NCBI RefSeq assembly: GCF_003664995.1 | Contig: NZ_JFHL01000002.1 | Location: 372,001 to 436,000 of the forward strand | Length of the DNA stretch: 64,000 bases | Direction of reading: 5' to 3' | DNA from: Mesotoga sp. BH458_6_3_2_1 | GTDB taxonomy: Bacteria; Thermotogota; Thermotogae; Petrotogales; Kosmotogaceae | Shown: positions 1-64,000 of the stretch, piece by piece | How the letters are laid out: every line of letters begins with the position of its first letter | How positions within the stretch are numbered: position 1 is the first letter of the stretch | The notes under the pieces: model-generated | What the model saw: the letters and a program-made list of their open reading frames with translations, nothing else | Databases searched by the model: none | What the model was told of the DNA's origin: nothing | Translations under genes and position numbers: made by a program

Positions 1-1332
1 GGGCGACTGAGGCACGGTCGCGGGATCGACAATAGCTGCGTTTCCAACTACGGCAGCTTCACTGATCTTCGCCTCTTCAAGTCTCTCAAGAAGCAGAGTG
101 TACAGGCTCTCTTTCACTGCTATTTGCCTCTCCAGATCGAGCAGCTGTTGCTCTTTCGCGGGTAGATTTCTCAGTTCAGACTGATATTGATCCCTCAGGA
201 GAGCTACCGCCTGAATCGAAGCTTGAAGGATTTGAAATCCGGCTTCTGAACTGATGACGCCTGTTATTATCTGCTGGTATGCGGGATTCAGCGTCATACC
301 CTGCCCAGAGACTATGAACTCATTCTGAATTTGCTCTGCAATCAGGCTTTCAGTCTTCGAAATCTCCGTGATTTTCGATCTAACTCTTGGGTCGGTTTTT
401 GGATACTGTTCTTCCAAGGAAGCAAGTTCAACTTGAAGAGTAGCGAGGTTCTGCCTCAGACTGGTCAGCACAGGATTGACAGAAAAACTCTCAGATGTCT
501 GCACCCAAAGTGCCTTTATGCTTTTCGAATCATCACTATCGAAGTCATCGAGCATACTCTGATAAGTTTCGATTTCGGCCTTTTTCTCCTCAGCAGATAT
601 CATAAGCTCATTGTACTGATTGTCATAGCCGCTAAGCATCTGAAAGAGCTGGTCGGCATGCTTGTCCAGGACATAGATACCTGTCTCCTCTTTAAACTGT
701 TTAATTTTATCTGTAGCCTCATTCAGATCGCTCTCTAGAAGTGGAATCTGTGCTTCAATGAATTCTCGTTTCCTTGTCAGGTCTCTTTTTGAGAGTTCTG
801 CCAATTTAGTGTTGTAAACATCGGCCAGGGTATTTGCGATGTCCCTTGCAAGAATGGGTTCTTTGTTCTGTACGGAGACTCTGACAATCCTGGTATCTTT
901 AACAGGTGATACGGTTATCATCGACGAAATGCTTCGCGTGAGAGAGGTTATAAGATCGCGGTCCGAATATCCTTCAGATAGCAGCCGGGCCTTCGCTTCT
1001 TCTGAATAAACCCTGTCAACCAAACCCAAAACTTCAATTATCTCTTCAATATTAGTTCTGCTTTTGATCAGTTCAACTTCTGTCGAGATGTTTGATCCTG
1101 AACTTCCTGTAAGTGAACTACTGAATAGATCACCTACTGAAGATTGAGAAGTAGGATCAACCTTGATGGTGACGCTGGCTTCATATATGGGTGTAGCGAA
1201 AATTAGGTAAATTCCTGTGACAACAACCACGGCCAGTACAATTGAAACGAAAAGAATCATTCGTTTCTTAAACATTCTAAAAATGTCTTCAAGAGTTAGT
1301 TCCCTATAATCGCTACCCTCGAACTCGCTCAC
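1..1332 (-). CDS. Wzz/GumC-type polysaccharide chain-length protein (3' end outside window)
   Basis: Partial gene: the first 444 codons are present and the frame stays open to the left edge. The start is a GTG at 1332 preceded by GGAGGTG. A short cytoplasmic N-terminus is followed by a membrane segment at about residues 25-45, then the Wzz domain (ATPIYEASVTIKVDPTS) and a long polar, coiled-coil-like periplasmic stretch. The visible end reads IVDPATVPQSP, the proline-rich turn that in this family precedes the second membrane helix. Family role: controls polymer length and export of exopolysaccharide at the inner membrane. It lies 14 bases after a PHP-type phosphatase and downstream of the SLBB export gene, so an export module is clear. 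Many such proteins carry a C-terminal tyrosine kinase; that part would lie outside the window. Confidence 0.9.
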   Translation of the reverse strand, partial: MSEFEGSDYRELTLEDIFRMFKKRMILFVSIVLAVVVVTGIYLIFATPIYEASVTIKVDPTSQSSVGDLFSSSLTGSSGSNISTEVELIKSRTNIEEIIEVLGLVDRVYSEEAKARLLSEGYSDRDLITSLTRSISSMITVSPVKDTRIVRVSVQNKEPILARDIANTLADVYNTKLAELSKRDLTRKREFIEAQIPLLESDLNEATDKIKQFKEETGIYVLDKHADQLFQMLSGYDNQYNELMISAEEKKAEIETYQSMLDDFDSDDSKSIKALWVQTSESFSVNPVLTSLRQNLATLQVELASLEEQYPKTDPRVRSKITEISKTESLIAEQIQNEFIVSGQGMTLNPAYQQIITGVISSEAGFQILQASIQAVALLRDQYQSELRNLPAKEQQLLDLERQIAVKESLYTLLLERLEEAKISEAAVVGNAAIVDPATVPQSP

Positions 1333-1346
1333 GAAAGCACCTCCAT

Positions 1347-2009
1347 CTATAGATAATAGTCATTCAGAAAAAGTTCGTATCGATCATCGCCGAAATCTAT
1401 GAGCAGTCTTCCGTCGTTTATTCTGTGCTTGTCGCTTCCGGTGACGTCGGCAGTTCTCTCTTCAATAAGAGCTTTGGCTTTTGGATCTCTATCAAGACTG
1501 TTCCAGTTTACCTGAAATAGAACTCCCATGTCCCTAAGCCGCGAGATATCCCCTGTAAGCTTCGTTTTTCCAAAGAGGAATCCACTTTTCTTGAAGAAGT
1601 AATCATACCTTTCCACGTGAGCGAGCAAAACCCTGAAACCTTTTGCTTGAAGCTTCTCTATCACTTCGAAAAGGTAATGAGGTTTTTGCTGAGTTGGAAG
1701 CTCAACCAAAATAATATCGGACTCACCCATAGAAATCAGGTTGCGTTCAAGAACCTCGGGCCTTAGAAATATCTCAGAGCCAAGCAATACCTCGACTGAA
1801 TGACCGTTCAATTCAGACTCAAATTCATTCCACCTTTTCATGATCTCCGATGTGCTTGTTGGACTCCTTGGAGACAAGAAATGTGGTGTCAAGTATAATC
1901 TCTCGACTCCTTTTACTTTCATCTCTTCCAGGAGCGTAATTGACTCCTGAATACTTTCAACACCGTCATCTACTGCCGGAAGCAGATGACAATGAGAATC
2001 AATGTTCAA
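1347..2009 (-). CDS. CpsB/YwqE-type PHP tyrosine-protein phosphatase
   Basis: 220 residues, the usual family size. The metal-binding PHP signature is at the N-terminus (DSHCHLLPAVDDG, residues 4-16), with further ligands in LAHVERY (near 128) and GSDKHR (near 193). The family is a manganese-dependent protein-tyrosine phosphatase that dephosphorylates the tyrosine kinase or co-polymerase controlling capsule or EPS length. The start is a TTG (2009) just after the SLBB stop with GAGG upstream; no ATG gives the N-terminal PHP motif. The neighbours are the SLBB exporter upstream and Wzz downstream, which fits a kinase/phosphatase switch for polymer length. The gene symbol is left blank because cpsB, capC and ywqE naming differs between groups. 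Confidence 0.9.
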   Translation of the reverse strand: MNIDSHCHLLPAVDDGVESIQESITLLEEMKVKGVERLYLTPHFLSPRSPTSTSEIMKRWNEFESELNGHSVEVLLGSEIFLRPEVLERNLISMGESDIILVELPTQQKPHYLFEVIEKLQAKGFRVLLAHVERYDYFFKKSGFLFGKTKLTGDISRLRDMGVLFQVNWNSLDRDPKAKALIEERTADVTGSDKHRINDGRLLIDFGDDRYELFLNDYYL

Positions 2010-2021
2010 TACAGTTCAACC

Positions 2022-5000
2022 TCACTTGAAAATGCCGACAGCAGAATTCACTATGCTGAGGGATGAAGCAACAATCGACATTATATCTTTTATATTGACG
2101 ATCGACGATTGAGGAACGAATATGATGTTGCCTGGCAAAAGTGGAACACTGCCCTTTGCAGGCTTCCCCTTCTGCTGATCGAGGTCAAGAACAAGCGGTT
2201 GCTCTTCAAGATTCTGGAATAGCAGCGCATTACCGAGTACGGCATAACTGGTCGGACCGCCGGCCTCGATTACCGCTTCAATTGCAGTCATGCCTTCATA
2301 GAATCTTACTACTCCAGGTCTCTGTACTTCACCGAAAACGTACACTCTGGCCGGTTCAGAATAAGGTACGTAGATAGTTGATCCAGGAGAAACGACCTTT
2401 CTAGTAAGTGAGATGAAGTCCTCTGGTGTAGTGGATATCTCTTCGGTTTTTCCTTCCGAAGAAATGAATATTCGTCCTCTCGTTTCAAAGTTGGATAGAC
2501 CGCCAGCAAGGCTTAGAAGTTCGGCAAGTGATAGATCTCCATATTCCGAGACCGAAAACACTCCCGGCGACTTCACGTCACCAATTACTGTGACGAAAGA
2601 CTCATAGTTCTTCAGTGCAACTATAGTATCCTCATCTGCCAGGTGGCTTCTGGCCAACTCCTCAGTTTTGCGCGCATCGATTAGCTGGACTCTTCCGTCA
2701 CTTCCTACAAGGCTTAACGTAGTCACTGATTGATCAAGTCCTCCCGCTACTGCAATTACCGTCGCTATAGAAGGCCTGGCACCATCGATTTCGTACTTTC
2801 CGGGCCTTGCGATTTCTCCGAGGATCGTAACAGAAATGGATGATTTGCTTGATACATAGACAAACGAGTTGTCTGAAAGCGAATCTCCACGCTTCTGCAG
2901 GACAGATGTAGTGAATTCGTTATAGAACTTCCCATCCTGAACTGCTATCTTGTCAACGATGTTCTCATCTATGAGGCCTCCGGCCCTCGCCAGTGTGTCA
3001 GATAGAGAATGACTCTCATCGGGATTGAAAGTGTACAGGCCGGGGCTGTTAACTGCACCTAGAACAGTAATTCGAATTACCTGCTTTGGCACTAAAACTG
3101 TGCTGCCAGCCTCAATAGAGGCATCCTTTCCTTCGTTCTTGATCTGAGAAAGACTCATTGGGAGGATCTCTCCAGATGGCAGCAAAATCCTTATTTGATC
3201 AGCAGCAGAGGCCTTTTCTCCCCCGGCTCTTGCCAGTATCCTCAGAATCGTTATTTCCTCTTCCAATGCAAATTCGTATTTGCCCGGTGAGTTAACCTCA
3301 CCGCTGACATATATGAACCGATCATCTCCAGCTACGTAAACAGTTTGACCACCGGCCAACGGCACATCGTTTCCTTCGACAAGATCAAGCCAAAAAATCT
3401 CCCTGTCATGATCACTAATTTTGATGTTGGTTGCAGCTCTCTCAGTTAGTCCACCGGCCTTTGAAATCGCCAGTAGCACTGTTGGAGATTCATTTTTAGC
3501 AAATTCGACCATACCCGGGTTCTTAACCTCTCCAATTACACTTACTCTAACTGGTTCATATATCGGGACATAAACGAAAGAACCATCCTCCAGGCTCAAA
3601 TCCAGTGCCTTTCCAAGGAGTATTGGGTCAACGCTCGCTGTGGTTGTTCTTCCAAAGGGATCAGTAATTTGAATCTTGTTGCCTAGAGCCAGTGGGGTCA
3701 TTCCTCCCGCGCGAGCAAGGAGAGTTGTCAGAGTGATTTTGTCTCCAGGTTCAAACTGCACCAACCCTGGATTATTTACGGCACCGACCACAAAGACCTG
3801 GCGTACTACATCTGGATAGACAACTATCGATCCTGGCGACAGGATCATATCGTTGTCTTTGAGATCCGAAATTTGCCGTTCCCTCTTTGATCCATCCGGA
3901 AGGATTACAGTGACCCTACCACTTGAATCAAAGTCGAGCTGATTCTGTTTTGCGAGAGCTGTTCTCAATGTAATCTCTTCGTTACTTGCAAAATCGACTC
4001 TTCCGCCTTTCTCTCTAGAGATTACATAGACAAATCTACCGTAAGTCTCAGGAACATATATTAACGAGCCGCTCGCTATCTGCGGGTCTTGAATTGAGCC
4101 TCTAAGTATTTCCTGAAGATCAAGCCTTCTTCTCCCACTCACATCGACAATTTCGATCTCCGCAGTTAGAGGGTCAGTCAAACCGCCCGATATGGCAATG
4201 AGTTTAGTTAACGTTGGGTTTGACTCTTCGCGACTTATCAGCTTCATTCCCGGTTCTCTCACTCCGCCTAGAATGTAGACATATTTCGAAGCCATTTCAG
4301 GAACAAAGACGGTGGCGCCGTCTGGGATGCTGGGAATAGGATCACGCGAAAGATCTTCTACTGAATAAGTGACTGTTGAAGCAGACTTAGAGTCAATTAC
4401 TGCAATATTGTATCTGTCGGCCAGATCGGTAATGCCGCCTGCGGCGGCAATTACTGTCGAAAGATTGAAAGGAATGACCGGCTTCAGGGTGACCGTACCG
4501 GGACTTCGCACCTGGCCAAGCACATTTGCCACATTGCTTGCCTGAGGATAGAAGATCACACTTCCGGTTTCCAGCTTCCAATCGGATTGTCCAAGAGAAC
4601 TTACCGGAATCTCAAACTTGTCACCTTCTGGCGAAATTACCAGAATTTCTTTTTCTGATGAAATCTCCACAAGATTCAGTTTTGCAAGAGCATTTCTCAA
4701 AGTGATACTCTCTCCTGCTGAAAAATCAACCTTACCACCACTCTCTTCCGAGATTACATAAACAAACCTATTATCAATTCTGGGAACGTAGATCAAGTCA
4801 TCATATTTGATTGAAGGGTCTTTGGAAGCACCTCTTAGAACTTCATCAAGATCAATTTCGGTAGCATCAGAACCTGAGAGAATCTGTATAGAAGAAATAT
4901 CGGCATTCTGCGTGAAGCCTCCACTTGTACTGATCGCGCGGGTTAACAAGAGGTCATCTTTGTCAAGCTCAACTTTCCCAGGTCTTCCCACCTCTCCGAA

Positions 5001-6749
5001 CACATATATCCAGGTACTGGTATCGGGGACTATTACAATCGAACCCGTTTCAAGGCCATAGTCGTCAAAAGATAGTCTGGAAATTGATAAAAGTTGACTC
5101 CCGCCTGATGCGTCAATGATTGAAATTTCCTTGTCTGAACTGAGATTAAGTAGATTAATTTTCGCCAGCAAGTTCCTAAGAGTGAAGGACTCCTTCTCGC
5201 TAAAATCGACTCTTCCGCCCTCTGTTGAAGAGATAACGTACACGTATCGTTGTTCCTTTTCCTTGACGTTAACTATTGACTGAGGACTTAGAATCAGAGG
5301 GCTTTTCGTCGATTCCTCAACAGAGAACAATCTAGTCCCTGACTCGGTTACTAACTCGACCATACCTGCGCTCTGAGTGACTCCTCCGGACTTGGCAATT
5401 GCCTTTCCAAGAGTAATCTCTTCGAAGTTAGCAAATGGTATTGAACCGGGATTCATGACCTCGCCAGTTACGAACACGTTCTTCTCTCCGCGAGGTAATA
5501 TTATCATCGATCCAGGCTCCAGTTCAGCGTCTTCTTTCTGTGAGAACTCTAATCGCTCTCCTGAAGGCTCTACCACAACTATCGAATCTTGATTTGTGGG
5601 ATCGTAAAGATCAACCTTCACCAGCGCGCTCAGAAGAGAGAGTTTTTCGTCTGTACTGAACTCAACTTTTCCTCCAAATGATGCAGAGGCGATGTACACA
5701 AATCGTTCCTGTTGACGAGGAACGAATATCGTATCGCCAGGATTCAGGGAAATGTCTTCGACTGAGCCACTAAAGAGAGAACTAACTTCTACTGATTCAG
5801 GTACTGTAAGGCCAATCCTTAAAATATACAGTTCATCAGAAGCTGTCTGTCTTAGCCCGCCAACCTTTCCAATCGCCTGCAATAGAGTTAGTTTCTCATG
5901 ATAGGGAATTGATGCTGGATTGTTGAACTCGCCCAGAAGTTTTACGGATTTTGAGGAGGAATCATTTGCAATGACGATACTTCCTGCAGGCAACTGGATG
6001 TCTTTGTCTCTTCCGGAGAGAATAGCGTTCAGGTTTATTGTGGTAGTGTTGCCTTCAATATCATCACTGATTAATAGGATCTCTTCATTGTCGGCTCCTT
6101 CTGTCAATCCTCCTGACTTAGCAATCACCTGGGTTAGAGTAATTCCGGGATTGAACTTCACAAGAGTAGGAGATCTAAACTCACCCATCGTCATTATCCA
6201 CGCCCGCGCACCGGCAGGTACGAATAGAGTTGAACCCTCAAGTAGTCTTTCTGTAAGAGCCGCTCCCCCATAGAGAATCGAAGACAGGTCAATTTGCTTT
6301 CTAGACCCATCCTTTCCCACAACAAATGAAGAAGAAAGATCCGCACCATCTCTTAGGCCACCGGCAAGTGCCAGGAGTTGAGAAATCCCAATTGTAGTAT
6401 CATGCCATTCTATGGCTCCAGGTTTGCTTACTTCACCAAGAACATAGAACATGAAAGGAGCAAACGATTTTACTGATACTGTTACTTGCGGTTTTGATGT
6501 CAATATGCCCTGGCTGAGAAACTGGGATGACAACAACGACTGGATTTCTTCAAGAGTTTTTCCAAGTAACATTACATTCCCAAGCGGACGCACAGAAGCA
6601 GTACCGTCTGGCCCCACGAGGGCTTCGCTGGAAAGATCAGCGGAACCATAGACAGAAACTGTCAAGAGGTCGCCCGGTCTAACCGAGTATCCAAACAGAA
6701 AGACCGTAAGCAATAACAGGACCGAAAGTGAGATAATTCTCACACGCAT
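2022..6749 (-). CDS. Giant polysaccharide export protein with about 18 SLBB units
   Basis: 1575 residues, several times longer than ordinary Wza-type exporters (about 350-400). It begins with a signal peptide (RIISLSVLLLLTVFLFGYS), then one Poly_export domain (YSVRPGDLLTVSVYG, residues 21-35, to about 90). After that come about 18 SLBB-like units of roughly 80 residues, counted by the strand motif hydrophobic-GEVxxPGxhxF. Fourteen have the standard GE(V/I/F)xxPG form. Four (the 4th, 6th, 8th and 11th) have a variant in which the turn becomes S-x-x-x-GG-(K/R)-V-(D/E)F and the usual AGG after the helix is replaced by residues such as AK(L/I)NL. No membrane barrel is obvious; the C-terminus ends in a short amphipathic helix (DIMSIVASSLSIVNSAVGI). 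It probably forms an extended periplasmic or toga-spanning conduit for exopolysaccharide. Start ATG with AAGGAGG. Confidence 0.88.
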   Translation of the reverse strand: MRVRIISLSVLLLLTVFLFGYSVRPGDLLTVSVYGSADLSSEALVGPDGTASVRPLGNVMLLGKTLEEIQSLLSSQFLSQGILTSKPQVTVSVKSFAPFMFYVLGEVSKPGAIEWHDTTIGISQLLALAGGLRDGADLSSSFVVGKDGSRKQIDLSSILYGGAALTERLLEGSTLFVPAGARAWIMTMGEFRSPTLVKFNPGITLTQVIAKSGGLTEGADNEEILLISDDIEGNTTTINLNAILSGRDKDIQLPAGSIVIANDSSSKSVKLLGEFNNPASIPYHEKLTLLQAIGKVGGLRQTASDELYILRIGLTVPESVEVSSLFSGSVEDISLNPGDTIFVPRQQERFVYIASASFGGKVEFSTDEKLSLLSALVKVDLYDPTNQDSIVVVEPSGERLEFSQKEDAELEPGSMIILPRGEKNVFVTGEVMNPGSIPFANFEEITLGKAIAKSGGVTQSAGMVELVTESGTRLFSVEESTKSPLILSPQSIVNVKEKEQRYVYVISSTEGGRVDFSEKESFTLRNLLAKINLLNLSSDKEISIIDASGGSQLLSISRLSFDDYGLETGSIVIVPDTSTWIYVFGEVGRPGKVELDKDDLLLTRAISTSGGFTQNADISSIQILSGSDATEIDLDEVLRGASKDPSIKYDDLIYVPRIDNRFVYVISEESGGKVDFSAGESITLRNALAKLNLVEISSEKEILVISPEGDKFEIPVSSLGQSDWKLETGSVIFYPQASNVANVLGQVRSPGTVTLKPVIPFNLSTVIAAAGGITDLADRYNIAVIDSKSASTVTYSVEDLSRDPIPSIPDGATVFVPEMASKYVYILGGVREPGMKLISREESNPTLTKLIAISGGLTDPLTAEIEIVDVSGRRRLDLQEILRGSIQDPQIASGSLIYVPETYGRFVYVISREKGGRVDFASNEEITLRTALAKQNQLDFDSSGRVTVILPDGSKRERQISDLKDNDMILSPGSIVVYPDVVRQVFVVGAVNNPGLVQFEPGDKITLTTLLARAGGMTPLALGNKIQITDPFGRTTTASVDPILLGKALDLSLEDGSFVYVPIYEPVRVSVIGEVKNPGMVEFAKNESPTVLLAISKAGGLTERAATNIKISDHDREIFWLDLVEGNDVPLAGGQTVYVAGDDRFIYVSGEVNSPGKYEFALEEEITILRILARAGGEKASAADQIRILLPSGEILPMSLSQIKNEGKDASIEAGSTVLVPKQVIRITVLGAVNSPGLYTFNPDESHSLSDTLARAGGLIDENIVDKIAVQDGKFYNEFTTSVLQKRGDSLSDNSFVYVSSKSSISVTILGEIARPGKYEIDGARPSIATVIAVAGGLDQSVTTLSLVGSDGRVQLIDARKTEELARSHLADEDTIVALKNYESFVTVIGDVKSPGVFSVSEYGDLSLAELLSLAGGLSNFETRGRIFISSEGKTEEISTTPEDFISLTRKVVSPGSTIYVPYSEPARVYVFGEVQRPGVVRFYEGMTAIEAVIEAGGPTSYAVLGNALLFQNLEEQPLVLDLDQQKGKPAKGSVPLLPGNIIFVPQSSIVNIKDIMSIVASSLSIVNSAVGIFK

Positions 6750-6772
6750 ATGACTTCCTCCTTATATTGTAA

Positions 6773-7135
6773 TCATTTCTCTTCCCCGAGAAGCTCTTCA
6801 ACCAACGATTTGAGCTCCGAAAAATCAGGAGACTTAACTACGTAGGCGTCAGCAGCCCAGGAAGATAGATCATGCTTATAATGTGTGTAGGCGGTTAGAA
6901 GCACAATTTTCTTCTCAGGGTATTGCTTGCGTATTGTTCCGGCAAGTTCGAGGCCATTCATCCCTTGCATTTCAATGTCAATAGTTATGAGGTTGAACGA
7001 AGTATCAAGATTGAGAATTCCTATTGCTTCTTCAGCACTACTGGCGCTCACCACTTCGAAGCCAGACTCCTCAAGTTCTTCTTCGAGAAGCAGTCTCATG
7101 TTCTTTTCATCTTCAACTATCAGTATCCTTTTCAA
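6773..7135 (-). CDS. Stand-alone response-regulator receiver protein
   Basis: 120 residues forming a single CheY/Spo0F-like receiver and no output domain. Acidic pocket ED at residues 7-8 (ILIVEDEKN), phospho-acceptor Asp in LITIDIEM, conserved Thr in VLLTAY and conserved Lys in AYVVKSPD. The start is chosen as TTG at 7135, 7 bases after GGGAGG; the longer in-frame extension reads through the kinase gene and has no receiver features. It overlaps the 3' end of the histidine kinase by 23 bases, so the two are translationally coupled and form a cognate pair. With no DNA-binding domain it must act by protein contact or as a phosphorelay step. The SLBB exporter follows 23 bases downstream, so control of EPS export is a reasonable inference, not shown. 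Confidence 0.9.
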   Translation of the reverse strand: MKRILIVEDEKNMRLLLEEELEESGFEVVSASSAEEAIGILNLDTSFNLITIDIEMQGMNGLELAGTIRKQYPEKKIVLLTAYTHYKHDLSSWAADAYVVKSPDFSELKSLVEELLGEEK

Positions 7136-9830
7136 GTTCAAACCTCCCAAAGTTCTTAGTCGGCAAAGTGAAGGTGAAAACCGTTCCTTCCATTCCGCTT
7201 GAGGCGTGGATCTCTCCCCCGTGTTCTTCAACGATCTTCTTGCATATAGAAAGGCCGAGACCCGTGCCTAAAGTCTTCGTTGTGAAGAAGGGTTCAAAGA
7301 TTCGCTTCAGAGTCTCTTCCGGGATAATATTCCCACCGTTCTTGGCCGAGAAATAAACGTACTCAGCCTTTCTCTCTAGAGTGATGAGAACTTGCCCGGC
7401 TTTCTCCGAGGCCTCAATAGCATTCTGAACAAGATTGATTATAACCTGTTTAATCCTATCTTTATTTCCGTAATATTCAATTCTATCTTCTTTCGCATAT
7501 AGGACAAGTTTAACATTTTCTCTCGAGGCTTTTTCTTCAAAACCTGCCAGTATTTCGCGTGTGACAGAAACAAGATCAAACTCTTCTTCGGAAGGTTTGG
7601 CCTTTCTTCTGGAAATTTCCAGCACTTCTCCTACTATACCGTCCAACCTCTGAAGTTCGTCCATCAAGATCCTTGCATATTCCTCAGTTTTTTCCCTATC
7701 TGAGGAAGCCAGTATTCTCTTCACAAAACCACCGATTATTGTTATTGGATTTCTGATTTCGTGGGCTACTTTTGCCGACATCTCGCCCAATGCTGCAAGC
7801 TTTTCTCTGCTCTTGAGCTCTTGTTCGAGTTTTCTCCTCCTAGTTATGTCATCAAGTGATAGAATTACGCCTGTAAGCCTCTTCCGCTTTTCTTCTCTCA
7901 AAGGGGTGATTCGAACATCGAAATGTCTCTCGCCAAAAGCTTCGAAATGTTGATCCGTTAACGTAATTGTCTCCCCAATTCTTATAGCATCAGAGAGCAG
8001 GTCAATAATACTACCAAGTTTCGTTCGAATTGATCGAATGCTCTTCCCGATTAGTTCTTCCCTGCTCAGGTCTAGAAGAAATTCTGCTGTTCTGTTAAGT
8101 TCTGTTATTTCACCTTCTACGGAACAGACTATTATCGCGGACTCGAGAGACTGCAGTATGCTTGAAACGAACTTGCGGTAGTAATTAGACAGATTTCGCT
8201 CCTTCTCTAGACTCTCAGCCATTTGAAGAATTCTTTTATAATTTTCAGTCAATTCTAGGGCTACTCCCGTACTATCGGCAAGCAGCCCAAGGATTTCCAT
8301 ATCTGCACTGCTAATTTTCTTTCCGGAATCATTGTTGTCGACTACCAGAACTCCCAGAACGTCCTCTTCACCGGCTACTGGAGCGATCAAGTATTCATTG
8401 GTTCCAATTATTCTATTCATAAGAGCCAATTCATCAACTCTCAATCTCAACATCTCCGGGGTTACATGAACCATCTTCTTTCTGAGGACCACCCTCTCGA
8501 GAATCAGATTTCCCGGATACGGTATTGAACCCAATTGCCTGTCATCTTGAGCATCATATGGCTCAAGAGATGCGTCCTGAAGATATCTGGAAAGATCGCT
8601 GTATATAGATTTGTCATGTTCACTGTTTTTTCTTGCAGAAGTGACTCTGGTTTCTGAAACAAGTAGGGAGCGGACGGTATCTACTTTAAAGAATGTCGCT
8701 CTGTCGAATTTCAACCCCGAAGTGTCGGTTGCACCTACTAGAAGAATTCTGACTACTCTCTCTCGATCAAGGCTCCGTTTCATAGCGTCTGTTATTTTAT
8801 GAAGTACGCTAAGCTTGAAAAGCTGCTCTTTCTGCTCACTTATAAGTTCTTCATGTTTCTTTCCAAGTTGTCTAAGTTTTCTAACCTCTAGCTCTAATTT
8901 TGAAGTAAGCTTTATTTTGCTTATCGCGACGGCCATCCTTCTGCTGATATCGTCCAGCATCTTCAAGTCTTCTTTATCGAGATGTTTGTAGGCCCTGAAT
9001 TCGCCTTCAATTTCCTCCCTGTCCGCCGCAATTATCAGTCCAACAAGAGTTTTTTCAACCGTAAGAGGGATCGCAACAAATGAGCCAACCGAAATCTCTT
9101 CTCTGAAAATCAATGATGAAATCACTGACTTCCTGGCTGAAACGAATAGTCTCTCCTGAGAAAGTAAATCGAGCTGTTCCTCAGAAATCATAATCTCAAT
9201 TCCTCTGAGAGGGTTTGTACCTTCACCTATGGCAGCTCTTAGGCGGAATTTGGTCTCGACTTTCTCTAGGAAAAAGATCCACCTAACCCTCAGCATTTCT
9301 CTTGCAATCTCTAGAGATTTGTAGATCAACTCTTCAGAATGAGTTTCTGTTTCAAGAACTGAAGTCAATCTAGATACGAGTTTCAGTCTCCTGTACCCTT
9401 CTTCTTCAGCCGATCTCTTGAGAGAATAGTATAATGCAAGTTCGAGTTCCTTAATCCAGGCTTTGAGTGAGTCCTTAACTTCAGAGCCGGCAGAAAGCAG
9501 TAGCAAACCAAGGGGTTCATTATTGTAGGAAAGATGTATTAGTTTAACCCGCTCCTCTTGTTCTCCATGACGGGAAGATAAGATGACATTCTTCTCTTCG
9601 ATGATATTCTCCGACGTCTTTCTGAGGAAGTCATTGCTGGTCAACTTTATCTCTCTTCCCGTTCGAGAAAGACCATCTCTCGGATCAACTTCTTTGAACA
9701 CGTCGCGGTATTTTTCCAGTATGAACAGGAATGCATCGGAAGAGACTTCTGAAGAAATTCTCCTGAGAATTCTCTTTATTAATTCATCGGCCGAAATCTC
9801 AAAATTAGATCTCTTCAGTTCTACCACCAC
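7113..9830 (-). CDS. Multi-GAF/PAS sensor histidine kinase
   Basis: 905 residues, with no signal peptide or membrane helix, so a cytoplasmic sensor. The N-terminal 140 residues are of unknown type. They are followed by two GAF-like regions (about 150-320 and 340-540), separated by a coiled coil (KLTSKLELEVRKLRQLGKK), then a PAS domain (about 565-680; ITELNRTAEFLLDLSREEL). The kinase core has the H-box MSAKVAHEIRNPITIIGGF, N-box IINLVQNAIEAS, F-box FEPFFTTKTLG and G-box GTGLGLSICKKI. All catalytic motifs are intact. Start GTG at 9830, overlapping the Mut7-C gene by 26 bases, with GGAGAAGA upstream. It is paired with the receiver just downstream. The GAF and PAS inputs suggest a small ligand or redox signal; the ligand cannot be read from sequence. 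Confidence 0.93.
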   Translation of the reverse strand: MVVELKRSNFEISADELIKRILRRISSEVSSDAFLFILEKYRDVFKEVDPRDGLSRTGREIKLTSNDFLRKTSENIIEEKNVILSSRHGEQEERVKLIHLSYNNEPLGLLLLSAGSEVKDSLKAWIKELELALYYSLKRSAEEEGYRRLKLVSRLTSVLETETHSEELIYKSLEIAREMLRVRWIFFLEKVETKFRLRAAIGEGTNPLRGIEIMISEEQLDLLSQERLFVSARKSVISSLIFREEISVGSFVAIPLTVEKTLVGLIIAADREEIEGEFRAYKHLDKEDLKMLDDISRRMAVAISKIKLTSKLELEVRKLRQLGKKHEELISEQKEQLFKLSVLHKITDAMKRSLDRERVVRILLVGATDTSGLKFDRATFFKVDTVRSLLVSETRVTSARKNSEHDKSIYSDLSRYLQDASLEPYDAQDDRQLGSIPYPGNLILERVVLRKKMVHVTPEMLRLRVDELALMNRIIGTNEYLIAPVAGEEDVLGVLVVDNNDSGKKISSADMEILGLLADSTGVALELTENYKRILQMAESLEKERNLSNYYRKFVSSILQSLESAIIVCSVEGEITELNRTAEFLLDLSREELIGKSIRSIRTKLGSIIDLLSDAIRIGETITLTDQHFEAFGERHFDVRITPLREEKRKRLTGVILSLDDITRRRKLEQELKSREKLAALGEMSAKVAHEIRNPITIIGGFVKRILASSDREKTEEYARILMDELQRLDGIVGEVLEISRRKAKPSEEEFDLVSVTREILAGFEEKASRENVKLVLYAKEDRIEYYGNKDRIKQVIINLVQNAIEASEKAGQVLITLERKAEYVYFSAKNGGNIIPEETLKRIFEPFFTTKTLGTGLGLSICKKIVEEHGGEIHASSGMEGTVFTFTLPTKNFGRFELEKDTDS

Positions 9831-10275
9831 TCTTCTCCAAGAAGGAATTCATCAATTTTATATGTTCGACATGACTTCCGTCCCAATAGACTTGACCACA
9901 GTGTATACATCTACAGAACCTGGCTTTCGTGAGTGCCACATATTCCGGAACGTCAGTCAAATCATTTGGAGATGCCTCAACAAGCATACCGTTGCACTTC
10001 GAACACCTGCTCAAGAAGTGCACATCGTTTGCATCTATCTTGAACCTTTGAATAACTGACCTCAGTTGAGACTTCCAGTTTTCCGATTTTATGAGATAGC
10101 ACTTAATCTTGTTTTTCCAGGCAATTTCCAGTGACTTCTTGCTCTTTGTCAGAAATACTTCTCTATCTCTTGATGCTTCGCTAATTTCGCTTCTAGTACA
10201 AATCTCGGTATCAAACCCCATTAGTCGAAGTTTTTTTGCCAGCTTTGTTAAAGAATCTTCGACAAGAAACTTCAT
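9805..10275 (-). CDS. Mut7-C RNase-domain protein with zinc ribbon
   Basis: 156 residues. The N-terminal half resembles the Mut7-C PIN-like fold (KFLVEDSLTKLAKKLRLMGFDTE; acidic residue at position 6; DREVFLTKS near residue 36). The C-terminal part has two Cys-x2-Cys knuckles, SRCSKCNGML and CRCIHCGQVYW, as in the Mut7-C zinc ribbon. The family is predicted to cleave RNA; no substrate is known for the bacterial stand-alone form. Start ATG overlaps the rsmD stop by four bases (ATGA), and its end overlaps the kinase start, so it belongs to the same operon. Confidence 0.85.
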   Translation of the reverse strand: MKFLVEDSLTKLAKKLRLMGFDTEICTRSEISEASRDREVFLTKSKKSLEIAWKNKIKCYLIKSENWKSQLRSVIQRFKIDANDVHFLSRCSKCNGMLVEASPNDLTDVPEYVALTKARFCRCIHCGQVYWDGSHVEHIKLMNSFLEKSGGRTEEI

Positions 10276-10829
10276 TTTCTCACCAGAATTGAGAATACTA
10301 TGCCTGCATATTCTCTTTGATCAACAAGTCGGAACAACGAGGAAAACTCCAGCACAGCTCTCTTCTCTCTATCTGAAGTTTCGACTATCAATTGACCCTG
10401 GTTGTTTACGAGTTCGGGGTTCTGGTTCAGAACAGCAAAGAGAGGCTCAATGTATTCTTCATCGAAGGGAGGGTCAGCAAATACAGTGTCGGCACCCACT
10501 CCCTTTCTAACAAGCGAAGGGATCGCTCTTCGAAAATCGGCACAAATGATCCTGAGATTCATTGAAGAATCGAGGTCATTTTTATTATCAAGAATCGAGT
10601 TGCACGCTTTCTTCGACACATCGACAGACATTGCATTTACAGCGCCTCTGCTCATTGCTTCAAAGGACATTATTCCGCTTCCAGCAAAAAGATCGATGAA
10701 AGTCTTCGAAGTTACATCCACAATGTCAAAGAGAGCTTTCCTTGCCGACTGTGGTGTATATCTGGTATTTCTTCTGGCCGTCGTCTTTATCGATCTTCTG
10801 GTCCACTTTCCTCCTGTTATTGTCAACAT
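10272..10829 (-). CDS. rsmD: 16S rRNA (guanine966-N2)-methyltransferase RsmD
   Basis: 185 residues, the usual size. Opening TITGGKWTRRSIKT and RYTPQSARKALFDIV are typical of RsmD. The SAM-binding loop is FIDLFAGSGIMSFEAMSRGA and the catalytic N6/N2-methyltransferase motif is FADPPFDEEY. It methylates G966 of 16S rRNA on the assembled small subunit. ATG start with GAGGTC upstream, two bases downstream of the recG stop; its own stop overlaps the Mut7-C start. In many bacteria rsmD is followed by coaD; here it is not. Confidence 0.95.
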   Translation of the reverse strand: MLTITGGKWTRRSIKTTARRNTRYTPQSARKALFDIVDVTSKTFIDLFAGSGIMSFEAMSRGAVNAMSVDVSKKACNSILDNKNDLDSSMNLRIICADFRRAIPSLVRKGVGADTVFADPPFDEEYIEPLFAVLNQNPELVNNQGQLIVETSDREKRAVLEFSSLFRLVDQREYAGIVFSILVRK

Positions 10830-10830
10830 A

Positions 10831-13188
10831 TCATCCGACCTCTATCAAATTTATCTTTTCTGAATAGACTCTCTCCATCTCAATTCGTAGAGAGCCGTGT
10901 TCGGAGAGTTCGGGATCTTCGTAAATCAGCTTTTTTGCGTCTTCTCTAGCCTTGAAAAGCAGATCTCGATCAGCAACTATATCTCCAATTCTAAATTGGG
11001 GAATTCCATGCTGTCTCAACCCGAGGAACTCTCCAGGTCCTCTCAGCTTCAAATCAAGTTCTGCAACATCAAACCCACTTGAGGTGGATGCAAATTCTCT
11101 TAGCCTTGCAAGAGCTTCTTCTGAAATTGAACGATTCATAACCATTGTGCATATCGATTTGAGGCTGCTTCTTCCCACCCGTCCTCTGAGCTGATGTAAC
11201 TGTGCCATTCCGAATCTTTCAGGGTGTTCGATTACCATTACCGTTGCCGAGGGTACGTCAATTCCGACTTCAACGACCGTTGTGGAAACAAGAATCATGC
11301 TCTTTTTCGTTCTGAATCTCTGCATTATCTCTTGTTTCTCCGTGTCAGTGAATCTTCCGTGTAGCAATTCAACACCTACTCCACGGAAAACGTTGTCTCT
11401 AAGCCTTGCAGCTTCGTCTGTTGCATTCTTGAGATCGACTTGTTCTGATTCCTCAACGAGAGGATATATGAAGAAGGCCTGATGCCCCATTTTCAGTTCA
11501 TCTGAGATGAAAGAGTATAACTCTCTCAACCTACTCCTGGCAAGCAGAATTGTTCTCACCGGTGTTCTTCCCTTCGGCATCGTTAGAATAGTCGAAATAT
11601 CGAGATCCCCATAAGCCGTTAGGGCAAGAGTCCTTGGAATTGGAGTGGCGGTCATTACTAGACTGTCTAGAAGACTTCCCTTAGATGTAAGATTTTCTCT
11701 CTGCTTCACTCCGAATCTATGTTGCTCGTCGACTACTACGAGTCCAAGATTCTTGAATTCCACTCCCTCTTGAATGAGAGAATGAGTACCAATAACCAAG
11801 TCTGCTGCTCCAGTAATCATCGCGTTTCTTACAGAGTCTTGTTCACTTCTTTTCATTGAACCGGTTAACAACGCTACTTCAATTCCAATAGGTGACAGAT
11901 CTCGTTTGATTTTCTCGTAATGCTGTATTGCCAAGACCGAAGTCGGGACCATGAGGGCACTCTGGTAACCAGCTTCATAATTGTCCACAATTGCCAGTTC
12001 TGCGACAAGAGTCTTTCCAGATCCGACATCACCCTGAAGTAATCTGCTCATAGGCGAAGAGGCTCTCATGTCTTCTCTAATCTCATTAAAGGCTTTCACC
12101 TGGTCTTCTGTCAACTCAAAGGGCAATGATTGAATCAATTTCCTGGAAAGAACTCCACTGATGTCCTTCGAAAGGCCTTGATAACGCTTCTGAATCTGCC
12201 TTCTTCTATGAAGGATTGCAGCCTGGAATACGAAGAACTCTTCATACGCAAGAGTGTCGTGTGCTTTTCTTATTTCGAACTGGCTCTTTGGAAAATGAAT
12301 TGAAACAAAGGCATGTTTCCTATCAAGAAGGTTTCTGCTCTTCACAAAAGGAAGCGGGACAATATTATCCAGCGACCTAACTAATCCAAGGTTACGTTTT
12401 ATTACTTTTCTCATCATCTTCATTGAGATCCCCGAAGTCAGAGAATAGACCGGGAGAATCTCTCTTGGTACCTCGCCTTCAACTTCCTCAATTTCCGGGG
12501 AGTTCATCTCCAGGGGCCCAAAAGGAGTCTTCTTTGCCAATCCATGAATTAAATACTCTCTCTCCTTCTTCAGCTTTTGAAGAATATAGTCCTGATTGAA
12601 CCACTTCAAAAGCAATTGACCAAAGCCGTCACTCGCTACAGCTGAAATAATCGTGTATCCCGAGACTCTCTTGACCGAGAAATTTAGAATTCGACCTTTC
12701 ACGCTTACCTTGCAATCAGGAACGATCGAGGAAATAGAGACAATTATCCTGCGATCTTCGTAGTCTCTTGGAAAGTAGTGAATCAGATCTCCGATTGTTT
12801 CGATATCCATTCTCTTAAGTATTTTTGATCTTGCTTCGCCAACAGAATATGCGAATTTGATCGGAGTTGAGTGAGAAACAGGTCTTCCGAGAAGGGATTC
12901 GATTTCTTCGGTTGAACGCAAAAGAAAGATCCTTCTCAGTTTCTCAATCATTTCAAGTCCGTTTCTCAACCTTCTGAACTTGCGATCATTCGATAGGTTG
13001 TCGATTTTTGAAAAGTATGAAGTAAATTTCGAAAAGTAATCCTCAAGCGAGACATAGGAAGAAAGCTCTTCCTTATCCACTAACGAAACAAGTTGTCTGA
13101 ATTCGGGGAGAAGACTTACTTCTTTCTTCCCTGTCAAAGAAGTCTCAAAAAGCTCTTCGCATCTATCGAGGAATTGCTCAAAGAGCAT
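10831..13188 (-). CDS. recG: ATP-dependent DNA helicase RecG
   Basis: 785 residues with the start at ATG 13188, which overlaps the degV stop as TAATG; the longer reading (20 more residues) lies inside degV and is unlikely. The N-terminal 110 residues are an extra domain ahead of the wedge domain, as in RecG of Thermotoga. The OB wedge domain follows (PRDYEDRR; VSVKGRILNFSVKR). Helicase motifs: Walker A LLQGDVGSGKTLVAELA, DEQH box VVDEQHRFGVKQRE, SAT-like MTATPIPRTLAL, and motif VI QLRGRVGRS. It ends with the TRG-type region. It reverses stalled replication forks and resolves branched DNA. Confidence 0.96.
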   Translation of the reverse strand: MLFEQFLDRCEELFETSLTGKKEVSLLPEFRQLVSLVDKEELSSYVSLEDYFSKFTSYFSKIDNLSNDRKFRRLRNGLEMIEKLRRIFLLRSTEEIESLLGRPVSHSTPIKFAYSVGEARSKILKRMDIETIGDLIHYFPRDYEDRRIIVSISSIVPDCKVSVKGRILNFSVKRVSGYTIISAVASDGFGQLLLKWFNQDYILQKLKKEREYLIHGLAKKTPFGPLEMNSPEIEEVEGEVPREILPVYSLTSGISMKMMRKVIKRNLGLVRSLDNIVPLPFVKSRNLLDRKHAFVSIHFPKSQFEIRKAHDTLAYEEFFVFQAAILHRRRQIQKRYQGLSKDISGVLSRKLIQSLPFELTEDQVKAFNEIREDMRASSPMSRLLQGDVGSGKTLVAELAIVDNYEAGYQSALMVPTSVLAIQHYEKIKRDLSPIGIEVALLTGSMKRSEQDSVRNAMITGAADLVIGTHSLIQEGVEFKNLGLVVVDEQHRFGVKQRENLTSKGSLLDSLVMTATPIPRTLALTAYGDLDISTILTMPKGRTPVRTILLARSRLRELYSFISDELKMGHQAFFIYPLVEESEQVDLKNATDEAARLRDNVFRGVGVELLHGRFTDTEKQEIMQRFRTKKSMILVSTTVVEVGIDVPSATVMVIEHPERFGMAQLHQLRGRVGRSSLKSICTMVMNRSISEEALARLREFASTSSGFDVAELDLKLRGPGEFLGLRQHGIPQFRIGDIVADRDLLFKAREDAKKLIYEDPELSEHGSLRIEMERVYSEKINLIEVG

Positions 13189-14084
13189 TACTCTATTTCT
13201 TTCTCCCCGTAGCATGCCAACCCAAAGACTGCAGGGCCACTGTGACAAGCAATTGTTGGCCAGATTCTCCCGCTTATGAGTTCGATCTCTTCTCTCGAAA
13301 TACCCAAATTCATCTCAATTGTTTCTATGGCCCTCTCAGTTGTTTCTTTCATTACTCCTAAGTATTCTTCGCTTCCATAGATTGAGTATAGAGTTATCGA
13401 CCTTCTTCTTTTCTCCAGAAACCCGACGATATTTGAGACCATTTCATCTTGCAGTCGTTTCATTCCCCTGAGTTTGGCTATGGGGCTTATGAAACCCTCT
13501 TCATCCACTGAAAGAATTGGCTTGATGTTCAGCAGAGTTCCTGCGAGGCCCTGAGCCCTTCCTATTCTGCCATTCTTAATAAGATACTTAAGAGTGGGCA
13601 CGCTGAATTCCATGAATGTGTTATCAATAACCCAGGGTACTCTTTTCATGACATCGTCGATTTTAAGTCCAGATTCGGCAAGTTCGATCAATCTTTTTGC
13701 AACCAGATGTGCCCCTATGGAGACCTTCTTTGTGTCGACCACGTGTACTTCCAGTCCTTCAACCATCTTCGAAGCCATTAAGCAAGTATCGTAAAGGCCA
13801 GACATCTTCGAAGAAAAGTGAATATCTAGGAGTTCCGTAAATCCCCTGGATTTTATATCATTGTAATACTCAAGGACTTGGCCAAGAGGTGGTTGCGCTG
13901 TATGAAACTCCTTAGAGCTATCGACAACTCTGTAGAAGACATTTTCCATAAGATCAAACTCATCGTTATATTCCGTTTCATCAATGATTACTTTCATTCC
14001 CATGAAGAAGAGCCTGTGGGACTGAATGAAATCTCTCGTGGGTGCACAACCGGAATCAATGGATATTGCTATCAAATCTTTCAC
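13188..14084 (-). CDS. DegV family lipid-binding protein
   Basis: 298 residues. Start chosen as GTG at 14084, overlapping the previous stop as GTGA; the longer frame lies within the upstream gene. Family hallmarks: ISIDSGCAPTRDF at the N-terminus, FHTAQPPLGQVLEYY, the fatty-acid contact loop SSKMSGLYDT, VHVVDTKKVSIGA, and KYLIKNGRIGRAQGLAGTLLNIKPIL. DegV/FakB proteins bind a fatty acid; FakB works with a FakA kinase, which is not in this window. The opening differs slightly from the common DSTAD, with Cys-Ala in its place. It is tightly coupled to the membrane protein upstream and recG downstream. Confidence 0.92.
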   Translation of the reverse strand: MKDLIAISIDSGCAPTRDFIQSHRLFFMGMKVIIDETEYNDEFDLMENVFYRVVDSSKEFHTAQPPLGQVLEYYNDIKSRGFTELLDIHFSSKMSGLYDTCLMASKMVEGLEVHVVDTKKVSIGAHLVAKRLIELAESGLKIDDVMKRVPWVIDNTFMEFSVPTLKYLIKNGRIGRAQGLAGTLLNIKPILSVDEEGFISPIAKLRGMKRLQDEMVSNIVGFLEKRRRSITLYSIYGSEEYLGVMKETTERAIETIEMNLGISREEIELISGRIWPTIACHSGPAVFGLACYGEKEIE

Positions 14085-14392
14085 CTGCCTTCGGCGAATA
14101 TTATCTCTTCTTCGTCCCCGTCGCCAACTCTCACACACCATCTACCGTCAATCAGGTCAGTTTCAAGCGAATACCCGTTTATTACGACAGCCAATGGCTC
14201 GCCGCGAACTGCACTGAACTCGAGAAGTTTCTTTGCGGAAGCTCTTACTCCTCTTATAATCGAAGCTTCTAACATCAACTGAGTATTCTTTCGATTTGAA
14301 CTAACTACACTCAATGCGAAGAGAGAAGTTATCGTACAAATGCTCAGAAGCAGTACAGCGAGAACTAGTGTAACGATGTTGCCTTTCTTCAT
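14081..14392 (-). CDS. Small single-span membrane protein, unknown function
   Basis: 103 residues. A short basic start (MKKGN) is followed by one hydrophobic segment (residues 5-30, IVTLVLAVLLLSICTITSLFALSVV), which could be a signal anchor. The outside part includes SSNRKNTQLMLEASIIRGVRAS and an acidic tail (GDGDEEEIIFAEGR). Residues 30-103 have no motif I recognise. The layout (short basic head, long hydrophobic stretch, alpha-helical region, small beta-like domain) resembles minor pilins or DivIC-type proteins, but no prepilin cleavage site is visible. The gene starts on the last base of the hpt stop codon and overlaps degV by four bases. Confidence 0.75.
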   Translation of the reverse strand: MKKGNIVTLVLAVLLLSICTITSLFALSVVSSNRKNTQLMLEASIIRGVRASAKKLLEFSAVRGEPLAVVINGYSLETDLIDGRWCVRVGDGDEEEIIFAEGR

Positions 14393-14925
14393 TATTCACC
14401 TTTCAAGCAACCCACATAAGGAAGATTTCTATATACTTCGTCATAATCGAGTCCGTAGCCTATTATAAACTGATCACCAATCCTTTCTCCAGTGAAATCA
14501 ATTTTCACACCGTGATCGTGAATAGTCTTCTCAAATAGCGATACGAGCTTCACGTCTGCAGGTTTCTGTTTCCAGATATAGTTGATTATGTACCTGAGAG
14601 TTCCTCCTGTATCGACTATGTCTTCCACCAATAGAACATAACGGTCAGTAACCGATTCATCTACCCAGGTTTTTACACGTATTCTTCCGGTCGTTGAAGC
14701 CCCGGCATAGCTAGAAACATGGACAAAGTTGTATCGTACTTTAAGACCAATCCTTTTCAGAAGGTCACTGTAAAAATGCACTGACCCTTTCAGGATGCAA
14801 ACGGCTGTTATCTCATCTGTAATTGGAGAATAGTATTCATTGATTCTCTCAGCAAGTCTATCAACAATTCTTTTAAGTTTTTCTTCAGAGTATAGAACTT
14901 CGATTTTAGCGGGGTCAAAGTGCAT
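14392..14925 (-). CDS. hpt: Hypoxanthine phosphoribosyltransferase
   Basis: 177 residues. Start ATG at 14925, 8 bases after GGAGG; a GTG three codons upstream is too close to the ribosome site. The PRPP-binding signature VLLVEDIVDTGGTL is intact, together with ILKGSVHFYSDLLKR (PPi loop), VSSYAG and the C-terminal FIIGYGLDYDEVYRNLPY typical of bacterial HPRT. It salvages hypoxanthine (and usually guanine) to IMP/GMP. It is the first gene of the long minus-strand run and is preceded by an extended -10 promoter. Confidence 0.95.
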   Translation of the reverse strand: MHFDPAKIEVLYSEEKLKRIVDRLAERINEYYSPITDEITAVCILKGSVHFYSDLLKRIGLKVRYNFVHVSSYAGASTTGRIRVKTWVDESVTDRYVLLVEDIVDTGGTLRYIINYIWKQKPADVKLVSLFEKTIHDHGVKIDFTGERIGDQFIIGYGLDYDEVYRNLPYVGCLKGE

Positions 14926-14951
14926 TTCCTTCACCTCCGAGAGTCACGATA

Positions 14952-14960
14952 ATTATACCA
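14952..14960 (-). promoter_or_regulatory. Extended -10 promoter of the hpt-recG-EPS run
   Basis: On the minus strand TGGTATAAT is a perfect -10 (TATAAT) with the TGn extension, 27 bases upstream of the hpt start codon. No good -35 hexamer is visible about 17 bases upstream, which fits an extended -10 promoter. It is the only convincing promoter seen for the run down to position 1. Confidence 0.6.
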
Positions 14961-15099
14961 TCGCAAAAAGGGGATGAAACGATTATCTTCGTTGAGGGCT
15001 CAAGATGGAAATATTGGGTGAATTGAGTTAGAATGCTTTTTGTGAAACGATTACAATCTGGCCCGGCAACTGGGCGGATCAATTGAGCGGAGCGATGTT

Positions 15100-16038
15100 A
15101 TGAATCTTCATTACCTTGGAAACTATCTTGACGCTACTGAATTTGATTTGCCCCTGAATCTCAACTGTATCTTTGGAAGAGATAATGACGTCTTTTTAGA
15201 AATAGGATTCGGCAGCGGCGAATTTCTTGTCCAGAAGGCAGTTGAGAATCCAGGAGTGGACTTGCTGGGTGTTGAACTTTCTATGATTAGCGCTGAAAAG
15301 CTATTGAAGTCACTGGTCAGGAATTCTCTGGACAATGTACGCGTTCTTCTTATCGATGCATCCTTTGCCCTGGCTAATATAATTCCTCCTACTTCGATTT
15401 CGGGAGTATATATGAACTTCCCGTGCCCGTGGCCAAAAAAGAGGCATTCAAGTCGGCGCCTAAATGACACTGCTTTTGTTGAGAAAATTGCCGCTGTCCT
15501 GAAACCGGACGGGTTCTTTCAACTATATTCCGACTCAAAAGAGTTCGTACACCAGATGATGTTGAGTGTGAATGAAACGAAGTTGTTTAGCACTCTAACT
15601 TTCGAAGAAAACCCATCATCTGGGGCAAAAACCAGGTACGAAAGAAAATGGTTGTCGATGGAGAAAGAGATCTTCAGGTTTTACTGCAAGAGAAAAGAAA
15701 GAGTCGTCAGTATTGAAAAGGACGTGATTCATGTGTCACATCTGTGGTTGAAAGAAGTCGACGAAGTTCGACTCGGGAGACTTATTGGGGAAGCCTTTTC
15801 GAGAAACGAGGTTTTTGTGAAGTTTCTTGGAGTTTATAGAAGCTTGGAAAGTGAGGCTTTCCTGATCGAAACCTTGTCGGTTGATAGAGGCTTCTCTCAG
15901 AGATTCAACATAACTCTTTCCAGGAGAGAAGCCGGATGGCTTATTCAACTGGACAGTCAGTTAAGACCGATTAGAACTCAGGCGGTGAGATTCGCATTGA
16001 AGACGCTTTCCAGTCTAGTCGGGAAAGAACCGGTTTGA
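15100..16038 (+). CDS. trmB: tRNA (guanine46-N7)-methyltransferase TrmB
   Basis: 312 residues. The SAM motif is VFLEIGFGSGEFLVQKA (about residues 31-47) and the diagnostic MNFPCPWPKKRH is near 108-119, followed by LKPDGFFQLYSD. The core ends near residue 210. The remaining 100 residues are an extension not found in E. coli TrmB but familiar from Thermotoga relatives. It forms m7G46 in tRNA variable loops. ATG start with GGAG seven bases upstream. Single plus-strand gene between two minus-strand runs, convergent with the fatty-acid cluster. Confidence 0.93.
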   Translation: MNLHYLGNYLDATEFDLPLNLNCIFGRDNDVFLEIGFGSGEFLVQKAVENPGVDLLGVELSMISAEKLLKSLVRNSLDNVRVLLIDASFALANIIPPTSISGVYMNFPCPWPKKRHSSRRLNDTAFVEKIAAVLKPDGFFQLYSDSKEFVHQMMLSVNETKLFSTLTFEENPSSGAKTRYERKWLSMEKEIFRFYCKRKERVVSIEKDVIHVSHLWLKEVDEVRLGRLIGEAFSRNEVFVKFLGVYRSLESEAFLIETLSVDRGFSQRFNITLSRREAGWLIQLDSQLRPIRTQAVRFALKTLSSLVGKEPV

Positions 16039-16126
16039 AGTGAATTGTCAGTCAGGCTGAAACTCTCTGCTAGAATCTGAACAATTGGTTTCGCCGGCTT
16101 TTGCACCACAGAAGTAAGCCGATATC

Positions 16127-16152
16127 AAAAAAAACGGGGCGTAGTCGCCCCG
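16127..16152 (-). terminator. Intrinsic terminator of the fab cluster
   Basis: A 7-bp stem CGGGGCG/CGCCCCG with a 4-base loop. On the minus strand it is followed by eight T residues. It lies 15 bases past the fabF stop. Confidence 0.88.
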
Positions 16153-16167
16153 TCCGGAATGCATCGA

Positions 16168-17391
16168 TTATAGCCTCTTGAAGAGTAAAGAAGCATTATG
16201 ACCACCAAAGCCAAATGAGTTTTTCATTGCGAAATTTATGGCTTTTTCAATTCCGAAATTGGGAGTGTAGTTAAGATCACATTCTGGGTCTGGATTAGAG
16301 TAGTTTATTGTGGGTGGCACAAATGAATTCCTTATCGAGAGAAATGTCGCCACTGATTCGATAGCTCCAGCGGCTCCCAGAGCGTGACCAGCCATAGACT
16401 TGGTGGAACTAATATTTAGGCTTTCTCTTATTCCGTAAAGGCGCTTGATCGCTCTAGTTTCTATTACGTCATTTAGCGGAGTCGAAGTTCCGTGAGCGTT
16501 AATGTAGTCAACTTCTGAAGGGTCAACACAAGCATCTTTTAGAGCCATTTTCATTGCTCTATATGCCCCATCTCCAGATTCCTCGGGCGAAGTTATGTGA
16601 AATGCATCGTCAGTAGAACCGTAACCGACGATTTCCCCGTAAATTCTCGCACCGCGTCTCAAAGCGCGCTCATACTCCTCGATTATTAGTGTTGCAGAAC
16701 CCTCAGCCATGACAAATCCATCTCGTTTACTATCGAATGGTCTTGAAGCCGATTCAGGAGTTCCTCGTGAAAGGGCAGTCATATTCGAGAATCCGGCAAG
16801 AGCAAGAGGTGTAATCGTCGCCTCCGTGCCGCCAGTCATTGCGACGTCAAGAACTCCGCTTCTAATGAGCCGGGTTGCTTCTCCGATTGCATTTGTTCCA
16901 GAAGCGCAGGCAGTTGAGATGGTGAAATTGGTTCCCTTAAAACCGAAACGGATAGCAAGAAGGCCAGGAGCCATATTTGCGATTGTCATCGGTATCAAAA
17001 ATGGAGTGATTCGAGAAGGGCCTTTGTCCATAAGAATCAGATGTTGATCTTCAATAACGTCCATTCCACCTAGTCCCACACCGTATATGACCCCAGCCAT
17101 TTCCGAATCAAAAAGCTCTTCTTCTAGACCGGAGTCATTGTAAGCCTCGCTGGCACTTGCAATCGCCATCTGGACAAACCTGGCAGTTCTCTTGGCTTCT
17201 CTCTTCTCCATATAGGAAGTCGGGTCGAAATTCTTGACTCGACCCGCGACTTTAGATCCATATTCCGAAACATCAAATGTGTCAATCCAATCGATTCCCG
17301 ATCTTCCTGACTTCAGGGACTCCCAGAATTCTTCCAGGTTGCTTCCGATAGAGCTTATAATTCCCATGCCCGTAACTACAACTCTTCTCAT
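16168..17391 (-). CDS. fabF: 3-oxoacyl-ACP synthase II (FabF)
   Basis: 407 residues with the start at ATG 17391, one base after the acpP stop. Catalytic triad visible: Cys in STACASGTNAIGEA, His in NAHGTSTPLND and His in KSMAGHALGAAGA. Opening RRVVVTGMGIISSIG and closing NSFGFGGHNASLLF are typical. It performs the elongating Claisen condensation of malonyl-ACP with acyl-ACP. Last gene of the fabK-fabD-acpP-fabF operon. No fabH or fabG is in the window. Confidence 0.96.
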   Translation of the reverse strand: MRRVVVTGMGIISSIGSNLEEFWESLKSGRSGIDWIDTFDVSEYGSKVAGRVKNFDPTSYMEKREAKRTARFVQMAIASASEAYNDSGLEEELFDSEMAGVIYGVGLGGMDVIEDQHLILMDKGPSRITPFLIPMTIANMAPGLLAIRFGFKGTNFTISTACASGTNAIGEATRLIRSGVLDVAMTGGTEATITPLALAGFSNMTALSRGTPESASRPFDSKRDGFVMAEGSATLIIEEYERALRRGARIYGEIVGYGSTDDAFHITSPEESGDGAYRAMKMALKDACVDPSEVDYINAHGTSTPLNDVIETRAIKRLYGIRESLNISSTKSMAGHALGAAGAIESVATFLSIRNSFVPPTINYSNPDPECDLNYTPNFGIEKAINFAMKNSFGFGGHNASLLFKRL

Positions 17392-17392
17392 T

Positions 17393-17641
17393 CTACTTAG
17401 TTTCCAGTGCAAGTATAAATCCAACTACGTCGTCGATTGTCTTGAAGCTTGCGGTTTGGCTATCGCTGATCTGAATGTCAAATTTGTCTTCCAGCTCCAT
17501 TACCAGATCTACTAGATCAAGCGAGTCCGCGCCAAGGTCCTCTATGAATCTGGAATTCCCCTTGATCTCACCTGCATCGATCCCGAGATTTTCTGCAACT
17601 ATTGAAATAACCCTTTCTTGGATTGTTGAAGTTCCTTCCAT
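17393..17641 (-). CDS. acpP: Acyl carrier protein
   Basis: 82 residues, acidic. The phosphopantetheine attachment serine lies in EDLGADSLDLVDLVME. Helices I-IV are of normal length and the C-terminus ends in VVGFILALETK. It carries acyl chains as a thioester during fatty-acid synthesis. ATG start after GAGGTGAATTAA. It sits between fabD and fabF, the common arrangement. Confidence 0.97.
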   Translation of the reverse strand: MEGTSTIQERVISIVAENLGIDAGEIKGNSRFIEDLGADSLDLVDLVMELEDKFDIQISDSQTASFKTIDDVVGFILALETK

Positions 17642-17670
17642 TTAATTCACCTCTCATGAATAAAATCAGT

Positions 17671-18606
17671 CTAGTTAGAAATTTCCTGAAATTCTTTTAG
17701 TGTTTCAAGGCTTTCGCTGTCTGTAGTGTTTACGGTAATACTCCCGTCAATCTTCTTCATGAATCCGCTGAGAACCTTTCCCGGACCTACCTCAATGAAT
17801 TTGTCAACGCCCAGCTGAATCATCCTTCTTATAGATTGCTCCCACCTTACGGGGCTGTATGTCTGAGAAATCAACAGCTCCTTTATCTCATTCGGATCTT
17901 CGGGGAAGAGATCACCGGTTACATTAGATACTACCGGGATCTTCGGGGGGCTTACCTTGACACCATCAAGGAATTCTCTCAAGATCTCTCCTACAGGCTG
18001 TAAGAATCGACTGTGGAAAGGTGCACTTACCGAAAGCTCTACACATCTCTTTGCGCCTTCTCTTCTAGAACTCTCCATTACGACTTTAACTTTTTCTGTA
18101 AGACCTGAGACCACAACCTGTCCCGGACAGTTATAGTTCGCAACTATTACCTCTTCACTCGATGAAGTCTCGGAGCAGATCCTTTCAACAACTTCATCTC
18201 GCAGACCGATTATCGCCGCCATACTTCCCTCGCCTGGAGAAATGGTATCTTGCATGGCCATTCCCCTCAGCCTGACAAGGCGAAGAGCATCGGCGTATTC
18301 AAGTGACCCAGCTATTGTAAGTGCAGTGAATTCACCAAGGGATAAACCCGCAACAATGTCCGGTTTAGCTCCAATTTCTCCAAGGATGTCTGAAAGAGCT
18401 ACGCTAAGAGACAGGATAGCCGGCTGCGCATTTTCAGTAAGTGTAAGTTCTCTCTCCGGCCCCTCAAGCATCATTTTCAACAAATCAAATCCCAGCATGC
18501 GGCCTGAGATTCCAAGAAATTCTTTGAGTTGTACGCTTTCCTCGCAAAAGGCTCTTCCCATGCCCACATACTGACTTCCCTGTCCAGGAAATATCCATGC
18601 TACCAT
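17671..18606 (-). CDS. fabD: Malonyl-CoA:ACP transacylase FabD
   Basis: 311 residues. IFPGQGSQYVGMGR at the N-terminus, nucleophile elbow AGLSLGEFTAL (GLSLG where most have GHSLG), and catalytic His in SAPFHSRFLQPV, then FIEVGPGKVLSG. It loads malonyl groups from CoA onto ACP. The start overlaps the fabK stop by seven bases (ATGGTAG), implying coupled translation. Confidence 0.95.
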   Translation of the reverse strand: MVAWIFPGQGSQYVGMGRAFCEESVQLKEFLGISGRMLGFDLLKMMLEGPERELTLTENAQPAILSLSVALSDILGEIGAKPDIVAGLSLGEFTALTIAGSLEYADALRLVRLRGMAMQDTISPGEGSMAAIIGLRDEVVERICSETSSSEEVIVANYNCPGQVVVSGLTEKVKVVMESSRREGAKRCVELSVSAPFHSRFLQPVGEILREFLDGVKVSPPKIPVVSNVTGDLFPEDPNEIKELLISQTYSPVRWEQSIRRMIQLGVDKFIEVGPGKVLSGFMKKIDGSITVNTTDSESLETLKEFQEISN

Positions 18607-19553
18607 TTTGCGATCCCTCCCAGATGGCCGATGATTTCTTCGGCCTCTTCAATAATTGATTTGATTAGTTCGTTCACACTTAATACTTCCCCTATCAAGC
18701 CGCTAGATTGACCGGCCATCAAAGAGCCTGAATTGAGATCACCTTCCTTAACGGCTCTTTTAAGTGCACCAACGGCTACTTTCTCAATTTCCTCGAATCC
18801 CTCGCCTCTTTTCTCAAGCTCCTCTATGTATCTTGTGAGTCTGTTTCTGAAGGCTCTAACAGGATGGCCGTTTGCATTTCCCGTTACAACTGTATCGAGC
18901 TCGTTTGATGATAGAATTTTCTCCTTATAGCGAAGGTGTGCCGAACACTCGGACGTGCAGATAAACCTTGTTCCCATTTGAACTCCACTGGCCCCTAGCG
19001 CCAGTGCCGCAACGAATCCTCTTCCATCTGCGATACCTCCAGCTGCGACAACCGGAATCTGTGTTGCAGAAGAAACGGCCGGGACGAGAACCATGGATGT
19101 CACTTTTCCAATATGGCCACCCGCTTCCATTCCTTCAGCGATAACCGCATCGACTCCCTGCATCTCCAATCTCTTGGCGAGTCCTGCAGAAGCTACTACT
19201 GGGATCACTTTTGTCCCTGCAGACTTAAGTCCATCGACAAAGCGAGAAGGACTTCCTGCTCCAGTAGTCACAACCGGGATTTTCTCTTTTCGAACTATTT
19301 CCATCTGTTCTTCAGCATATGGGGAAAGCAACATGATGTTTACTCCAAATGGATTGGAAGTCAGTTTTCTAACCTCGTGAATTTCGACAAGCAGCTCCTC
19401 CGAGGAGAGGTTGCCTCCAGCGATAATGCCCAAGCCGCCAGCATTTGAGACTGCTGCAGCTAGAGTGTGGTCTGCAACCCAGGCCATTCCTCCCTGGAGT
19501 ATCGGATATTTGATTTCAAGTAACTCGGTCAGTGATTGTCTCTTATGTCCCAA
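18600..19553 (-). CDS. fabK: Enoyl-ACP reductase II (FabK, FMN-dependent)
   Basis: 318 residues from the TTG at 19553, seven bases after AGGAGG; a GTG six codons upstream lies ahead of that ribosome site. TIM-barrel 2-nitropropane dioxygenase/FabK family: YPILQGGMAWVADHTLAAAVSNAGGLG, FGVNIML, AEGMEAGGHIG, PVVAAGGIADGRG and MGTRFICTSEC. It reduces enoyl-ACP with NAD(P)H through FMN. FabK proteins are typically insensitive to triclosan. Placement as the first gene of the fab operon supports FabK over a nitronate monooxygenase. Confidence 0.93.
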   Translation of the reverse strand: MGHKRQSLTELLEIKYPILQGGMAWVADHTLAAAVSNAGGLGIIAGGNLSSEELLVEIHEVRKLTSNPFGVNIMLLSPYAEEQMEIVRKEKIPVVTTGAGSPSRFVDGLKSAGTKVIPVVASAGLAKRLEMQGVDAVIAEGMEAGGHIGKVTSMVLVPAVSSATQIPVVAAGGIADGRGFVAALALGASGVQMGTRFICTSECSAHLRYKEKILSSNELDTVVTGNANGHPVRAFRNRLTRYIEELEKRGEGFEEIEKVAVGALKRAVKEGDLNSGSLMAGQSSGLIGEVLSVNELIKSIIEEAEEIIGHLGGIAKW

Positions 19554-19685
19554 AATTGATCCTCCTGGCACGAAAATGCTGACTGTTTATTAGCAATGCC
19601 ATACCAGGGACAAAAAACGTAATCTCAGTACGAATATCGAACCCTATGCGATTCCTAAGTCCGGAAATCAAACGGGAGGTGATTT

Positions 19686-20093
19686 GTGAAAGATAAGGAG
19701 TATGTGAAGAGTAAAATCCCGCACAGGGATCCCTTTCTTCTAGTTGACTGTGTAACTCTAATTGGTGATAGTGAGATTAAGGCCTACAGGGACTTGTCTG
19801 AAGAGGATCCCATATTTAGAGGTCACTTTCCTGGCAACCCAGTTTATCCAGGCGTGCTAATGATCGAGGGCCTTGCTCAGACAGCGGGAATTCTTCTACT
19901 GGAGCCGAAAAAGACCCCACTCTTCGCCGGCATTGAACACGCACGATTCAAGGAAATAGTGCGGCCACCGTGCAGACTGGAATATAACGTGAGAGTAATC
20001 GGAAAGAAGATGAACATTGTGAAGGTAGAGGGCATTGCTCATGTTGAAGGGAAGATTTGTGCCAGAGCTACACTTCTTGTTTCTTCATTATGA
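19686..20093 (+). CDS. fabZ: 3-hydroxyacyl-ACP dehydratase FabZ
   Basis: 135 residues. Hot-dog fold: KIPHRDPFLLVDCV, then the catalytic His in FRGHFPGNPVYPGVLMIEGLAQ, whose Glu completes the dyad. The length is normal for FabZ. The start is GTG at 19686 with GGGAGG upstream. It dehydrates 3-hydroxyacyl-ACP in every elongation cycle. It is divergent from fabK with 132 bases between start codons, so both sides can share one control region, although no clear operator was found. Confidence 0.96.
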   Translation: MKDKEYVKSKIPHRDPFLLVDCVTLIGDSEIKAYRDLSEEDPIFRGHFPGNPVYPGVLMIEGLAQTAGILLLEPKKTPLFAGIEHARFKEIVRPPCRLEYNVRVIGKKMNIVKVEGIAHVEGKICARATLLVSSL

Positions 20094-20095
20094 TT

Positions 20096-20124
20096 TTGGA
20101 AAGAAAAAACCCCTGTGCTATAAT
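20096..20124 (+). promoter_or_regulatory. Strong sigma-A-type promoter just after fabZ
   Basis: TTGGAA (20096-20101), a 17-base spacer and a perfect TATAAT (20119-20124) with a TGn extension (TGC). The start point would be near 20131. It lies only 3 bases past the fabZ stop codon and points away from it, towards no plus-strand protein gene (htrA is convergent). That makes it a candidate promoter for a small RNA. Confidence 0.5.
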
Positions 20125-20148
20125 CTAGGCGTTAATCCTGCACAGGGG
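20101..20148 (-). terminator. Intrinsic terminator of htrA
   Basis: Stem CCCCTGTGC/GCACAGGGG (9 bp, 21-base loop). On the minus strand it is followed by TTTTTTCTT. It lies 48 bases past the htrA stop. It overlaps the plus-strand promoter-like element, so transcription of the two strands would interfere. Confidence 0.65.
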
Positions 20149-20197
20149 ATTAAAGGGGGTAAGCCGTCACCTTTACCGGGTGGCGGCATTTTCATTT
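20131..20197 (+). ncRNA. Candidate small RNA between fabZ and htrA
   Basis: The putative transcript is about 65 nt. It has a 5' hairpin with perfect stem TTAATCC/GGATTAA (20132-20138 and 20147-20153), then AGGGGGTAA, then a 9-bp hairpin GCCGTCACC/GGTGGCGGC (20163-20171 and 20179-20187, one G-T pair) followed by ATTTTCATTT. GGTAA just before the second hairpin can pair with TTACC in its loop, a possible pseudoknot or alternative fold. It matches no small-RNA or riboswitch consensus I recognise. It could instead be the fabZ terminator region with a chance promoter. Confidence 0.4.
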
Positions 20198-21596
20198 AGA
20201 ACTGGAAGGAAGCCACGAATCTCACGCCACTTCTGTAGACAAAGAATGCCACATAGTCTCCCTTCTTGATCTTTTCGACATGCGCCTTAAAATCGTTCGC
20301 ATTCTCGACCGGTTCCTGATTGCCATTTATACTCAAACGGGTGATCACATCATCTTTGCTGATGCCGAGTCTGTAGATGATTCCTTCTGAATCAACCTTT
20401 CTTATAACTACTCCTCTGAATTCTGAAGGTAGTCCGAGCCGTTCTCTGTCTTCAGGAGTTAAATCGGAAACGGATACTCCAAAAGAGCTTTCATAAATCT
20501 CGGATTCCTCAATATCATCGAGTGATGAGGATTCACTCTCTTGAGAAAGTGATCCCAGAATTACCGATTGCACAATTCTCTCTCCAAATCTGTCGATTGT
20601 AATCTTAACCTCGGAACCTGCCGGGTAGTTAAGAACGGCGGCCCTCAATTCAGAAGAATTTGTGATCTCAAGATTTTCAAAACCGATGATTACGTCTTGA
20701 GGCTTCACTCCGGCCTTCTCTGCTGCAGAGCCTGGGACTACATCGGTGATGAGAGCACCGTTATCGACTTTTAATCCAAGCGATCTGGAGATGGCCTCTG
20801 TGACAGTATCCATGTAAACCCCAAGATAGGCTCTCTGAACCGATCCTGTTTCTATTATCGAATCGACAAATCTCAGTGCCACATCTATGGGTATTGCAAA
20901 GCCTAGTGAAGTTCCGACGTCCGAGGAGATTATGGCGGTGTTGATACCAATAACCTGACCATGGATGTTCAACAATGGACCTCCGCTGTTACCGGGGTTA
21001 ATTGCCGCATCAGTCTGTATTAAATTCGAGTAAACCCCGTTCCCATCAGGTTTTGGCAACTGCCTTCCAACTGCGCTGATTACACCGAGCGTCACAGTGT
21101 GTTTGAGTCCGAAAGGATTTCCGATTGCAACTGCCCATTCCCCTATCCTAAGCGAGTCAGATTCACCGAGTTCCACTATTGGAAGATCAATCCCATCGGG
21201 ATTTATCTTAATAACAGCGATGTCCAACTCTGCATCTCCACCAATGTATTTTGCGGGATAGGAGTTTCCATCGAGCATAGACACTGTGATTTTTTCGGCG
21301 CCAGAAACTACATGTTCGTTGGTGAAAATGTAACCGTCTTTGCTGAAAATAAATCCAGAACCAACACCTGTTACTTTCTGATCAGGAATCTCTCCAAAGA
21401 AACGCCTGAAGAAATCCTCAAACCCATAAGGGTCGGTTACTGAATACTTTCTGGTAGCTTCGACGTCTACTTTTACTACTGCTGGTCCTGCTGCTTGGAC
21501 TACGTTGACCACGGGACTCTCGTAGCCTTCATTAACCAGGGCCAGAGAAGCCACTGATAACAGAACAACAACCACAACTAAAAGAACTTTCCTCAT
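20196..21596 (-). CDS. htrA: HtrA/DegP-family periplasmic serine protease with two PDZ domains
   Basis: 466 residues from the ATG at 21596 (AGGAGG upstream). Signal peptide or anchor RKVLLVVVVVLLSVASLALV. Catalytic triad: His in FTNEHVVSGAE, Asp in AELDIAVIKI and Ser in NPGNSGGPLLN. The Q-linker and LA region are typical. PDZ1 covers about residues 265-355 (YLGVYMDTVTE) and PDZ2 about 375-466 (FGVSVSDLTPED). It degrades or refolds misfolded envelope proteins. Single-gene transcript, divergent from the permease and terminated by the hairpin at 20101-20148. Confidence 0.95.
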   Translation of the reverse strand: MRKVLLVVVVVLLSVASLALVNEGYESPVVNVVQAAGPAVVKVDVEATRKYSVTDPYGFEDFFRRFFGEIPDQKVTGVGSGFIFSKDGYIFTNEHVVSGAEKITVSMLDGNSYPAKYIGGDAELDIAVIKINPDGIDLPIVELGESDSLRIGEWAVAIGNPFGLKHTVTLGVISAVGRQLPKPDGNGVYSNLIQTDAAINPGNSGGPLLNIHGQVIGINTAIISSDVGTSLGFAIPIDVALRFVDSIIETGSVQRAYLGVYMDTVTEAISRSLGLKVDNGALITDVVPGSAAEKAGVKPQDVIIGFENLEITNSSELRAAVLNYPAGSEVKITIDRFGERIVQSVILGSLSQESESSSLDDIEESEIYESSFGVSVSDLTPEDRERLGLPSEFRGVVIRKVDSEGIIYRLGISKDDVITRLSINGNQEPVENANDFKAHVEKIKKGDYVAFFVYRSGVRFVASFQF

Positions 21597-21660
21597 AACT
21601 CTGACCTCCTTCTTCGATTTGGCTACTCCGGTATGTAATTTGACTGATCGGCCGAATTCA

Positions 21661-21689
21661 TTGTTCAAAAAATGAGAAGGTGATATACT
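21661..21689 (+). promoter_or_regulatory. Promoter of the ArsB/NhaD-type permease gene
   Basis: TTGTTC (21661-21666), 17-base spacer, TATACT (21684-21689) with TGn extension (TGA). The predicted start point near 21696 is only about 3 bases before the ATG at 21699, so the messenger may be nearly leaderless unless a TTG at 21720 is used. Confidence 0.6.
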
Positions 21690-21698
21690 GATAAAGTT

Positions 21699-22994
21699 AT
21701 GTTTTCAGGGGTGAGTCTGTTGCAGTGGTTGTTCGTTCTGATCGTTTTTGTTGTTGCGTATTATCTGATTATTTCAGGAAAATTCAATAGGTCCACAGTC
21801 GCCTTCGCTGCGGGAATCATAATACTTTTGTCTAAGATAATTCCTGACTTCGATATGAAGGAGCTCGGTTATCTTGTAGACTTCAATACAATAAGTATCC
21901 TCATCGGCATGATGATAGTTGTCGGAACGCTAAGAACAACGGGATTCTTCGAATTCATTGCAGTGCATGTTGTTAGAGTCTCTAAGGGTAACGTAAGAGC
22001 TCTTCTGGTATTCTTCATGGTTACAATTGCTCTTTTCTCTGCCTTTCTTGACAACGTTACTACGATACTCCTCTTTGCACCCATAATTTTTCTTGTTGCC
22101 GATGCGCTCGAAGTTTCACCACGGGTATTTTTGCTGGCGGGAGTTCTTTCAGCAAACATCGGCGGTACCGCGACTTTGATCGGAGATCCACCAAACATTT
22201 TAATCGGTTCCGCAAGCGGATTTGGATTCATGGATTTTCTCAGGATTGATGGGCCAATCACTCTCATTGCCCTACTAATAACTGTTATATATCTTGATAG
22301 AAAGGTCTTTAAGGATTACAGATCAATGGGAGATAAGCTGCAGCGCCTTGCCAGCATGGATCCCAACAAAGCTATAGTCTCAAAACCGGCTCTCTATAAA
22401 TCACTTGCAGTGTTTTTTGGAATCATAGCAGGGTTTCTTCTCCATGGGTTGATAGGAATCGAGCCTTCTCTTGTCGCTCTCGCAGGTGCTGCTGCCGCGA
22501 TGATTCTGAATGGGAAAAGTTTTTCCAGTCTGTCCGAGGATATCGAATGGGATACAATCTTCTTCTTTATGGGGCTCTTTGTTCTCGCATTCGCTCTGCA
22601 AGAGGTTGGTATTACTTCCTTTATATCCGGTCTTCTGGGTACACTCTCGGGCAATAGAGTAGTGCTGTTTCTTACCCTTTACTGGTTGTCGGCAGTAATG
22701 AGCGGATTCATCGGCGCGGTCCCCGCAGTCACTTTTATGATTCCAGTTATACAGGGAATGACGGCAAATTACGGTGTCCCTGTCGAAATTTGGTGGGTAA
22801 TCTCAATCTCGGCCTGTCTTGGAGGGAGTTTTTCTATTGCCGGCGCGGCCGCCAATATGGTTGGAGTTGGGCTGATAGAAAAACACTCAAAGGAGAGTCT
22901 CAAGTACGGGGATTTTTTGAGATTTTCAATGCCAGTTACGATTATGACGCTTGTTGCCGGTACCGCCTATATTCTGCTCAGATTCTCGCTTTAG
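21699..22994 (+). CDS. ArsB/NhaD (ion transporter superfamily) permease
   Basis: 431 residues, about 11-12 membrane segments. Family marks: SAFLDNVTTILLFAPI (conserved Asn in a membrane re-entry), then ANIGGTATLIGDPPNILIGSASGF, and the second repeat with SGFIGAVPAVTFMIPV and GGSFSIAGAAANMVGVG. The paralogues transport arsenite, Na+/H+ or citrate-like anions; the substrate cannot be chosen from sequence, and no ars genes are nearby. Start: ATG 21699 would leave almost no leader; TTG 21720 has AGGGG eight bases upstream and is a fair alternative. The 3' end overlaps the convergent YgiQ-family gene by 69 bases. Confidence 0.88.
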   Translation: MFSGVSLLQWLFVLIVFVVAYYLIISGKFNRSTVAFAAGIIILLSKIIPDFDMKELGYLVDFNTISILIGMMIVVGTLRTTGFFEFIAVHVVRVSKGNVRALLVFFMVTIALFSAFLDNVTTILLFAPIIFLVADALEVSPRVFLLAGVLSANIGGTATLIGDPPNILIGSASGFGFMDFLRIDGPITLIALLITVIYLDRKVFKDYRSMGDKLQRLASMDPNKAIVSKPALYKSLAVFFGIIAGFLLHGLIGIEPSLVALAGAAAAMILNGKSFSSLSEDIEWDTIFFFMGLFVLAFALQEVGITSFISGLLGTLSGNRVVLFLTLYWLSAVMSGFIGAVPAVTFMIPVIQGMTANYGVPVEIWWVISISACLGGSFSIAGAAANMVGVGLIEKHSKESLKYGDFLRFSMPVTIMTLVAGTAYILLRFSL

Positions 22995-24668
22995 GTTCTC
23001 CTTTTTCGTGAGAACGTCTTTCTGTTCTCTTCTTCCGGAGGTCGATCTCTCCACAAAGATTTGGTCGCCATCTTCCGAGGCAATTCCTGTGTAGTACATT
23101 GCTGTGGAGTACGTTGCCGGTGTAGGTGTGAATATCTGAACCTGCTCTGGGTTGTAATGCATTTCCTTGTTCACGAATGTCTTCAGTTCGACCATGTCCT
23201 GCATCGAGCATCCCGGATGAGCAGCAATGAAATACCCGATAGTGTATCTATTTCTGCTTGAGAGAAGACTTACTTCTCTTAAGAAGTTACGGAGAGCCTC
23301 TTCTGATGGTTTTCCCATATGCTTCAGTACATGATCAACGGAATGTTCGGGTGCTATTTTTAATTGTCCGGAGGTATGATTTTCGATCAATTCTTTGAGG
23401 AAATCCCCACCGGATTCTTCATCGTTGAGAATGAGATCGTACCTTATTCCAGAAGAGACGAAAACATGCTTAACCCCAGGAATTCTCTTTGCTCTTCTCA
23501 ATAGATTGAGGTATCTGCTATGATCGGGTCTAAGAGAACGACATACTTTTGGGAAGAGACATCTCTTATCTGCACAAGCCCCGGCTTTTTCCTTTACAGA
23601 GCACTCGAATCCATACATGTTTGCTGTCGGACCGCCTATATCGGTTATTGTTCCGTGAAATTCAATGTCTTCGGTAAGGGTTTCGATCTCTTTGATTATT
23701 GAGTCTTCACTTCTCGATACTACTGTTCTTCCCTGATGAATCGCAATCGCACAGAAGTTGCACTCACCGTAGCAACCCCTGTGACTCGTTACCGAATTTC
23801 GAACGGTTTCAATCGCCTTGACCTTTCCCTTCGAAAGAGACCATGGGTGTACTCTTCTACTGAATGGAAGAGAATAGAAGGAATCCAATTCCTGTGAACT
23901 TACCTGTGGAGGTTTGTTCTGTACAACATATCTATTATCCTGAAGCTGATAAAGACAGGTGCCCCTTACAGGGTCAGTCTCTTCATGAATGATTCTTGTA
24001 AGTCTAAAGTACTTCCGTTTGTCAAGTAAGACTTCTTCATGAGATGGAAGCTCAACTCCAATTGGTTTTACGCTCGACCAGAAAACGGTTCCTTCGACAT
24101 CTTTAGGGATTTGTCCTGATTCTGATATTTTACTGGCAATTTCGGTTATGGGTTTCTCACCCATTCCGTATACAAGCAAGTCTGCTTTAGAGTCAAGAAG
24201 AATGGATTTTCTTATTCTGTTGCTCCACCAGTCATAATGCGAGAACCTTCTCAAGCTTGCCTCTATTCCTCCAATGACAACGATAGTGTCTTTGAAAGCC
24301 TGCCTTATCAAATTTGAATAGACTGTAGTTGCACGATCAGGTCTCTTTCCGCCAATCCCGCCAGGAGTGTAATCATCGCTCTTTCTCTTCCTTCCGGTTG
24401 AAGTGTAGTTAGCAACCATAGAATCAACATTTCCGGAGGTTATGCCGAAGAAGAGCCTTGGCCTCCCCAGTGCTGAAATGTCTTCAGTTGTTCGCCAGTC
24501 TGGCTGCGAAATCACGCCTACTTTCCAGCCAGCAGATTCAAGAACTCTGGCGATCATTGCCGATCCAAATGATGGATGATCAACAAAAGCATCGCCAGTA
24601 ACAAGTATTATGTCAAGAAAAGTCCAACCTCTCTGATCCATCTCTCTCTTGGTCATTGGAAAAATCAT
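22926..24668 (-). CDS. YgiQ/UPF0313-family radical SAM protein
   Basis: 580 residues from the ATG at 24668 (GGAG seven bases upstream); longer readings run into the RNase P RNA gene. N-terminal B12-binding-like region (WTFLDIILVTGDAFVDHPSFG), then the radical SAM cluster CYGECNFCAI (Cx3Cx2C), ITDIGGPTANMYG and a Cys-rich insert KCLFPK/CADKRCLF. The C-terminal YgiQ motif is QVQIFTPTPATYSTAMYYTG. A [4Fe-4S] SAM enzyme is expected; the reaction is unknown. Tail-to-tail overlap with the permease gene is unusual but both frames are well conserved up to the overlap. Confidence 0.9.
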   Translation of the reverse strand: MIFPMTKREMDQRGWTFLDIILVTGDAFVDHPSFGSAMIARVLESAGWKVGVISQPDWRTTEDISALGRPRLFFGITSGNVDSMVANYTSTGRKRKSDDYTPGGIGGKRPDRATTVYSNLIRQAFKDTIVVIGGIEASLRRFSHYDWWSNRIRKSILLDSKADLLVYGMGEKPITEIASKISESGQIPKDVEGTVFWSSVKPIGVELPSHEEVLLDKRKYFRLTRIIHEETDPVRGTCLYQLQDNRYVVQNKPPQVSSQELDSFYSLPFSRRVHPWSLSKGKVKAIETVRNSVTSHRGCYGECNFCAIAIHQGRTVVSRSEDSIIKEIETLTEDIEFHGTITDIGGPTANMYGFECSVKEKAGACADKRCLFPKVCRSLRPDHSRYLNLLRRAKRIPGVKHVFVSSGIRYDLILNDEESGGDFLKELIENHTSGQLKIAPEHSVDHVLKHMGKPSEEALRNFLREVSLLSSRNRYTIGYFIAAHPGCSMQDMVELKTFVNKEMHYNPEQVQIFTPTPATYSTAMYYTGIASEDGDQIFVERSTSGRREQKDVLTKKENLKRESEQNIGGTGNKRHNRNWH

Positions 24669-24684
24669 AACGTCACTCCAAAAA

Positions 24685-25020
24685 GCAGGGAAGCGAAACC
24701 GTAAGCCGGATCCTGTTATTGTGACCATCTATCTGGGAGTCATGTTGCCATGACCCTCAAGCATCCTACCCGAAAGGGGTTCGGTGGGCAACCTCAGACC
24801 CTTTCTGCTTGGACTTGCTCCAGACGGGGGTTACCAGGCCTGCCGATCGCCCGGCAGCCGGTGAGCTCTTACCTTCACCTTTCCATCCTTGCCCGAAGGC
24901 GGTTTCGTTTTCTATGGCCCTTTCCGGAGATCACTCTCCCTGGGTATTACCCAGCGTCCCTGCCCATGGAGTCCGGACTTTCCTCGGATCATCCGCGGTC
25001 ACACATTTCGCTTCCCTACT
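24685..25020 (-). ncRNA. rnpB: RNase P RNA (class A)
   Basis: About 336 nt on the minus strand. The 5' universal region GAGGAAAGTCCGGACTCCAT is seen as its complement near 24970-24990. P1 is a 15-bp helix formed by AGTAGGGAAGCGAAA (5' end) and TTTCGCTTCCCTGCT (3' end). P4 and the 3' GGATCCGGCTTACGGTTTCGC segment are present. It is the catalytic RNA that matures tRNA 5' ends. It fills the gap between two radical SAM genes: its first bases lie inside the TAG stop of the upstream gene and a T-run follows P1 at the 3' end. Confidence 0.96.
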
Positions 25021-25924
25021 AAATCTTCAGAGCCTTGCAGCCCTGACTTCTACCTTCAATTATCATCTTTCTTTCAATCATATTCAAGAGCTTGATCTTT
25101 GACATTCCCCAGTTTCCAAAAATAGTACCCTCCAATGGCGGGTCTGAAACAAGCCTATGCACAATCACTTCACTATTGAGGTTTTCTAGGAAGATAACCA
25201 CTCGCTCCAAAAACTGCTCCAAACTTCCAATTGTGACTTCTCCTGCCCGATACTGTCTTGCCAGTTCGGTACCTTCAGCCACATATAGAGAGTGGATTTT
25301 GACTCCGTCAATTCTCAGCACCGATATCAACCTTGCCGCCTCAGATACATCCTCCTCTGTGTCCCACGGAAGATTGACTATGACGTGAGCAACAAGCTCT
25401 ATGCCTCTGCTCTTGGCTCTCAGGGACGAATCGATGAAATGTGACAGAGTGTGCCCTCTGTTGATAGTCTTCAGTGTATTTGGATTAATGCTTTGTAGTC
25501 CCAGCTCAAGAATAACGTCTACTTCTTCTTTAAACTCTTCAAGAAGGTCGAGCACATCGTCAGAAACAAGATCTGGTCTCGTAGATATGTCGAGAACAAC
25601 TACGTCATCAATAATCGCATCGCGATAAATTCTTCGAAGGATATCGATCGGAGCGAATGTATTTGAATTTGGCTGAAAATAGGCCATAAACTTGTGTATG
25701 CCTTTCTTCCTGAGCAGTGATATCCTTTGTTCCATTTGTTCTCTAAGCGAAAGGCTAGAGTCGATTGAAAACCCGCTTCCTGAAGGATCACAATATATGC
25801 AACCTCCTGTCCCCTTGATTTTGTGCGGGCAAGAAAAACCCGCATCGATGGGAACTCTGTGAACGGGTTCTCCGTATTTGAGCACTAAATGAGTCTTTAG
25901 ATCGTTATAGGGCTTACGATTCAA
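25019..25924 (-). CDS. TIGR01212/YhcC-family radical SAM protein
   Basis: 301 residues. PYNDLKTHLVLKYGEPVHRVP is the family opening, followed by the unusual iron-sulfur motif C-P-H-x7-C-x2-C (CPHKIKGTGGCIYC). Further marks: FMAYFQPNSNTFAP, STRPDLVSDDVL, ELGLQSINPNTLKTINRGH and LVAHVIVNLPWDTEEDV. Start TTG at 25924 with GGTGAG upstream, overlapping the lipoprotein stop by 11 bases. The reaction is not known with certainty; the family is related to Elp3-like tRNA modifiers. The stop codon doubles as the first bases of rnpB. Confidence 0.92.
   Translation of the reverse strand: MNRKPYNDLKTHLVLKYGEPVHRVPIDAGFSCPHKIKGTGGCIYCDPSGSGFSIDSSLSLREQMEQRISLLRKKGIHKFMAYFQPNSNTFAPIDILRRIYRDAIIDDVVVLDISTRPDLVSDDVLDLLEEFKEEVDVILELGLQSINPNTLKTINRGHTLSHFIDSSLRAKSRGIELVAHVIVNLPWDTEEDVSEAARLISVLRIDGVKIHSLYVAEGTELARQYRAGEVTIGSLEQFLERVVIFLENLNSEVIVHRLVSDPPLEGTIFGNWGMSKIKLLNMIERKMIIEGRSQGCKALKI
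25059..25087 (-). promoter_or_regulatory. Candidate intragenic promoter for rnpB
   Basis: Minus strand TTGAAT (25082-25087), 17-base spacer, GATAAT (25059-25064). It lies inside the 3' end of the radical SAM gene and would start transcription about 30 bases upstream of the mature RNase P RNA 5' end. The matches are fair, not perfect. Confidence 0.4.
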
Positions 25925-26423
25925 CAGATCTCACCAGGCTTCTCTCAAACTCTTTGAAAGCATCCACAGAGGAATTCACTTCTTCCTTTGTGTTTCCCAG
26001 AAAAAGGTAGAACCATTTCCCTGAAAACCACGTTCTGATGTAGCCTTCATCGATTTCCCCAGAAAACTCTCCGTAAACCCAAGGAATGGCACTTACAAAT
26101 GCTCTCAGTTCACTTGAGACGTCTCTTATTAGGGTATACCAAAAACTCGTGCTTTGAGAGACGTTTTCGAATTTCGCTACATAAACACTGAGCTTTCTTG
26201 TACCCTTTGCAAACTCTTTCTGAAGAAACAGAGCAGTATCACCTACACTGATGTCCAGAACTTTGCCGCCAACGCTAGTTAAGGTAGAGATATCCATATA
26301 TTCACTTAGTGTGAATCCCGCAAATCGTCCCGGCACCAGTTCCGACCGTGTGCTTCCGCAGGAAGAAATAAAGATTATCAGGATAGAAAATGCTGCTATT
26401 ATGTGGGGTAGCCTAATTCTCAT
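25914..26423 (-). CDS. Putative lipoprotein of unknown function
   Basis: 169 residues from the ATG at 26423 (GGGAGGTGAAGAA upstream), overlapping the folK stop as ATGA. A lipoprotein signal ends in IIFISSC, where Cys is the likely lipidated residue near 22. The mature part (GRFAGFTLSEYMDISTLTSVGGKVLDI, FLQKEFAKGTRKLSVYVAKF, WFSGKWFYLFLG) resembles the small-lipoprotein family in which a secreted alpha/beta domain judges its own sequence by repeats of aromatic residues. I do not recognise a function. It is flanked by folK and a radical SAM gene in one operon. Confidence 0.75.
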   Translation of the reverse strand: MRIRLPHIIAAFSILIIFISSCGSTRSELVPGRFAGFTLSEYMDISTLTSVGGKVLDISVGDTALFLQKEFAKGTRKLSVYVAKFENVSQSTSFWYTLIRDVSSELRAFVSAIPWVYGEFSGEIDEGYIRTWFSGKWFYLFLGNTKEEVNSSVDAFKEFERSLVRSVES

Positions 26424-26950
26424 TTCTTCACCTCCCATTCTATGAGTCTTCTGAAGGAGTTAGCTTTCATATAGATCTTGGGCCAGTTACTTTGCCCCAA
26501 CCTCTCTAAATAATCCGAAAACAAGACCCCATTTCTGGGATCCCTAATCTCGCTTTCTATTTCTAGCAGAGGAACCAGAACGAATTTCCTCTTAATTATA
26601 TCGTTGTGGGGAATTGTAAGCTCCTTTGTAGTTACGACAGTTTCTCCAAAAAGAATAATGTCAATGTCTATTTCTCTCGGACCCCATCGAAATCGCTCTA
26701 CTCGCCCCACAGACTTTTCAACACACTTTATTTCTCTTAGCAAGAGCTCCGGGTCTCCGGTGTGTCGGAATTTCCCGACGCAGTTCAGGAATTCTTCCTG
26801 TTCAGTGTTTCCATATGGTTGAGTGTAATAAATAGAGGAGACTGCTGAGGGAAACAGCCCCATTTCTATGAGTCTCTTGAAGGCTTTGACAATGTAACGC
26901 AATCTATCTCCGATATTGCTACCGAAGGCGAGGAACAGATCACTCTCCAT
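26420..26950 (-). CDS. folK: 6-hydroxymethyl-dihydropterin pyrophosphokinase FolK
   Basis: 176 residues. Family marks: LFLAFGSNIGDRLRYI, the signature RWGPREIDIDIILFG (metal-binding Asp pair), LTIPHNDIIKRKFVLVPLLEI. It transfers pyrophosphate from ATP to hydroxymethyl-dihydropterin in folate synthesis. No folB or folP adjacent, which is unusual for an operon copy. ATG start with GGAGG; overlaps the upstream radical SAM gene by 11 bases. Confidence 0.95.
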   Translation of the reverse strand: MESDLFLAFGSNIGDRLRYIVKAFKRLIEMGLFPSAVSSIYYTQPYGNTEQEEFLNCVGKFRHTGDPELLLREIKCVEKSVGRVERFRWGPREIDIDIILFGETVVTTKELTIPHNDIIKRKFVLVPLLEIESEIRDPRNGVLFSDYLERLGQSNWPKIYMKANSFRRLIEWEVKK

Positions 26951-28286
26951 TTAGTTTCCTCCGCAATGCCCACGCCGCTTCCTTCAATCTCTGTACGGTT
27001 TTCAAAGAAAATCCCCCTTCCCACCAGAGAGGAAGAATCGAATTGTCGAGAAGCAGTGGATCAATCTCTTCACTAAACATCCCTCTATCTACTAAATCCC
27101 TCCATTGCATCGTGCCAGGAATGGGTGTGAATTCATTAACGCTCGGGTTAACTCCCAGTTCTTCACAGACTTCTAGTGAATTCAGAACATCCTTTTCGCT
27201 CTGGCCGGGAAGATTCACCATGATGTAGGCACTAACTTCTCTAGAAGTGAATCCAGCTTCATAGAGGTTTTGAATTGCTTGATAGAAATCTCTTGAACTT
27301 ACTTTTCCTCCCGTCGTGTTCTGCAAAGTTGGATCCACAGTCTCTAGTCCGATCTTTATTGTCTTGAAATTGTTTTCGAACATCAGACCTGCAGTTTCCA
27401 TGTCCAGAAATCTGGCATGGACACCGTTTGGTAAGTGAAATCTTGCTCTAATTCTTCGATTATCTATTTCGCGCATCAGTTCTTTAAACCCATTACCTAC
27501 TAGAATGGCATCGTCGAAGAAGACTAGGTCGGAAAGATACTTCTTCTCTACTAGAAACTGAATGTAATCGGCGGTCTTAACTGAATCTCTACTATGAAAT
27601 CCTTTCCAGAGAGAATTACTGGCGCAATACGTACATCTGAACGGACAGCCGAGGCTTGTAATAACAACTGCATAGCGAAGTGAGTCGTAGACAGAATAAT
27701 CGGGATCAAGGTCTTCGAACCAGTCAATTTGCAATGTACTGTCGATGCCGAGATAAGCCAGAGCTTTCTCAAGCGGTTTCATTCCAGTTCCGGGGCAAAC
27801 AAAATCTGCTCCTGAGTATTGCCTAGCATGATCAGGAAGCAGTGTAGCATAAACTCCGCCCAGCAGAACTGGAATTCCGGGCTTCTCCTCTCGAATTACC
27901 CGTATAGTGTCGCTTACTCCATAGTGCCAGTAAGTCATCATCGAAGTCACGAATACTCCATCTACACTTCCCGACTCCCTAAGTTTCTTTCGCAAGATTC
28001 CCTCGGGGAAACCGAATCTCTTGAATTTCCTTGGAATTGATGAAATGGATCGAGGTTTAGCTATTTCCTCTTCAAGAAATTTTCCCGTTCCGAAGTGTCT
28101 ATCTCCCTGTCCGGCACCAAACGAGACAAGCTCAAGATCATATCTATCGAGACAATCTATTACAACCGGTTCAATACCGAGATGTTTGAGGGCAGACGAA
28201 ATATAAAGAAGTCCTAGAGGCTTCAACCAGTAATCGTAAGCCGATACATCCTCAATCCAGGGGTTAATCAGCAGTATTCTTTTCAA
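26940..28286 (-). CDS. B12-binding-domain radical SAM protein
   Basis: 448 residues. N-terminal cobalamin-binding-like Rossmann region (RILLINPWIEDVSAYDYWLKP, residues 3-23; GIPVLLGGVYATLLPDHA), then Cx3Cx2C in SLGCPFRCTYCASN, a SAM-domain body and IKIGLETVDPTLQN. Start TTG at 28286 overlaps coaX by 23 bases. The substrate is unknown; the family includes methyltransferases and ring-forming enzymes. There is no histidine of the base-on B12 motif DxHxxG that I can see, so the B12 domain may be base-off or degenerate. Confidence 0.85.
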   Translation of the reverse strand: MKRILLINPWIEDVSAYDYWLKPLGLLYISSALKHLGIEPVVIDCLDRYDLELVSFGAGQGDRHFGTGKFLEEEIAKPRSISSIPRKFKRFGFPEGILRKKLRESGSVDGVFVTSMMTYWHYGVSDTIRVIREEKPGIPVLLGGVYATLLPDHARQYSGADFVCPGTGMKPLEKALAYLGIDSTLQIDWFEDLDPDYSVYDSLRYAVVITSLGCPFRCTYCASNSLWKGFHSRDSVKTADYIQFLVEKKYLSDLVFFDDAILVGNGFKELMREIDNRRIRARFHLPNGVHARFLDMETAGLMFENNFKTIKIGLETVDPTLQNTTGGKVSSRDFYQAIQNLYEAGFTSREVSAYIMVNLPGQSEKDVLNSLEVCEELGVNPSVNEFTPIPGTMQWRDLVDRGMFSEEIDPLLLDNSILPLWWEGGFSLKTVQRLKEAAWALRRKLNGE

Positions 28287-29049
28287 CTAACTTCACTCTG
28301 TTGTAGTAAGATCTTAGGCCCTTCAAGGTAAGGATGGGATCGTCGATTTCTATGAAACCACCTTCATCTATGAACATATAGACATCGCCGCCGGTTCCAA
28401 TGATTCTTGGCTTTTCTTCAAATTCCTTGATTATGTTGCCTATTATACCTTGGAGAGCAAAGTAGGTTCCGTTTACAATACCGATTCTTAGGTTATCTTC
28501 GGTATTAGTTCCAAAGTAGTGATCTTCAAAAAAGAGCTCAACTTCAGGAAGCTTAGCGGTGTGAGAGAAGAGAGAAGACATTGCCGTTGCCGGACCAGGA
28601 AGAATTGCGCCTCCTGCAAAGATTCCATCCTTAAGAATGTCTATGGTTATTGCCGTGCCGACGTCTATGACTATTGCGTTTGCCCCGTAACATTCTCGGG
28701 CTCCAATTACATTTGCCAGCCGATCTGCGCCGATCTCTGTGGGATTGTCAGTGTTGAGTCCAACCGAAATGAATTCGTCGGCCTTCACAAAAACTGCTGG
28801 TTTCGACAGATATTTTCTGGCAAAGTAATTCACCGATCCATTGAGTCTCGGCACAACACTTGCAACACATAGTCCGGTTACCTCGGAGAGAGAACTTCCC
28901 CTGCTCCTCAGTAATCCGTCCAGAATTACGAAGAGTTCATCCTCTGTTTCAATCCTGGAGGAAGGTAATCTCCAAACTGCCTCAATATCTCTTCCATTAT
29001 CAAGTCCAAAGACGGTTGTCGTATTTCCGATGTCTGCAAGTAACAGCAT
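28264..29049 (-). CDS. coaX: Type III pantothenate kinase
   Basis: 261 residues. Phosphate-binding LLADIGNTTTVFGL at the N-terminus, GADRLANVIGA and DVGTAITIDIL in the middle, GGAILPGPATAMSSL and IGTGGDVYMF. These are the hallmarks of CoaX (ASKHA fold, K+-dependent, not inhibited by CoA). First step of CoA synthesis. ATG start with AGGAGG; it heads the coaX-radical SAM-folK-lipoprotein-radical SAM run that leads to rnpB. Confidence 0.95.
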   Translation of the reverse strand: MLLLADIGNTTTVFGLDNGRDIEAVWRLPSSRIETEDELFVILDGLLRSRGSSLSEVTGLCVASVVPRLNGSVNYFARKYLSKPAVFVKADEFISVGLNTDNPTEIGADRLANVIGARECYGANAIVIDVGTAITIDILKDGIFAGGAILPGPATAMSSLFSHTAKLPEVELFFEDHYFGTNTEDNLRIGIVNGTYFALQGIIGNIIKEFEEKPRIIGTGGDVYMFIDEGGFIEIDDPILTLKGLRSYYNRVKLVEKNTAD

Positions 29050-29153
29050 GCAAAACCTCCTACCTAGATATTAACATCTCGTAGTCGGTCTTTCTACTGA
29101 CGTCTCTTTCAGGAGCCTATATTGTTTCACATTTTCTTAATATTTCTCTCCAC

Positions 29154-29182
29154 TTGATAGGCAGATGATGTGATGATATAAT
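29154..29182 (+). promoter_or_regulatory. Promoter of the tRNA operon
   Basis: TTGATA (29154-29159), 17-base spacer, TATAAT (29177-29182). Predicted start near 29189, about 32 bases before the first tRNA. Confidence 0.8.
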
Positions 29183-29220
29183 CTTTCTGCCAGCGCAGGC
29201 TGGAGACTGAAAGTGGGAGC

Positions 29221-29296
29221 GACTCGCTAGCTCAGCTGGTAGAGCACCTGACTTTTAATCAGGGGGTCGCGGGTTCGAATCCCGCGCGAGTCACCA
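29221..29296 (+). tRNA. tRNA-Lys (UUU)
   Basis: 76 nt. Acceptor GACTCGC/GCGAGTC, anticodon loop CTTTTAA (anticodon TTT), T-loop TTCGAAT. The 3' CCA is encoded. Confidence 0.97.
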
Positions 29297-29381
29297 GCGA
29301 GAGTGGCGAAATTGGCAGACGCGCTGGACTTAGGATCCAGTGGGGAGACCTGTGAGGGTTCAAGTCCCTCCTCTCGCACCA
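29297..29381 (+). tRNA. tRNA-Leu (UAG)
   Basis: 85 nt with a long variable arm. Acceptor GCGAGAG/CTCTCGC, anticodon loop CTTAGGA (anticodon TAG), encoded CCA. It starts on the base right after the CCA of tRNA-Lys. Confidence 0.97.
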
Positions 29382-29407
29382 GAGTGATTTACGGAAAGCA
29401 AGTTTTC

Positions 29408-29482
29408 GCGGATGTAGCTCAGTGGTAGAGCACCTGCTTGCCAAGCAGGGGGTCGCGGGTTCGAACCCCGTCTTCCGCTCCA
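29408..29482 (+). tRNA. tRNA-Gly (GCC)
   Basis: 75 nt. Anticodon loop TTGCCAA (anticodon GCC), encoded CCA, discriminator U. The acceptor stem GCGGATG/CTTCCGC has a U-U mismatch at pair 6-67, and T-stem pair 49-65 is G-U. All other stems pair fully. Confidence 0.95.
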
Positions 29483-29483
29483 G

Positions 29484-29509
29484 AAAGACGCCGGAAGGGC
29501 GTCTTTTTT
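29484..29509 (+). terminator. Intrinsic terminator of the tRNA operon
   Basis: 9-bp stem AAAGACGCC/GGCGTCTTT with a 5-base loop and a T-run, starting two bases after the CCA of tRNA-Gly. Confidence 0.92.
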
Positions 29510-29697
29510 GTGTACATTTGTTGCTCTTATTTACCAATCAGCTTAGTTAAATCACCCTATAGCGATACAAACGTACAACCTTCTGGCTAGAGGTGTGATC
29601 CTGTCTCGGAGAATTCTCAGGTCGAGAAAAGTTGATCCCTTCTGAAATGCTGATCCTTCTTTTCTTTCTCTTGATTTTATTTGATTTTATTCTGATT

Positions 29698-31203
29698 TCA
29701 TTCCCATTCAATTGTGGCCGGTGGTTTGTCAGTAATGTCGAAAACGACCCTGCCTATCTCTTTTACTTCAGATGTAATCCTTGAAGAAGCTTGCCTAAGT
29801 ACCGCGTGCGGAAGTTCGTACCAAGATGCCGTCATACCTTCTGAACTATTAACGGCCCGAAGAGCAACTACATAACCATATGATCGTTTATCTCCTTTTA
29901 CACCCACGCTGGATACTGGTAGAAGGACAGCAAATGACTGCCATATCTTATCGAGTTCACCCGATTCGCGAAGTACTTCCATAAAAATAGAATCAACTTC
30001 CTTCAGAATATGTGCCTTCTCCGAAGTTACTTCTCCGAGTATTCTCACCCCAAGACCTGGGCCGGGAAATGGCTGCCTGCTGATCAGGAATTTGTCTATT
30101 CCAAGAGAGAGACCGAGGTTTCGAACCTCATCCTTAAAAAGCTCTCTAAGTGGTTCAAGCAATTCCAGCCTCATATTCTCGGGAAGACCTCCGACATTAT
30201 GGTGACTCTTGATCTTTTCACCATTCTTGGAAGCAGCTCCGGATTCAATAACATCCGAATAAATCGTTCCCTGAAGCAAAAAGCTTGCATTCAGTCTGCC
30301 AGCTTCTCTCTCAAACACTCTTATGAATGTCCGCCCAATGACCTTTCTCTTTTCCTCTGGGTCCAGTATTCCTTCCAGTTCATGGAAGAATTCCTTTGAC
30401 GCGTCAACTGTCTCTACATTTATTCCCAGTTTTCTCAAGGCCTCTGGAACTTCAATCTCTTCGTTTTTTCTCATTAATCCATGATTAACGAAAATCCCGG
30501 TGAATCTCTCGCCGATCGCTCTCGAAGTTATCGTTGCCGCTACTGTTGAATCTACTCCTCCTGAAAGACCTCCAACAACTCTTTGATCGCCAACGATTCT
30601 TTGAATGCTCTTCACTTTCTCATCAGCAATGTCAGAAATCTTCCAGTCTCGTGATGCTTTACAGATGTCGATCACGAATTCTTCGAGTAGTTCTTTCCCA
30701 AATTGTGTGTGATGAACTTCTGGGTGAAACTGGAGAGCGATATTCTTTCCATCTGTGAATCCCGCAATTGTCCCATTTCTACTTCTCGCCACGATCTGGC
30801 ATCCATCTGGAAGTTTAGTCACTTCATCGCCATGGCTCATCCATGCAATAATTTCGCCCGGGATACTTCTAAGGCAAGCATTTTCAATTAATACTGATGT
30901 GAGGCCATACTCGCCTCTCAATCCCCTTGAAACGACTCCTCCAACTTCTTTTGCCAAGAGATGCATCCCATAGCATATTCCCAGAATCGGTATTGAGAGG
31001 AACTTCAGTTGTTCAGGGAAACCTGCAGAGCCTTCTTCATAAACACTCTGGGGTCCACCAGACAAAATCACGCCTTTTATGTCTTTCTCGAATTTGAAGC
31101 TATCTGGACTCTCTACCGTGCAAAGAACACCGATCTCTCGAATTCTTCTTGCCAGAAGAAGAGTATATTGAGATCCGAAGTCGATAACTGCTATTTTATC
31201 CAT
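29698..31203 (-). CDS. guaA: GMP synthase (glutamine-hydrolysing)
   Basis: 501 residues from the ATG at 31203 (GGAGG upstream). Class I glutamine amidotransferase: Cys in LGICYGMHLLA, His and Glu in LQFHPEVHHT. PP-loop GGLSGGVDSTVAATI, then SHHNVGGLPE, QPFPGPGLGVRI and the dimerisation tail LRAVNSSEGMTASWYELPH ending in PATIEWE. It converts XMP to GMP. The leader on the minus strand was checked for a purine aptamer and none was recognised. Single-gene unit between the tRNA operon and the next minus-strand run. Confidence 0.97.
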   Translation of the reverse strand: MDKIAVIDFGSQYTLLLARRIREIGVLCTVESPDSFKFEKDIKGVILSGGPQSVYEEGSAGFPEQLKFLSIPILGICYGMHLLAKEVGGVVSRGLRGEYGLTSVLIENACLRSIPGEIIAWMSHGDEVTKLPDGCQIVARSRNGTIAGFTDGKNIALQFHPEVHHTQFGKELLEEFVIDICKASRDWKISDIADEKVKSIQRIVGDQRVVGGLSGGVDSTVAATITSRAIGERFTGIFVNHGLMRKNEEIEVPEALRKLGINVETVDASKEFFHELEGILDPEEKRKVIGRTFIRVFEREAGRLNASFLLQGTIYSDVIESGAASKNGEKIKSHHNVGGLPENMRLELLEPLRELFKDEVRNLGLSLGIDKFLISRQPFPGPGLGVRILGEVTSEKAHILKEVDSIFMEVLRESGELDKIWQSFAVLLPVSSVGVKGDKRSYGYVVALRAVNSSEGMTASWYELPHAVLRQASSRITSEVKEIGRVVFDITDKPPATIEWE

Positions 31204-31381
31204 TTTTCCTCCAAAAAGAAAAACCCACAGGGGGTGATGTAGAAGTGCCCTCCCCAAGAAAGAAGATTACGGCCTCATAGTGAAGTCCGCCAAACCGACC
31301 AAACCGATTTGAGGAATAATTTTGCTACTGGATTGTATCACCTTGTTTCACAGACTGCACTACGTGTTAGTAAACAGTGAA

Positions 31382-32212
31382 TCACCACTGCCCGAGAAGC
31401 CCCACATTCCAGGTCTTCTTAAAACTGAGCGATTCTATCTTGTTAGTCAGGTTGGCCCCTACTCCGGCTGTTATTATCATATCTCCCACCCTAACTTCAA
31501 TACCGCCTCCAACAATGAAATCAATGTTGTGTATGAGGTCGGCATTCACTGATACTCCCGCACGCGCCGAAAAGAGGTTCTTATATGTGTACTGCGTTGA
31601 AAGACCAAGATACTTGACTTCCATCCCGTTTCTAGTACCTAACTCAAGGCCTATCATGAACGGATCTGGGACGAACCTTATTCCAGCAAGTAGGTCGATT
31701 GAGTTTGAAGATATACCACTGTTCCATAAAAGACTGTCAAAGGCAACTACGTAGTCTAGCAATTCGTAAGCCCTTCCGGTTATTCCACCCCTGACTGCAA
31801 CACCGTAAGTAGGTGTCGCGCCAGTTGTCATGTTGATTTTGAAGTCTGCTCCGTAAGATGTAAGAGGTCCGAGTTCGCCCGATATCATGTAGCTAAGGGA
31901 TCTAACGCTCGATGTCATTCCAATATCCATGTAATACTGAAGCAAACCTGCCATTCCATCGTCTGAATCTTCAAAGAGCTGGATGTATAGACCACGCTCA
32001 TCTGAAGAGGGGGACGCGTTTGTAGTAAGCTCAATGAAGTTTGAAGAAAAAGCCGATTTAAGTATCCCGTATAGATCTGAAGGGCTGCCAAAACCCGAAC
32101 TATATCCCTTTGCAAGTATCCCATTTCCTCCAGTTTGCAGTAAGAAGGGATTCAATGCTATAGTAACCACGCCAAAACACACGACCACCAAGATCAAGAG
32201 CCTCTTCATCAT
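31382..32212 (-). CDS. Secreted beta-barrel-like protein, unknown function
   Basis: 276 residues. Signal peptide KRLLILVVVCFGVVTIAL, then a mature chain with alternating hydrophobic/polar strands rich in Gly, Ser and aromatic residues (GADFKINMTTGATPTYGVAVRGGITG; IGLELGTRNGMEVKYLGLS; ARAGVSVNAD). It ends in the aromatic NVGLLGQW, as in outer-membrane barrels. The likely location is the toga or outer membrane. The specific function is not recognised. It is the last gene of the long run that starts at pfp, two bases after tgt. Confidence 0.75.
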   Translation of the reverse strand: MMKRLLILVVVCFGVVTIALNPFLLQTGGNGILAKGYSSGFGSPSDLYGILKSAFSSNFIELTTNASPSSDERGLYIQLFEDSDDGMAGLLQYYMDIGMTSSVRSLSYMISGELGPLTSYGADFKINMTTGATPTYGVAVRGGITGRAYELLDYVVAFDSLLWNSGISSNSIDLLAGIRFVPDPFMIGLELGTRNGMEVKYLGLSTQYTYKNLFSARAGVSVNADLIHNIDFIVGGGIEVRVGDMIITAGVGANLTNKIESLSFKKTWNVGLLGQW

Positions 32213-32213
32213 A

Positions 32214-33359
32214 TCACCCCAAACGTTCTTCAGAAGTCTTAAGATCGCCTACTCGAATAAGACCGGTTTCAGAACAATGTCCTTTGAACTCACTCAGCCT
32301 ATTCTCAAGTATAGCCTCTCGAATCCTCTTCACAAAATCCATTAGAAAGCTTACATTGTGGTAACTCAACAGAATCTTGCCAAGTATCTCGTCCCTTGTG
32401 AACAGGTGATGGATATACGCTCTATTGTACGTTGAACAGACTTTGCATGTACAGTTCGGATCTACTGGAGATTTATCGTGCTTATTTCTTGCCGACTTGA
32501 GGTTAATTCTTCCACTTGAGGTCAGTGCCGACCCATGTCTGCCAAGCCTTGTGGGAAGAACACAATCAAACATATCGACTCCGCTTTCGACTGCGGCCAT
32601 GATCAGTTCAGGTGATCCTACTCCCATTAAGTATCTTGGCCTATCTTCGGGTAAAAGGCCGACGGATGCCGACAAAATTTTTTCCGTTGTCTCGAAGTCT
32701 TCTCCAACACTTAGGCCTCCCAAGGCGAAGCCCTCAAAATCCATTGCAGTGATTTCCGAAGCGCTCTCTTCCCTCAAGTCATTGAAGAACCCACCCTGGA
32801 CAATACCGAAGAGAGACTGATTGCGATCCTTCTTGTGAGCAAGTAAGAATCTCTTCGCCCAGTTAGTGGTTCGTCTTACTGAATTTCTGACATATTCCTT
32901 GTCTGCATTTGGTTCAACACACTCGTCAAAGGCCATTGCAATATCTGATCCTATGGCTTCCTGAATCTCCATTGAGAGTTCAGGGGTAACGAAAAGGTTT
33001 CTGCCATCAAGAGGCGAACGAAATTTCACGCCTTCCTCGGTAATTTTTTTGTTGGAGAGCGAAAAGACCTGGAATCCGCCACTGTCAGTTAGGATAGAAT
33101 GATCCCACGACATAAAATTATGAAGGCCGCCAAAGTATCTCAGAGTGTCGAGTCCTGGACGCAAAAACAAATGGAAAGCGTTGCCCAGTATTATTTTTGA
33201 ATCTATCTCACAAAGCTGATCTTGCCAGATTCCTTTTACAGTCCCATTAGTGCCTACGGGCATAAAAACGGGGGTCTCGAACTCGCCGTGTGCAGTGGAA
33301 AGTACAGCGGTTCTTGCGTTTGTTTCAGTGCTCTTAGACCTTATTTTCAGCTCAACCAT
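32214..33359 (-). CDS. tgt: tRNA-guanine transglycosylase (queuine tRNA-ribosyltransferase)
   Basis: 381 residues. Opening ETPVFMPVGTNGTVKGIW, nucleophilic Asp in LTDSGGFQVFSL, second Asp in MFDCVLPTR, GGLSVGE, and zinc site CTCKVC with a later His in LHHLF-type context (IHHLFTRDEILG). It exchanges G34 for preQ1 in GUN-anticodon tRNAs. The start ATG overlaps the cyclodeaminase stop by eight bases. No queuosine biosynthesis genes adjoin it. Confidence 0.97.
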   Translation of the reverse strand: MVELKIRSKSTETNARTAVLSTAHGEFETPVFMPVGTNGTVKGIWQDQLCEIDSKIILGNAFHLFLRPGLDTLRYFGGLHNFMSWDHSILTDSGGFQVFSLSNKKITEEGVKFRSPLDGRNLFVTPELSMEIQEAIGSDIAMAFDECVEPNADKEYVRNSVRRTTNWAKRFLLAHKKDRNQSLFGIVQGGFFNDLREESASEITAMDFEGFALGGLSVGEDFETTEKILSASVGLLPEDRPRYLMGVGSPELIMAAVESGVDMFDCVLPTRLGRHGSALTSSGRINLKSARNKHDKSPVDPNCTCKVCSTYNRAYIHHLFTRDEILGKILLSYHNVSFLMDFVKRIREAILENRLSEFKGHCSETGLIRVGDLKTSEERLG

Positions 33360-33981
33360 TTCGCTTTCCGATAATCTCGATTATCTTATCGTAAGAAGCA
33401 TCAATCTGTTTTTCTAGTTGACTCATTTCATCGTTTATCCACGCGCCATAATCGGGGTCCTTAAGGGACTTCATATTGATCATAACATTGGCTTTGGCAA
33501 TCCTATAGACTGCTAAGAGAAGGTGGGCGCCGCTTTCCGCGTCCGAAAGAACATTAGAATTCCCCCACTTGGCAAGTCTTTCTACATTCACAATTATGTT
33601 CTTACATCGCCTGGCAAGATCGAAAGGCACTTCTATTGCTGTCTTTAGAGCCTGCTGGACTTTCATTTCTCTTGTGTTCTTCTCATCATCGGTGGTTTTC
33701 GGAAGCTTATAAGCAGACATTACTTGGTCAAAGGCCTGAATATCTCGGTTCATCAAGTCGCAAAGATAGTTGCTTTCCGACTCAAAAACCTCTAAGGCTG
33801 ACTCCATATGTCCTTCGACATCTTCATAGCCCTTTTTCCCTATGGTCAGGTTTGCGACCATTGATCCTAACGAAGCTGCGAGGGCAGCTACCACTGCTCC
33901 GACAGCACCCCCTCCTGGAGTCGCCGACTTCTCAGCAACTTTTTTCAAAAAATCTTTAACCGATAATGTGCAAAAATCCAT
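33352..33981 (-). CDS. Methenyltetrahydrofolate cyclohydrolase / formiminoTHF cyclodeaminase family (FchA)
   Basis: 209 residues. The family opening VAEKSATPGGGAVGAVVAALAASLGSMVANLTIG is clear, and all-helical features continue (YLCDLMNRDIQAFDQVMSAYKLP; NVERLAKWGNSNVLSDAESGAHLL). Stand-alone members act as methenyl-THF cyclohydrolase or cyclodeaminase; which one cannot be told. ATG start after GGGGGG. Located between deoC and tgt in one-carbon/nucleotide context. Confidence 0.9.
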   Translation of the reverse strand: MDFCTLSVKDFLKKVAEKSATPGGGAVGAVVAALAASLGSMVANLTIGKKGYEDVEGHMESALEVFESESNYLCDLMNRDIQAFDQVMSAYKLPKTTDDEKNTREMKVQQALKTAIEVPFDLARRCKNIIVNVERLAKWGNSNVLSDAESGAHLLLAVYRIAKANVMINMKSLKDPDYGAWINDEMSQLEKQIDASYDKIIEIIGKRNG

Positions 33982-33982
33982 T

Positions 33983-34732
33983 TCAATAACCCCCCTGATT
34001 GTCCTCTGATTCTCCAGAAATGATTTTTATCCCAGAGCTAGTACCGATTCTGTTAGCTCCGGCAACTATCATTTCTAGAGCGTCTTCTCTTGATTTGACA
34101 CCGCCGGAGGCCTTGACTCTACAGGTGTCTCCGACAACAAACTTCATCAAAGAAACGTCATTTGTCGTCGCTCCTCCGGTTGAAAATCCGGTTGAAGTCT
34201 TGACAAATGCAGCACCCGACTGTCTGGCGATTACGCAGGCAGCAACCTTTTCCTCTTCATTAAGCAGAGATGTTTCGATTATTACTTTAACGGGTTTGCC
34301 TCGTGCTGATTCTACCACTTTGACCATGTCATCAAATACGCTTTCGTACTCTCCTGCCTTCAAGAGACCTACATTCATTACCATATCAAGCTCGTCTGCT
34401 CCATTATCAACCGCCCATGATGCTTCGAAAGCTTTCGCTTCTTTTGATGCCTGTCCCAAAGGAAACCCAATGACAACGGCCTTCTTTACATTGCTCCCTA
34501 TAAGTGATTCATTCACTATAGGCAGATACCCAGAATTGACACAGACACTCCAGAATTCATAATTGATTGCCTCGTCACACAGTTTCTTTATCATTTCTGG
34601 AGTTGCATCGGCCTTCAAAAGAGTGTGGTCAATGAATTTGGCAATGTTGAGTTTCTCCGGTAACTCTCTTCTTATTGGAGAATACTCTTCTTTGTACCTT
34701 CGAACTTCCCTTTCGATTAATGCTCCAAGCAT
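33983..34732 (-). CDS. deoC: Deoxyribose-phosphate aldolase
   Basis: 249 residues from the ATG at 34732; a 40-residue upstream extension lies within the HD gene and is not like DeoC. DeoC marks: IAKFIDHTLLKADAT, VCVNSGY, GFPLGQASKEAKAFEAS, Schiff-base Lys in FVKTSTGFSTGGAT, and VKASGGVKSREDAL. It cleaves 2-deoxyribose-5-phosphate. The ribosome site is weak (GGTGATGC). Confidence 0.95.
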   Translation of the reverse strand: MLGALIEREVRRYKEEYSPIRRELPEKLNIAKFIDHTLLKADATPEMIKKLCDEAINYEFWSVCVNSGYLPIVNESLIGSNVKKAVVIGFPLGQASKEAKAFEASWAVDNGADELDMVMNVGLLKAGEYESVFDDMVKVVESARGKPVKVIIETSLLNEEEKVAACVIARQSGAAFVKTSTGFSTGGATTNDVSLMKFVVGDTCRVKASGGVKSREDALEMIVAGANRIGTSSGIKIISGESEDNQGGY

Positions 34733-34764
34733 TGCATCACCAATCCTTATTTTATTTCGCGAAG

Positions 34765-35313
34765 TCACAAGCCCAGGTCTTCTGATATTTCTTGCATTGC
34801 TTTCAGAGATAGAGATAGGAAATCCTCTAGAGTCATGCCGATTCCAGCACAACTCGCCATCTGATCTCTATTGGCACCCCTGGCGAATGATTTCTCCTTA
34901 TATCTGTTCAAGAGAAAATCCACGTCGATATCGGATAGCTTACTACCTTTCCTAATTAGAACTGCAGCCACTATGAATCCAGTTACTGGGTCGGCCGCAT
35001 AAATTGCCTTTTCGATAAGTTTTCCTCTTTCTTTCTTTTCGCAATGGGCCAGAATCGCATCTTTAATATCTTCGGGCAAATCCTTGTTCTCAAGCATCTG
35101 CACTGTCTTATTGCCGTGTTCTTCAAAGTTGTCCTTAGTGAATTCGTAGTCAAGGTCGTGAAGAAGTCCTGCCATGGCCCAGACTTCTTCATCTTGTCCA
35201 AGATCTTTCGCCAGGGCCTTCATCACCGCCTCAGTGGCAAGAACATGTTTAATCAGATTCTTGGAGTGCATGTTGTCCATTATTAACTTCATTGCCTCTT
35301 CTCTTGAGATCAT
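34765..35313 (-). CDS. HDIG-type HD domain phosphohydrolase
   Basis: 182 residues. HD motif in AGLLHDLDYEFTKDN, upstream His in NLIKHVLATE and downstream His in EEHGNKTVQM and ILAHCEK. Ends with EDFLSLSLKAMQEISEDLGL. Likely a nucleotide or phosphate-ester hydrolase of the HDIG group; substrate unknown. ATG start after GGGGGTGA. It overlaps the 3' end of radC by 65 bases, and deoC starts 33 bases past its stop. Confidence 0.88.
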   Translation of the reverse strand: MISREEAMKLIMDNMHSKNLIKHVLATEAVMKALAKDLGQDEEVWAMAGLLHDLDYEFTKDNFEEHGNKTVQMLENKDLPEDIKDAILAHCEKKERGKLIEKAIYAADPVTGFIVAAVLIRKGSKLSDIDVDFLLNRYKEKSFARGANRDQMASCAGIGMTLEDFLSLSLKAMQEISEDLGL

Positions 35314-35989
35314 TTTCAGTCACCCCCGCTTCGAAAACTCTTCCGGCTGCAAAACTGTAGTACTTTCCGCTTCCTATTATAACGTGATCAAGCATCCTAA
35401 TTCCGAGTGTTTCTCCAGCGTCTCTAATCTTTGAAGTAATCCCTTCATCTTCCTTACTTGGAGAAGGGTCGCCAGATGGATGGTTGTGGACGAGAATTAT
35501 TGCTGCAGCCGTCCTGGATATGGCGGGTTTGTAGACCTCTCTCGGGTGAAGAACAGAGGAATCCAATATTCCCACACTAACGGTGTTTAGCCCTCTATAG
35601 TTCAGTTTGGTGTCCAAGGAAATTACCCTGACAGTCTCTCGATCCATGAAAGCCATGTCATTGCAGAGATAGTAAACACTCTGTGGTTCATCCAACCTCA
35701 CTTTTGTCTTTTCCGTCATCTCCCTGAAGATTCTCTGCCCAAGCTCTAGAGCAGCCTTCAGGCAGACTGCTTTTGCCGTTCCAAGACCTTTTGCGGTCAT
35801 CAATTCCGCAACTTCAGCAGACAGAAGCGCTGTGAGAGAACCATAATGATCGAGAAGCTCTTCGCTTAACTGGACTACCCCTTTCCCCTTTGCTCCAGTT
35901 CTAAGAAGGATCGCGATCAGTTCGCTGTCCGAAAGAGAACCTGTACCATACTTTAGGAGCCTTTCTCTAGGCATTGAGTGGAGGCACAA
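35249..35989 (-). CDS. radC: RadC/JAB1-domain DNA repair protein
   Basis: 246 residues. PRERLLKYGTGSLSDSELIAILLRTG, HhH region, then the JAMM site HNHPSGDPSPSKED with the upstream Glu. The start TTG (35989) is preferred since GGGGGG lies nine bases upstream; the ATG five codons later has no ribosome site. The C-terminus carries about 25 residues past the usual end, overlapping the HD gene. Function in recombination/repair is by family. Confidence 0.92.
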   Translation of the reverse strand: MCLHSMPRERLLKYGTGSLSDSELIAILLRTGAKGKGVVQLSEELLDHYGSLTALLSAEVAELMTAKGLGTAKAVCLKAALELGQRIFREMTEKTKVRLDEPQSVYYLCNDMAFMDRETVRVISLDTKLNYRGLNTVSVGILDSSVLHPREVYKPAISRTAAAIILVHNHPSGDPSPSKEDEGITSKIRDAGETLGIRMLDHVIIGSGKYYSFAAGRVFEAGVTENDLKRRGNEVNNGQHALQESD

Positions 35990-35990
35990 T

Positions 35991-36554
35991 TCAAATTACC
36001 CCCCGCGAATGAAGTTCCTCCCAAAGTCTTCCTATGGGAAGCCCCATCACATTGTAGAAGTCGCCCGAGATGCTTCTTACAAAAATGGCACCACAGTCTT
36101 GGATTCCGTATGCCCCGGCTTTGTCAAGTGAGATACCACTTGCAGAGTACTCCTTAAGCACTTTCCCGGGCATTTCTCGAAATGTGACAGCGGTTTCTTC
36201 AACAAAAGTGAACTCGTCTTCTTCCGATACAACTGAGACAGACGTGTAGACGGAGTGGGTCTTGCCCGAAAGAGCAGAGAGCATTTCGTAAGCTGCCTCA
36301 ATTGAAGAGGGCTTTCCAAGTACCAATCCATTTAGGACTACAACGGTGTCTGCTCCCACAATTACCGCATCAGGGTTCCTGAAATATACATTTTCAGCCT
36401 TCCTGTAAGAAAGTTCCGCTAGCTCCACCTCTGAAAATCGCTCTGAAAGCCTTTCTATAATTCCTTCTGGCGGAACTACCTCAAAGGTAACTCCAATTAG
36501 CTGAAGCAGCTCTTTTCTCCTTGGAGAAGATGAGCCAAGTATCAATCTAGCCAA
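35991..36554 (-). CDS. maf: Maf-like nucleoside triphosphate pyrophosphatase
   Basis: 187 residues. LILGSSSPRRKELLQLIG, GADTVVVLNGLVLGKP, GKTHSVYTSVSV, AYGIQDCGAIFVRSISGDFYNVMGLPI. These are all Maf/YhdE motifs. The enzyme hydrolyses non-canonical or dTTP/UTP nucleotides and is linked to septum inhibition. TTG start overlapping the Gx transporter stop by 13 bases. Confidence 0.95.
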   Translation of the reverse strand: MARLILGSSSPRRKELLQLIGVTFEVVPPEGIIERLSERFSEVELAELSYRKAENVYFRNPDAVIVGADTVVVLNGLVLGKPSSIEAAYEMLSALSGKTHSVYTSVSVVSEEDEFTFVEETAVTFREMPGKVLKEYSASGISLDKAGAYGIQDCGAIFVRSISGDFYNVMGLPIGRLWEELHSRGVI

Positions 36555-37051
36555 AGAGTATCACCCATCCTTCGTATAACTTCAAATGCAATATAGGCAT
36601 TAATCAGCGCAGAAACTGATCCAATGACTAACATATAGGGGTAAAGAAATACTATTTCTATACTCTTCACTATCAATGCGTACGCAACTAGCAACTGTAC
36701 CAAGTTACTCGCCGAGGCTCCGGCCAGACTTATGCCTACCAGACCGAATCTTTCGGTCCGGCTCAAGAGCCACATCAGTGCTCCGGAAGAGAGAGAACCC
36801 GTAATTCCCATCAAGAAACCGGGAGTTGCAAGTCTACCCGTTATCAGACTTCCAATTAGGCTTTTTCCAACAGAGAGCACAAGAATGTCGCGAAAAGGCA
36901 TGCCTGCTAGCGCGATGATTAAGACAAGATTAGAAAAGCCCCATCTTCCACCCGGAACTGGTAGAGGAAACGGTATAAGGCTTTCAAGAAGATAAAGAAC
37001 AGAACCTATCGCAATTAACATCGACAGTGTGGTGATTCTTCTCGCTTCCAT
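36542..37051 (-). CDS. Gx transporter family membrane protein (heptaprenyl diphosphate synthase component I family)
   Basis: 169 residues, five to six membrane helices. The motif LPVPGGRWGFSNLVLIIALAGMPFRD and later GASASNLVQLLVAYALIV match the Gx_transp (PF07456-like) family, which resembles ECF-transporter S components despite its old name. Start ATG 37051 with GGAG five bases upstream; ATG 37054 is the alternative. In many bacteria it lies beside NusG-II and ApbE, as here, in extracytosolic flavin-transfer clusters. Confidence 0.85.
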   Translation of the reverse strand: MEARRITTLSMLIAIGSVLYLLESLIPFPLPVPGGRWGFSNLVLIIALAGMPFRDILVLSVGKSLIGSLITGRLATPGFLMGITGSLSSGALMWLLSRTERFGLVGISLAGASASNLVQLLVAYALIVKSIEIVFLYPYMLVIGSVSALINAYIAFEVIRRMGDTLWLD

Positions 37052-37102
37052 CATTACTCCATCAGCAAATTTAGCTAGTATTCCAGTGATACACAAACCT
37101 CG

Positions 37103-37127
37103 GGGAGTCAGTTATCCAATGACTCCC
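37103..37127. repeat. Inverted repeat in leader of the Gx transporter gene
   Basis: GGGAGTCA/TGACTCCC, 8-bp perfect stem with a 9-base loop, in the 137-base gap between NusG-II and the Gx gene, the longest gap within this stretch of the run. No T-run follows on the minus strand, so not an ordinary terminator. It could be a processing or regulatory hairpin. Confidence 0.5.
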
Positions 37128-37188
37128 AGCAATTTTCAGAGCGGTTCAGCACTTTCTCTGTCAAATCTTCAAAGAGAACTTAACAAGC

Positions 37189-37539
37189 CTATTGAGAAAT
37201 CACATCTACTTCCGTCCTACCCCATGGGATCTTTATGACTATCCTGTTGGGAACGCAAACGATTGGGATATTTGGGCTGTCTACTGCTCCTTGTAAGACA
37301 CACAGCTTATCAGGACAATCTGAATCAATGACTGAGATCCTTCCCTTTTCGACCTTAATTCGCATACCTACTGCAAGCGAAAACTCTGAGTCTACTCTAA
37401 GATTGACTGTCCTTATTAACCTCCCATCATGGTACACTTCGGCAAAAGATGAACCTCTATCTCGTGTCATTGCGAGAAGTAACACTACTGTAATTAGTCC
37501 GAAGACAATCAAAATATCATATCTCGTTAGTAGTTTCAT
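37189..37539 (-). CDS. NusG domain II-containing protein
   Basis: 116 residues. One N-terminal membrane anchor (YDILIVFGLITVVLLLAM) and an extracytoplasmic NusG-II domain: VNLRVDSEFSLAVG, VIDSDCPDKLCVLQGAV and the closing PIVCVPNRIVIKI. The CP-DKxC Cys pair is typical. Family members accompany ApbE and Gx transporter genes; the molecular role is unsettled. Start overlaps the apbE stop as ATGA with AGGAG just upstream. Confidence 0.9.
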   Translation of the reverse strand: MKLLTRYDILIVFGLITVVLLLAMTRDRGSSFAEVYHDGRLIRTVNLRVDSEFSLAVGMRIKVEKGRISVIDSDCPDKLCVLQGAVDSPNIPIVCVPNRIVIKIPWGRTEVDVISQ

Positions 37540-38576
37540 CGCTCCTGATATACTTCAAAACCTGGCGACTTAAAAATACTCATATCTTCCATTACGAGAA
37601 GAACGAGTGCTCCAAATCTCGGCAAAAATGTTACTCCCGGCTCCATTCCAATCACAAAGGCGGCAGTCGCATAGGCATCTGCAAGCATAACGCTTCTACC
37701 AATAGCGGTTGCGCTAATAACTCCGTTGCGGGATGGGAATCCCGTCTCTGGATCCATAATGTGGTGGTAACGTACGTTGTCTTCTATAAAAAATCTTTCA
37801 TAGTCTCCAGAAGTAGCCACAGCACCATCATATAGATAGATATACTCTATAACGTCTTGGACACTCTCCCCTCTTGGATCTCTAACACCGACTATCCACG
37901 GCCTGCTTCCGTACTTGGGACCGATTACCCCTATGTCTCCGCCAGCATCAATGAAACCAGTCGCCCCCTCGTCAAGCGCTTTTATCTTCGCAATAGCCAT
38001 ATCTACTGCGTATCCCTTTGCAATCGCTCCGAGATCTAGCATTGCTCCATCTGCCAATGATACATATTCCGACTCTTCAACAAAAGTGATTCTGGAGAAG
38101 CCAGTCGATGCAAGAGCTTCTTCGATTTCTTTCTCTGAGGGGATCCTTTTGTCAGATGATTCATCGTCAAAACCCCAGAGTTTGGTCAGTTCGTACAGTG
38201 TCGGATCAAAGGCCCCGGAAGTGTTCTTTGCAATTTCGAGGGCAGATTTTATGAGAAAACTCGTCTCCTTATCTATATCGTGAAGTTCACCGCTTCTGTT
38301 AAGCTCTGCAATTATTCCGTCGCTTCTGCTTCCGAATTTCTCATCAATCCTTTCTATTTCCGTCATGGCAGCTTCTGCGAGGGTAACTGGAGACATTTTT
38401 GAAGAAGAGACCCTTACGGTAACGTAAGTTCCGAGAAGATACTCTGTTCTGTCATAATATTCCAGGGGCTTTTGCCGGAAGAAAATGAAAATCAACAACA
38501 CAATAGCAGAAACCAGAAGCACCGCATAAACAATTGTCCGGCTTCTCAGAAGACGACTGGAATTTCTTCTTGGCAC
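37536..38576 (-). CDS. apbE: FAD:protein FMN transferase ApbE
   Basis: 346 residues from the GTG at 38576 (GGAAGG eight bases upstream); a start 29 codons earlier is possible but lies deeper inside the radical SAM gene. N-terminal membrane anchor (TIVYAVLLVSAIVLLIFIFF), then LLGTYVTVRV, FDPTLYELTKLWGF, LDLGAIAKGYAVD, FIDAGGDIGVIGPK, YHHIMDPETGFPSRNGV and ADAYATAAFVIG. It attaches FMN to Ser/Thr of extracytosolic flavoproteins. No FMN-binding substrate is encoded in the window, so the target is elsewhere. Confidence 0.94.
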   Translation of the reverse strand: MPRRNSSRLLRSRTIVYAVLLVSAIVLLIFIFFRQKPLEYYDRTEYLLGTYVTVRVSSSKMSPVTLAEAAMTEIERIDEKFGSRSDGIIAELNRSGELHDIDKETSFLIKSALEIAKNTSGAFDPTLYELTKLWGFDDESSDKRIPSEKEIEEALASTGFSRITFVEESEYVSLADGAMLDLGAIAKGYAVDMAIAKIKALDEGATGFIDAGGDIGVIGPKYGSRPWIVGVRDPRGESVQDVIEYIYLYDGAVATSGDYERFFIEDNVRYHHIMDPETGFPSRNGVISATAIGRSVMLADAYATAAFVIGMEPGVTFLPRFGALVLLVMEDMSIFKSPGFEVYQER

Positions 38577-39541
38577 TTGTTGCACCTTCCTTTTTCGTCT
38601 ATTCCAACCACTGAGCTCCGCATACCTTTTCTTTCGATTAAAAGGTTCCCGCAGTGAGGACAAATAGTATCGGAGAGACCGGGAAGGCTCGCGTTTCCAA
38701 CGTACACGTATCTCAAATACTCCTTTGCTACTTCTGCAAGCATTGTTAAAGATTCAGGCGGAGTCGGAGGTATTTCACTTTTGTAGCTAGGATGATATCT
38801 GTTTATATGGAGAGGAATATCTTTTGAAATTTCTGAAATCCATTTTGCCTCTTCTATCATTTCTTCAGTGGAATCATTTTTACCAGGAATTATTAATGTT
38901 GTCAATTCCAAATGCGTTCCTACCTTTTTTGCCGTCTCTATTGATCTTAGAACATTTCTCTTATCTGTACCAATTTCATTTCTGTAAAAGTCATCGTTCC
39001 AACCCTTTAGATCAATATTCATTGCTCTAACCGACTGAGAAAGAAGATCCATAGGTTCCTCATCGATCACACCGTTTGTAACAAGGACACTGTAGATACC
39101 CTCTTTGGCTGCTGCCCTTGAAGTGTCTAGAATGAACTCGAAAGAGACAATCGGTTCATTGTAAGTAAATGCTATTCCTTGCGATTCCCTCTCAAGCGCG
39201 ATCTGAATAAGCTGTTGAGGCATTACCCGCTTTACAGTCTTTGGTCGTTGCTTTGATATCTCCCAGTTCTGGCAAAAATCGCATTTAAGATTACATCCCC
39301 ACGATCCAACTGAAAGTATCTTTTCTCCAGGGAAGAAGTGGTACAAGGGCTTCTTCTCGATAGGATCTACCGCTATCGAAGTCAGTTGACCGTAATTCAG
39401 CGAATAGAGCATTCCGTCAACATTTCTTCTAACACCACAAAAACCTACCTGATTAGGTTTAATTATGCAGTGCCTTGGACAAAGCAGGCATTGCAACGCA
39501 TCATCCTCACCATATTCGTCAAAATACACGGCCGGTTTCAA
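38546..39541 (-). CDS. AmmeMemoRadiSam-system radical SAM enzyme
   Basis: 331 residues from the TTG at 39541 (GAGG eight bases upstream). N-terminal Cys cluster CLLCPRHC with GFCGVRRN, radical SAM motif SWGCNLKCDFCQNWEIS, GIAFTYNEPIVSFEF, NIDLKG, TTLIIPGKND and the C-terminal zinc knuckles CPHCGNLL and CNKCQEE. A PflA-like activator fold. Partner of AMMECR1 immediately upstream. The usual third member (Memo) is not next to it. Confidence 0.93.
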   Translation of the reverse strand: MKPAVYFDEYGEDDALQCLLCPRHCIIKPNQVGFCGVRRNVDGMLYSLNYGQLTSIAVDPIEKKPLYHFFPGEKILSVGSWGCNLKCDFCQNWEISKQRPKTVKRVMPQQLIQIALERESQGIAFTYNEPIVSFEFILDTSRAAAKEGIYSVLVTNGVIDEEPMDLLSQSVRAMNIDLKGWNDDFYRNEIGTDKRNVLRSIETAKKVGTHLELTTLIIPGKNDSTEEMIEEAKWISEISKDIPLHINRYHPSYKSEIPPTPPESLTMLAEVAKEYLRYVYVGNASLPGLSDTICPHCGNLLIERKGMRSSVVGIDEKGRCNKCQEEIPVVF

Positions 39542-39562
39542 AAAAACCACCTCTTAATAGAA

Positions 39563-40078
39563 TCAGTGATACCTTTCAACTGAAAACCTGAAAATGTTGT
39601 AGTCCTCCGATTGACCAATACCAGCTTTCTTCAACGCGATTTCAAGCTGTTGCTGGACGGTATTTACCCCCTCTAGATCAGGCAGAAGGACACCTTTTCT
39701 GTATCCCAGAGAAACCACAACGCCGAACTTCTTTGGATCGAGATCTGAAAGGGTTGCTTTTTCTGGCAAACTAAGAATATCCACAGACAATTCCAAATCA
39801 TGGAACTCAGCTGCTTCCACAGGGGGAAACCGTGGGTCTCTGATGGCCGATGAAATCGCGTTCTGTATTATCTCACTTGCAATATTCTCTTCCGTGGGGA
39901 ATATCGTTCCTATACACCCTCTTAGCGATCCGCCCAGAGTGTGCAGAGATACGAAACAGCCCGCTCTTCTGGAGGTAAATTCACTAGATACCCACGCGGG
40001 GACTTCAACAGCAGCACGTCTTCGAAAGTACTCGCTTATTGAGAGTCTTGCAATCCTAACAGGTTCGGAATAAGACAA
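39563..40078 (-). CDS. AMMECR1 family protein (AmmeMemoRadiSam protein A)
   Basis: 171 residues. The invariant LRGCIGTIFP is seen near 53-62, followed by AIRDPRFPPVEAAE and LELSVDILSLPE, GVVVSLGYRKGVLLPDLEGV. The fold is known structurally; the reaction remains unknown. Start TTG with GAGGG upstream, nine bases after pfp. It is the second gene of the pfp-led run. Confidence 0.94.
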   Translation of the reverse strand: MSYSEPVRIARLSISEYFRRRAAVEVPAWVSSEFTSRRAGCFVSLHTLGGSLRGCIGTIFPTEENIASEIIQNAISSAIRDPRFPPVEAAEFHDLELSVDILSLPEKATLSDLDPKKFGVVVSLGYRKGVLLPDLEGVNTVQQQLEIALKKAGIGQSEDYNIFRFSVERYH

Positions 40079-40087
40079 TTCAATCCC

Positions 40088-41110
40088 TCAATCGAAAAAA
40101 ATCTGAGACAGCTTGTAGTATTCGAAGGGAACGAGCTTCTTCGTAGCTATTCCATATTCAAGGGGTATGGAGACAATGTTGTTGCCTTTAAGCGCAACCA
40201 TCCTGCCAAAATCGCCTTTCATAACAAGTTCCATTGCATGTACCCCATATCTCGTTCCAAGAATTCTATCAAAGGCTGTAGGTGTCCCCCCTCTTAATAG
40301 ATGGCCTAGAACTACAGATCTTGTGTCGTAACCGGTTCTCTCAGAAATGATGTTTGCCATATAGTGTGCAATTCCACCGAGTTTAATATGTCCAAAAGCA
40401 TCTATCTTGCTCTCATCGCCAACAACATTTTCAAGCTCTGTTGGCTTGAACCCTTCGGCAACAGCAACTATCATATATCCATATCTATTCATTCGCTTCT
40501 TCACATATGCGATAATTTCATCTATAGTCATGGGGTACTCTGGAATCAGTATTAAATGTGCTCCAGCAGCCATGCCCGCTTCCAAAGTTACCCATCCGGC
40601 CTCTCGACCCATGAGCTCGACGATTATGATTCTTCCGTGTGACTTCGCTGTGGAATGAAGCCTGTCTATTGCATCGGCACCGACATTAACAGCAGTTTGG
40701 TACCCAAAAGTGTAATCAGTGTTGGCAACGTCGTTGTCGATTGTCTTCGGCACGCCGATCGCTTTGTATCCCATCGAAGAAAGTTTTGCGGCCACACTCA
40801 ACGTATCGTCACCGCCTATACCTATTATCGCGTCCAGCCCAAGCTTCTCAATATTTTCTTCCATTTTGATTCTCATGTCTTCTGACTTAAAGGGGTTAGT
40901 TCTGGATGTGCCAAGAATTGTGCCTCCCAGAATGTGAATGCCTTCAACATCGTTATCTGTGAGTTTCATACTCTCACCGACAACCAAACCCTTCCAACCA
41001 TGCATCAAACCAATTATCTCCACACTTTCCGGAGCAGATTTGACGATTCCTCTGATTACTGCATTTAGTCCTGGACAGTCCCCGCCGCCAGTCAATATCC
41101 CAATTCGCAT
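40088..41110 (-). CDS. pfp: 6-phosphofructokinase, likely pyrophosphate-dependent
   Basis: 340 residues. Opening RIGILTGGGDCPGLNAVIRG, GGTILGTSRTNPF, and IGIGGDDTLSVAAKL: the Asp after GGD (GGDDT rather than GGDGS) marks PPi-type enzymes, as does Lys in VPKTIDNDV (Gly in ATP enzymes). Substrate side: VELMGREAGW and LGHLLRGGTPTAFDR. It phosphorylates fructose-6-P using PPi, reversibly. Start ATG with GGGAGG, led by an extended -10 promoter; first gene of a 13-gene run. Confidence 0.92.
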   Translation of the reverse strand: MRIGILTGGGDCPGLNAVIRGIVKSAPESVEIIGLMHGWKGLVVGESMKLTDNDVEGIHILGGTILGTSRTNPFKSEDMRIKMEENIEKLGLDAIIGIGGDDTLSVAAKLSSMGYKAIGVPKTIDNDVANTDYTFGYQTAVNVGADAIDRLHSTAKSHGRIIIVELMGREAGWVTLEAGMAAGAHLILIPEYPMTIDEIIAYVKKRMNRYGYMIVAVAEGFKPTELENVVGDESKIDAFGHIKLGGIAHYMANIISERTGYDTRSVVLGHLLRGGTPTAFDRILGTRYGVHAMELVMKGDFGRMVALKGNNIVSIPLEYGIATKKLVPFEYYKLSQIFFD

Positions 41111-41157
41111 TAAGAACCTCCCGCAAGTTTAGAAAGTACTTACTCATAGACTGTATA

Positions 41158-41166
41158 ATTATAACA
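41158..41166 (-). promoter_or_regulatory. Extended -10 promoter of the pfp-led run
   Basis: Minus strand TGTTATAAT: TATAAT at 41158-41163 with TGn extension. The -35 is poor. On the plus strand the same bases offer an overlapping TATAAT (41154-41159) that could serve rnr, so the two divergent promoters may exclude each other. Confidence 0.55.
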
Positions 41167-41210
41167 TGAAGAGATTCAATGTTGTCTGAGGACAGAGAGG
41201 AAAGAGGCTT

Positions 41211-43418
41211 ATGAAGCTAAGTATGAAAGCAATAAGAGAGTTCATTACTTCACCAGAATACACACCTACCACCTTGAGAGGAATCGCCGTAAAGTTAGGG
41301 TTTAGTGATAAGGAAAGCAGAGGGCTGCTAAAAAAATATCTCATGGAACTGGTCAATTCTGGAGAGGTAATTCGAGATTCGAAAGGCAGATACATATCTC
41401 CTGGGGAAAAGATGGTAGTAGGAAAAATCGAATTTGCACGAAGAGGAATGGGTGCTTTCATAAGTGTAGAAGATGAAGAGGACGTCTTTATCCCTCCAGA
41501 GGATACAGGATTCTCTATCCATGGCGATACAGTCCTTGCGGAGATTACCGGAAAATATAGAGAAATAAGAAAAGGAAAGATCGTCAAGGTAATCAATCGC
41601 AATAAGACGAAAGTGGTCGGAACCTTCAAAACGAGAGGTATAATGGCCTTTGTCGTGGCCGACGATATGCGAATAAAGAGTGACTTCTATATACCTCCGG
41701 AAGGTTTCAATGGAGCCAGACCCGACCAAAAGGTTCTAATCAAGATCACCAGATATCCTTCGCCTGGAAAGAATCCAGAAGGAATCGTTGAGCGAGTCCT
41801 CGGGGATGCATTCAGTCCTGAGGCAGACTTGATGACAGTTATCTACAGGCAGGATCTTCCTGAGCCCGGCTACTTTCCAGAAGAAGTCAATGAACAGGCC
41901 GTAGAAACTACCAATAAGCTAAGCCCAGAAGAAATCAGAGGAAGAGAAGATCTCCGCGATGAATTAGTCTATACAATAGATGGCGATGATGCAAAGGATT
42001 TCGATGACGCCATATCCTTGAAGAAGAACTCCAAGGGGAACTATTTGCTAGGTATTCATATCGCCGATGTCTCCCACTATGTTCGAGAGGGAACGCAGAT
42101 CGATGTCGAAGCTTATTTAAGGGGCACATCGGTCTACTTACTCGACACAGTAATTCCTATGCTTCCCTTTGAACTGTCAAACGACATTTGTTCATTGAAA
42201 CCTGCTGAGGATAGGTTGACCCTGTCTCTTCTGATGGAAATTGATCCAAGAGGAAAGGTAGTTTCGACAGCAGTCAAGAATGCGGTGATTAATTCTAAGA
42301 GTCGACTTACATATTCTGAAGTAAACGATTTTCTCAATGGAGAAGCTTCCCAGGCCACTGTTGAGAAATTGACCCCTGTCTCTGAAAGCCTTAGGATGTC
42401 ACATGAACTTGCACAAAAGATCAGAGACATCCGAAAGAAGCGCGGCTCTGTCATGGACATCTCATCCAGAGAAGTCAAGATAGTCTTTGATGAGAACGGT
42501 AAAGTGGTGGACATTATCCCACAGAGCCGTGGGGTGTCAGAATGGATCATTGAAGAATTCATGATACTTGCAAACGAGACAGTTGCCGAGATATTTGACA
42601 ACAGAGGATTACCTTTTGTGTACAGGATTCACGAGGAGCCAGATCCCGAATCAATGATGCAGCTGAAAAATTATCTTGAGGCGCTGGGAATGAAAATAAT
42701 GATTCCAAGGAATGTTCATCCAAAAGCTCTTCAACAAATACTGGAGAAGACAAAGGATCATCCTCTTCACTCTTCCATAGAAAGAGTCCTTGTGCGAGGT
42801 ATGAAGCGTGCGGTCTATTCCGAGAGAAACATTGGTCACTTCGGACTGGCTTCTGAGGCTTACACTCATTTCACGTCGCCGATCAGGCGGTATCCTGACC
42901 TAGTTGTGCACAGACTATTGAAGAAATTGATAGAGAATTCTGGGAATGATCTCGGAGAAGAGTCAAAGAAAGTTGAAGAGACTCTTCCGAAGATAGCGTC
43001 CTGGGCATCGAAGAGAGAAAGGGTAGCTAATGAAGCGGAATGGGATTTGCTCGATATGAAGAAGGTGGAGTACATTTCCGGTCGTGTAGGAGACGTTTTT
43101 GAAGGTGTGATTACCGGGGTAACGAAATTTGGGATATTCGTGGAGTTGACGGAAAAGATGGTCTCGGGTCTCGTTCACATTTCAACTCTGGATGACTATT
43201 ATGATTTTATTGAGAACCAGAATATTCTTGTTGGAAGAAAACGGAAACGTATCTTCAGAATAGGTGATGAACTGAAGGTTCAGGTTGTTAGGGCAGACAA
43301 GACGACCATGGAAATCGATTTTAATATCGTGAAAGAAGAAAGCGGACCTGCCGCCAACAGGAAAACCACTTCAGCAAGTATCTCAAAGAATAGAAACGTT
43401 ACCAGGAAGAAGACTTAG
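41211..43418 (+). CDS. rnr: Exoribonuclease RNase R
   Basis: 735 residues. N-terminal winged helix (residues 1-65), two cold-shock domains (VVGKIEFARRGMGAFISVEDEEDVF and the VADDMRIKSDFYIPPEG region), RNB catalytic domain with TIDGDDAKDFDDAISL (four Asp ligands), and ARG-type FTSPIRRYPDLVVHR. C-terminal S1 domain (VFEGVITGVTKFGIFVEL) and a basic tail. It degrades structured RNA 3' to 5'. ATG start with weak AGGCTT upstream. Convergent four-base overlap with the ferritin-like gene. Confidence 0.96.
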   Translation: MKLSMKAIREFITSPEYTPTTLRGIAVKLGFSDKESRGLLKKYLMELVNSGEVIRDSKGRYISPGEKMVVGKIEFARRGMGAFISVEDEEDVFIPPEDTGFSIHGDTVLAEITGKYREIRKGKIVKVINRNKTKVVGTFKTRGIMAFVVADDMRIKSDFYIPPEGFNGARPDQKVLIKITRYPSPGKNPEGIVERVLGDAFSPEADLMTVIYRQDLPEPGYFPEEVNEQAVETTNKLSPEEIRGREDLRDELVYTIDGDDAKDFDDAISLKKNSKGNYLLGIHIADVSHYVREGTQIDVEAYLRGTSVYLLDTVIPMLPFELSNDICSLKPAEDRLTLSLLMEIDPRGKVVSTAVKNAVINSKSRLTYSEVNDFLNGEASQATVEKLTPVSESLRMSHELAQKIRDIRKKRGSVMDISSREVKIVFDENGKVVDIIPQSRGVSEWIIEEFMILANETVAEIFDNRGLPFVYRIHEEPDPESMMQLKNYLEALGMKIMIPRNVHPKALQQILEKTKDHPLHSSIERVLVRGMKRAVYSERNIGHFGLASEAYTHFTSPIRRYPDLVVHRLLKKLIENSGNDLGEESKKVEETLPKIASWASKRERVANEAEWDLLDMKKVEYISGRVGDVFEGVITGVTKFGIFVELTEKMVSGLVHISTLDDYYDFIENQNILVGRKRKRIFRIGDELKVQVVRADKTTMEIDFNIVKEESGPAANRKTTSASISKNRNVTRKKT

Positions 43419-43912
43419 TAGAGCGGTTCGAATCTCTGCACGCTCCAGTATTCTTTCATTAGAGATTCATAAAGACCTAGTAAAGTCGTCTTATGGTCTT
43501 CCTCCCATTTAGAAAGCATGTCGAAAAGGTCTTTAATCTCCTTTTTTGAAGATTCTTGTGCTCTTTGTTTATAGAAGTCTTCGAAATCTTTTTCTATCAG
43601 ATAAGCAATTCGCAAAGCCGAGAGATCTCCCGCAAGTGAGTCAACCGAAATGCCTCTCAGCTCCAGAGATTCTCTTGAATAGAAGATGTTTTTCTCTTCA
43701 ATGTTGGCGAACGTTATTTCGTCTCCTCTAGATTGATCTTCTATCATTTTGGAGATAAAGGAGACATGATCCATTTCCATCTCAGCAAGTTCCAAGAAGA
43801 GTTCCTTAACCTCTGGAATGTGAATTTCCTTTGATCTTTCTCTGTAAAACTTCACGCCCTCTCTTTCACGGGCCAGAGCATACTTAAGCACAGCGAGCTC
43901 TTCAGCGCCCAT
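43415..43912 (-). CDS. Ferritin-like/rubrerythrin-type di-iron protein
   Basis: 165 residues from the ATG at 43912 (AAGGGAG eight bases upstream). Four-helix bundle with two metal-ligand sets: E in AREREGVKFY, then EMEMDHVSF (ExxH); second set E in LIEKDFEDFY and KWEEDHKTTL (ExxH). No C-terminal rubredoxin domain and no cleavable signal. Likely iron or peroxide handling; family role inferred. The promoter region has a repeated element (43944-43987), suggesting regulation by metal or oxidative stress. Confidence 0.9.
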   Translation of the reverse strand: MGAEELAVLKYALAREREGVKFYRERSKEIHIPEVKELFLELAEMEMDHVSFISKMIEDQSRGDEITFANIEEKNIFYSRESLELRGISVDSLAGDLSALRIAYLIEKDFEDFYKQRAQESSKKEIKDLFDMLSKWEEDHKTTLLGLYESLMKEYWSVQRFEPLY

Positions 43913-43943
43913 CAGAAACACTCCCTTCTCATGATCTTACTTG

Positions 43944-43987
43944 TCCTACAAAGTAATTATCTCATTAAATGAATTTCCTACAAAGTA
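43944..43987 (-). promoter_or_regulatory. Promoter bracketed by a 12-bp direct repeat, ferritin-like gene
   Basis: TCCTACAAAGTA occurs at 43944-43955 and 43976-43987, 32 bp apart (three helical turns). On the minus strand TTGTAG (43978-43983), 16-base spacer and GATAAT (43956-43961) form a promoter. The distal repeat covers the -35 and the proximal repeat covers the predicted start point (near 43949). This is an operator layout for a repressor. Confidence 0.55.
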
Positions 43988-44067
43988 TTGCTTGATAAGT
44001 GTAAAGTCACTTTTGTGGTGGGCAAACGTGGTATATTTTTACAAATGACTCAGAGAAGAGGTGTTTT

Positions 44068-45138
44068 ATGGAGATTATTCGCCTCAGGCAAGGAGAAAAG
44101 AGCTTTTCTATTACTGAAACCTTACCGTTTTCTATCGCAATACTTGACCAGATCTACGATGGCGACATTAATCTGGCGATAGATGATGTGAAAGGAAGTC
44201 AGGTAGAGAAGGATCTTTATGTTATCAGAACTTTAATTGATACTTTCGAGAATATTGTAACCCCTGAAAACTATGCACCCATTGAGTTCGAGGAATTTCT
44301 GGAATATCTTGCTGAGACTGAACTCTCTATCAAGTCTTTTGCAAGAGGCACGTTCTCTGGCTTTCAAGACAAGATACTTTCGATTGCGGACAGAGGTGAT
44401 TATGATAGTGCCCAGCGGTTTCTTGATTTGCTTATGGAGGCGAATGTTGATGAAGCGTCTGTTTGTGAGCTAAAGGGCACAATCTTTTTGGAATCTGGGA
44501 ATGAAGAAGAGGGGATTAAGTGGCTTCAGCGTGCTTTGAAGATAGATCCATCACTAGTATCCGCTTACTCATTTCTTGGTCAGACCTTCTACAACAGAGG
44601 GGAGTTTGATGAGGCGGCGAGTTGTTGGGAGAAGGAGATTACTTTGTCGCCGGATCATCTAGTCACCTATTTTATGCTGACAGACGCGTATATAAATGGT
44701 GGTCGTACGGAGGAAGCCCTTAATGTTCTGATGAGTCTTTCTCGCAGGGACCCAGATAGCATCTTGACGAAGGTTGAGATGGCTGATTTGTACGAAAGAA
44801 TGGGAAACATTGACATGAGAGACAGAGTCGAGCAGGAAGTGCTTGGGGCAAAGCCGGTCTATATAAACGATATGGAGCCTTGGGCGAAGATTCAGTTTAA
44901 GTATTCAAGGTTCGATATTGTGGAAAAAGAGGCTAAGAAGTTTTTGAAAGAAGATCCCGATAGGCCAGAGCTGAAGATGCTTCTCATTGTGACTCATGTT
45001 AAGAAAGGGCTTTGTTCTGAGGCAAAGAAGCTTATGGAGGACTTTGAAAGTGAGCAGGTTTGGTATTACTACGGAAAGAAAGAACTTTTCGATGAGTTCC
45101 TTTCTGAAGAAGAGAGAAGACAGTGTGGGATTATTTAG
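44068..45138 (+). CDS. TPR-repeat protein of unknown function
   Basis: 356 residues, acidic, no signal peptide. The N-terminal 100 residues (EIIRLRQGEKSFSITETLPFSIAIL) are not recognised. From about 110 on there are TPR helices: ILSIADRGDYDSAQRFLDLLM, GNEEEGIKWLQRALKIDPSLV, AYSFLGQTFYNRGEFDEAAS, YFMLTDAYINGGRTEEALNV, and a final set near 300. About six repeats, likely a protein-binding scaffold. ATG with GAGG upstream. It overlaps the prepilin peptidase gene by 16 bases, so a role in pilus or secretion assembly is possible. Confidence 0.85.
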   Translation: MEIIRLRQGEKSFSITETLPFSIAILDQIYDGDINLAIDDVKGSQVEKDLYVIRTLIDTFENIVTPENYAPIEFEEFLEYLAETELSIKSFARGTFSGFQDKILSIADRGDYDSAQRFLDLLMEANVDEASVCELKGTIFLESGNEEEGIKWLQRALKIDPSLVSAYSFLGQTFYNRGEFDEAASCWEKEITLSPDHLVTYFMLTDAYINGGRTEEALNVLMSLSRRDPDSILTKVEMADLYERMGNIDMRDRVEQEVLGAKPVYINDMEPWAKIQFKYSRFDIVEKEAKKFLKEDPDRPELKMLLIVTHVKKGLCSEAKKLMEDFESEQVWYYYGKKELFDEFLSEEERRQCGII

Positions 45139-45893
45139 CTTTTAGGGTACCGGTTTTTTTCGTTTTTGGGCTAATTTTTGGGAGTTTTTCTAACGCGTTG
45201 ATCTTCAGGATTCCTTCCAAGGAGTACTCTATTGTCAGACCTCGAAGAAGCTTCTGTCCACACTGCAAGCATGAGCTTTCCTGGAAAGACAACCTTCCAG
45301 TTATTAGCTACCTAGTCCTGAAGGGAAAGTGCAGATACTGTGGTAACCCAATTTCCGCAAGATATCCCACAGTTGAGTTGTTGACAGCAGGATTGTATGC
45401 GCTAAACGCGTCTCTTTTTTCTCTTTCGGGAGCGATTTCATTATCAGTTCTATCCACAGGACTCATCGTTTCTTCCTTCATAGATCTTGAGCACTACATG
45501 ATTCCTGATCTCGGCGTGATTCTTGTTGGAGTCGGTGCCTTCGCATGGTCGATTTTTGAAGATAGATTTCCTTTGAACTTGCTGTATGCTCTTCTCGTGA
45601 CCGGGGCAATGGTAGCCTTCTTTTTAATTGCAAACCTCGTGAGGAAAGACAGCTTCGGATTTGGTGACGTTGAACTTCTTGCTGTTCTTTCACTTGCAAC
45701 AGGGGTAGTCGGATCTCTTTACACAATTATGATAGCTTCGTTCGCCGCTCTGATAGTGTATGCCATAAAAGCTGCAGCTGAAGGAAAAAGGTTCGACAGA
45801 CGAGCTCAGCTTCCATTCGGGCCTTTCATCGCAATCGGTGGATATTCAACAATAATCTTCCTGAATTTCATTGAGGCACTTTATCGAGTATGA
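45123..45893 (+). CDS. Prepilin peptidase/N-methyltransferase (PilD family)
   Basis: 256 residues with about eight membrane segments. GLIFGSFSNALIFRIP, the zinc-binding pair CPHCKHELSWKDNLP and CRYCGNPISARYP, catalytic Asp in FIDLEHYMIPD, and second Asp in GFGDVELLAVL. It cleaves and methylates type IV pilin leaders. GTG start at 45123, inside the TPR gene. Full-length and intact. No pilin gene lies in the window. Confidence 0.94.
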   Translation: MWDYLAFRVPVFFVFGLIFGSFSNALIFRIPSKEYSIVRPRRSFCPHCKHELSWKDNLPVISYLVLKGKCRYCGNPISARYPTVELLTAGLYALNASLFSLSGAISLSVLSTGLIVSSFIDLEHYMIPDLGVILVGVGAFAWSIFEDRFPLNLLYALLVTGAMVAFFLIANLVRKDSFGFGDVELLAVLSLATGVVGSLYTIMIASFAALIVYAIKAAAEGKRFDRRAQLPFGPFIAIGGYSTIIFLNFIEALYRV

Positions 45894-46552
45894 ACTTGAG
45901 GGACTGGACACATGAAATAAGAATGACGGGAATCGCTTTTGCGGATTTTCTAGATAGCAAGGGGATTCATTTCTCTCTAAGTTCTTCTGGAGAGTATTTC
46001 GTCCAATTGTCTAATGGAATAACCTTTAAACTCTACACAAATCGGTCCGGGAACAATAGGATAGTGTTGCCATCTTCCACCTGCGATGAGCTGTCTGAGA
46101 AGTTACTGTTTGCGTGGGAAGAGTTTAATGGCAGGACATATGGTGGAATACACCTCTTCGTTGATGGGAGTTTTAGAGACAATGCGGCAGGCTATGGAGT
46201 GGTCGTGATCTCCGAAAAGCGTATCGAGGAGAAGATAAAGGGTTGTGTGAGAGAAAACCTGGAAATGAGAAATGTGATTGGAGAGATTGAAGGTGTTATT
46301 CAAGGGTTGAGCTACTGCCTGAATAAGGGGTATAAGAGAGTAAAAATACATTACGACTATGAGGGATTGAAGAGCTGGAAAACAGGAGAGTGGAAAGCAA
46401 AGAACGAGTCGACGAGAAAGTACAGAGATCTTCTTGATAAACTATCAGCCGATATCAACATAGAATGGGTGAAAGTCAAATCGCATGTTGGAGACACCTT
46501 TAACGAGATTGCGGATAAATTGGCAAAAAAAGCTGTTGAGGAGTGTTTTTGA
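45890..46552 (+). CDS. rnhA: Ribonuclease HI with an N-terminal extra domain
   Basis: 220 residues. The catalytic RNase H domain covers about 85-220: Asp in HLFVDGSFRDN, Glu in VIGEIEGVI, Asp in HYDYEGLKSW and Asp in NEIADKLAKKA, with the His of KVKSHVGDT. The N-terminal 80 residues (DWTHEIRMTGIAFADFLDSKG) do not look like the usual hybrid-binding domain and are unidentified. It removes RNA from RNA-DNA hybrids. ATG start overlaps the prepilin peptidase stop by four bases. Confidence 0.92.
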   Translation: MNLRDWTHEIRMTGIAFADFLDSKGIHFSLSSSGEYFVQLSNGITFKLYTNRSGNNRIVLPSSTCDELSEKLLFAWEEFNGRTYGGIHLFVDGSFRDNAAGYGVVVISEKRIEEKIKGCVRENLEMRNVIGEIEGVIQGLSYCLNKGYKRVKIHYDYEGLKSWKTGEWKAKNESTRKYRDLLDKLSADINIEWVKVKSHVGDTFNEIADKLAKKAVEECF

Positions 46553-46719
46553 TTTCCTCCGGAGTCCATTCTAGGGATTCCGACTACCAGAAGCAGACGC
46601 TCGATGATTTACGACAGTTAGTATGCTTTTTTAGGAAGTCAAGTGGTCTCGGACGGATATGTTACATACAAAATTACGACAGCTGCATCGGTGTTTCTTC
46701 GAGCGATGGCAACCGGTGA
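46549..46719 (+). CDS. Possible small protein, 56 residues (doubtful)
   Basis: A TTG overlapping the rnhA stop has GAGGAG five bases upstream and opens 56 codons (key residues: SDYQKQTLDDLRQL, then three Cys). No family is recognised and the region also looks like plain intergenic DNA. From 46720 to the M55 start I see no gene; only a weak hairpin AGGC/GCCT with a T-run (about 46773-46793) that may end the pilD-rnhA transcript. Confidence 0.22.
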   Translation: MISSGVHSRDSDYQKQTLDDLRQLVCFFRKSSGLGRICYIQNYDSCIGVSSSDGNR

Positions 46720-46901
46720 TCTTCGAGGAGCTTTATCCATTCTCTGAGAGGAGAGACTGAATTGGAATTAGGCTGCTTTTTTGGCCTTTTTATTTGTGAA
46801 GCCGTGGCATCAAGGAGCAATCTTGACGAAAAGGCAATATTTTGTGTGAACCAAAGGCCAGAAACGGAAATGGAGTGAAAAAATTATGGGGAGGTTTGAC
46901 T

Positions 46902-47696
46902 GTGAGAGTATACATCAGTGCTGACATTGAAGGGACTTCAGGGATTGCCGATTGGAACGAAGCGAGGAAGGGGCATGAGGACTACGAGTATTTCAAGAAG
47001 CAGATGACTGCGGAAGTAAGGGCCGCTGTACAGGGTGCTATAAAAGCAGGTGCCTCGGAAATCGTTGTGAGGGATGCCCATGGAAGTGCAAGAAATATTG
47101 ATCCGTCTTCTCTTCCTGAAGAAGTCCGCATATTGAGAGGATGGGCGAGAGACCCTCTGATGATGATGCAGGGAGTTGATACCGGTTTTGGGGCCGTCGT
47201 ATTCACAGGCTATCACTCCCCATCAGGGCAGGCTTTGAATCCTCTTTCTCACACTATGACCGGCGAGATCTTCTATTTGAAGATAAATGGGGAGCTTGTT
47301 AGTGAATTCATGCTAAACGCGATGTCAGCAGCCTACTACGGTATACCGATAGTCTTTGTCAGTGGTGATGAAGGAATTGTGAGGATTGCAAAGCAGGCAG
47401 TACCTGGCATTGTGACGGTCTCAACAAACCGTGGAAGCGGATCCTCCGTTGATTCAATCCATCCTATGAGAGCGGTGAAACTGATTGAAGAGGGGGTCTA
47501 TAAGGCCTTGAAGAATCTTGAGACACTTCCTTTGGAACTGCCAGAGAGATTCAATGTCGAGATTGCCTATGTTGATCACAGACTGGCACACAAACTCTCC
47601 TTTTTTCCGGGAGTGCGCAAGATGGATGACCGGACAATCATATTCGAAGAAACTGACTATTTTGAAGTACTTAGAAAGCTATTGTTCTTGCTTTGA
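46902..47696 (+). CDS. M55-family D-aminopeptidase (DppA-like)
   Basis: 264 residues from the GTG at 46902 (GGGGAGG seven bases upstream); an earlier in-frame start gives 20 unrelated residues. Zinc ligands: Asp and Glu in YISADIEGTSGI, His in VVRDAHGSARN, His in FTGYHSPSG, Glu in NGELVSEF. ISADIEG at the very N-terminus matches DppA exactly in position. It removes D-amino acids from peptides, probably for nutrition or wall turnover, as a cytoplasmic decamer. It stands alone, without dpp transport genes. Confidence 0.93.
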   Translation: MRVYISADIEGTSGIADWNEARKGHEDYEYFKKQMTAEVRAAVQGAIKAGASEIVVRDAHGSARNIDPSSLPEEVRILRGWARDPLMMMQGVDTGFGAVVFTGYHSPSGQALNPLSHTMTGEIFYLKINGELVSEFMLNAMSAAYYGIPIVFVSGDEGIVRIAKQAVPGIVTVSTNRGSGSSVDSIHPMRAVKLIEEGVYKALKNLETLPLELPERFNVEIAYVDHRLAHKLSFFPGVRKMDDRTIIFEETDYFEVLRKLLFLL

Positions 47697-47737
47697 GAGT
47701 CTTAGAGGCAATCTTAGAAGAACTTTTGGTTAGATAA

Positions 47738-48319
47738 TCATCCAGCAGTCTTTCGGGTGCTTTTCAGCCGTATGCTGTCTTTGACCGGGTAGTCGCGCGG
47801 AAGCCTCATTTCGGGTTTAAAACCATATCTAGTATATATTGAAAGGGCCCTACCATTACTCTTTGAAACATCGAGTACAATCTCTTGACAAGTTGCGAGA
47901 AGATAGCTAAATACCATTCTCGCAAAGCCCATATTCCTGAAACCTCTTTCAACCGAAATGATTCCTAGATAGCTCTGGTTAGATGAAACACTCATTTTCA
48001 TTGCCTTACGTAGCGTTCTAACTTCCATTAGCAACCTGAATCTACTCAGACTAGTGAGGAAATCTCTATAATTTGGCTTTAAAGAAGCTAATTGCTTCAT
48101 CTCCTTCATCGAGTAAAGAGCATATATCGCGACCGGTTGTTCCCTGAATTCGCAGACGGTTATATGCCTGATGTTTAGCGGGTTATTAAGTAGTATGAGC
48201 TCGGAGACAAATTTATGAGCCTTTCTTCCAAAAGCCCTTCTGAAATGCGAAGGATCTGTATCGAAAACAAGTGAGGCAACAAAGGGCACATCCTCTCTTT
48301 CTGCCTGTCTGAACAACAT
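47738..48319 (-). CDS. GNAT-family N-acetyltransferase
   Basis: 193 residues from the ATG at 48319 (GGAG six bases upstream); the predicted start point near 48331 rules against an earlier ATG. The acetyl-CoA loop region is LGIISVERGFRNMGFARMVFSYLL (R-x-x-G-x-A), followed by EIVLDVSKSNGRALSIYTRYGFK. The N-terminal part matches ordinary GNAT strands. The substrate is unknown. Confidence 0.88.
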   Translation of the reverse strand: MLFRQAEREDVPFVASLVFDTDPSHFRRAFGRKAHKFVSELILLNNPLNIRHITVCEFREQPVAIYALYSMKEMKQLASLKPNYRDFLTSLSRFRLLMEVRTLRKAMKMSVSSNQSYLGIISVERGFRNMGFARMVFSYLLATCQEIVLDVSKSNGRALSIYTRYGFKPEMRLPRDYPVKDSIRLKSTRKTAG

Positions 48320-48337
48320 CTCTCTCTCCATAGTAAA

Positions 48338-48366
48338 ATTCTACGCCTCTAGCAATGATCGATCAA
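48338..48366 (-). promoter_or_regulatory. Promoter of the GNAT gene
   Basis: Minus strand TTGATC (48361-48366), 17-base spacer, TAGAAT (48338-48343). Start point near 48331. Confidence 0.6.
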
Positions 48367-48434
48367 CCTCTTTCTTGGCATAGTATTGCATTAGATCATT
48401 TATAAGAATCAAGATCCGTGATGTGAGGTGGCCT

Positions 48435-49334
48435 GTGGAAACCAGAGAGAGAGAAACTAACGAGGCAGTGCAGATTGCCGAACGCTTGCTTGAGGGAACT
48501 CACGAAGCTTCGGCAATTCTTTCGACCGAGGGGAAAGTAGTTGTCGAGAACAGTGAATGGAGAAAGCTGACTTCTGATTATTTCTATGAGTTAAGCTTTA
48601 TGAAGCAAGATGTAATAGATTTCTCCAGTTTATTCAACTTGTTGAACGACTCCGGTTCTGCAAGACTCAGTTCGTTAATCAACGGAGAGGTAAGTTATGC
48701 GTCTTTCGACCTAAGCGATTCAATTCAGACTCGAAGATCACAGTTGTCTGTCAACATTTTCTTTCTTGGGATTTCAAATAAACTATCATATTTGATTACT
48801 ATGATTGACAACAGCGAATCTACAAGTATTCGAAACGCTTTAAGAGATATGTCGTACCTTGATTCTCTCTCCGGATTTGGAAATGAGAGCTCTCTGCACA
48901 CTCATCTTGCCTGCAAAATTCATACTGCAAGAGTTACTGGGAGCTCCTTTTCGATTATATGTGTCACATTATCAGATTCTAAGGAAACAGTTGCAATGTT
49001 TGGCAAAAGGACCGCAGATATCATTCTACAGAGAATTAGCAGAAGACTTGCAAAAGCAGTTCCAAAAGCAGAGTTTTTCAGGGTCATGGATGATGTCTTT
49101 GTTATCGTAATGGATTTGAGCGTCAGGAAGGAAGTTTCTTCGACAGCCATTTCCTTGTTATCAGCTTTGGAAAGACCCGTTGTAGTCAATGACACAGAAA
49201 TTGCGCCATCTGTCGTGATTGGAATCTGTCAGTTTCCCGTAGATGGGGAGAGTACAGACGCTCTCTTTAGCAACTGCCTTTCATCTGTATTTGCAGCGAA
49301 AAGGGAAGGTTTGAAGTGGCAGTTCTACAGCTGA
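48435..49334 (+). CDS. PAS-like plus degenerate GGDEF domain protein
   Basis: 299 residues from the GTG at 48435 (GAGG six bases upstream); another GTG four codons earlier has no ribosome site. Residues 1-130 are PAS-like (HEASAILSTEGKVVVENSEW). The GGDEF domain starts at YLDSLSGFGNESSLHTHL (DxLTGLxNR equivalent) but the signature half-site reads FRVMDDVFVIVM: GGDEF has become (V)MDDVF, and the I-site RxxD is not evident. Catalysis of c-di-GMP synthesis is therefore unlikely; it may bind GTP or act as a receptor. No signal peptide or membrane helix. Confidence 0.85.
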   Translation: METRERETNEAVQIAERLLEGTHEASAILSTEGKVVVENSEWRKLTSDYFYELSFMKQDVIDFSSLFNLLNDSGSARLSSLINGEVSYASFDLSDSIQTRRSQLSVNIFFLGISNKLSYLITMIDNSESTSIRNALRDMSYLDSLSGFGNESSLHTHLACKIHTARVTGSSFSIICVTLSDSKETVAMFGKRTADIILQRISRRLAKAVPKAEFFRVMDDVFVIVMDLSVRKEVSSTAISLLSALERPVVVNDTEIAPSVVIGICQFPVDGESTDALFSNCLSSVFAAKREGLKWQFYS

Positions 49335-51473
49335 TTATTCGAGATAGAAGACGAAAGCATCATAATTCCCTTTATTAGAGCCTAAATCCCCGTCACTCGA
49401 TGCAGAGAAACCTGTTAAAGCAAATCCGTCGCCTGAACTTGCGACTGCTAGGCTAACATCTTCCAGTTCTCCGCCAAGATATTCTTCCCAAAGCAAATTC
49501 CCGTCAACATCAAGCTGCAGGAGCCAGATGTCGCTATAAGCTAATCCAGATCTTTTCAAGGGAGTGTTTTCCAAACCTTTTCTTTCCAGATTTGACTCCG
49601 AGAATCCGACTGCTTGAACGCCACCAGAAGGAGTGAAATAAAAATCTTCAAGAAAGTCGTTGCCTTTGCCTCCTAAGCATTTAGTCCACAAAACTTCTCC
49701 CTCTTCTGATAGTTTTATTATGAATCCATCATAATCGGAAGTTTTCCTAGAGAAAGCACCTCTGGTGGAGCTGGTTGAACCTACAACAAATATATCCCCG
49801 TTTGAGGCCACCTTCACAGAGGAAGGTGAATCCTCACACTCTCCACCAAGAACTTTGGCCCAAAGGAGCTCACCATTAATGCTGACTTTGATCACCAGAA
49901 CCGATGAGAACTCCAGAGTCAATCCGTTAATCGATAAGTGGCTTCCGCTATTCCCTTCGGCTTCTCCATCCATTGAAGTTGTTTCTGCAACGATCACTAT
50001 GTCTCCGTTAGGGTCAAGATTGAAGTCGACTGCCCGTTCAAAGGAGCTCCCACCAAATGATTTTTGCCAGACTTCCGATCCTGACCTATCAAGTTTTATC
50101 AGAACGACGCTCTTTCCTGCGCTTTCATGTGAGGATTTCGTTCCCAAAATTAAGTATCCGTCCTCGATCTCAACGACTGCGACTGCTTCGTTGTGATTTC
50201 CTCCAATTCTGAATCTCCAGCTTTCATTTGCGTATCTATCGAGTTTGATGGCTAGCAGTGAAGATTCTTCCCCAGATCCGAGACCAATTGAGGCGTGGCT
50301 TTTGCCTACCACCAGAAATCCCTTATCGTAGGTTTGTATTATGTCATTGAACTCGGTCCAGCCCATATCGAACTTCTTTTGCCAGGCAAAATAGCCATTT
50401 CCGTCAAGTTTCACAACCCATCCTGCTCTTGAAAGGACTTTTGCTGAGGAATCCGAAGCTAGTCCAGCATCCGCAGAACCCGCAAGAATGAAGCCACCAT
50501 CTGAAAGAGGCCTGATTTTAGTGAAGCTGTCTCTTCCGTCATTACCAATAACCCTCTTCCATTCCAATTTGGGAATCCTTTTTGTTTTGAATGACCAGAT
50601 TGGGCTTCTAATCAATCCACCCTTTCCATCGTCAGCCACAACCTGCCAACTGTATTCAGTATCCGGTTCAAGAGAAGGTAAGGTGTAGGTGGTGTCCGCG
50701 ATTTGTCCGGCCAGGACTTCCAGTTTTTCGGACCCAAAGTAGAGAGTATAAGAAAGGCTGTCTCCATCGGGGTCTTCGCACTTCCATGAGAGAATCAAAT
50801 TATTCATGAAATCCTCAACACCATCGATGGGATAAGGAGAGTAAGGTTCTTCTGGCCAGTGGTTCTTGTCCATTACGATTATGTTAAAGGTTTCGCAGTG
50901 CCACTGTCCCAAGTTGTCAATTGCTTTAATAGTTACTCTGTGCGCAACAGGGGCCTCTCGATGCCCAGCGGTGTATCGATATTCAGCACCCTGAATTTCG
51001 CCCACGCCACTGACGATTTCGAAAAATATGTCTTCTGAATCTGAAGTGGTAAGCTCTTTCAAGTCAATCTCTAGAGACTCTCCTTCAAAGAGCTTCTGGT
51101 TTTTGATTGCAAGAGCAGGGGACAGAGGTGGATTTGCTACTACAATCTCAATGGGAACAACAGATCTCGATCTTTCCGACTGTACAACGATCTCCACTCT
51201 GTCTTTGGGGCAGCTTAGAGATTTAGTATCAATCAAAAGAAGATCGTTCTCTATTCTTCCTTTCTCTCCTACTACTGAAAAGGCAAGGGCCGTTCCATTG
51301 CTTCTTACGATGTCTACAACTGGTAGTGATAGTAGCTCGCCGTATTCTACTGTTACACTACCAAACTCCAAAACTTCGAAATCTGCACTTTGTCCGTTAA
51401 GCAGTCCGAAGCCTGAGACAACTGCGAGGACGGCGAAACCGACTATTGCGGCAAGCAGTATTCTCTTCATCAT
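49335..51473 (-). CDS. Secreted protein: beta-sandwich/FnIII N-terminus and a seven-bladed propeller
   Basis: 712 residues; the ATG at 51473 overlaps the WD40 gene's stop (TGATG) with AAGG upstream. Signal peptide KRILLAAIVGFAVLAVVSG. Residues 25-200 are two Ig/cadherin-like beta domains. Residues 210-300 are an FnIII domain (EEPYSPYPIDG; LSWKCEDPDGDSLSYTLYFG; DTTYTLPSLEPDTEYSWQVVADDG). From about 303 to the end there are seven repeats beginning W-x-(K/R/E)-x-x-GG and closing in GGFILAG-like strands, forming a full propeller. It ends in DAFVFYLE. Likely surface- or periplasm-located. Function unknown; carbohydrate or protein binding is a guess. Confidence 0.85.
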   Translation of the reverse strand: MMKRILLAAIVGFAVLAVVSGFGLLNGQSADFEVLEFGSVTVEYGELLSLPVVDIVRSNGTALAFSVVGEKGRIENDLLLIDTKSLSCPKDRVEIVVQSERSRSVVPIEIVVANPPLSPALAIKNQKLFEGESLEIDLKELTTSDSEDIFFEIVSGVGEIQGAEYRYTAGHREAPVAHRVTIKAIDNLGQWHCETFNIIVMDKNHWPEEPYSPYPIDGVEDFMNNLILSWKCEDPDGDSLSYTLYFGSEKLEVLAGQIADTTYTLPSLEPDTEYSWQVVADDGKGGLIRSPIWSFKTKRIPKLEWKRVIGNDGRDSFTKIRPLSDGGFILAGSADAGLASDSSAKVLSRAGWVVKLDGNGYFAWQKKFDMGWTEFNDIIQTYDKGFLVVGKSHASIGLGSGEESSLLAIKLDRYANESWRFRIGGNHNEAVAVVEIEDGYLILGTKSSHESAGKSVVLIKLDRSGSEVWQKSFGGSSFERAVDFNLDPNGDIVIVAETTSMDGEAEGNSGSHLSINGLTLEFSSVLVIKVSINGELLWAKVLGGECEDSPSSVKVASNGDIFVVGSTSSTRGAFSRKTSDYDGFIIKLSEEGEVLWTKCLGGKGNDFLEDFYFTPSGGVQAVGFSESNLERKGLENTPLKRSGLAYSDIWLLQLDVDGNLLWEEYLGGELEDVSLAVASSGDGFALTGFSASSDGDLGSNKGNYDAFVFYLE

Positions 51474-51477
51474 CAAA

Positions 51478-53721
51478 TCAAAGCCTTATCTTCCGTGTCT
51501 TCTTTTTTGAAGACTTTGCTGTCAGGAGAAGAACCAAAGGAATTATTATCACAATCGGAATCAACCAGTACCAGATCTTGCCACCATCCCTTTCATTTTC
51601 TGGAGGGGCTGAGAGAGTGAACAATGCTCGAGCTGAATTGCCCTCAACATCATTTACAATTACAAGATGTTCACCGTATTCGCTTACCATAATGTGCATT
51701 TCCTTTTCTCTTTCATTTACTGGGTAGGTCTTTCCGGAAACAACAACCTCTTTTACGTTAACGTCGTCGCTAACTGTGAAGCTTAGGATCCTTTCATTAC
51801 CCGAAACAGCATGCTGAACTGGTTCTCCACTGATTACTGGATCTCCAGTCGAAACCGGTCTTCTGGATAGATACTCTTTTTCTAACCAGCCGTAACCGTA
51901 AACAAAATAACAGTCTTCGCCTTCTTCGGTAACTTTGACTTCCTGCCCAAATCCCAGACTTTCATGCTCTCTGGAAACCCAGAAACTTCTTGCTTCAGCT
52001 TCTAATGAGAATGTTAACGTCGCTTTGTTTCCATCTTGATCGTATGCATTGACAGTATATTCGCCCGTTCCCTGAACTTCAGTTTCAATTTCGGCCAAAA
52101 CTGAATTTACTTCAAGAGGAGTCACGGCAAGGTCTGGGCCAATAATTTCGATCAAAGTCACTGTGCTGTTGTCGGAGACGGACAACTTCAGATACTTGGT
52201 ATCGCCGATCGAAACCTTCTGCACTTTGTCGCCGGTTATTAGAGGTGGTTCAACATCAGGAGCGACTCTCGAAAAGCAGTCTCTGTCAAGCCACTCTCCA
52301 TTTACAAGGAATGCCACTTCACGAAAATCGTCAATGATTACCCTGTCGCCTCTCTTATATGTGCCGATTTCTTCTACTACGTACATCACGGTTTCTTCAA
52401 ATAGAATGGTTACAGTTCGTTCGTCGTAGGAACCGGAATCGTCATAAGCTCGGATCATGTAGTCGCCTGCTCCATCGGGGCTAAACACAACTTCTCCATC
52501 TTCACCGATTTCCACTTCTTCTTCATTCACTGTCACTTTCTTTACAGGCGTGGAGACTGAAAAATCCACCGTGTCTTTCTCTATGCTTATACTAAGAAGA
52601 GCGGGAGTGTAGATTTTCGGCAACTTATCTAGCTGGAGAAGAAGTGAACTGAGCTCTCTCGCAACTTCCACAGGTTTAGCTCCTTCGACAGTAGTTACTC
52701 TCTCAGTTGCAAGTACTGAAGAAACCCAATTGCCGTTGGAATTATAAGAGAAATACTCGCCGTCACCAAACCCTATCAATGTTCCTATTGGAGAGGCTTT
52801 TTCAATATCCCATATTTTCAATGTCCCATCCGTGGAAGACGAGTAAAGCACATGACCATCATTTGAAAGGACTATCTCTGTTACATCCCAGTTGTGACCC
52901 GTTATCATATGCACAAGAGTGAAAGAAGGAAAGGAAAGACTCTTTATTGTTCTGTCTGAGGATGCTGTGTAGATTAACCCGTTGTCGACGAGAATCTTTG
53001 TAAGCTCTGCGTTGTGAACTCTCGATGTCTTCAGGGGGGACCAGGTTTTGACATCATATGATCTCAGATGGCCCGCCTCAGATCCAATTAGAAGAACTGA
53101 TCTATCTTTATCCATAGATACTGCGGTAAGTGGTCCGATATCTGCTCTGATAACCTTAACTTGCTGTCCACTTGATGTATCCCATATTCTAAGAGTTCCA
53201 TCTTTAGAAGCTGAGTATAGACGATTCTGTTCAGGCCAATCGATAATGGAGTGTACGGACCCGGAATGGCCTCTGAGAGTTCTTATGAAGGATAGACTTG
53301 AGAGCGACCATATCTTCACCGTTGCATCTGAGCTGCATGAATAAAGCGTCTTACCGTCTTCAGTTACAATCAAGTCGTTTACTGCACTGGTGTGACTGCT
53401 CAAAGACTTAATCTTTTTTCCTGTTAGAAGGTCCCAAACGATAATTATTCCGTCGTCATAGCCCGCGATTCCCAGCTTTCCGTCTGAAGAGACAGCAACT
53501 GAAGTTACCCAGGCGCTGTTAAAAGTAAGATTATGAGTCAATCTTCCATCTAAGAGGCTCCACACTTTGATTGTATTATCAATATATCCGGAAACAAGTC
53601 TCTCCCCATCTGGACTAACTGCCAACGAAGTAGCGCTGAAAGCCTTGCTATCTGGCACGTACTCTGTGCCATATGCAACAAGAGAAAAAAGCAAAGTAGC
53701 TAATATAGCTATCCTTCTCAA
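51478..53721 (-). CDS. Membrane-anchored WD40 propeller protein with Ig-like repeats
   Basis: 747 residues from the TTG at 53721 (AGGGTGA upstream), giving a normal signal peptide (RRIAILATLLFSLVAYG); a GTG nine codons earlier is the alternative. Seven WD40 repeats follow (about residues 30-320), e.g. SLAVSPDGERLVSGYIDNTIKVW and VLYSSSTDGTLKIWD. Then come three Ig-like modules alternating with SH3-like segments (YVVEEIGTYKRGDRVII; SFWVSREHESLGFGQEVKV). It ends in a stop-transfer helix (IWYWLIPIVIIIPLVLLLTA) and a basic KSSKKKTRK tail, so the propeller is outside the cytoplasm. Translationally coupled to the FnIII/propeller gene. Confidence 0.87.
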   Translation of the reverse strand: MRRIAILATLLFSLVAYGTEYVPDSKAFSATSLAVSPDGERLVSGYIDNTIKVWSLLDGRLTHNLTFNSAWVTSVAVSSDGKLGIAGYDDGIIIVWDLLTGKKIKSLSSHTSAVNDLIVTEDGKTLYSCSSDATVKIWSLSSLSFIRTLRGHSGSVHSIIDWPEQNRLYSASKDGTLRIWDTSSGQQVKVIRADIGPLTAVSMDKDRSVLLIGSEAGHLRSYDVKTWSPLKTSRVHNAELTKILVDNGLIYTASSDRTIKSLSFPSFTLVHMITGHNWDVTEIVLSNDGHVLYSSSTDGTLKIWDIEKASPIGTLIGFGDGEYFSYNSNGNWVSSVLATERVTTVEGAKPVEVARELSSLLLQLDKLPKIYTPALLSISIEKDTVDFSVSTPVKKVTVNEEEVEIGEDGEVVFSPDGAGDYMIRAYDDSGSYDERTVTILFEETVMYVVEEIGTYKRGDRVIIDDFREVAFLVNGEWLDRDCFSRVAPDVEPPLITGDKVQKVSIGDTKYLKLSVSDNSTVTLIEIIGPDLAVTPLEVNSVLAEIETEVQGTGEYTVNAYDQDGNKATLTFSLEAEARSFWVSREHESLGFGQEVKVTEEGEDCYFVYGYGWLEKEYLSRRPVSTGDPVISGEPVQHAVSGNERILSFTVSDDVNVKEVVVSGKTYPVNEREKEMHIMVSEYGEHLVIVNDVEGNSARALFTLSAPPENERDGGKIWYWLIPIVIIIPLVLLLTAKSSKKKTRKIRL

Positions 53722-53790
53722 ATCTATCACCCTGAATTGAATTTTCACTCAATTCTACCATTCATGGCCGTTCAAGAACAGTCCAACCGA

Positions 53791-54147
53791 TCAGTCAAGA
53801 AACCTCTGAATCTCCAAACGATAACCATCGGGATCCCTTGTGAAAAAATGATAGATATTGAACTTCTCGTTTACGGTCGGCTCGGTGCATTCAACACCCA
53901 ATTTGGTCAATTTTTCGTAGAATTCATCGACTTCGTCGGTGAGCAAAGTAATTATTGGATTATCTTCTCCAGCATTTACTTGAAGATGATTACAAAAACC
54001 AATCATACCGCCGTTGGCAGTGAAGAAAATCCAACATTTCCCCTGATCTCTAAACAATTCAAGTCCTATCAAGTCTCTGTAGAAAGAACCTGTAATACTC
54101 AGATTTCCTGTGCCCAAAAAGACGATTGTGTTTACTACCTTCAACAC
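53791..54147 (-). CDS. VOC/glyoxalase-fold protein
   Basis: 118 residues. One glyoxalase module pair: VVNTIVFLGTGNLSITGSFYRDLIGLELFRD and the closing FNIYHFFTRDPDGYRLEIQRF. The final Glu of GYRLEIQ is the usual metal ligand; the N-terminal His ligand is replaced (NTIVFL), so activity is uncertain. GTG start after GGGAGG; TTG next codon is possible. Monocistronic. Confidence 0.88.
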   Translation of the reverse strand: MLKVVNTIVFLGTGNLSITGSFYRDLIGLELFRDQGKCWIFFTANGGMIGFCNHLQVNAGEDNPIITLLTDEVDEFYEKLTKLGVECTEPTVNEKFNIYHFFTRDPDGYRLEIQRFLD

Positions 54148-54673
54148 TAGATCCTCCCTTCAAAACAAAGGTCCGATCTACGATCGGACCCTTCCGGTTG
54201 ATCTTCCATACATAATTTGGGTGCTATGAGGACAGGTTGCACTTAAAAGGGTGTAGGTGTGCTTTGCACTGGCCTTGCTATCTTGCTGGAATCGATTTGT
54301 CTTTCATCTCGGTATTTCAACAAATGAGACCCCAACATTGAACCAATGGTTCAGTAAACATGTATATTTTTATTTGCGTATACATTACATTTAGCACTCG
54401 CTACTTCGGTTTTCAAGGGTATCAAACTACTCGGCAAAAACAGGTCCTTGACCTACAACCTACAATACCACCGCAAGCTGTCATGTATTACTCCATTTGA
54501 GTTTCTAGTATCCAAATTTCCAGCATTGTCTCTTTCAGTTTTATTACTCAATTTGCACTCATTGACCTCGCGTTGGTGGGTTGAAAGTGTAGCAACCCGC
54601 GTCATTCGACAAGATGACGAAAAAGCTCTTCCACCAAGCGTTTGTCTCATTGGAAGTCGTTTCAATGAAATTC
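54148..54673. other. 526-base gap rich in inverted repeats, no gene
   Basis: Between the VOC gene start and the FAD-oxidoreductase stop. Inverted repeats seen: GGTCCGATC/GATCGGACC (54170-54190), TGAACC/GGTTCA (54339-54353), ATGTATA/TATACAT (54360-54385), GGGTTG/CAACCC (54578-54598) and CGTCAT/ATGACG (54600-54619). Short open frames exist on both strands but lack ribosome sites and family features. It may be a regulatory region or a non-coding RNA locus. Confidence 0.5.
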
Positions 54674-55939
54674 CTATTTGAGAGAAGAACCTAAGAGCTT
54701 TCCGTGACCGGTTGCATATGTTATGGATCTTGTGTGACCACTGCAATCACCGATGAATTTCAGATTCTTGTATCGACCGTTGTTTATCTTGTTTGAGTAA
54801 AACTTGACTTCAACGGCATACATAAGATTGTCGGGATAGGATATTCCAGGAATTACCTCACTGAGTTTCTCAATAAACTCAGTAATGGAAACAGATATTC
54901 TTCTGGGTAAAACAAGGTTAATGTCCCCCAGAATGAAATCGCTTTCCGGTAACGTAGGTTTTACCCTCCCCAATCTCTTTGTTCTCTTCGTCTGTATGAA
55001 ATCCTCATAAGTTTGAAGAATCACTTTCCTGCCACCGGCAAGTATATTGCTCAATCTGCTTATATATGAGCCGTAACCAATTGGATCGCGAAAAGGTTCG
55101 GTGAAACGTGTTGTGCAAAGTATTGCGAAGTTGGTGCTCTCTGAACTCCCTCCGGAATTGGAGTGGCCGTTCACGGTCACAAAATCATCGTAGTTCTCCA
55201 GAACGACCTTTCCAGATGGATTGTTACAGAAAGTTCTCACTGTATATCCTGTCCTGGCCTTCAATCGAACTTTGAATTCATACATCTCATTATTGATCTC
55301 TTCAACCACATGATCGGGAAGCTCAAATCTGATTCCAATGTCTACTGTATTACTTGATGCAACGATTTCCGGATATCGCCCTGTAACCTTTTTTATAAGC
55401 GAGTGACCGCTTCTGCCCACAGCAACAACCACATAATCAAACTCGGCTTCGAATCCCTCTCCTCTAAGAACAATTCTTTCCTTTTCAATGTCGATTTCAT
55501 CGACTCTCGAGCCAAAGTGAAAGTGGACGTTCTTCTTCTGCGAGAATTCGTCGAAAATCCTTGTAAGAACCGAACCCAGTTTATCGGTCCCTATATGCCA
55601 GAACTTAGAGTTCACAGGTTCAAAACCCTTTTCATAGAAGAGGTTAAAAAATGAGGATTTTCTGTCAAAGGATGTGCCTGTTTTGACAACGAGTTTGTCT
55701 TCGGAGCACAGTTTCTCCAGATAGAAATCGACTACACTTCTTTGAATATAGAGCGGAATCTCCATATCACCGCCCATAGTATCTGATACGAAAATCTTCC
55801 CATCCGACCTTATTCCACTTATGCTTGAACTAAAAATATCCTTTGAGCGTTCCAGAATGTGAATCTCATGATTCTCATCAATAACTTCGCTTAAGAAGCC
55901 TATTGAGGCTGCTCCAAATCCGATAACTCCAATTTTCAT
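54674..55939 (-). CDS. FAD-dependent oxidoreductase (COG2509-like)
   Basis: 421 residues from the ATG at 55939 (AAGGA eight bases upstream). Dinucleotide motif IGVIGFGAASIGFLSE at the N-terminus, second FAD region FDYVVVAVGRSGHSLIKKVTG, C-terminal IGDCSGHTRSITYATGHG. These match the FAD-dependent dehydrogenases of the HI0933/COG2509 group. The substrate is unknown. The Ldh2-type dehydrogenase gene lies upstream, ending 41 bases before this start codon, possibly the same transcript. Confidence 0.85.
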   Translation of the reverse strand: MKIGVIGFGAASIGFLSEVIDENHEIHILERSKDIFSSSISGIRSDGKIFVSDTMGGDMEIPLYIQRSVVDFYLEKLCSEDKLVVKTGTSFDRKSSFFNLFYEKGFEPVNSKFWHIGTDKLGSVLTRIFDEFSQKKNVHFHFGSRVDEIDIEKERIVLRGEGFEAEFDYVVVAVGRSGHSLIKKVTGRYPEIVASSNTVDIGIRFELPDHVVEEINNEMYEFKVRLKARTGYTVRTFCNNPSGKVVLENYDDFVTVNGHSNSGGSSESTNFAILCTTRFTEPFRDPIGYGSYISRLSNILAGGRKVILQTYEDFIQTKRTKRLGRVKPTLPESDFILGDINLVLPRRISVSITEFIEKLSEVIPGISYPDNLMYAVEVKFYSNKINNGRYKNLKFIGDCSGHTRSITYATGHGKLLGSSLK

Positions 55940-55980
55940 CTGATAAGTCCTTAACGGACAGCTCACCTCCCGGTGCGTCG

Positions 55981-57102
55981 TTATTCCCAGCTAAATCTGT
56001 ATTTATCAAGCCCCAGCTCATTTCTGAGCTGTACTAGTTGTTTCCTCAAGATCTCATTCAAAGGGGCTCCTTTGTCCTTTCTTGATATCCATGCGAGGTA
56101 TTCCTTCTCGCCAGCTGTATATATCCTTTCCTGCCCGGGAGCCTTTTTCGATGCCCTAAGCTCTCTGAGGATATCACCAGCGAGTTTCTTGAATTCGTTC
56201 ACTGGAGTGAACGGCTCGATGTCTATTGCTATAAAGAAATGACCTATTGGAATGGGTCTCTTTTCATTCTTAGGTCCCACACCTGTCAGCATCTTCAAAT
56301 AGCTGCCTGCCTGCAAAGCAGCAGAAAGAATCTCAACTACTGTTGCGTAGCCATAGCCCTTGTATCCGGCAGTCTCCTCGCCGATACCTCCTAGCGGAGT
56401 CAAAGCGGCTTCTCCTTTTGTCAGATCAATCAGGATTTGCTCAGTGTCGGTTCTTGGTTTGCCATCAAGACCAATAACCCAACCTTCTGGCAGCTCCTTG
56501 CCTGCTCTGGCATAGACTTCAATCTTTCCTCTTTGAGCGACAGAAGTAGCGCAGTCCAGAACAAAGGGGAAGTCTTCGTCTGTTGGAATCCCGAAAGTGA
56601 GTGGATTAGTTCCCAGCATATTTTCCACTCCAAAAGTTGGTGCAATAGATGGACGGGCATTCGTGCCAGTAATTCCTATCATGCCCTCTTCAATGGCCAT
56701 CATTGGATAATAGCCGGCTATTCCGTAGTGTGTCGAGTTGCGTACTACCACCATTCCCATTCCATAGGTTTTCGCCTTCTCAATCGCGAGCTTCATTGAT
56801 CTGTAAGCAATTACGTGTCCCATCCCGTTGTGTCCGTCAACCACGGCCGTCGTGGGGCTTTCCCTAATTATCTCAAACTCTGTGACGGGACTTTGAGTTC
56901 CTGACCGGATTCTATCCACGTAGATGGGCTTTAGTCTTCCTATGCCGTGTGAGTCGATCCCTCTCTTGTCTGAAGTAATGAGAACATTGGCACAAACACT
57001 TGCATCCTTTTCAGGAACGCCGACACCTACAAAAACATCTTTCATGAAGGCTTCTAGAGTATCAAAGTCAACCCAGACAACATCGTCATAAATGTTTTCC
57101 AC
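55981..57102 (-). CDS. Ldh2/MDH2-family NAD(P)-dependent dehydrogenase
   Basis: 373 residues from the GTG at 57102 (AGGAGG six bases upstream). DSHGIGRLKPIYVDRI (catalytic region), VRNSTHYGIAGYYPMMA, GTNARPSIAPTFGVENMLGTNPL, GGIGEETAGYKGYGYATVVE. These are diagnostic of the malate/L-lactate/ureidoglycolate dehydrogenase family. The exact 2-hydroxyacid cannot be chosen. Likely a short operon with the FAD oxidoreductase. Confidence 0.92.
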   Translation of the reverse strand: MENIYDDVVWVDFDTLEAFMKDVFVGVGVPEKDASVCANVLITSDKRGIDSHGIGRLKPIYVDRIRSGTQSPVTEFEIIRESPTTAVVDGHNGMGHVIAYRSMKLAIEKAKTYGMGMVVVRNSTHYGIAGYYPMMAIEEGMIGITGTNARPSIAPTFGVENMLGTNPLTFGIPTDEDFPFVLDCATSVAQRGKIEVYARAGKELPEGWVIGLDGKPRTDTEQILIDLTKGEAALTPLGGIGEETAGYKGYGYATVVEILSAALQAGSYLKMLTGVGPKNEKRPIPIGHFFIAIDIEPFTPVNEFKKLAGDILRELRASKKAPGQERIYTAGEKEYLAWISRKDKGAPLNEILRKQLVQLRNELGLDKYRFSWE

Positions 57103-57256
57103 AAAATCCCTCCTTTTTCTCTCTACAGCCAATTATACAATCAGCATAAACCATATACAGTCTCTTAAGTAATTTTCCATAAATTTCGCGCAATCTTTCT
57201 TCGGAATCCTTGTGGCAGATCAGGTGATTATCTGAGAATTCTCAGCAAGAGATGGG

Positions 57257-57286
57257 TTGCTTTTTTTAGAAAAAATCGAGTACAAT
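57257..57286 (+). promoter_or_regulatory. Promoter of the flavin reductase gene
   Basis: TTGCTT (57257-57262), 18-base spacer, TACAAT (57281-57286), about 66 bases before the start codon. The spacer is A/T-rich. Confidence 0.5.
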
Positions 57287-57352
57287 GGATTTACGGAAAA
57301 TTCACATCATCAGGCATTGTGATCATGTTTCGTTGATGACTTTCGAGAAAGA

Positions 57353-57946
57353 ATGGTGAATCGATTGAAGGACAGAATTGGACAGGGAATATATCTTTAC
57401 CCCATGCCATTAGTAGTGATTGGTACGATGAACGAAGAGAGGCCCAATTACACCACAGTGGCCTTTTGTGGGGTAGTAGAGGTTCAGCCGCCAATGCTCC
57501 AGATTTCTTTAGCGAAAACTAGACTAAGTTGCAAGAATATAAAGGAGTCGGGTTACTTCAGTGTGAATGTACCATCTCTTGACATGCTCAGAGGTGTAGA
57601 TTACATGGGAATCTACTCCGGAAAGACCACCGACAAGTCAGAGCTTTTCAACACCTTCGTTGGAAAAACCGGAAGCGTTCCAATGATCGAAGAAGCGCCT
57701 TTGAACATGGAATGCAAGTTGGTCAGTAGTCTCGAATTCGGTGCAGTACACGTGACATTTGTCGGTGAAGTCATCCAAACATATTGTGCAGAGTCGTGTA
57801 TTGTCGACGGTCTTCCAGACATAAGGAAGATCAGTCCGGTGACGTTCTCTGTCTACGACAACTCCTACTGGTCTATAGGTATGTACCTTGGAAAAGCATG
57901 GAATATCGGAATAAAGTACACCCCTCCAAGAGAGGGCGTGGAATAG
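57353..57946 (+). CDS. Flavin reductase-like FMN-binding protein
   Basis: 197 residues. Split-barrel flavoprotein: PLVVIGTMNEERPNYTTVAFCGVVEVQPPMLQISL (FMN phosphate region), SCKNIKESGYFSVNVPS, NMECKLVSSLEFGAVHVTFVGEV. Typical of the flavin reductase/HpaC-related group, used with NAD(P)H or ferredoxin. The physiological partner is unknown. ATG start; the ribosome site is weak (GAGAAAG). Confidence 0.9.
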   Translation: MVNRLKDRIGQGIYLYPMPLVVIGTMNEERPNYTTVAFCGVVEVQPPMLQISLAKTRLSCKNIKESGYFSVNVPSLDMLRGVDYMGIYSGKTTDKSELFNTFVGKTGSVPMIEEAPLNMECKLVSSLEFGAVHVTFVGEVIQTYCAESCIVDGLPDIRKISPVTFSVYDNSYWSIGMYLGKAWNIGIKYTPPREGVE

Positions 57947-57962
57947 CCCTTCTTTTGGAGGG
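57922..57962. terminator. Large hairpin between convergent genes
   Basis: CCCTCCAA/TTGGAGGG (8 bp) enclosing GAGGGC/GCCCTT. It covers the flavin reductase stop. It lacks a T-run on either side, so termination or mRNA-end protection is an inference. Confidence 0.4.
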
Positions 57963-57972
57963 ATGAGATGTT

Positions 57973-59691
57973 TCATTTCTTCTCGTAAGAGGTCGGTCCT
58001 TCAGACCAATCCGTTTCTTCTAGCCATGCTTCTGAATAACCTGTTGGCTGAGCCATGTTGCCTTTCTCACTAATGAAACCATCGTTATACTTCACTATCA
58101 AATACTCAGAGAATTCCCACCAGGCCTGGACAATTTCCTGAGAGTTTCTTGAACAGAATCTCGAGAGGTAGTCAGCAGCCTCCCTTGGTTTTGTCGGAAG
58201 CATCGTGGCAACACTTGCTTCGATTTCCGGAAGGCGACTTAGAGAAAGCGTTTCATATTTCTGTTGCATTAGTTTGATTTCTTCATGCATGTAACTATAC
58301 TTCAGAGCGGCCCAATTGGACACGAAGTTGAACGCCCACCAGGCACTGTCCCTGCTGAACTGTGAAGTATCGCAGACTTGAATAGAATCAGGAAGATTGC
58401 TTACTCCTGCGTAGAAGGGAGTGAAACAAGTATCGGCAGGTTTATCTAAACCTAACCACATTATTCCTCCAATGGGATCTGGAAGCCATTCCCTTCCCTG
58501 ACACACGAAAGTGTATCCACAATACGTCACTGATACAGGCCTTTCCCAAGCACCTTCAAGTTGGCGAGAAGGATCACCAACATCACCTTGCCCGTCGTAG
58601 CGACCGTAGAATCTGTCTGGATAACCAAATGGACCGGCGGCAATCCCTTTTGTCAAGTCGAACTCCGTTCCTTCATAGTGGTCCCGATATAAGTTCATTA
58701 CGTCATGCGCTGATAGTCTCCTGTCCGGTTTTATCGAGAATGGGTATTCTCTTGTGAAACCATCTTCTACCCAGGGAGAAAGGTTTAGGCTGGGAGAGAT
58801 TAAGGAGAAGAGACGCCATACTCTCCTCAACGAGTAGTATGGGTGATTGTACTCTCCAAGACTCACAGTTTTCAGCCAGTCAAGAAGGCCTTCTTCGGGA
58901 TTCCACCATCCGAATTTCTCTGCAACTTCGTGAAGAGTCTTTCCGAAAAGGATATTCGAGTCTTCGGGATCAATTTCCCTTATTCGGAATTGGTTTGCAG
59001 CCACGAAGACTTCTCCGTCGGGGACCTTCTTTGCAACCCAAAGCCCTCCCGTACCTTCAGGAGAAGGAGCCATTTCAATGATCCATGCTTCGTTTGGATC
59101 TGCAACAGGCAGTGTTTCACCTGTACCGTAGTACCCATATTCTTCAATCAAGAAACCAATCATTTCAACTGCTTCTCGAGCAGTCTTGCACCGTTCCAGA
59201 GCTACTCGAGAAAGCTCCGAGGAGTAGAAAATTCTTCTGCCAGGTTCGGGACCGATCTGAACCTTTGCTCCGTTAGTGCATTCCCCAAACATCAGTTGAT
59301 GTTCGTTCATTATGCCGTATGAGCCATCGAAATAGGCATATGTGTGTGCTACTTGGGGGATCATTCCAATTGGAATTGAAGCTGGATAGCTAGATGTATC
59401 ATAACCAGGAGCTCTGTCCGATACAATCCTTGGATAAATGAAGCTGTTATACTGAGAAAATTCTCCTATCGCGACTGCCGTGCAGTAAACCGGTCTAAAT
59501 GACCCGGGTTCATGATCCTGGGCAGGTACATAGACTATTCTCTGATCGGCCAGGTCGTTGTCGTCTGAATGAGCAACAATCATTGATCCATCAGCACTCG
59601 CACCCTTAGTTACAATAAGTGTCGTACATGCAAAAGAAACACCAACAACCATTATAAAGATAAAGAGCAAACATACCTTTGAAGCTTTCAT
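57973..59691 (-). CDS. Secreted C69-family dipeptidase
   Basis: 572 residues. The signal peptide ends VGVSFA and the next residue is Cys (ACTTLIVTKGASADGS): cleavage would expose the N-terminal Cys nucleophile of the Ntn-hydrolase fold. Further motifs: VAHSDDNDLADQRI, YGIMNEHQLMFGECT, DPNEAWIIEM, AANQFRIREID and the C-terminal helices (SNWAALKYSYMHEEI). Family: PepD-type dipeptidases. The ATG has AGAGGTGAG upstream. The final residues abut the convergent hairpin. Confidence 0.93.
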   Translation of the reverse strand: MKASKVCLLFIFIMVVGVSFACTTLIVTKGASADGSMIVAHSDDNDLADQRIVYVPAQDHEPGSFRPVYCTAVAIGEFSQYNSFIYPRIVSDRAPGYDTSSYPASIPIGMIPQVAHTYAYFDGSYGIMNEHQLMFGECTNGAKVQIGPEPGRRIFYSSELSRVALERCKTAREAVEMIGFLIEEYGYYGTGETLPVADPNEAWIIEMAPSPEGTGGLWVAKKVPDGEVFVAANQFRIREIDPEDSNILFGKTLHEVAEKFGWWNPEEGLLDWLKTVSLGEYNHPYYSLRRVWRLFSLISPSLNLSPWVEDGFTREYPFSIKPDRRLSAHDVMNLYRDHYEGTEFDLTKGIAAGPFGYPDRFYGRYDGQGDVGDPSRQLEGAWERPVSVTYCGYTFVCQGREWLPDPIGGIMWLGLDKPADTCFTPFYAGVSNLPDSIQVCDTSQFSRDSAWWAFNFVSNWAALKYSYMHEEIKLMQQKYETLSLSRLPEIEASVATMLPTKPREAADYLSRFCSRNSQEIVQAWWEFSEYLIVKYNDGFISEKGNMAQPTGYSEAWLEETDWSEGPTSYEKK

Positions 59692-59773
59692 ACTGACTCA
59701 CCTCTCTTCAGTTGGAAAATAGATTGAGATTCTAAACTTCTCTGGATTTCAGGAGACTTTGGATTCCCGCATC

Positions 59774-60352
59774 CTAACGAATCAGAGTTGAATTCATTGA
59801 AAATCCTTCCAGGACAGCAAAAGAAACAAAAAGATCTTCATTCCCGATTTCACAATCAATAAATGGCAACTGCATGGCAAGACCAAGGCATTGGATATCA
59901 AAAGGCCCTTCTTCCAGTTCCAGTCCATCTAATTCTGGACAATCATCCTTAGAAGTTCTTAATTCCCAAAAAAAGGCAATGAGTGCTTTTCGCTCATCAT
60001 CGGCAACATTTGGAGCGTTGTTCACGATCTGTCCTGCCGAAGTGTCGACGGGTACCCAACCGTAGTTTGGCAGAGAGAATACGTCCGGGAATTGTGAGCC
60101 CAGCTGACCCGAGAAAATCTGAAACCCACCAAGTGTTCTTGCCGGGATACCTATAGATCTAAACAGTGCTGCAAAGAACATTGACTTTATCCCGCAATCG
60201 CCTATGTGATGCTCATAATAGATGGAATAGTTGAAGCTTTCTTTGATGTTTTTCTGAGAAGTGGGATACTCCCCGATTTTTACAGTATCGATTGAAGAAA
60301 AGAGTGTTGAAATAAAAAAAGCGGCGTTGAACAGCACGAAGACCTTTCTCAT
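59774..60352 (-). CDS. Short secreted transglutaminase-like protein, probably degenerate
   Basis: 192 residues. A signal peptide (RKVFVLFNAAFFISTLFSS) leads at once into a transglutaminase core: catalytic Cys in HHIGDCGIKSMFFAALFRSIGIPARTLGG and the closing YGWVPVDTSAG with its Asp. The His-x-Trp strand between them reads QLGSQFPDVFS, so the catalytic His is not evident. The roughly 150-residue domain that normally precedes the core is missing. Either a catalytically dead relic or a specialised short form. ATG after AGGAGG. Confidence 0.75.
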   Translation of the reverse strand: MRKVFVLFNAAFFISTLFSSIDTVKIGEYPTSQKNIKESFNYSIYYEHHIGDCGIKSMFFAALFRSIGIPARTLGGFQIFSGQLGSQFPDVFSLPNYGWVPVDTSAGQIVNNAPNVADDERKALIAFFWELRTSKDDCPELDGLELEEGPFDIQCLGLAMQLPFIDCEIGNEDLFVSFAVLEGFSMNSTLIR

Positions 60353-60484
60353 CTTTCCCTCCTAGAACTCCAATTTCCTGGCTACGATCCAAATATACTC
60401 CTAAAGATGCAAATCGCAGAACCCTCTGACAGCCTCTTTCTTAAAGAAACGAAGTTGTTGAAGAACCTTTTTCATTAGACTCAG

Positions 60485-60493
60485 TGCTAGAAT
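60485..60493 (+). promoter_or_regulatory. Possible extended -10 promoter of corA
   Basis: TGCTAGAAT, a TGn-extended -10 (TAGAAT, 60488-60493), 54 bases before the corA ATG. No clear -35. Confidence 0.35.
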
Positions 60494-60546
60494 CAAGGAG
60501 GCAATATAGCGAGTTCTTCTGTTTTTTCTACAGTGGAGGTGCGCAG

Positions 60547-61611
60547 ATGAATCAAAAGGGTCTTTTCAAGAAGAGGAAGCCACCGCTTGGTTCAGTACCT
60601 GGAAGTCTCAATATTGACGAAAAGGCTCCCTTTCCAGAGATCAGGCTTATCGAATTCGACGGAGACTATCTTAGAGAAGAAATCATTGAGAACTTGGACG
60701 AACTGAAGTCAATAGTTTTCGAGAGAGGAAAGGTTCACTGGGTTGACGTTCAAGGATTAGGAGATGAAACGCTAATTCGAAAGCTTGGCGACATCTTTTC
60801 TCTCCATCCTCTGGCCCTTGAAGATGTTACGAATGTTCCGCAAATCCCTAAGGTTGACGAATATGAGAACTGTGTTTTTCTCTGCCTTCCTATGTTGCGA
60901 ATGGATGATAGTTCTCTTGTGACAGAGCAAGTAAGCGTTTTTGTTGGAGAGACTTTCGTGCTGACTTTCCAGGAAAGGTACGGAGACGTTCTAGACCCTG
61001 TTAGGAAGAGGATACGGAGGAACGCTCAGATAAGAAATATGAGTAACGATTACACGGCTTACGCCATAGTTGATACTATCGTTGATAACTACTTCCCTGT
61101 ATTGCAGGAACTAGGCAACGAGCTTGAGAACCTTGAAGATGAGCTCATGGAAAAAGTGGCCAGGGAAAAGCTCAAGGAGTTATATGTACTGAAGCATAGA
61201 CTAGCTCATTTGAAGAGGCTTCTTTGGCCTACCAGGGACGCGATTGGGCGTATTTCAAGAGACGAAAGCAAGTACTTTGGAGACCAGATTTCGCTTTATT
61301 TCAGAGACGTATATGACCACGTAATGCAGTCGATAGACATGCTTGATCTGAGTCGAGATCTTGCATCGGAGCTGATGAATCTATACCTTTCTTCGACCAG
61401 TAACAGAATGAACGAGATAATGAAAGTGCTGACAGTTATCTCTACCATCTTCATACCCCTGTCATTCATTGCCGGCCTCTACGGAATGAATTTTCATTAT
61501 ATGCCTGAGCTCTCTGTGAAGTGGGCTTACCCCGCAGTCTTGATTGCAATGGCAATAGTCGTTCTCATAATGTTGTTTTTCATCCACAAAAGGGGGTGGT
61601 TCAGGAAGTGA
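60547..61611 (+). CDS. corA: CorA magnesium/cobalt channel
   Basis: 354 residues from the ATG at 60547 (GGAGGTGCGCAG upstream); an earlier start adds 21 unlikely residues. Soluble domain with PLALEDVTNVPQIPKVDEY, long stalk helix, then two membrane helices: IFIPLSFIAGLYGMNFHYM with the GMN filter motif, and YPAVLIAMAIVVLIMLFFI, ending in a basic tail. Length and layout match T. maritima CorA. It forms a homopentamer for Mg2+/Co2+ uptake. Confidence 0.96.
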   Translation: MNQKGLFKKRKPPLGSVPGSLNIDEKAPFPEIRLIEFDGDYLREEIIENLDELKSIVFERGKVHWVDVQGLGDETLIRKLGDIFSLHPLALEDVTNVPQIPKVDEYENCVFLCLPMLRMDDSSLVTEQVSVFVGETFVLTFQERYGDVLDPVRKRIRRNAQIRNMSNDYTAYAIVDTIVDNYFPVLQELGNELENLEDELMEKVAREKLKELYVLKHRLAHLKRLLWPTRDAIGRISRDESKYFGDQISLYFRDVYDHVMQSIDMLDLSRDLASELMNLYLSSTSNRMNEIMKVLTVISTIFIPLSFIAGLYGMNFHYMPELSVKWAYPAVLIAMAIVVLIMLFFIHKRGWFRK

Positions 61612-61981
61612 TAAGCGATTTGTTTCTTCAGAAACTACCCCGTGATCCTAGATGAGCTTCTCTTCTTCACATAAACAGACGCCGTATAGAGATGGGCTTA
61701 TTTCACGAGGCAGTCATCTGAAGTTTCCAGCAACATTCGTCATGATTTCGAGCCTGATGATTGTCCCGTTTTACAGACGTACTTCGAGAACTTCCCTTTC
61801 TGCTGGTCGAGATCCATGCAATCGCTTTTTGCATAAGATCAATGGGAATTGCGGCTATAGAAAGTGCTATATGGGATTGAGTCGATGCTCTTTCGAATCG
61901 AAAGTAGAATTTCTCGAAACTGGAAGTTACTGATCCTCCTCTTGATAATAAGTAATGAATCAGCATTGGTTCGAAAGACTT
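61612..61981. other. 370-base gap between convergent genes, no confident gene
   Basis: Between corA and the HD-GYP gene. It contains a perfect 15-base palindrome CTTTCGA-A-TCGAAAG (61890-61904) and open frames of 60-93 codons on both strands. These have no recognised motif; one minus-strand frame has AGGAGG near 61938 but no good start codon at the right distance. A decayed gene is possible. Confidence 0.4.
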
Positions 61982-63712
61982 CTAATCTAGGGAGAATCCA
62001 CTCCCTACTAGCGATAGACAGCAATCAACAACGTCAGGGTCGTAGAGTTTGCCCGCCCCTTCAGTAAGTTCAGAAATCGCCGCTGAAGTTTCATGTGCAG
62101 GCCTGTATGGCCTGTGAGATACAATTGCTTCAAACACATCTGCAACCGTTACGACTCTCGTTTCAAAAGGAATTTCCTTACCCCTCAACCCCTGGGGATA
62201 TCCGGAACCGTCAAGCCGTTCATGGTGCTGACGTACGATGCTTGATACTGGCCACGGTAATTCGATTCTTTCCAGCATCCTAAAACCTGCTTCACTATGA
62301 CTTTGAATTAGGAACCATTCATTTTCCGTGAGACGCCCCGGTTTGCTAAGTATCTCAGTTGGCACAGAAATCTTACCAATATCATGGAGAAGTGCGCCCT
62401 CACGTACAGTATCTATTTGATCCGAGTTGAGTCCCATCTCGGTTGCTATTGCCGTAGCAAGTTTGCTGACCCTTCGTTGGTGACCGGCAGTATATGGATC
62501 TCTAACCTCAACCACTGTTGAGAGAGTCTCAATAAGGCTCTTAATAGTTTTCTCAGTCGATTCGGGAATGACATGATCAGAACTGGAGTGAGCAAAGGAA
62601 TAAACAATTCTTCCTCCAGATCCTTCAGATTGGGAGGCATCAATCTCCGTCACCAAAGCTTCGACTTCTACTCGCGATCCATCACCCCGAGTGACTATCA
62701 AAAAACGTTTATCACCTCTCCTACCATTATTAATCAGTCTATTCTCATTTCGATTACCTCTCACTTCTACGAAGTTGAACACGTCTCTCCCGATAATCTG
62801 ATCTCTCTTTCTTCCGAAAAGCTTCTCGGCGGCTCTGTTGGTAAGGATAACCACTCCTCTTTCATCTGTAGAAATCAGTGCCTGATCAACTGTATCGATT
62901 ATGCTTCTTGTATTAGCTAACTCAGTAAGGTCATTAATTTCGGCAGTGATCTCTCTGTGTATGCTCACTAACTCTCTGTTGGAAATCGGTTTTATCCAGA
63001 CCTCCTCGTGATAGGCTTGCTCAGAAAGCACAATTCTCTCCTGCCTTCCCGTCTTCGCAACTCTTCTCAGCGCCTGCAAATACAGATGATCGGCCTTGCT
63101 CATTGGTCTCGCTAGAGCTATACCCTCTATAATGGGGAGCCGTGCCAGTCGGTTAAGTTCAAAAGCGAGGTTCTTCGCTAAAGGAGTAATCTTTTCGCAA
63201 GTCCTGTCGACGGAAAAGATCGCAGCTCCTACGAACAGTTCTTCAAAGACTTTTCTGAATAGACTGCTGAATCCACTGTTAGTTTCAAAATGGGGAATAG
63301 CGGTTGAAGTTATTGAATAGGAAGCCGGATTCTTGAGATCTTCTTCAAAGTTGTCGTTCGCACTTCCTGGCTTCTCCTTTTCAACTAAAGACTCCATGTT
63401 AATCCTATTTGCCTTCTTCAAAATCTTGACATCACAGAATTTGCTTTTGTCGAAATATGAGGAGACGCTCCACACAGAACCGGCATGGTCTATAAACAAA
63501 TCGCTAGAACCGAAGAGAATATGGTACTCTTTGCCAACAACATCACCGAAGCACTTTTTCGAAGAAAGATTTTGGAAGGAAATTCTTCCAGTGGGATCAA
63601 CCATCATGACCGCTTCATCAATAAGGTCGAGATTAAAGTCTGTTGATTCATCTAATGACAAAACTGGCTCATCTCTCATTCTTGGGAAATAAAAATACAA
63701 ACGTTGGTTCAA
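61982..63712 (-). CDS. PAS/GAF-like sensor with HD-GYP phosphodiesterase domain
   Basis: 576 residues, no membrane segment. N-terminal PAS (DLIDEAVMMVDPTGRISFQN), a middle segment, a second PAS (SIIDTVDQALISTDERGVVILTNRAAEKLFGRKRDQII, about 265-370), then HD-GYP: VRDPYTAGHQRRVSKLA, LLHDIGKISVPTEIL, IVRQHHERLDGSGYPQGL. All HD and GYP residues are intact, so c-di-GMP hydrolysis is likely. The start is uncertain: TTG 63712 or ATG 63679, neither with a strong ribosome site. Confidence 0.9.
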   Translation of the reverse strand: MNQRLYFYFPRMRDEPVLSLDESTDFNLDLIDEAVMMVDPTGRISFQNLSSKKCFGDVVGKEYHILFGSSDLFIDHAGSVWSVSSYFDKSKFCDVKILKKANRINMESLVEKEKPGSANDNFEEDLKNPASYSITSTAIPHFETNSGFSSLFRKVFEELFVGAAIFSVDRTCEKITPLAKNLAFELNRLARLPIIEGIALARPMSKADHLYLQALRRVAKTGRQERIVLSEQAYHEEVWIKPISNRELVSIHREITAEINDLTELANTRSIIDTVDQALISTDERGVVILTNRAAEKLFGRKRDQIIGRDVFNFVEVRGNRNENRLINNGRRGDKRFLIVTRGDGSRVEVEALVTEIDASQSEGSGGRIVYSFAHSSSDHVIPESTEKTIKSLIETLSTVVEVRDPYTAGHQRRVSKLATAIATEMGLNSDQIDTVREGALLHDIGKISVPTEILSKPGRLTENEWFLIQSHSEAGFRMLERIELPWPVSSIVRQHHERLDGSGYPQGLRGKEIPFETRVVTVADVFEAIVSHRPYRPAHETSAAISELTEGAGKLYDPDVVDCCLSLVGSGFSLD

Positions 63713-63846
63713 AATTCAATTGTAATTCCAATCTAGATGGCTTCACTTTGAATTCTAACATCTTCGCAGTGGTTTTTGAAAATCAGACCGACTGTTCAAG
63801 ATGAGTTCCTTTTCTGAGAATTTCATCGAACGTGCGATAGGCAGCT

Positions 63847-64000
63847 TCACAATTTTCGAGGTTCATTTTCCTTTCGAAAAAAGACTTCATTGATTGCATA
63901 AGCGACGCCATCATTGGTGTTTGAGTGAGTTACGTAATCACATACGGCTTTCACTTCTGGAAATGCGTTCTCTACTGCCACGGCAAGCCCAACTCTCTGT
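63847..64000 (-). CDS. HAD-superfamily Cof-type phosphatase (C-terminal 51 codons only)
   Basis: Partial: the 5' part lies beyond the right edge. The last 51 codons read RVGLAVAVENAFPEVKAVCDYVTHSN, then NDGVAYAINEVF, the standard end of Cof/YidA-type HAD hydrolases (VAMGNA...VK..AD.VT.SN..DGV). Likely a sugar-phosphate or nucleotide phosphatase. Substrate unknown. The 134 bases between it and the HD-GYP start hold nothing else recognisable. Confidence 0.8.
   Translation of the reverse strand, partial: QRVGLAVAVENAFPEVKAVCDYVTHSNTNDGVAYAINEVFFRKENEPRKL

Follow-up and report, generated by a model that had tools for sequence, protein, structure and literature searches.

An 18-unit SLBB array in the Wza-type polysaccharide exporter of Mesotoga and the covariation of SLBB number with Omp-alpha length across Thermotogota

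Among polysaccharide export proteins of the OPX type, the closest described system is E. coli Wza (Class 1; PDB 2J58), in which a Poly_export domain, two SLBB units and a helix together measure 140 Å (PMC12881504). Its complex with the co-polymerase Wzc (PDB 9R64) is 360 Å long and covers about 250 Å of periplasm with two SLBB layers (PMC12881504). KpsD and GfcC (Class 2; GfcC PDB 3P42) contain an SLBB-related beta-grasp and belong to an ABC pathway. The Class 3 proteins WzaB, WzaX and WzaS of Myxococcus (PDB 9N9A) combine Poly_export with one or two SLBB units, and a periplasmic gap of about 100 Å has been proposed for them (PMC9603273). The largest published number of SLBB units was initially 8 (PMC1796856) and later 14, among long Class 1 proteins (Saidi 2022, PMC9603273); the latter survey, which covered other Gram-negatives and names no Thermotogota in its main text, found OPX length to be unrelated to periplasm thickness (PMC9603273). 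In Thermotoga maritima, Omp-alpha (OmpA1), an SLH protein whose coiled coil runs to 316 residues, keeps the outer membrane about 50 nm away from the cytoplasmic membrane (PMC3387000).

The window analyzed here is a stretch of 64,000 nucleotides from the 3.2-Mb genome of a Mesotoga species (Kosmotogaceae). Its exporter gene is a single intact open reading frame (2022-6749, minus strand, ATG start) encoding 1,575 amino acids (Table 1), and the Mesotoga genome yielded no second match to the exporter. From the N to the C terminus, the protein comprises a signal peptide, modeled by AlphaFold2 with an N-terminal helix, a Poly_export domain (aa 21-94, 1.1e-15; Pfam PF02563), 18 SLBB units without gaps and a predicted short C-terminal helix. 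Dividing the chain by hand and scanning it with an iterated unit HMM both yield exactly 18 contiguous units of 75-85 aa between residues 99 and 1547. The preliminary description of a 1,575-residue Wza-type protein with one Poly_export domain and 18 SLBB units is therefore upheld by the reading frame, the Pfam Poly_export match, the segmentation and the HMM.

Table 1. Features of the exporter gene and its neighbors in the 64,000-nucleotide window
Feature	Position	Strand	Evidence
OPX (Wza-type) polysaccharide export protein, 1575 aa	2022..6749	-	ORF, Pfam, unit HMM
Signal peptide, about aa 1-20	6690..6749	-	sequence; predicted N-terminal helix
Poly_export domain, aa 21-98	6456..6689	-	Pfam PF02563; Wza matches
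SLBB unit 1, standard	6201..6455	-	unit segmentation
SLBB unit 2, standard	5949..6200	-	unit segmentation
SLBB unit 3, standard	5706..5948	-	unit segmentation
SLBB unit 4, variant, FGGKVEF turn	5481..5705	-	segmentation + family tree
SLBB unit 5, standard	5250..5480	-	unit segmentation
SLBB unit 6, variant, EGGRVDF	5013..5249	-	segmentation + family tree
SLBB unit 7, standard	4770..5012	-	unit segmentation
SLBB unit 8, variant, SGGKVDF, weak GfcC_C match	4533..4769	-	segmentation, Pfam, family tree
SLBB unit 9, standard	4287..4532	-	unit segmentation
SLBB unit 10, standard	4038..4286	-	unit segmentation
SLBB unit 11, variant, KGGRVDF	3801..4037	-	segmentation + family tree
SLBB unit 12, standard	3552..3800	-	unit segmentation
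SLBB unit 13, standard	3321..3551	-	unit segmentation
SLBB unit 14, standard; sister to variant clade in family tree	3075..3320	-	segmentation + tree
SLBB unit 15, standard	2838..3074	-	unit segmentation
SLBB unit 16, standard	2598..2837	-	unit segmentation
SLBB unit 17, standard	2352..2597	-	unit segmentation
SLBB unit 18, standard; most conserved, 80% identity to L008 (congener) counterpart	2109..2351	-	segmentation + congener comparison
C-terminal amphipathic segment, aa 1548-1575	2025..2108	-	low-confidence model; genus conservation
CpsB/CapC-type (PHP) tyrosine phosphatase, adjoins exporter downstream	1347..2009	-	Pfam PF19567 9.3e-33
Wzz/GNVR co-polymerase with BY-kinase, Tyr-rich tail, ~736 aa, runs past window edge	1..1332	-	Pfam
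Response regulator, directly upstream of exporter gene	6773..7231	-	Pfam

Fourteen units are of the standard type and exactly four, units 4, 6, 8 and 11, carry the variant turn GG[KR]V[DE]F, a division that the segmentation confirmed as originally described. Variants resemble one another (mean identity 41%) more than standard units do (27%), and identity between the two types is lower still (23%). The variants lack the sGG signature of the SLBB superfamily, and none of the four was scored by Pfam SLBB when scanned singly, which is why Pfam recognizes 14 stretches rather than 18 (SLBB_2, 1.7e-96; SLBB, 9e-92; 14 passing stretches each). Since Pfam also finds 14 in this protein, which has the same architecture as the long Class 1 proteins, the gap between our 18 and the published 14 is partly a matter of counting method, and the published maximum may stem from proteins like the Mesotoga exporter.

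AlphaFold2 models built from shallow alignments (pLDDT 72-73) revealed a strand-strand-helix-strand-strand order common to standard and variant units. The best Foldseek matches of the exporter are E. coli Wza structures, including chains of the Wza-Wzc complex, and GfcC is also among the matches, in keeping with the expectation that the units align as SLBB folds. With pTM values of 0.31-0.34, the models do not fix the geometry between units. The 28 residues after unit 18 (SSIVNIKDIMSIVASSLSIVNSAVGIFK) are amphipathic and near-identical among all complete genus members; a 22-residue helix is predicted at aa 1553-1574 with low confidence (pLDDT 31-38). A Pfam scan did not detect Wza_C (PF18412) on this tail; the segment is a candidate outer-membrane helix. 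The exporter has no lipobox and contains no cysteine along its whole chain.

The genes of the locus run in the same direction in the order histidine kinase, response regulator, exporter, CpsB/CapC phosphatase, Wzz/GNVR tyrosine-kinase co-polymerase and Wzy_C (924 aa), so that the last three, all downstream, link the exporter genetically to the Wzz/Wzc pathway. The first two genes, for the GAF/PAS-containing histidine kinase and the response regulator (window positions 6773-9830), overlap each other and stop some 24 bases short of the exporter's start; this pair is a candidate regulator of the polysaccharide operon. On every testable family criterion, namely signal peptide plus Poly_export, SLBB units and pathway link, the exporter is an OPX protein.

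Comparison with the known classes places it nearest to Wza, its best sequence and fold match, with which it shares the order Poly_export then SLBB and an operon containing a tyrosine-kinase co-polymerase and a phosphatase. It differs from Wza in having 18 SLBB units instead of 2, in lacking both a Cys lipobox and a recognized Wza_C, in a CpsB/PHP rather than Wzb-type phosphatase, and in its variant SLBB subtype. With Class 2 it shares the beta-grasp, but the GfcC module at the C terminus that defines this class is absent: Pfam GfcC_C matches unit 8 only, weakly and in mid-array, units resembling GfcC lie among the others within the array, and the pathway is Wzy-type rather than ABC. Class 3 proteins likewise possess Poly_export and SLBB without a recognized Wza_C, but a gap such as that proposed for them would be filled by the Mesotoga array, a single chain.

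To place this array in a wider context, we surveyed 103 Thermotogota species genomes and identified Poly_export in 83, nearly always in single copy. The genome-contig profile scan used the family alignment; the full-phylum alignment had no conserved stretch. Of the 103 genomes, 80 had both OPX and Wzz and 15 had neither, which leaves 8 discordant cases (Fisher p=3e-11). Complete arrays contain 5-20 units, and at least 8 in all but one: 18 in the own genus, 13-20 in other Kosmotogaceae genera, 8-15 in a second family and mostly 9-14 in the remaining families. Nine non-Thermotogota OPX proteins from the family search have 1-4 units each by the same unit HMM. Long SLBB arrays are phylum-wide, and the Mesotoga exporter is no one-off. 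The shortest complete exporter of the phylum (L086, genome G050; 5 units, 589-aa frame) belongs to family f5, most members of which have neither OPX nor Wzz, and its genome contains no detectable SLH/Omp-alpha protein. Two further loci have broken frames, L101 (G071) with a split or shifted frame of 428+665 aa and L117 (G091) with Poly_export across two frames, which may represent pseudogenes, programmed shifts or assembly errors.

Within the own genus, all seven complete arrays (this one included) have 18 units in identical order, with variants at 4, 6, 8 and 11 in every array, at identities down to 57%; each of units 1-18 pairs with one unit of the 57%-identical congener as reciprocal best match. 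Because number and order recur in all seven, the 18-unit array is not a chance product, and the variant order proved conserved within the genus rather than scattered. Across the family, the three N-terminal units and those at the C terminus remain individually recognizable, and it is the middle that grows. The family tree unites all variants in one clade (support 0.94), and arrays of 13, 16, 18 and 20 units contain 2, 3, 4 and 5 variant copies, respectively. Given this single clade and a variant count that rises with array length, the alternation looks like growth by duplicated standard+variant doublets rather than a functional spacing code. The idea of variants at set intervals holds for their positions within the genus; as a general rule of regular spacing it was rejected, since intervals differ among genera and variant number follows array length. 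A different mode appears in one genus of what we infer to be Petrotogaceae, where a single unit has been amplified to 1, 2, 4 or 5 copies in sister species. The five-copy case (L044:1119-4826; G030, genus g6 in the second family of the order) consists of successive SLBB units repeated in tandem every 204 nt with 95-100% identity, a recent VNTR-like change of exporter length.

The preliminary description had suggested surveying Thermotogota for unit number against periplasm width. We performed this survey with Omp-alpha length as the proxy; that rod length equals periplasm width beyond T. maritima is what we infer. Homologues were collected phylum-wide by SLH domain, coiled coil and hydrophobic C terminus, and their core length, at a rise of 0.1485 nm per residue, was compared with SLBB number; genomes encode 2-4 paralogues, some of which the comparison covers. 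Unit number was strongly correlated with the longest Omp-alpha core, both across 57 genomes and across 27 genus means (Pearson 0.91 and Spearman 0.92 in each case, raw), with an ordinary regression slope of 3.3 nm per unit. Genus g27 (L145, L146, L148, L150, L159) additionally encodes SLH and coiled-coil proteins whose open frames, at about 1000 aa, are double the usual Omp-alpha length; these proteins were left out of the regression and might reach across the toga's ballooned poles.

The covariation persisted after phylogenetic correction by independent contrasts on a 40-species RecG tree: r=0.76 for the longest paralogue (2.5 nm per unit; 0 of 20,000 permutations as high), r=0.53 for the paralogue mean (p=0.0009) and r=0.80 for orthogroup OG-B alone (p<1e-4; slope 2.79±0.35 nm per unit). 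The OG-B result was stable under equal branch lengths and upon removal of any of the five largest families (r 0.73-0.83; 2.6-3.05 nm), and within two families r reached 0.95 and 0.98. Depending on the method, the slope is 2.5-3.3 nm per unit. A second orthogroup gave r=0.11 with, and r=0.74 without, its single outlier, a Kosmotogaceae paralogue with a 150-residue core (L214, G011) that stands beside a 438-residue one in a genome whose exporter has 20 units. BamA length, considered as a confounder, correlated raw (r=0.66) but not in contrasts (r=0.19, not significant), which indicates that the correction removes clade effects. Co-polymerase length, considered as a second ruler, behaved similarly, its raw r of 0.52 falling to a nonsignificant 0.16 in contrasts, and genome size showed no significant relation to unit number in contrasts (r=0.09). 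TamB (PF04357), another spanning protein, was found in none of the 103 Thermotogota genomes and in 6 of 14 control genomes.

Taken with the Wza-like architecture, we consider the exporter to be probably a periplasm-spanning Wza-type export conduit whose SLBB array is length-matched to the envelope. By analogy with E. coli Wza-Wzc, the Wzz-type tyrosine-kinase co-polymerase, whose gene is the second one downstream, would receive the Poly_export end on its arms; every SLBB unit would form one layer of a homo-oligomeric stack, and the C-terminal segment would engage the outer membrane. Such a stack would provide a protected channel for polysaccharide made by Wzx/Wzy. Array length would follow the width that the coiled-coil rod of Omp-alpha gives the periplasm, so that a longer or shorter rod would lead evolution to gain or lose single units or standard+variant pairs. 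Of the earlier proposal of a heteropolymeric tube or ruler, the ruler element has gained strong support from the covariation after correction and within families; tube assembly and ring stoichiometry would follow the Wza precedent, and "heteropolymeric" finds no support, as one gene encodes one chain and any oligomer would be homo-oligomeric.

A layer height of 2.5-3 nm fits the Wza dimensions reasonably. If layers of 2.5-2.8 nm are added to the 25 nm of Wza-Wzc, the 11-unit genus (9 added layers), presumably Thermotoga, comes to 48-50 nm, against about 50 nm in T. maritima, and the Mesotoga exporter (16 added layers) to 65-70 nm, against Mesotoga Omp-alpha cores of 470-481 residues, or 70-71 nm; this agreement is order-of-magnitude support and not proof, as the sums would shift with peptidoglycan-membrane distance and co-polymerase height. 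Somewhat less firmly, we favor the view that exporter and rod coevolve throughout Thermotogota as a length-matched pair, one SLBB layer (~2.5-3 nm) per ~17-20 coiled-coil residues; Omp-alpha itself is a structural spacer of unrelated fold that would span the same space.

The array might instead be a beads-on-a-string tether that spans the periplasm from co-polymerase to outer membrane and guides the polymer along its outside, not through a lumen. The length correlation indicates a matched span and says nothing of a lumen, and the exporter has no Cys, lipobox or Wza_C match; nevertheless, its architecture is that of Wza, solved as an octameric channel (PMC12881504), and its operon holds tyrosine-kinase co-polymerase and Wzy_C genes, which makes a tether unlikely. 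Long arrays could also be by-products of easy tandem duplication that have no length function and match Omp-alpha through shared clade history. The near-identical L044 repeats show how readily units duplicate, and BamA shows that clade history can produce a raw correlation. Contrasts, however, drop BamA while keeping Omp-alpha; in the L044 genus the rod core also grows, from 275 to 345 residues, as units go from 11-12 to 14-15; and in the own genus the 18 units and their order are fixed. We regard this explanation as very improbable.

Least weight of all falls on a saccharide-related function, in which unit number would set the modal length of the polymer, or the units would bind sugars with the variants as distinct sites. 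SLBB domains have been proposed as ligand-binding modules (PMC1796856), and the variants are a distinct, conserved subtype. Yet it is normally a Wzz-type co-polymerase that determines chain length, and one is present here; covariation with the rod is not predicted by such a role, and the variants have lost the superfamily signature.

For the length-matched conduit, the new element is the phylum-wide matching of exporter and Omp-alpha, unlike the null result published from other bacteria. How polysaccharide crosses from the inner-membrane co-polymerase to the outer membrane is debated, and length matching makes the envelope-spanning model testable: one phylum offers exporters of 5 to 20 countable layers whose number tracks a separate rod, itself with a known rise per residue, and this yields a measurable prediction of ~2.5-3 nm of periplasm per SLBB unit. 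The relationship also allows periplasm width in uncultured species to be estimated from sequence, and the arrays show that a ruler protein can grow through duplicated single modules or module pairs. If exporter and rod are indeed such a matched pair, counting the layers of the exporter would read out periplasm width directly at the molecular level, and a continuous tube would solve the "gap" problem of OPX-dependent secretion.
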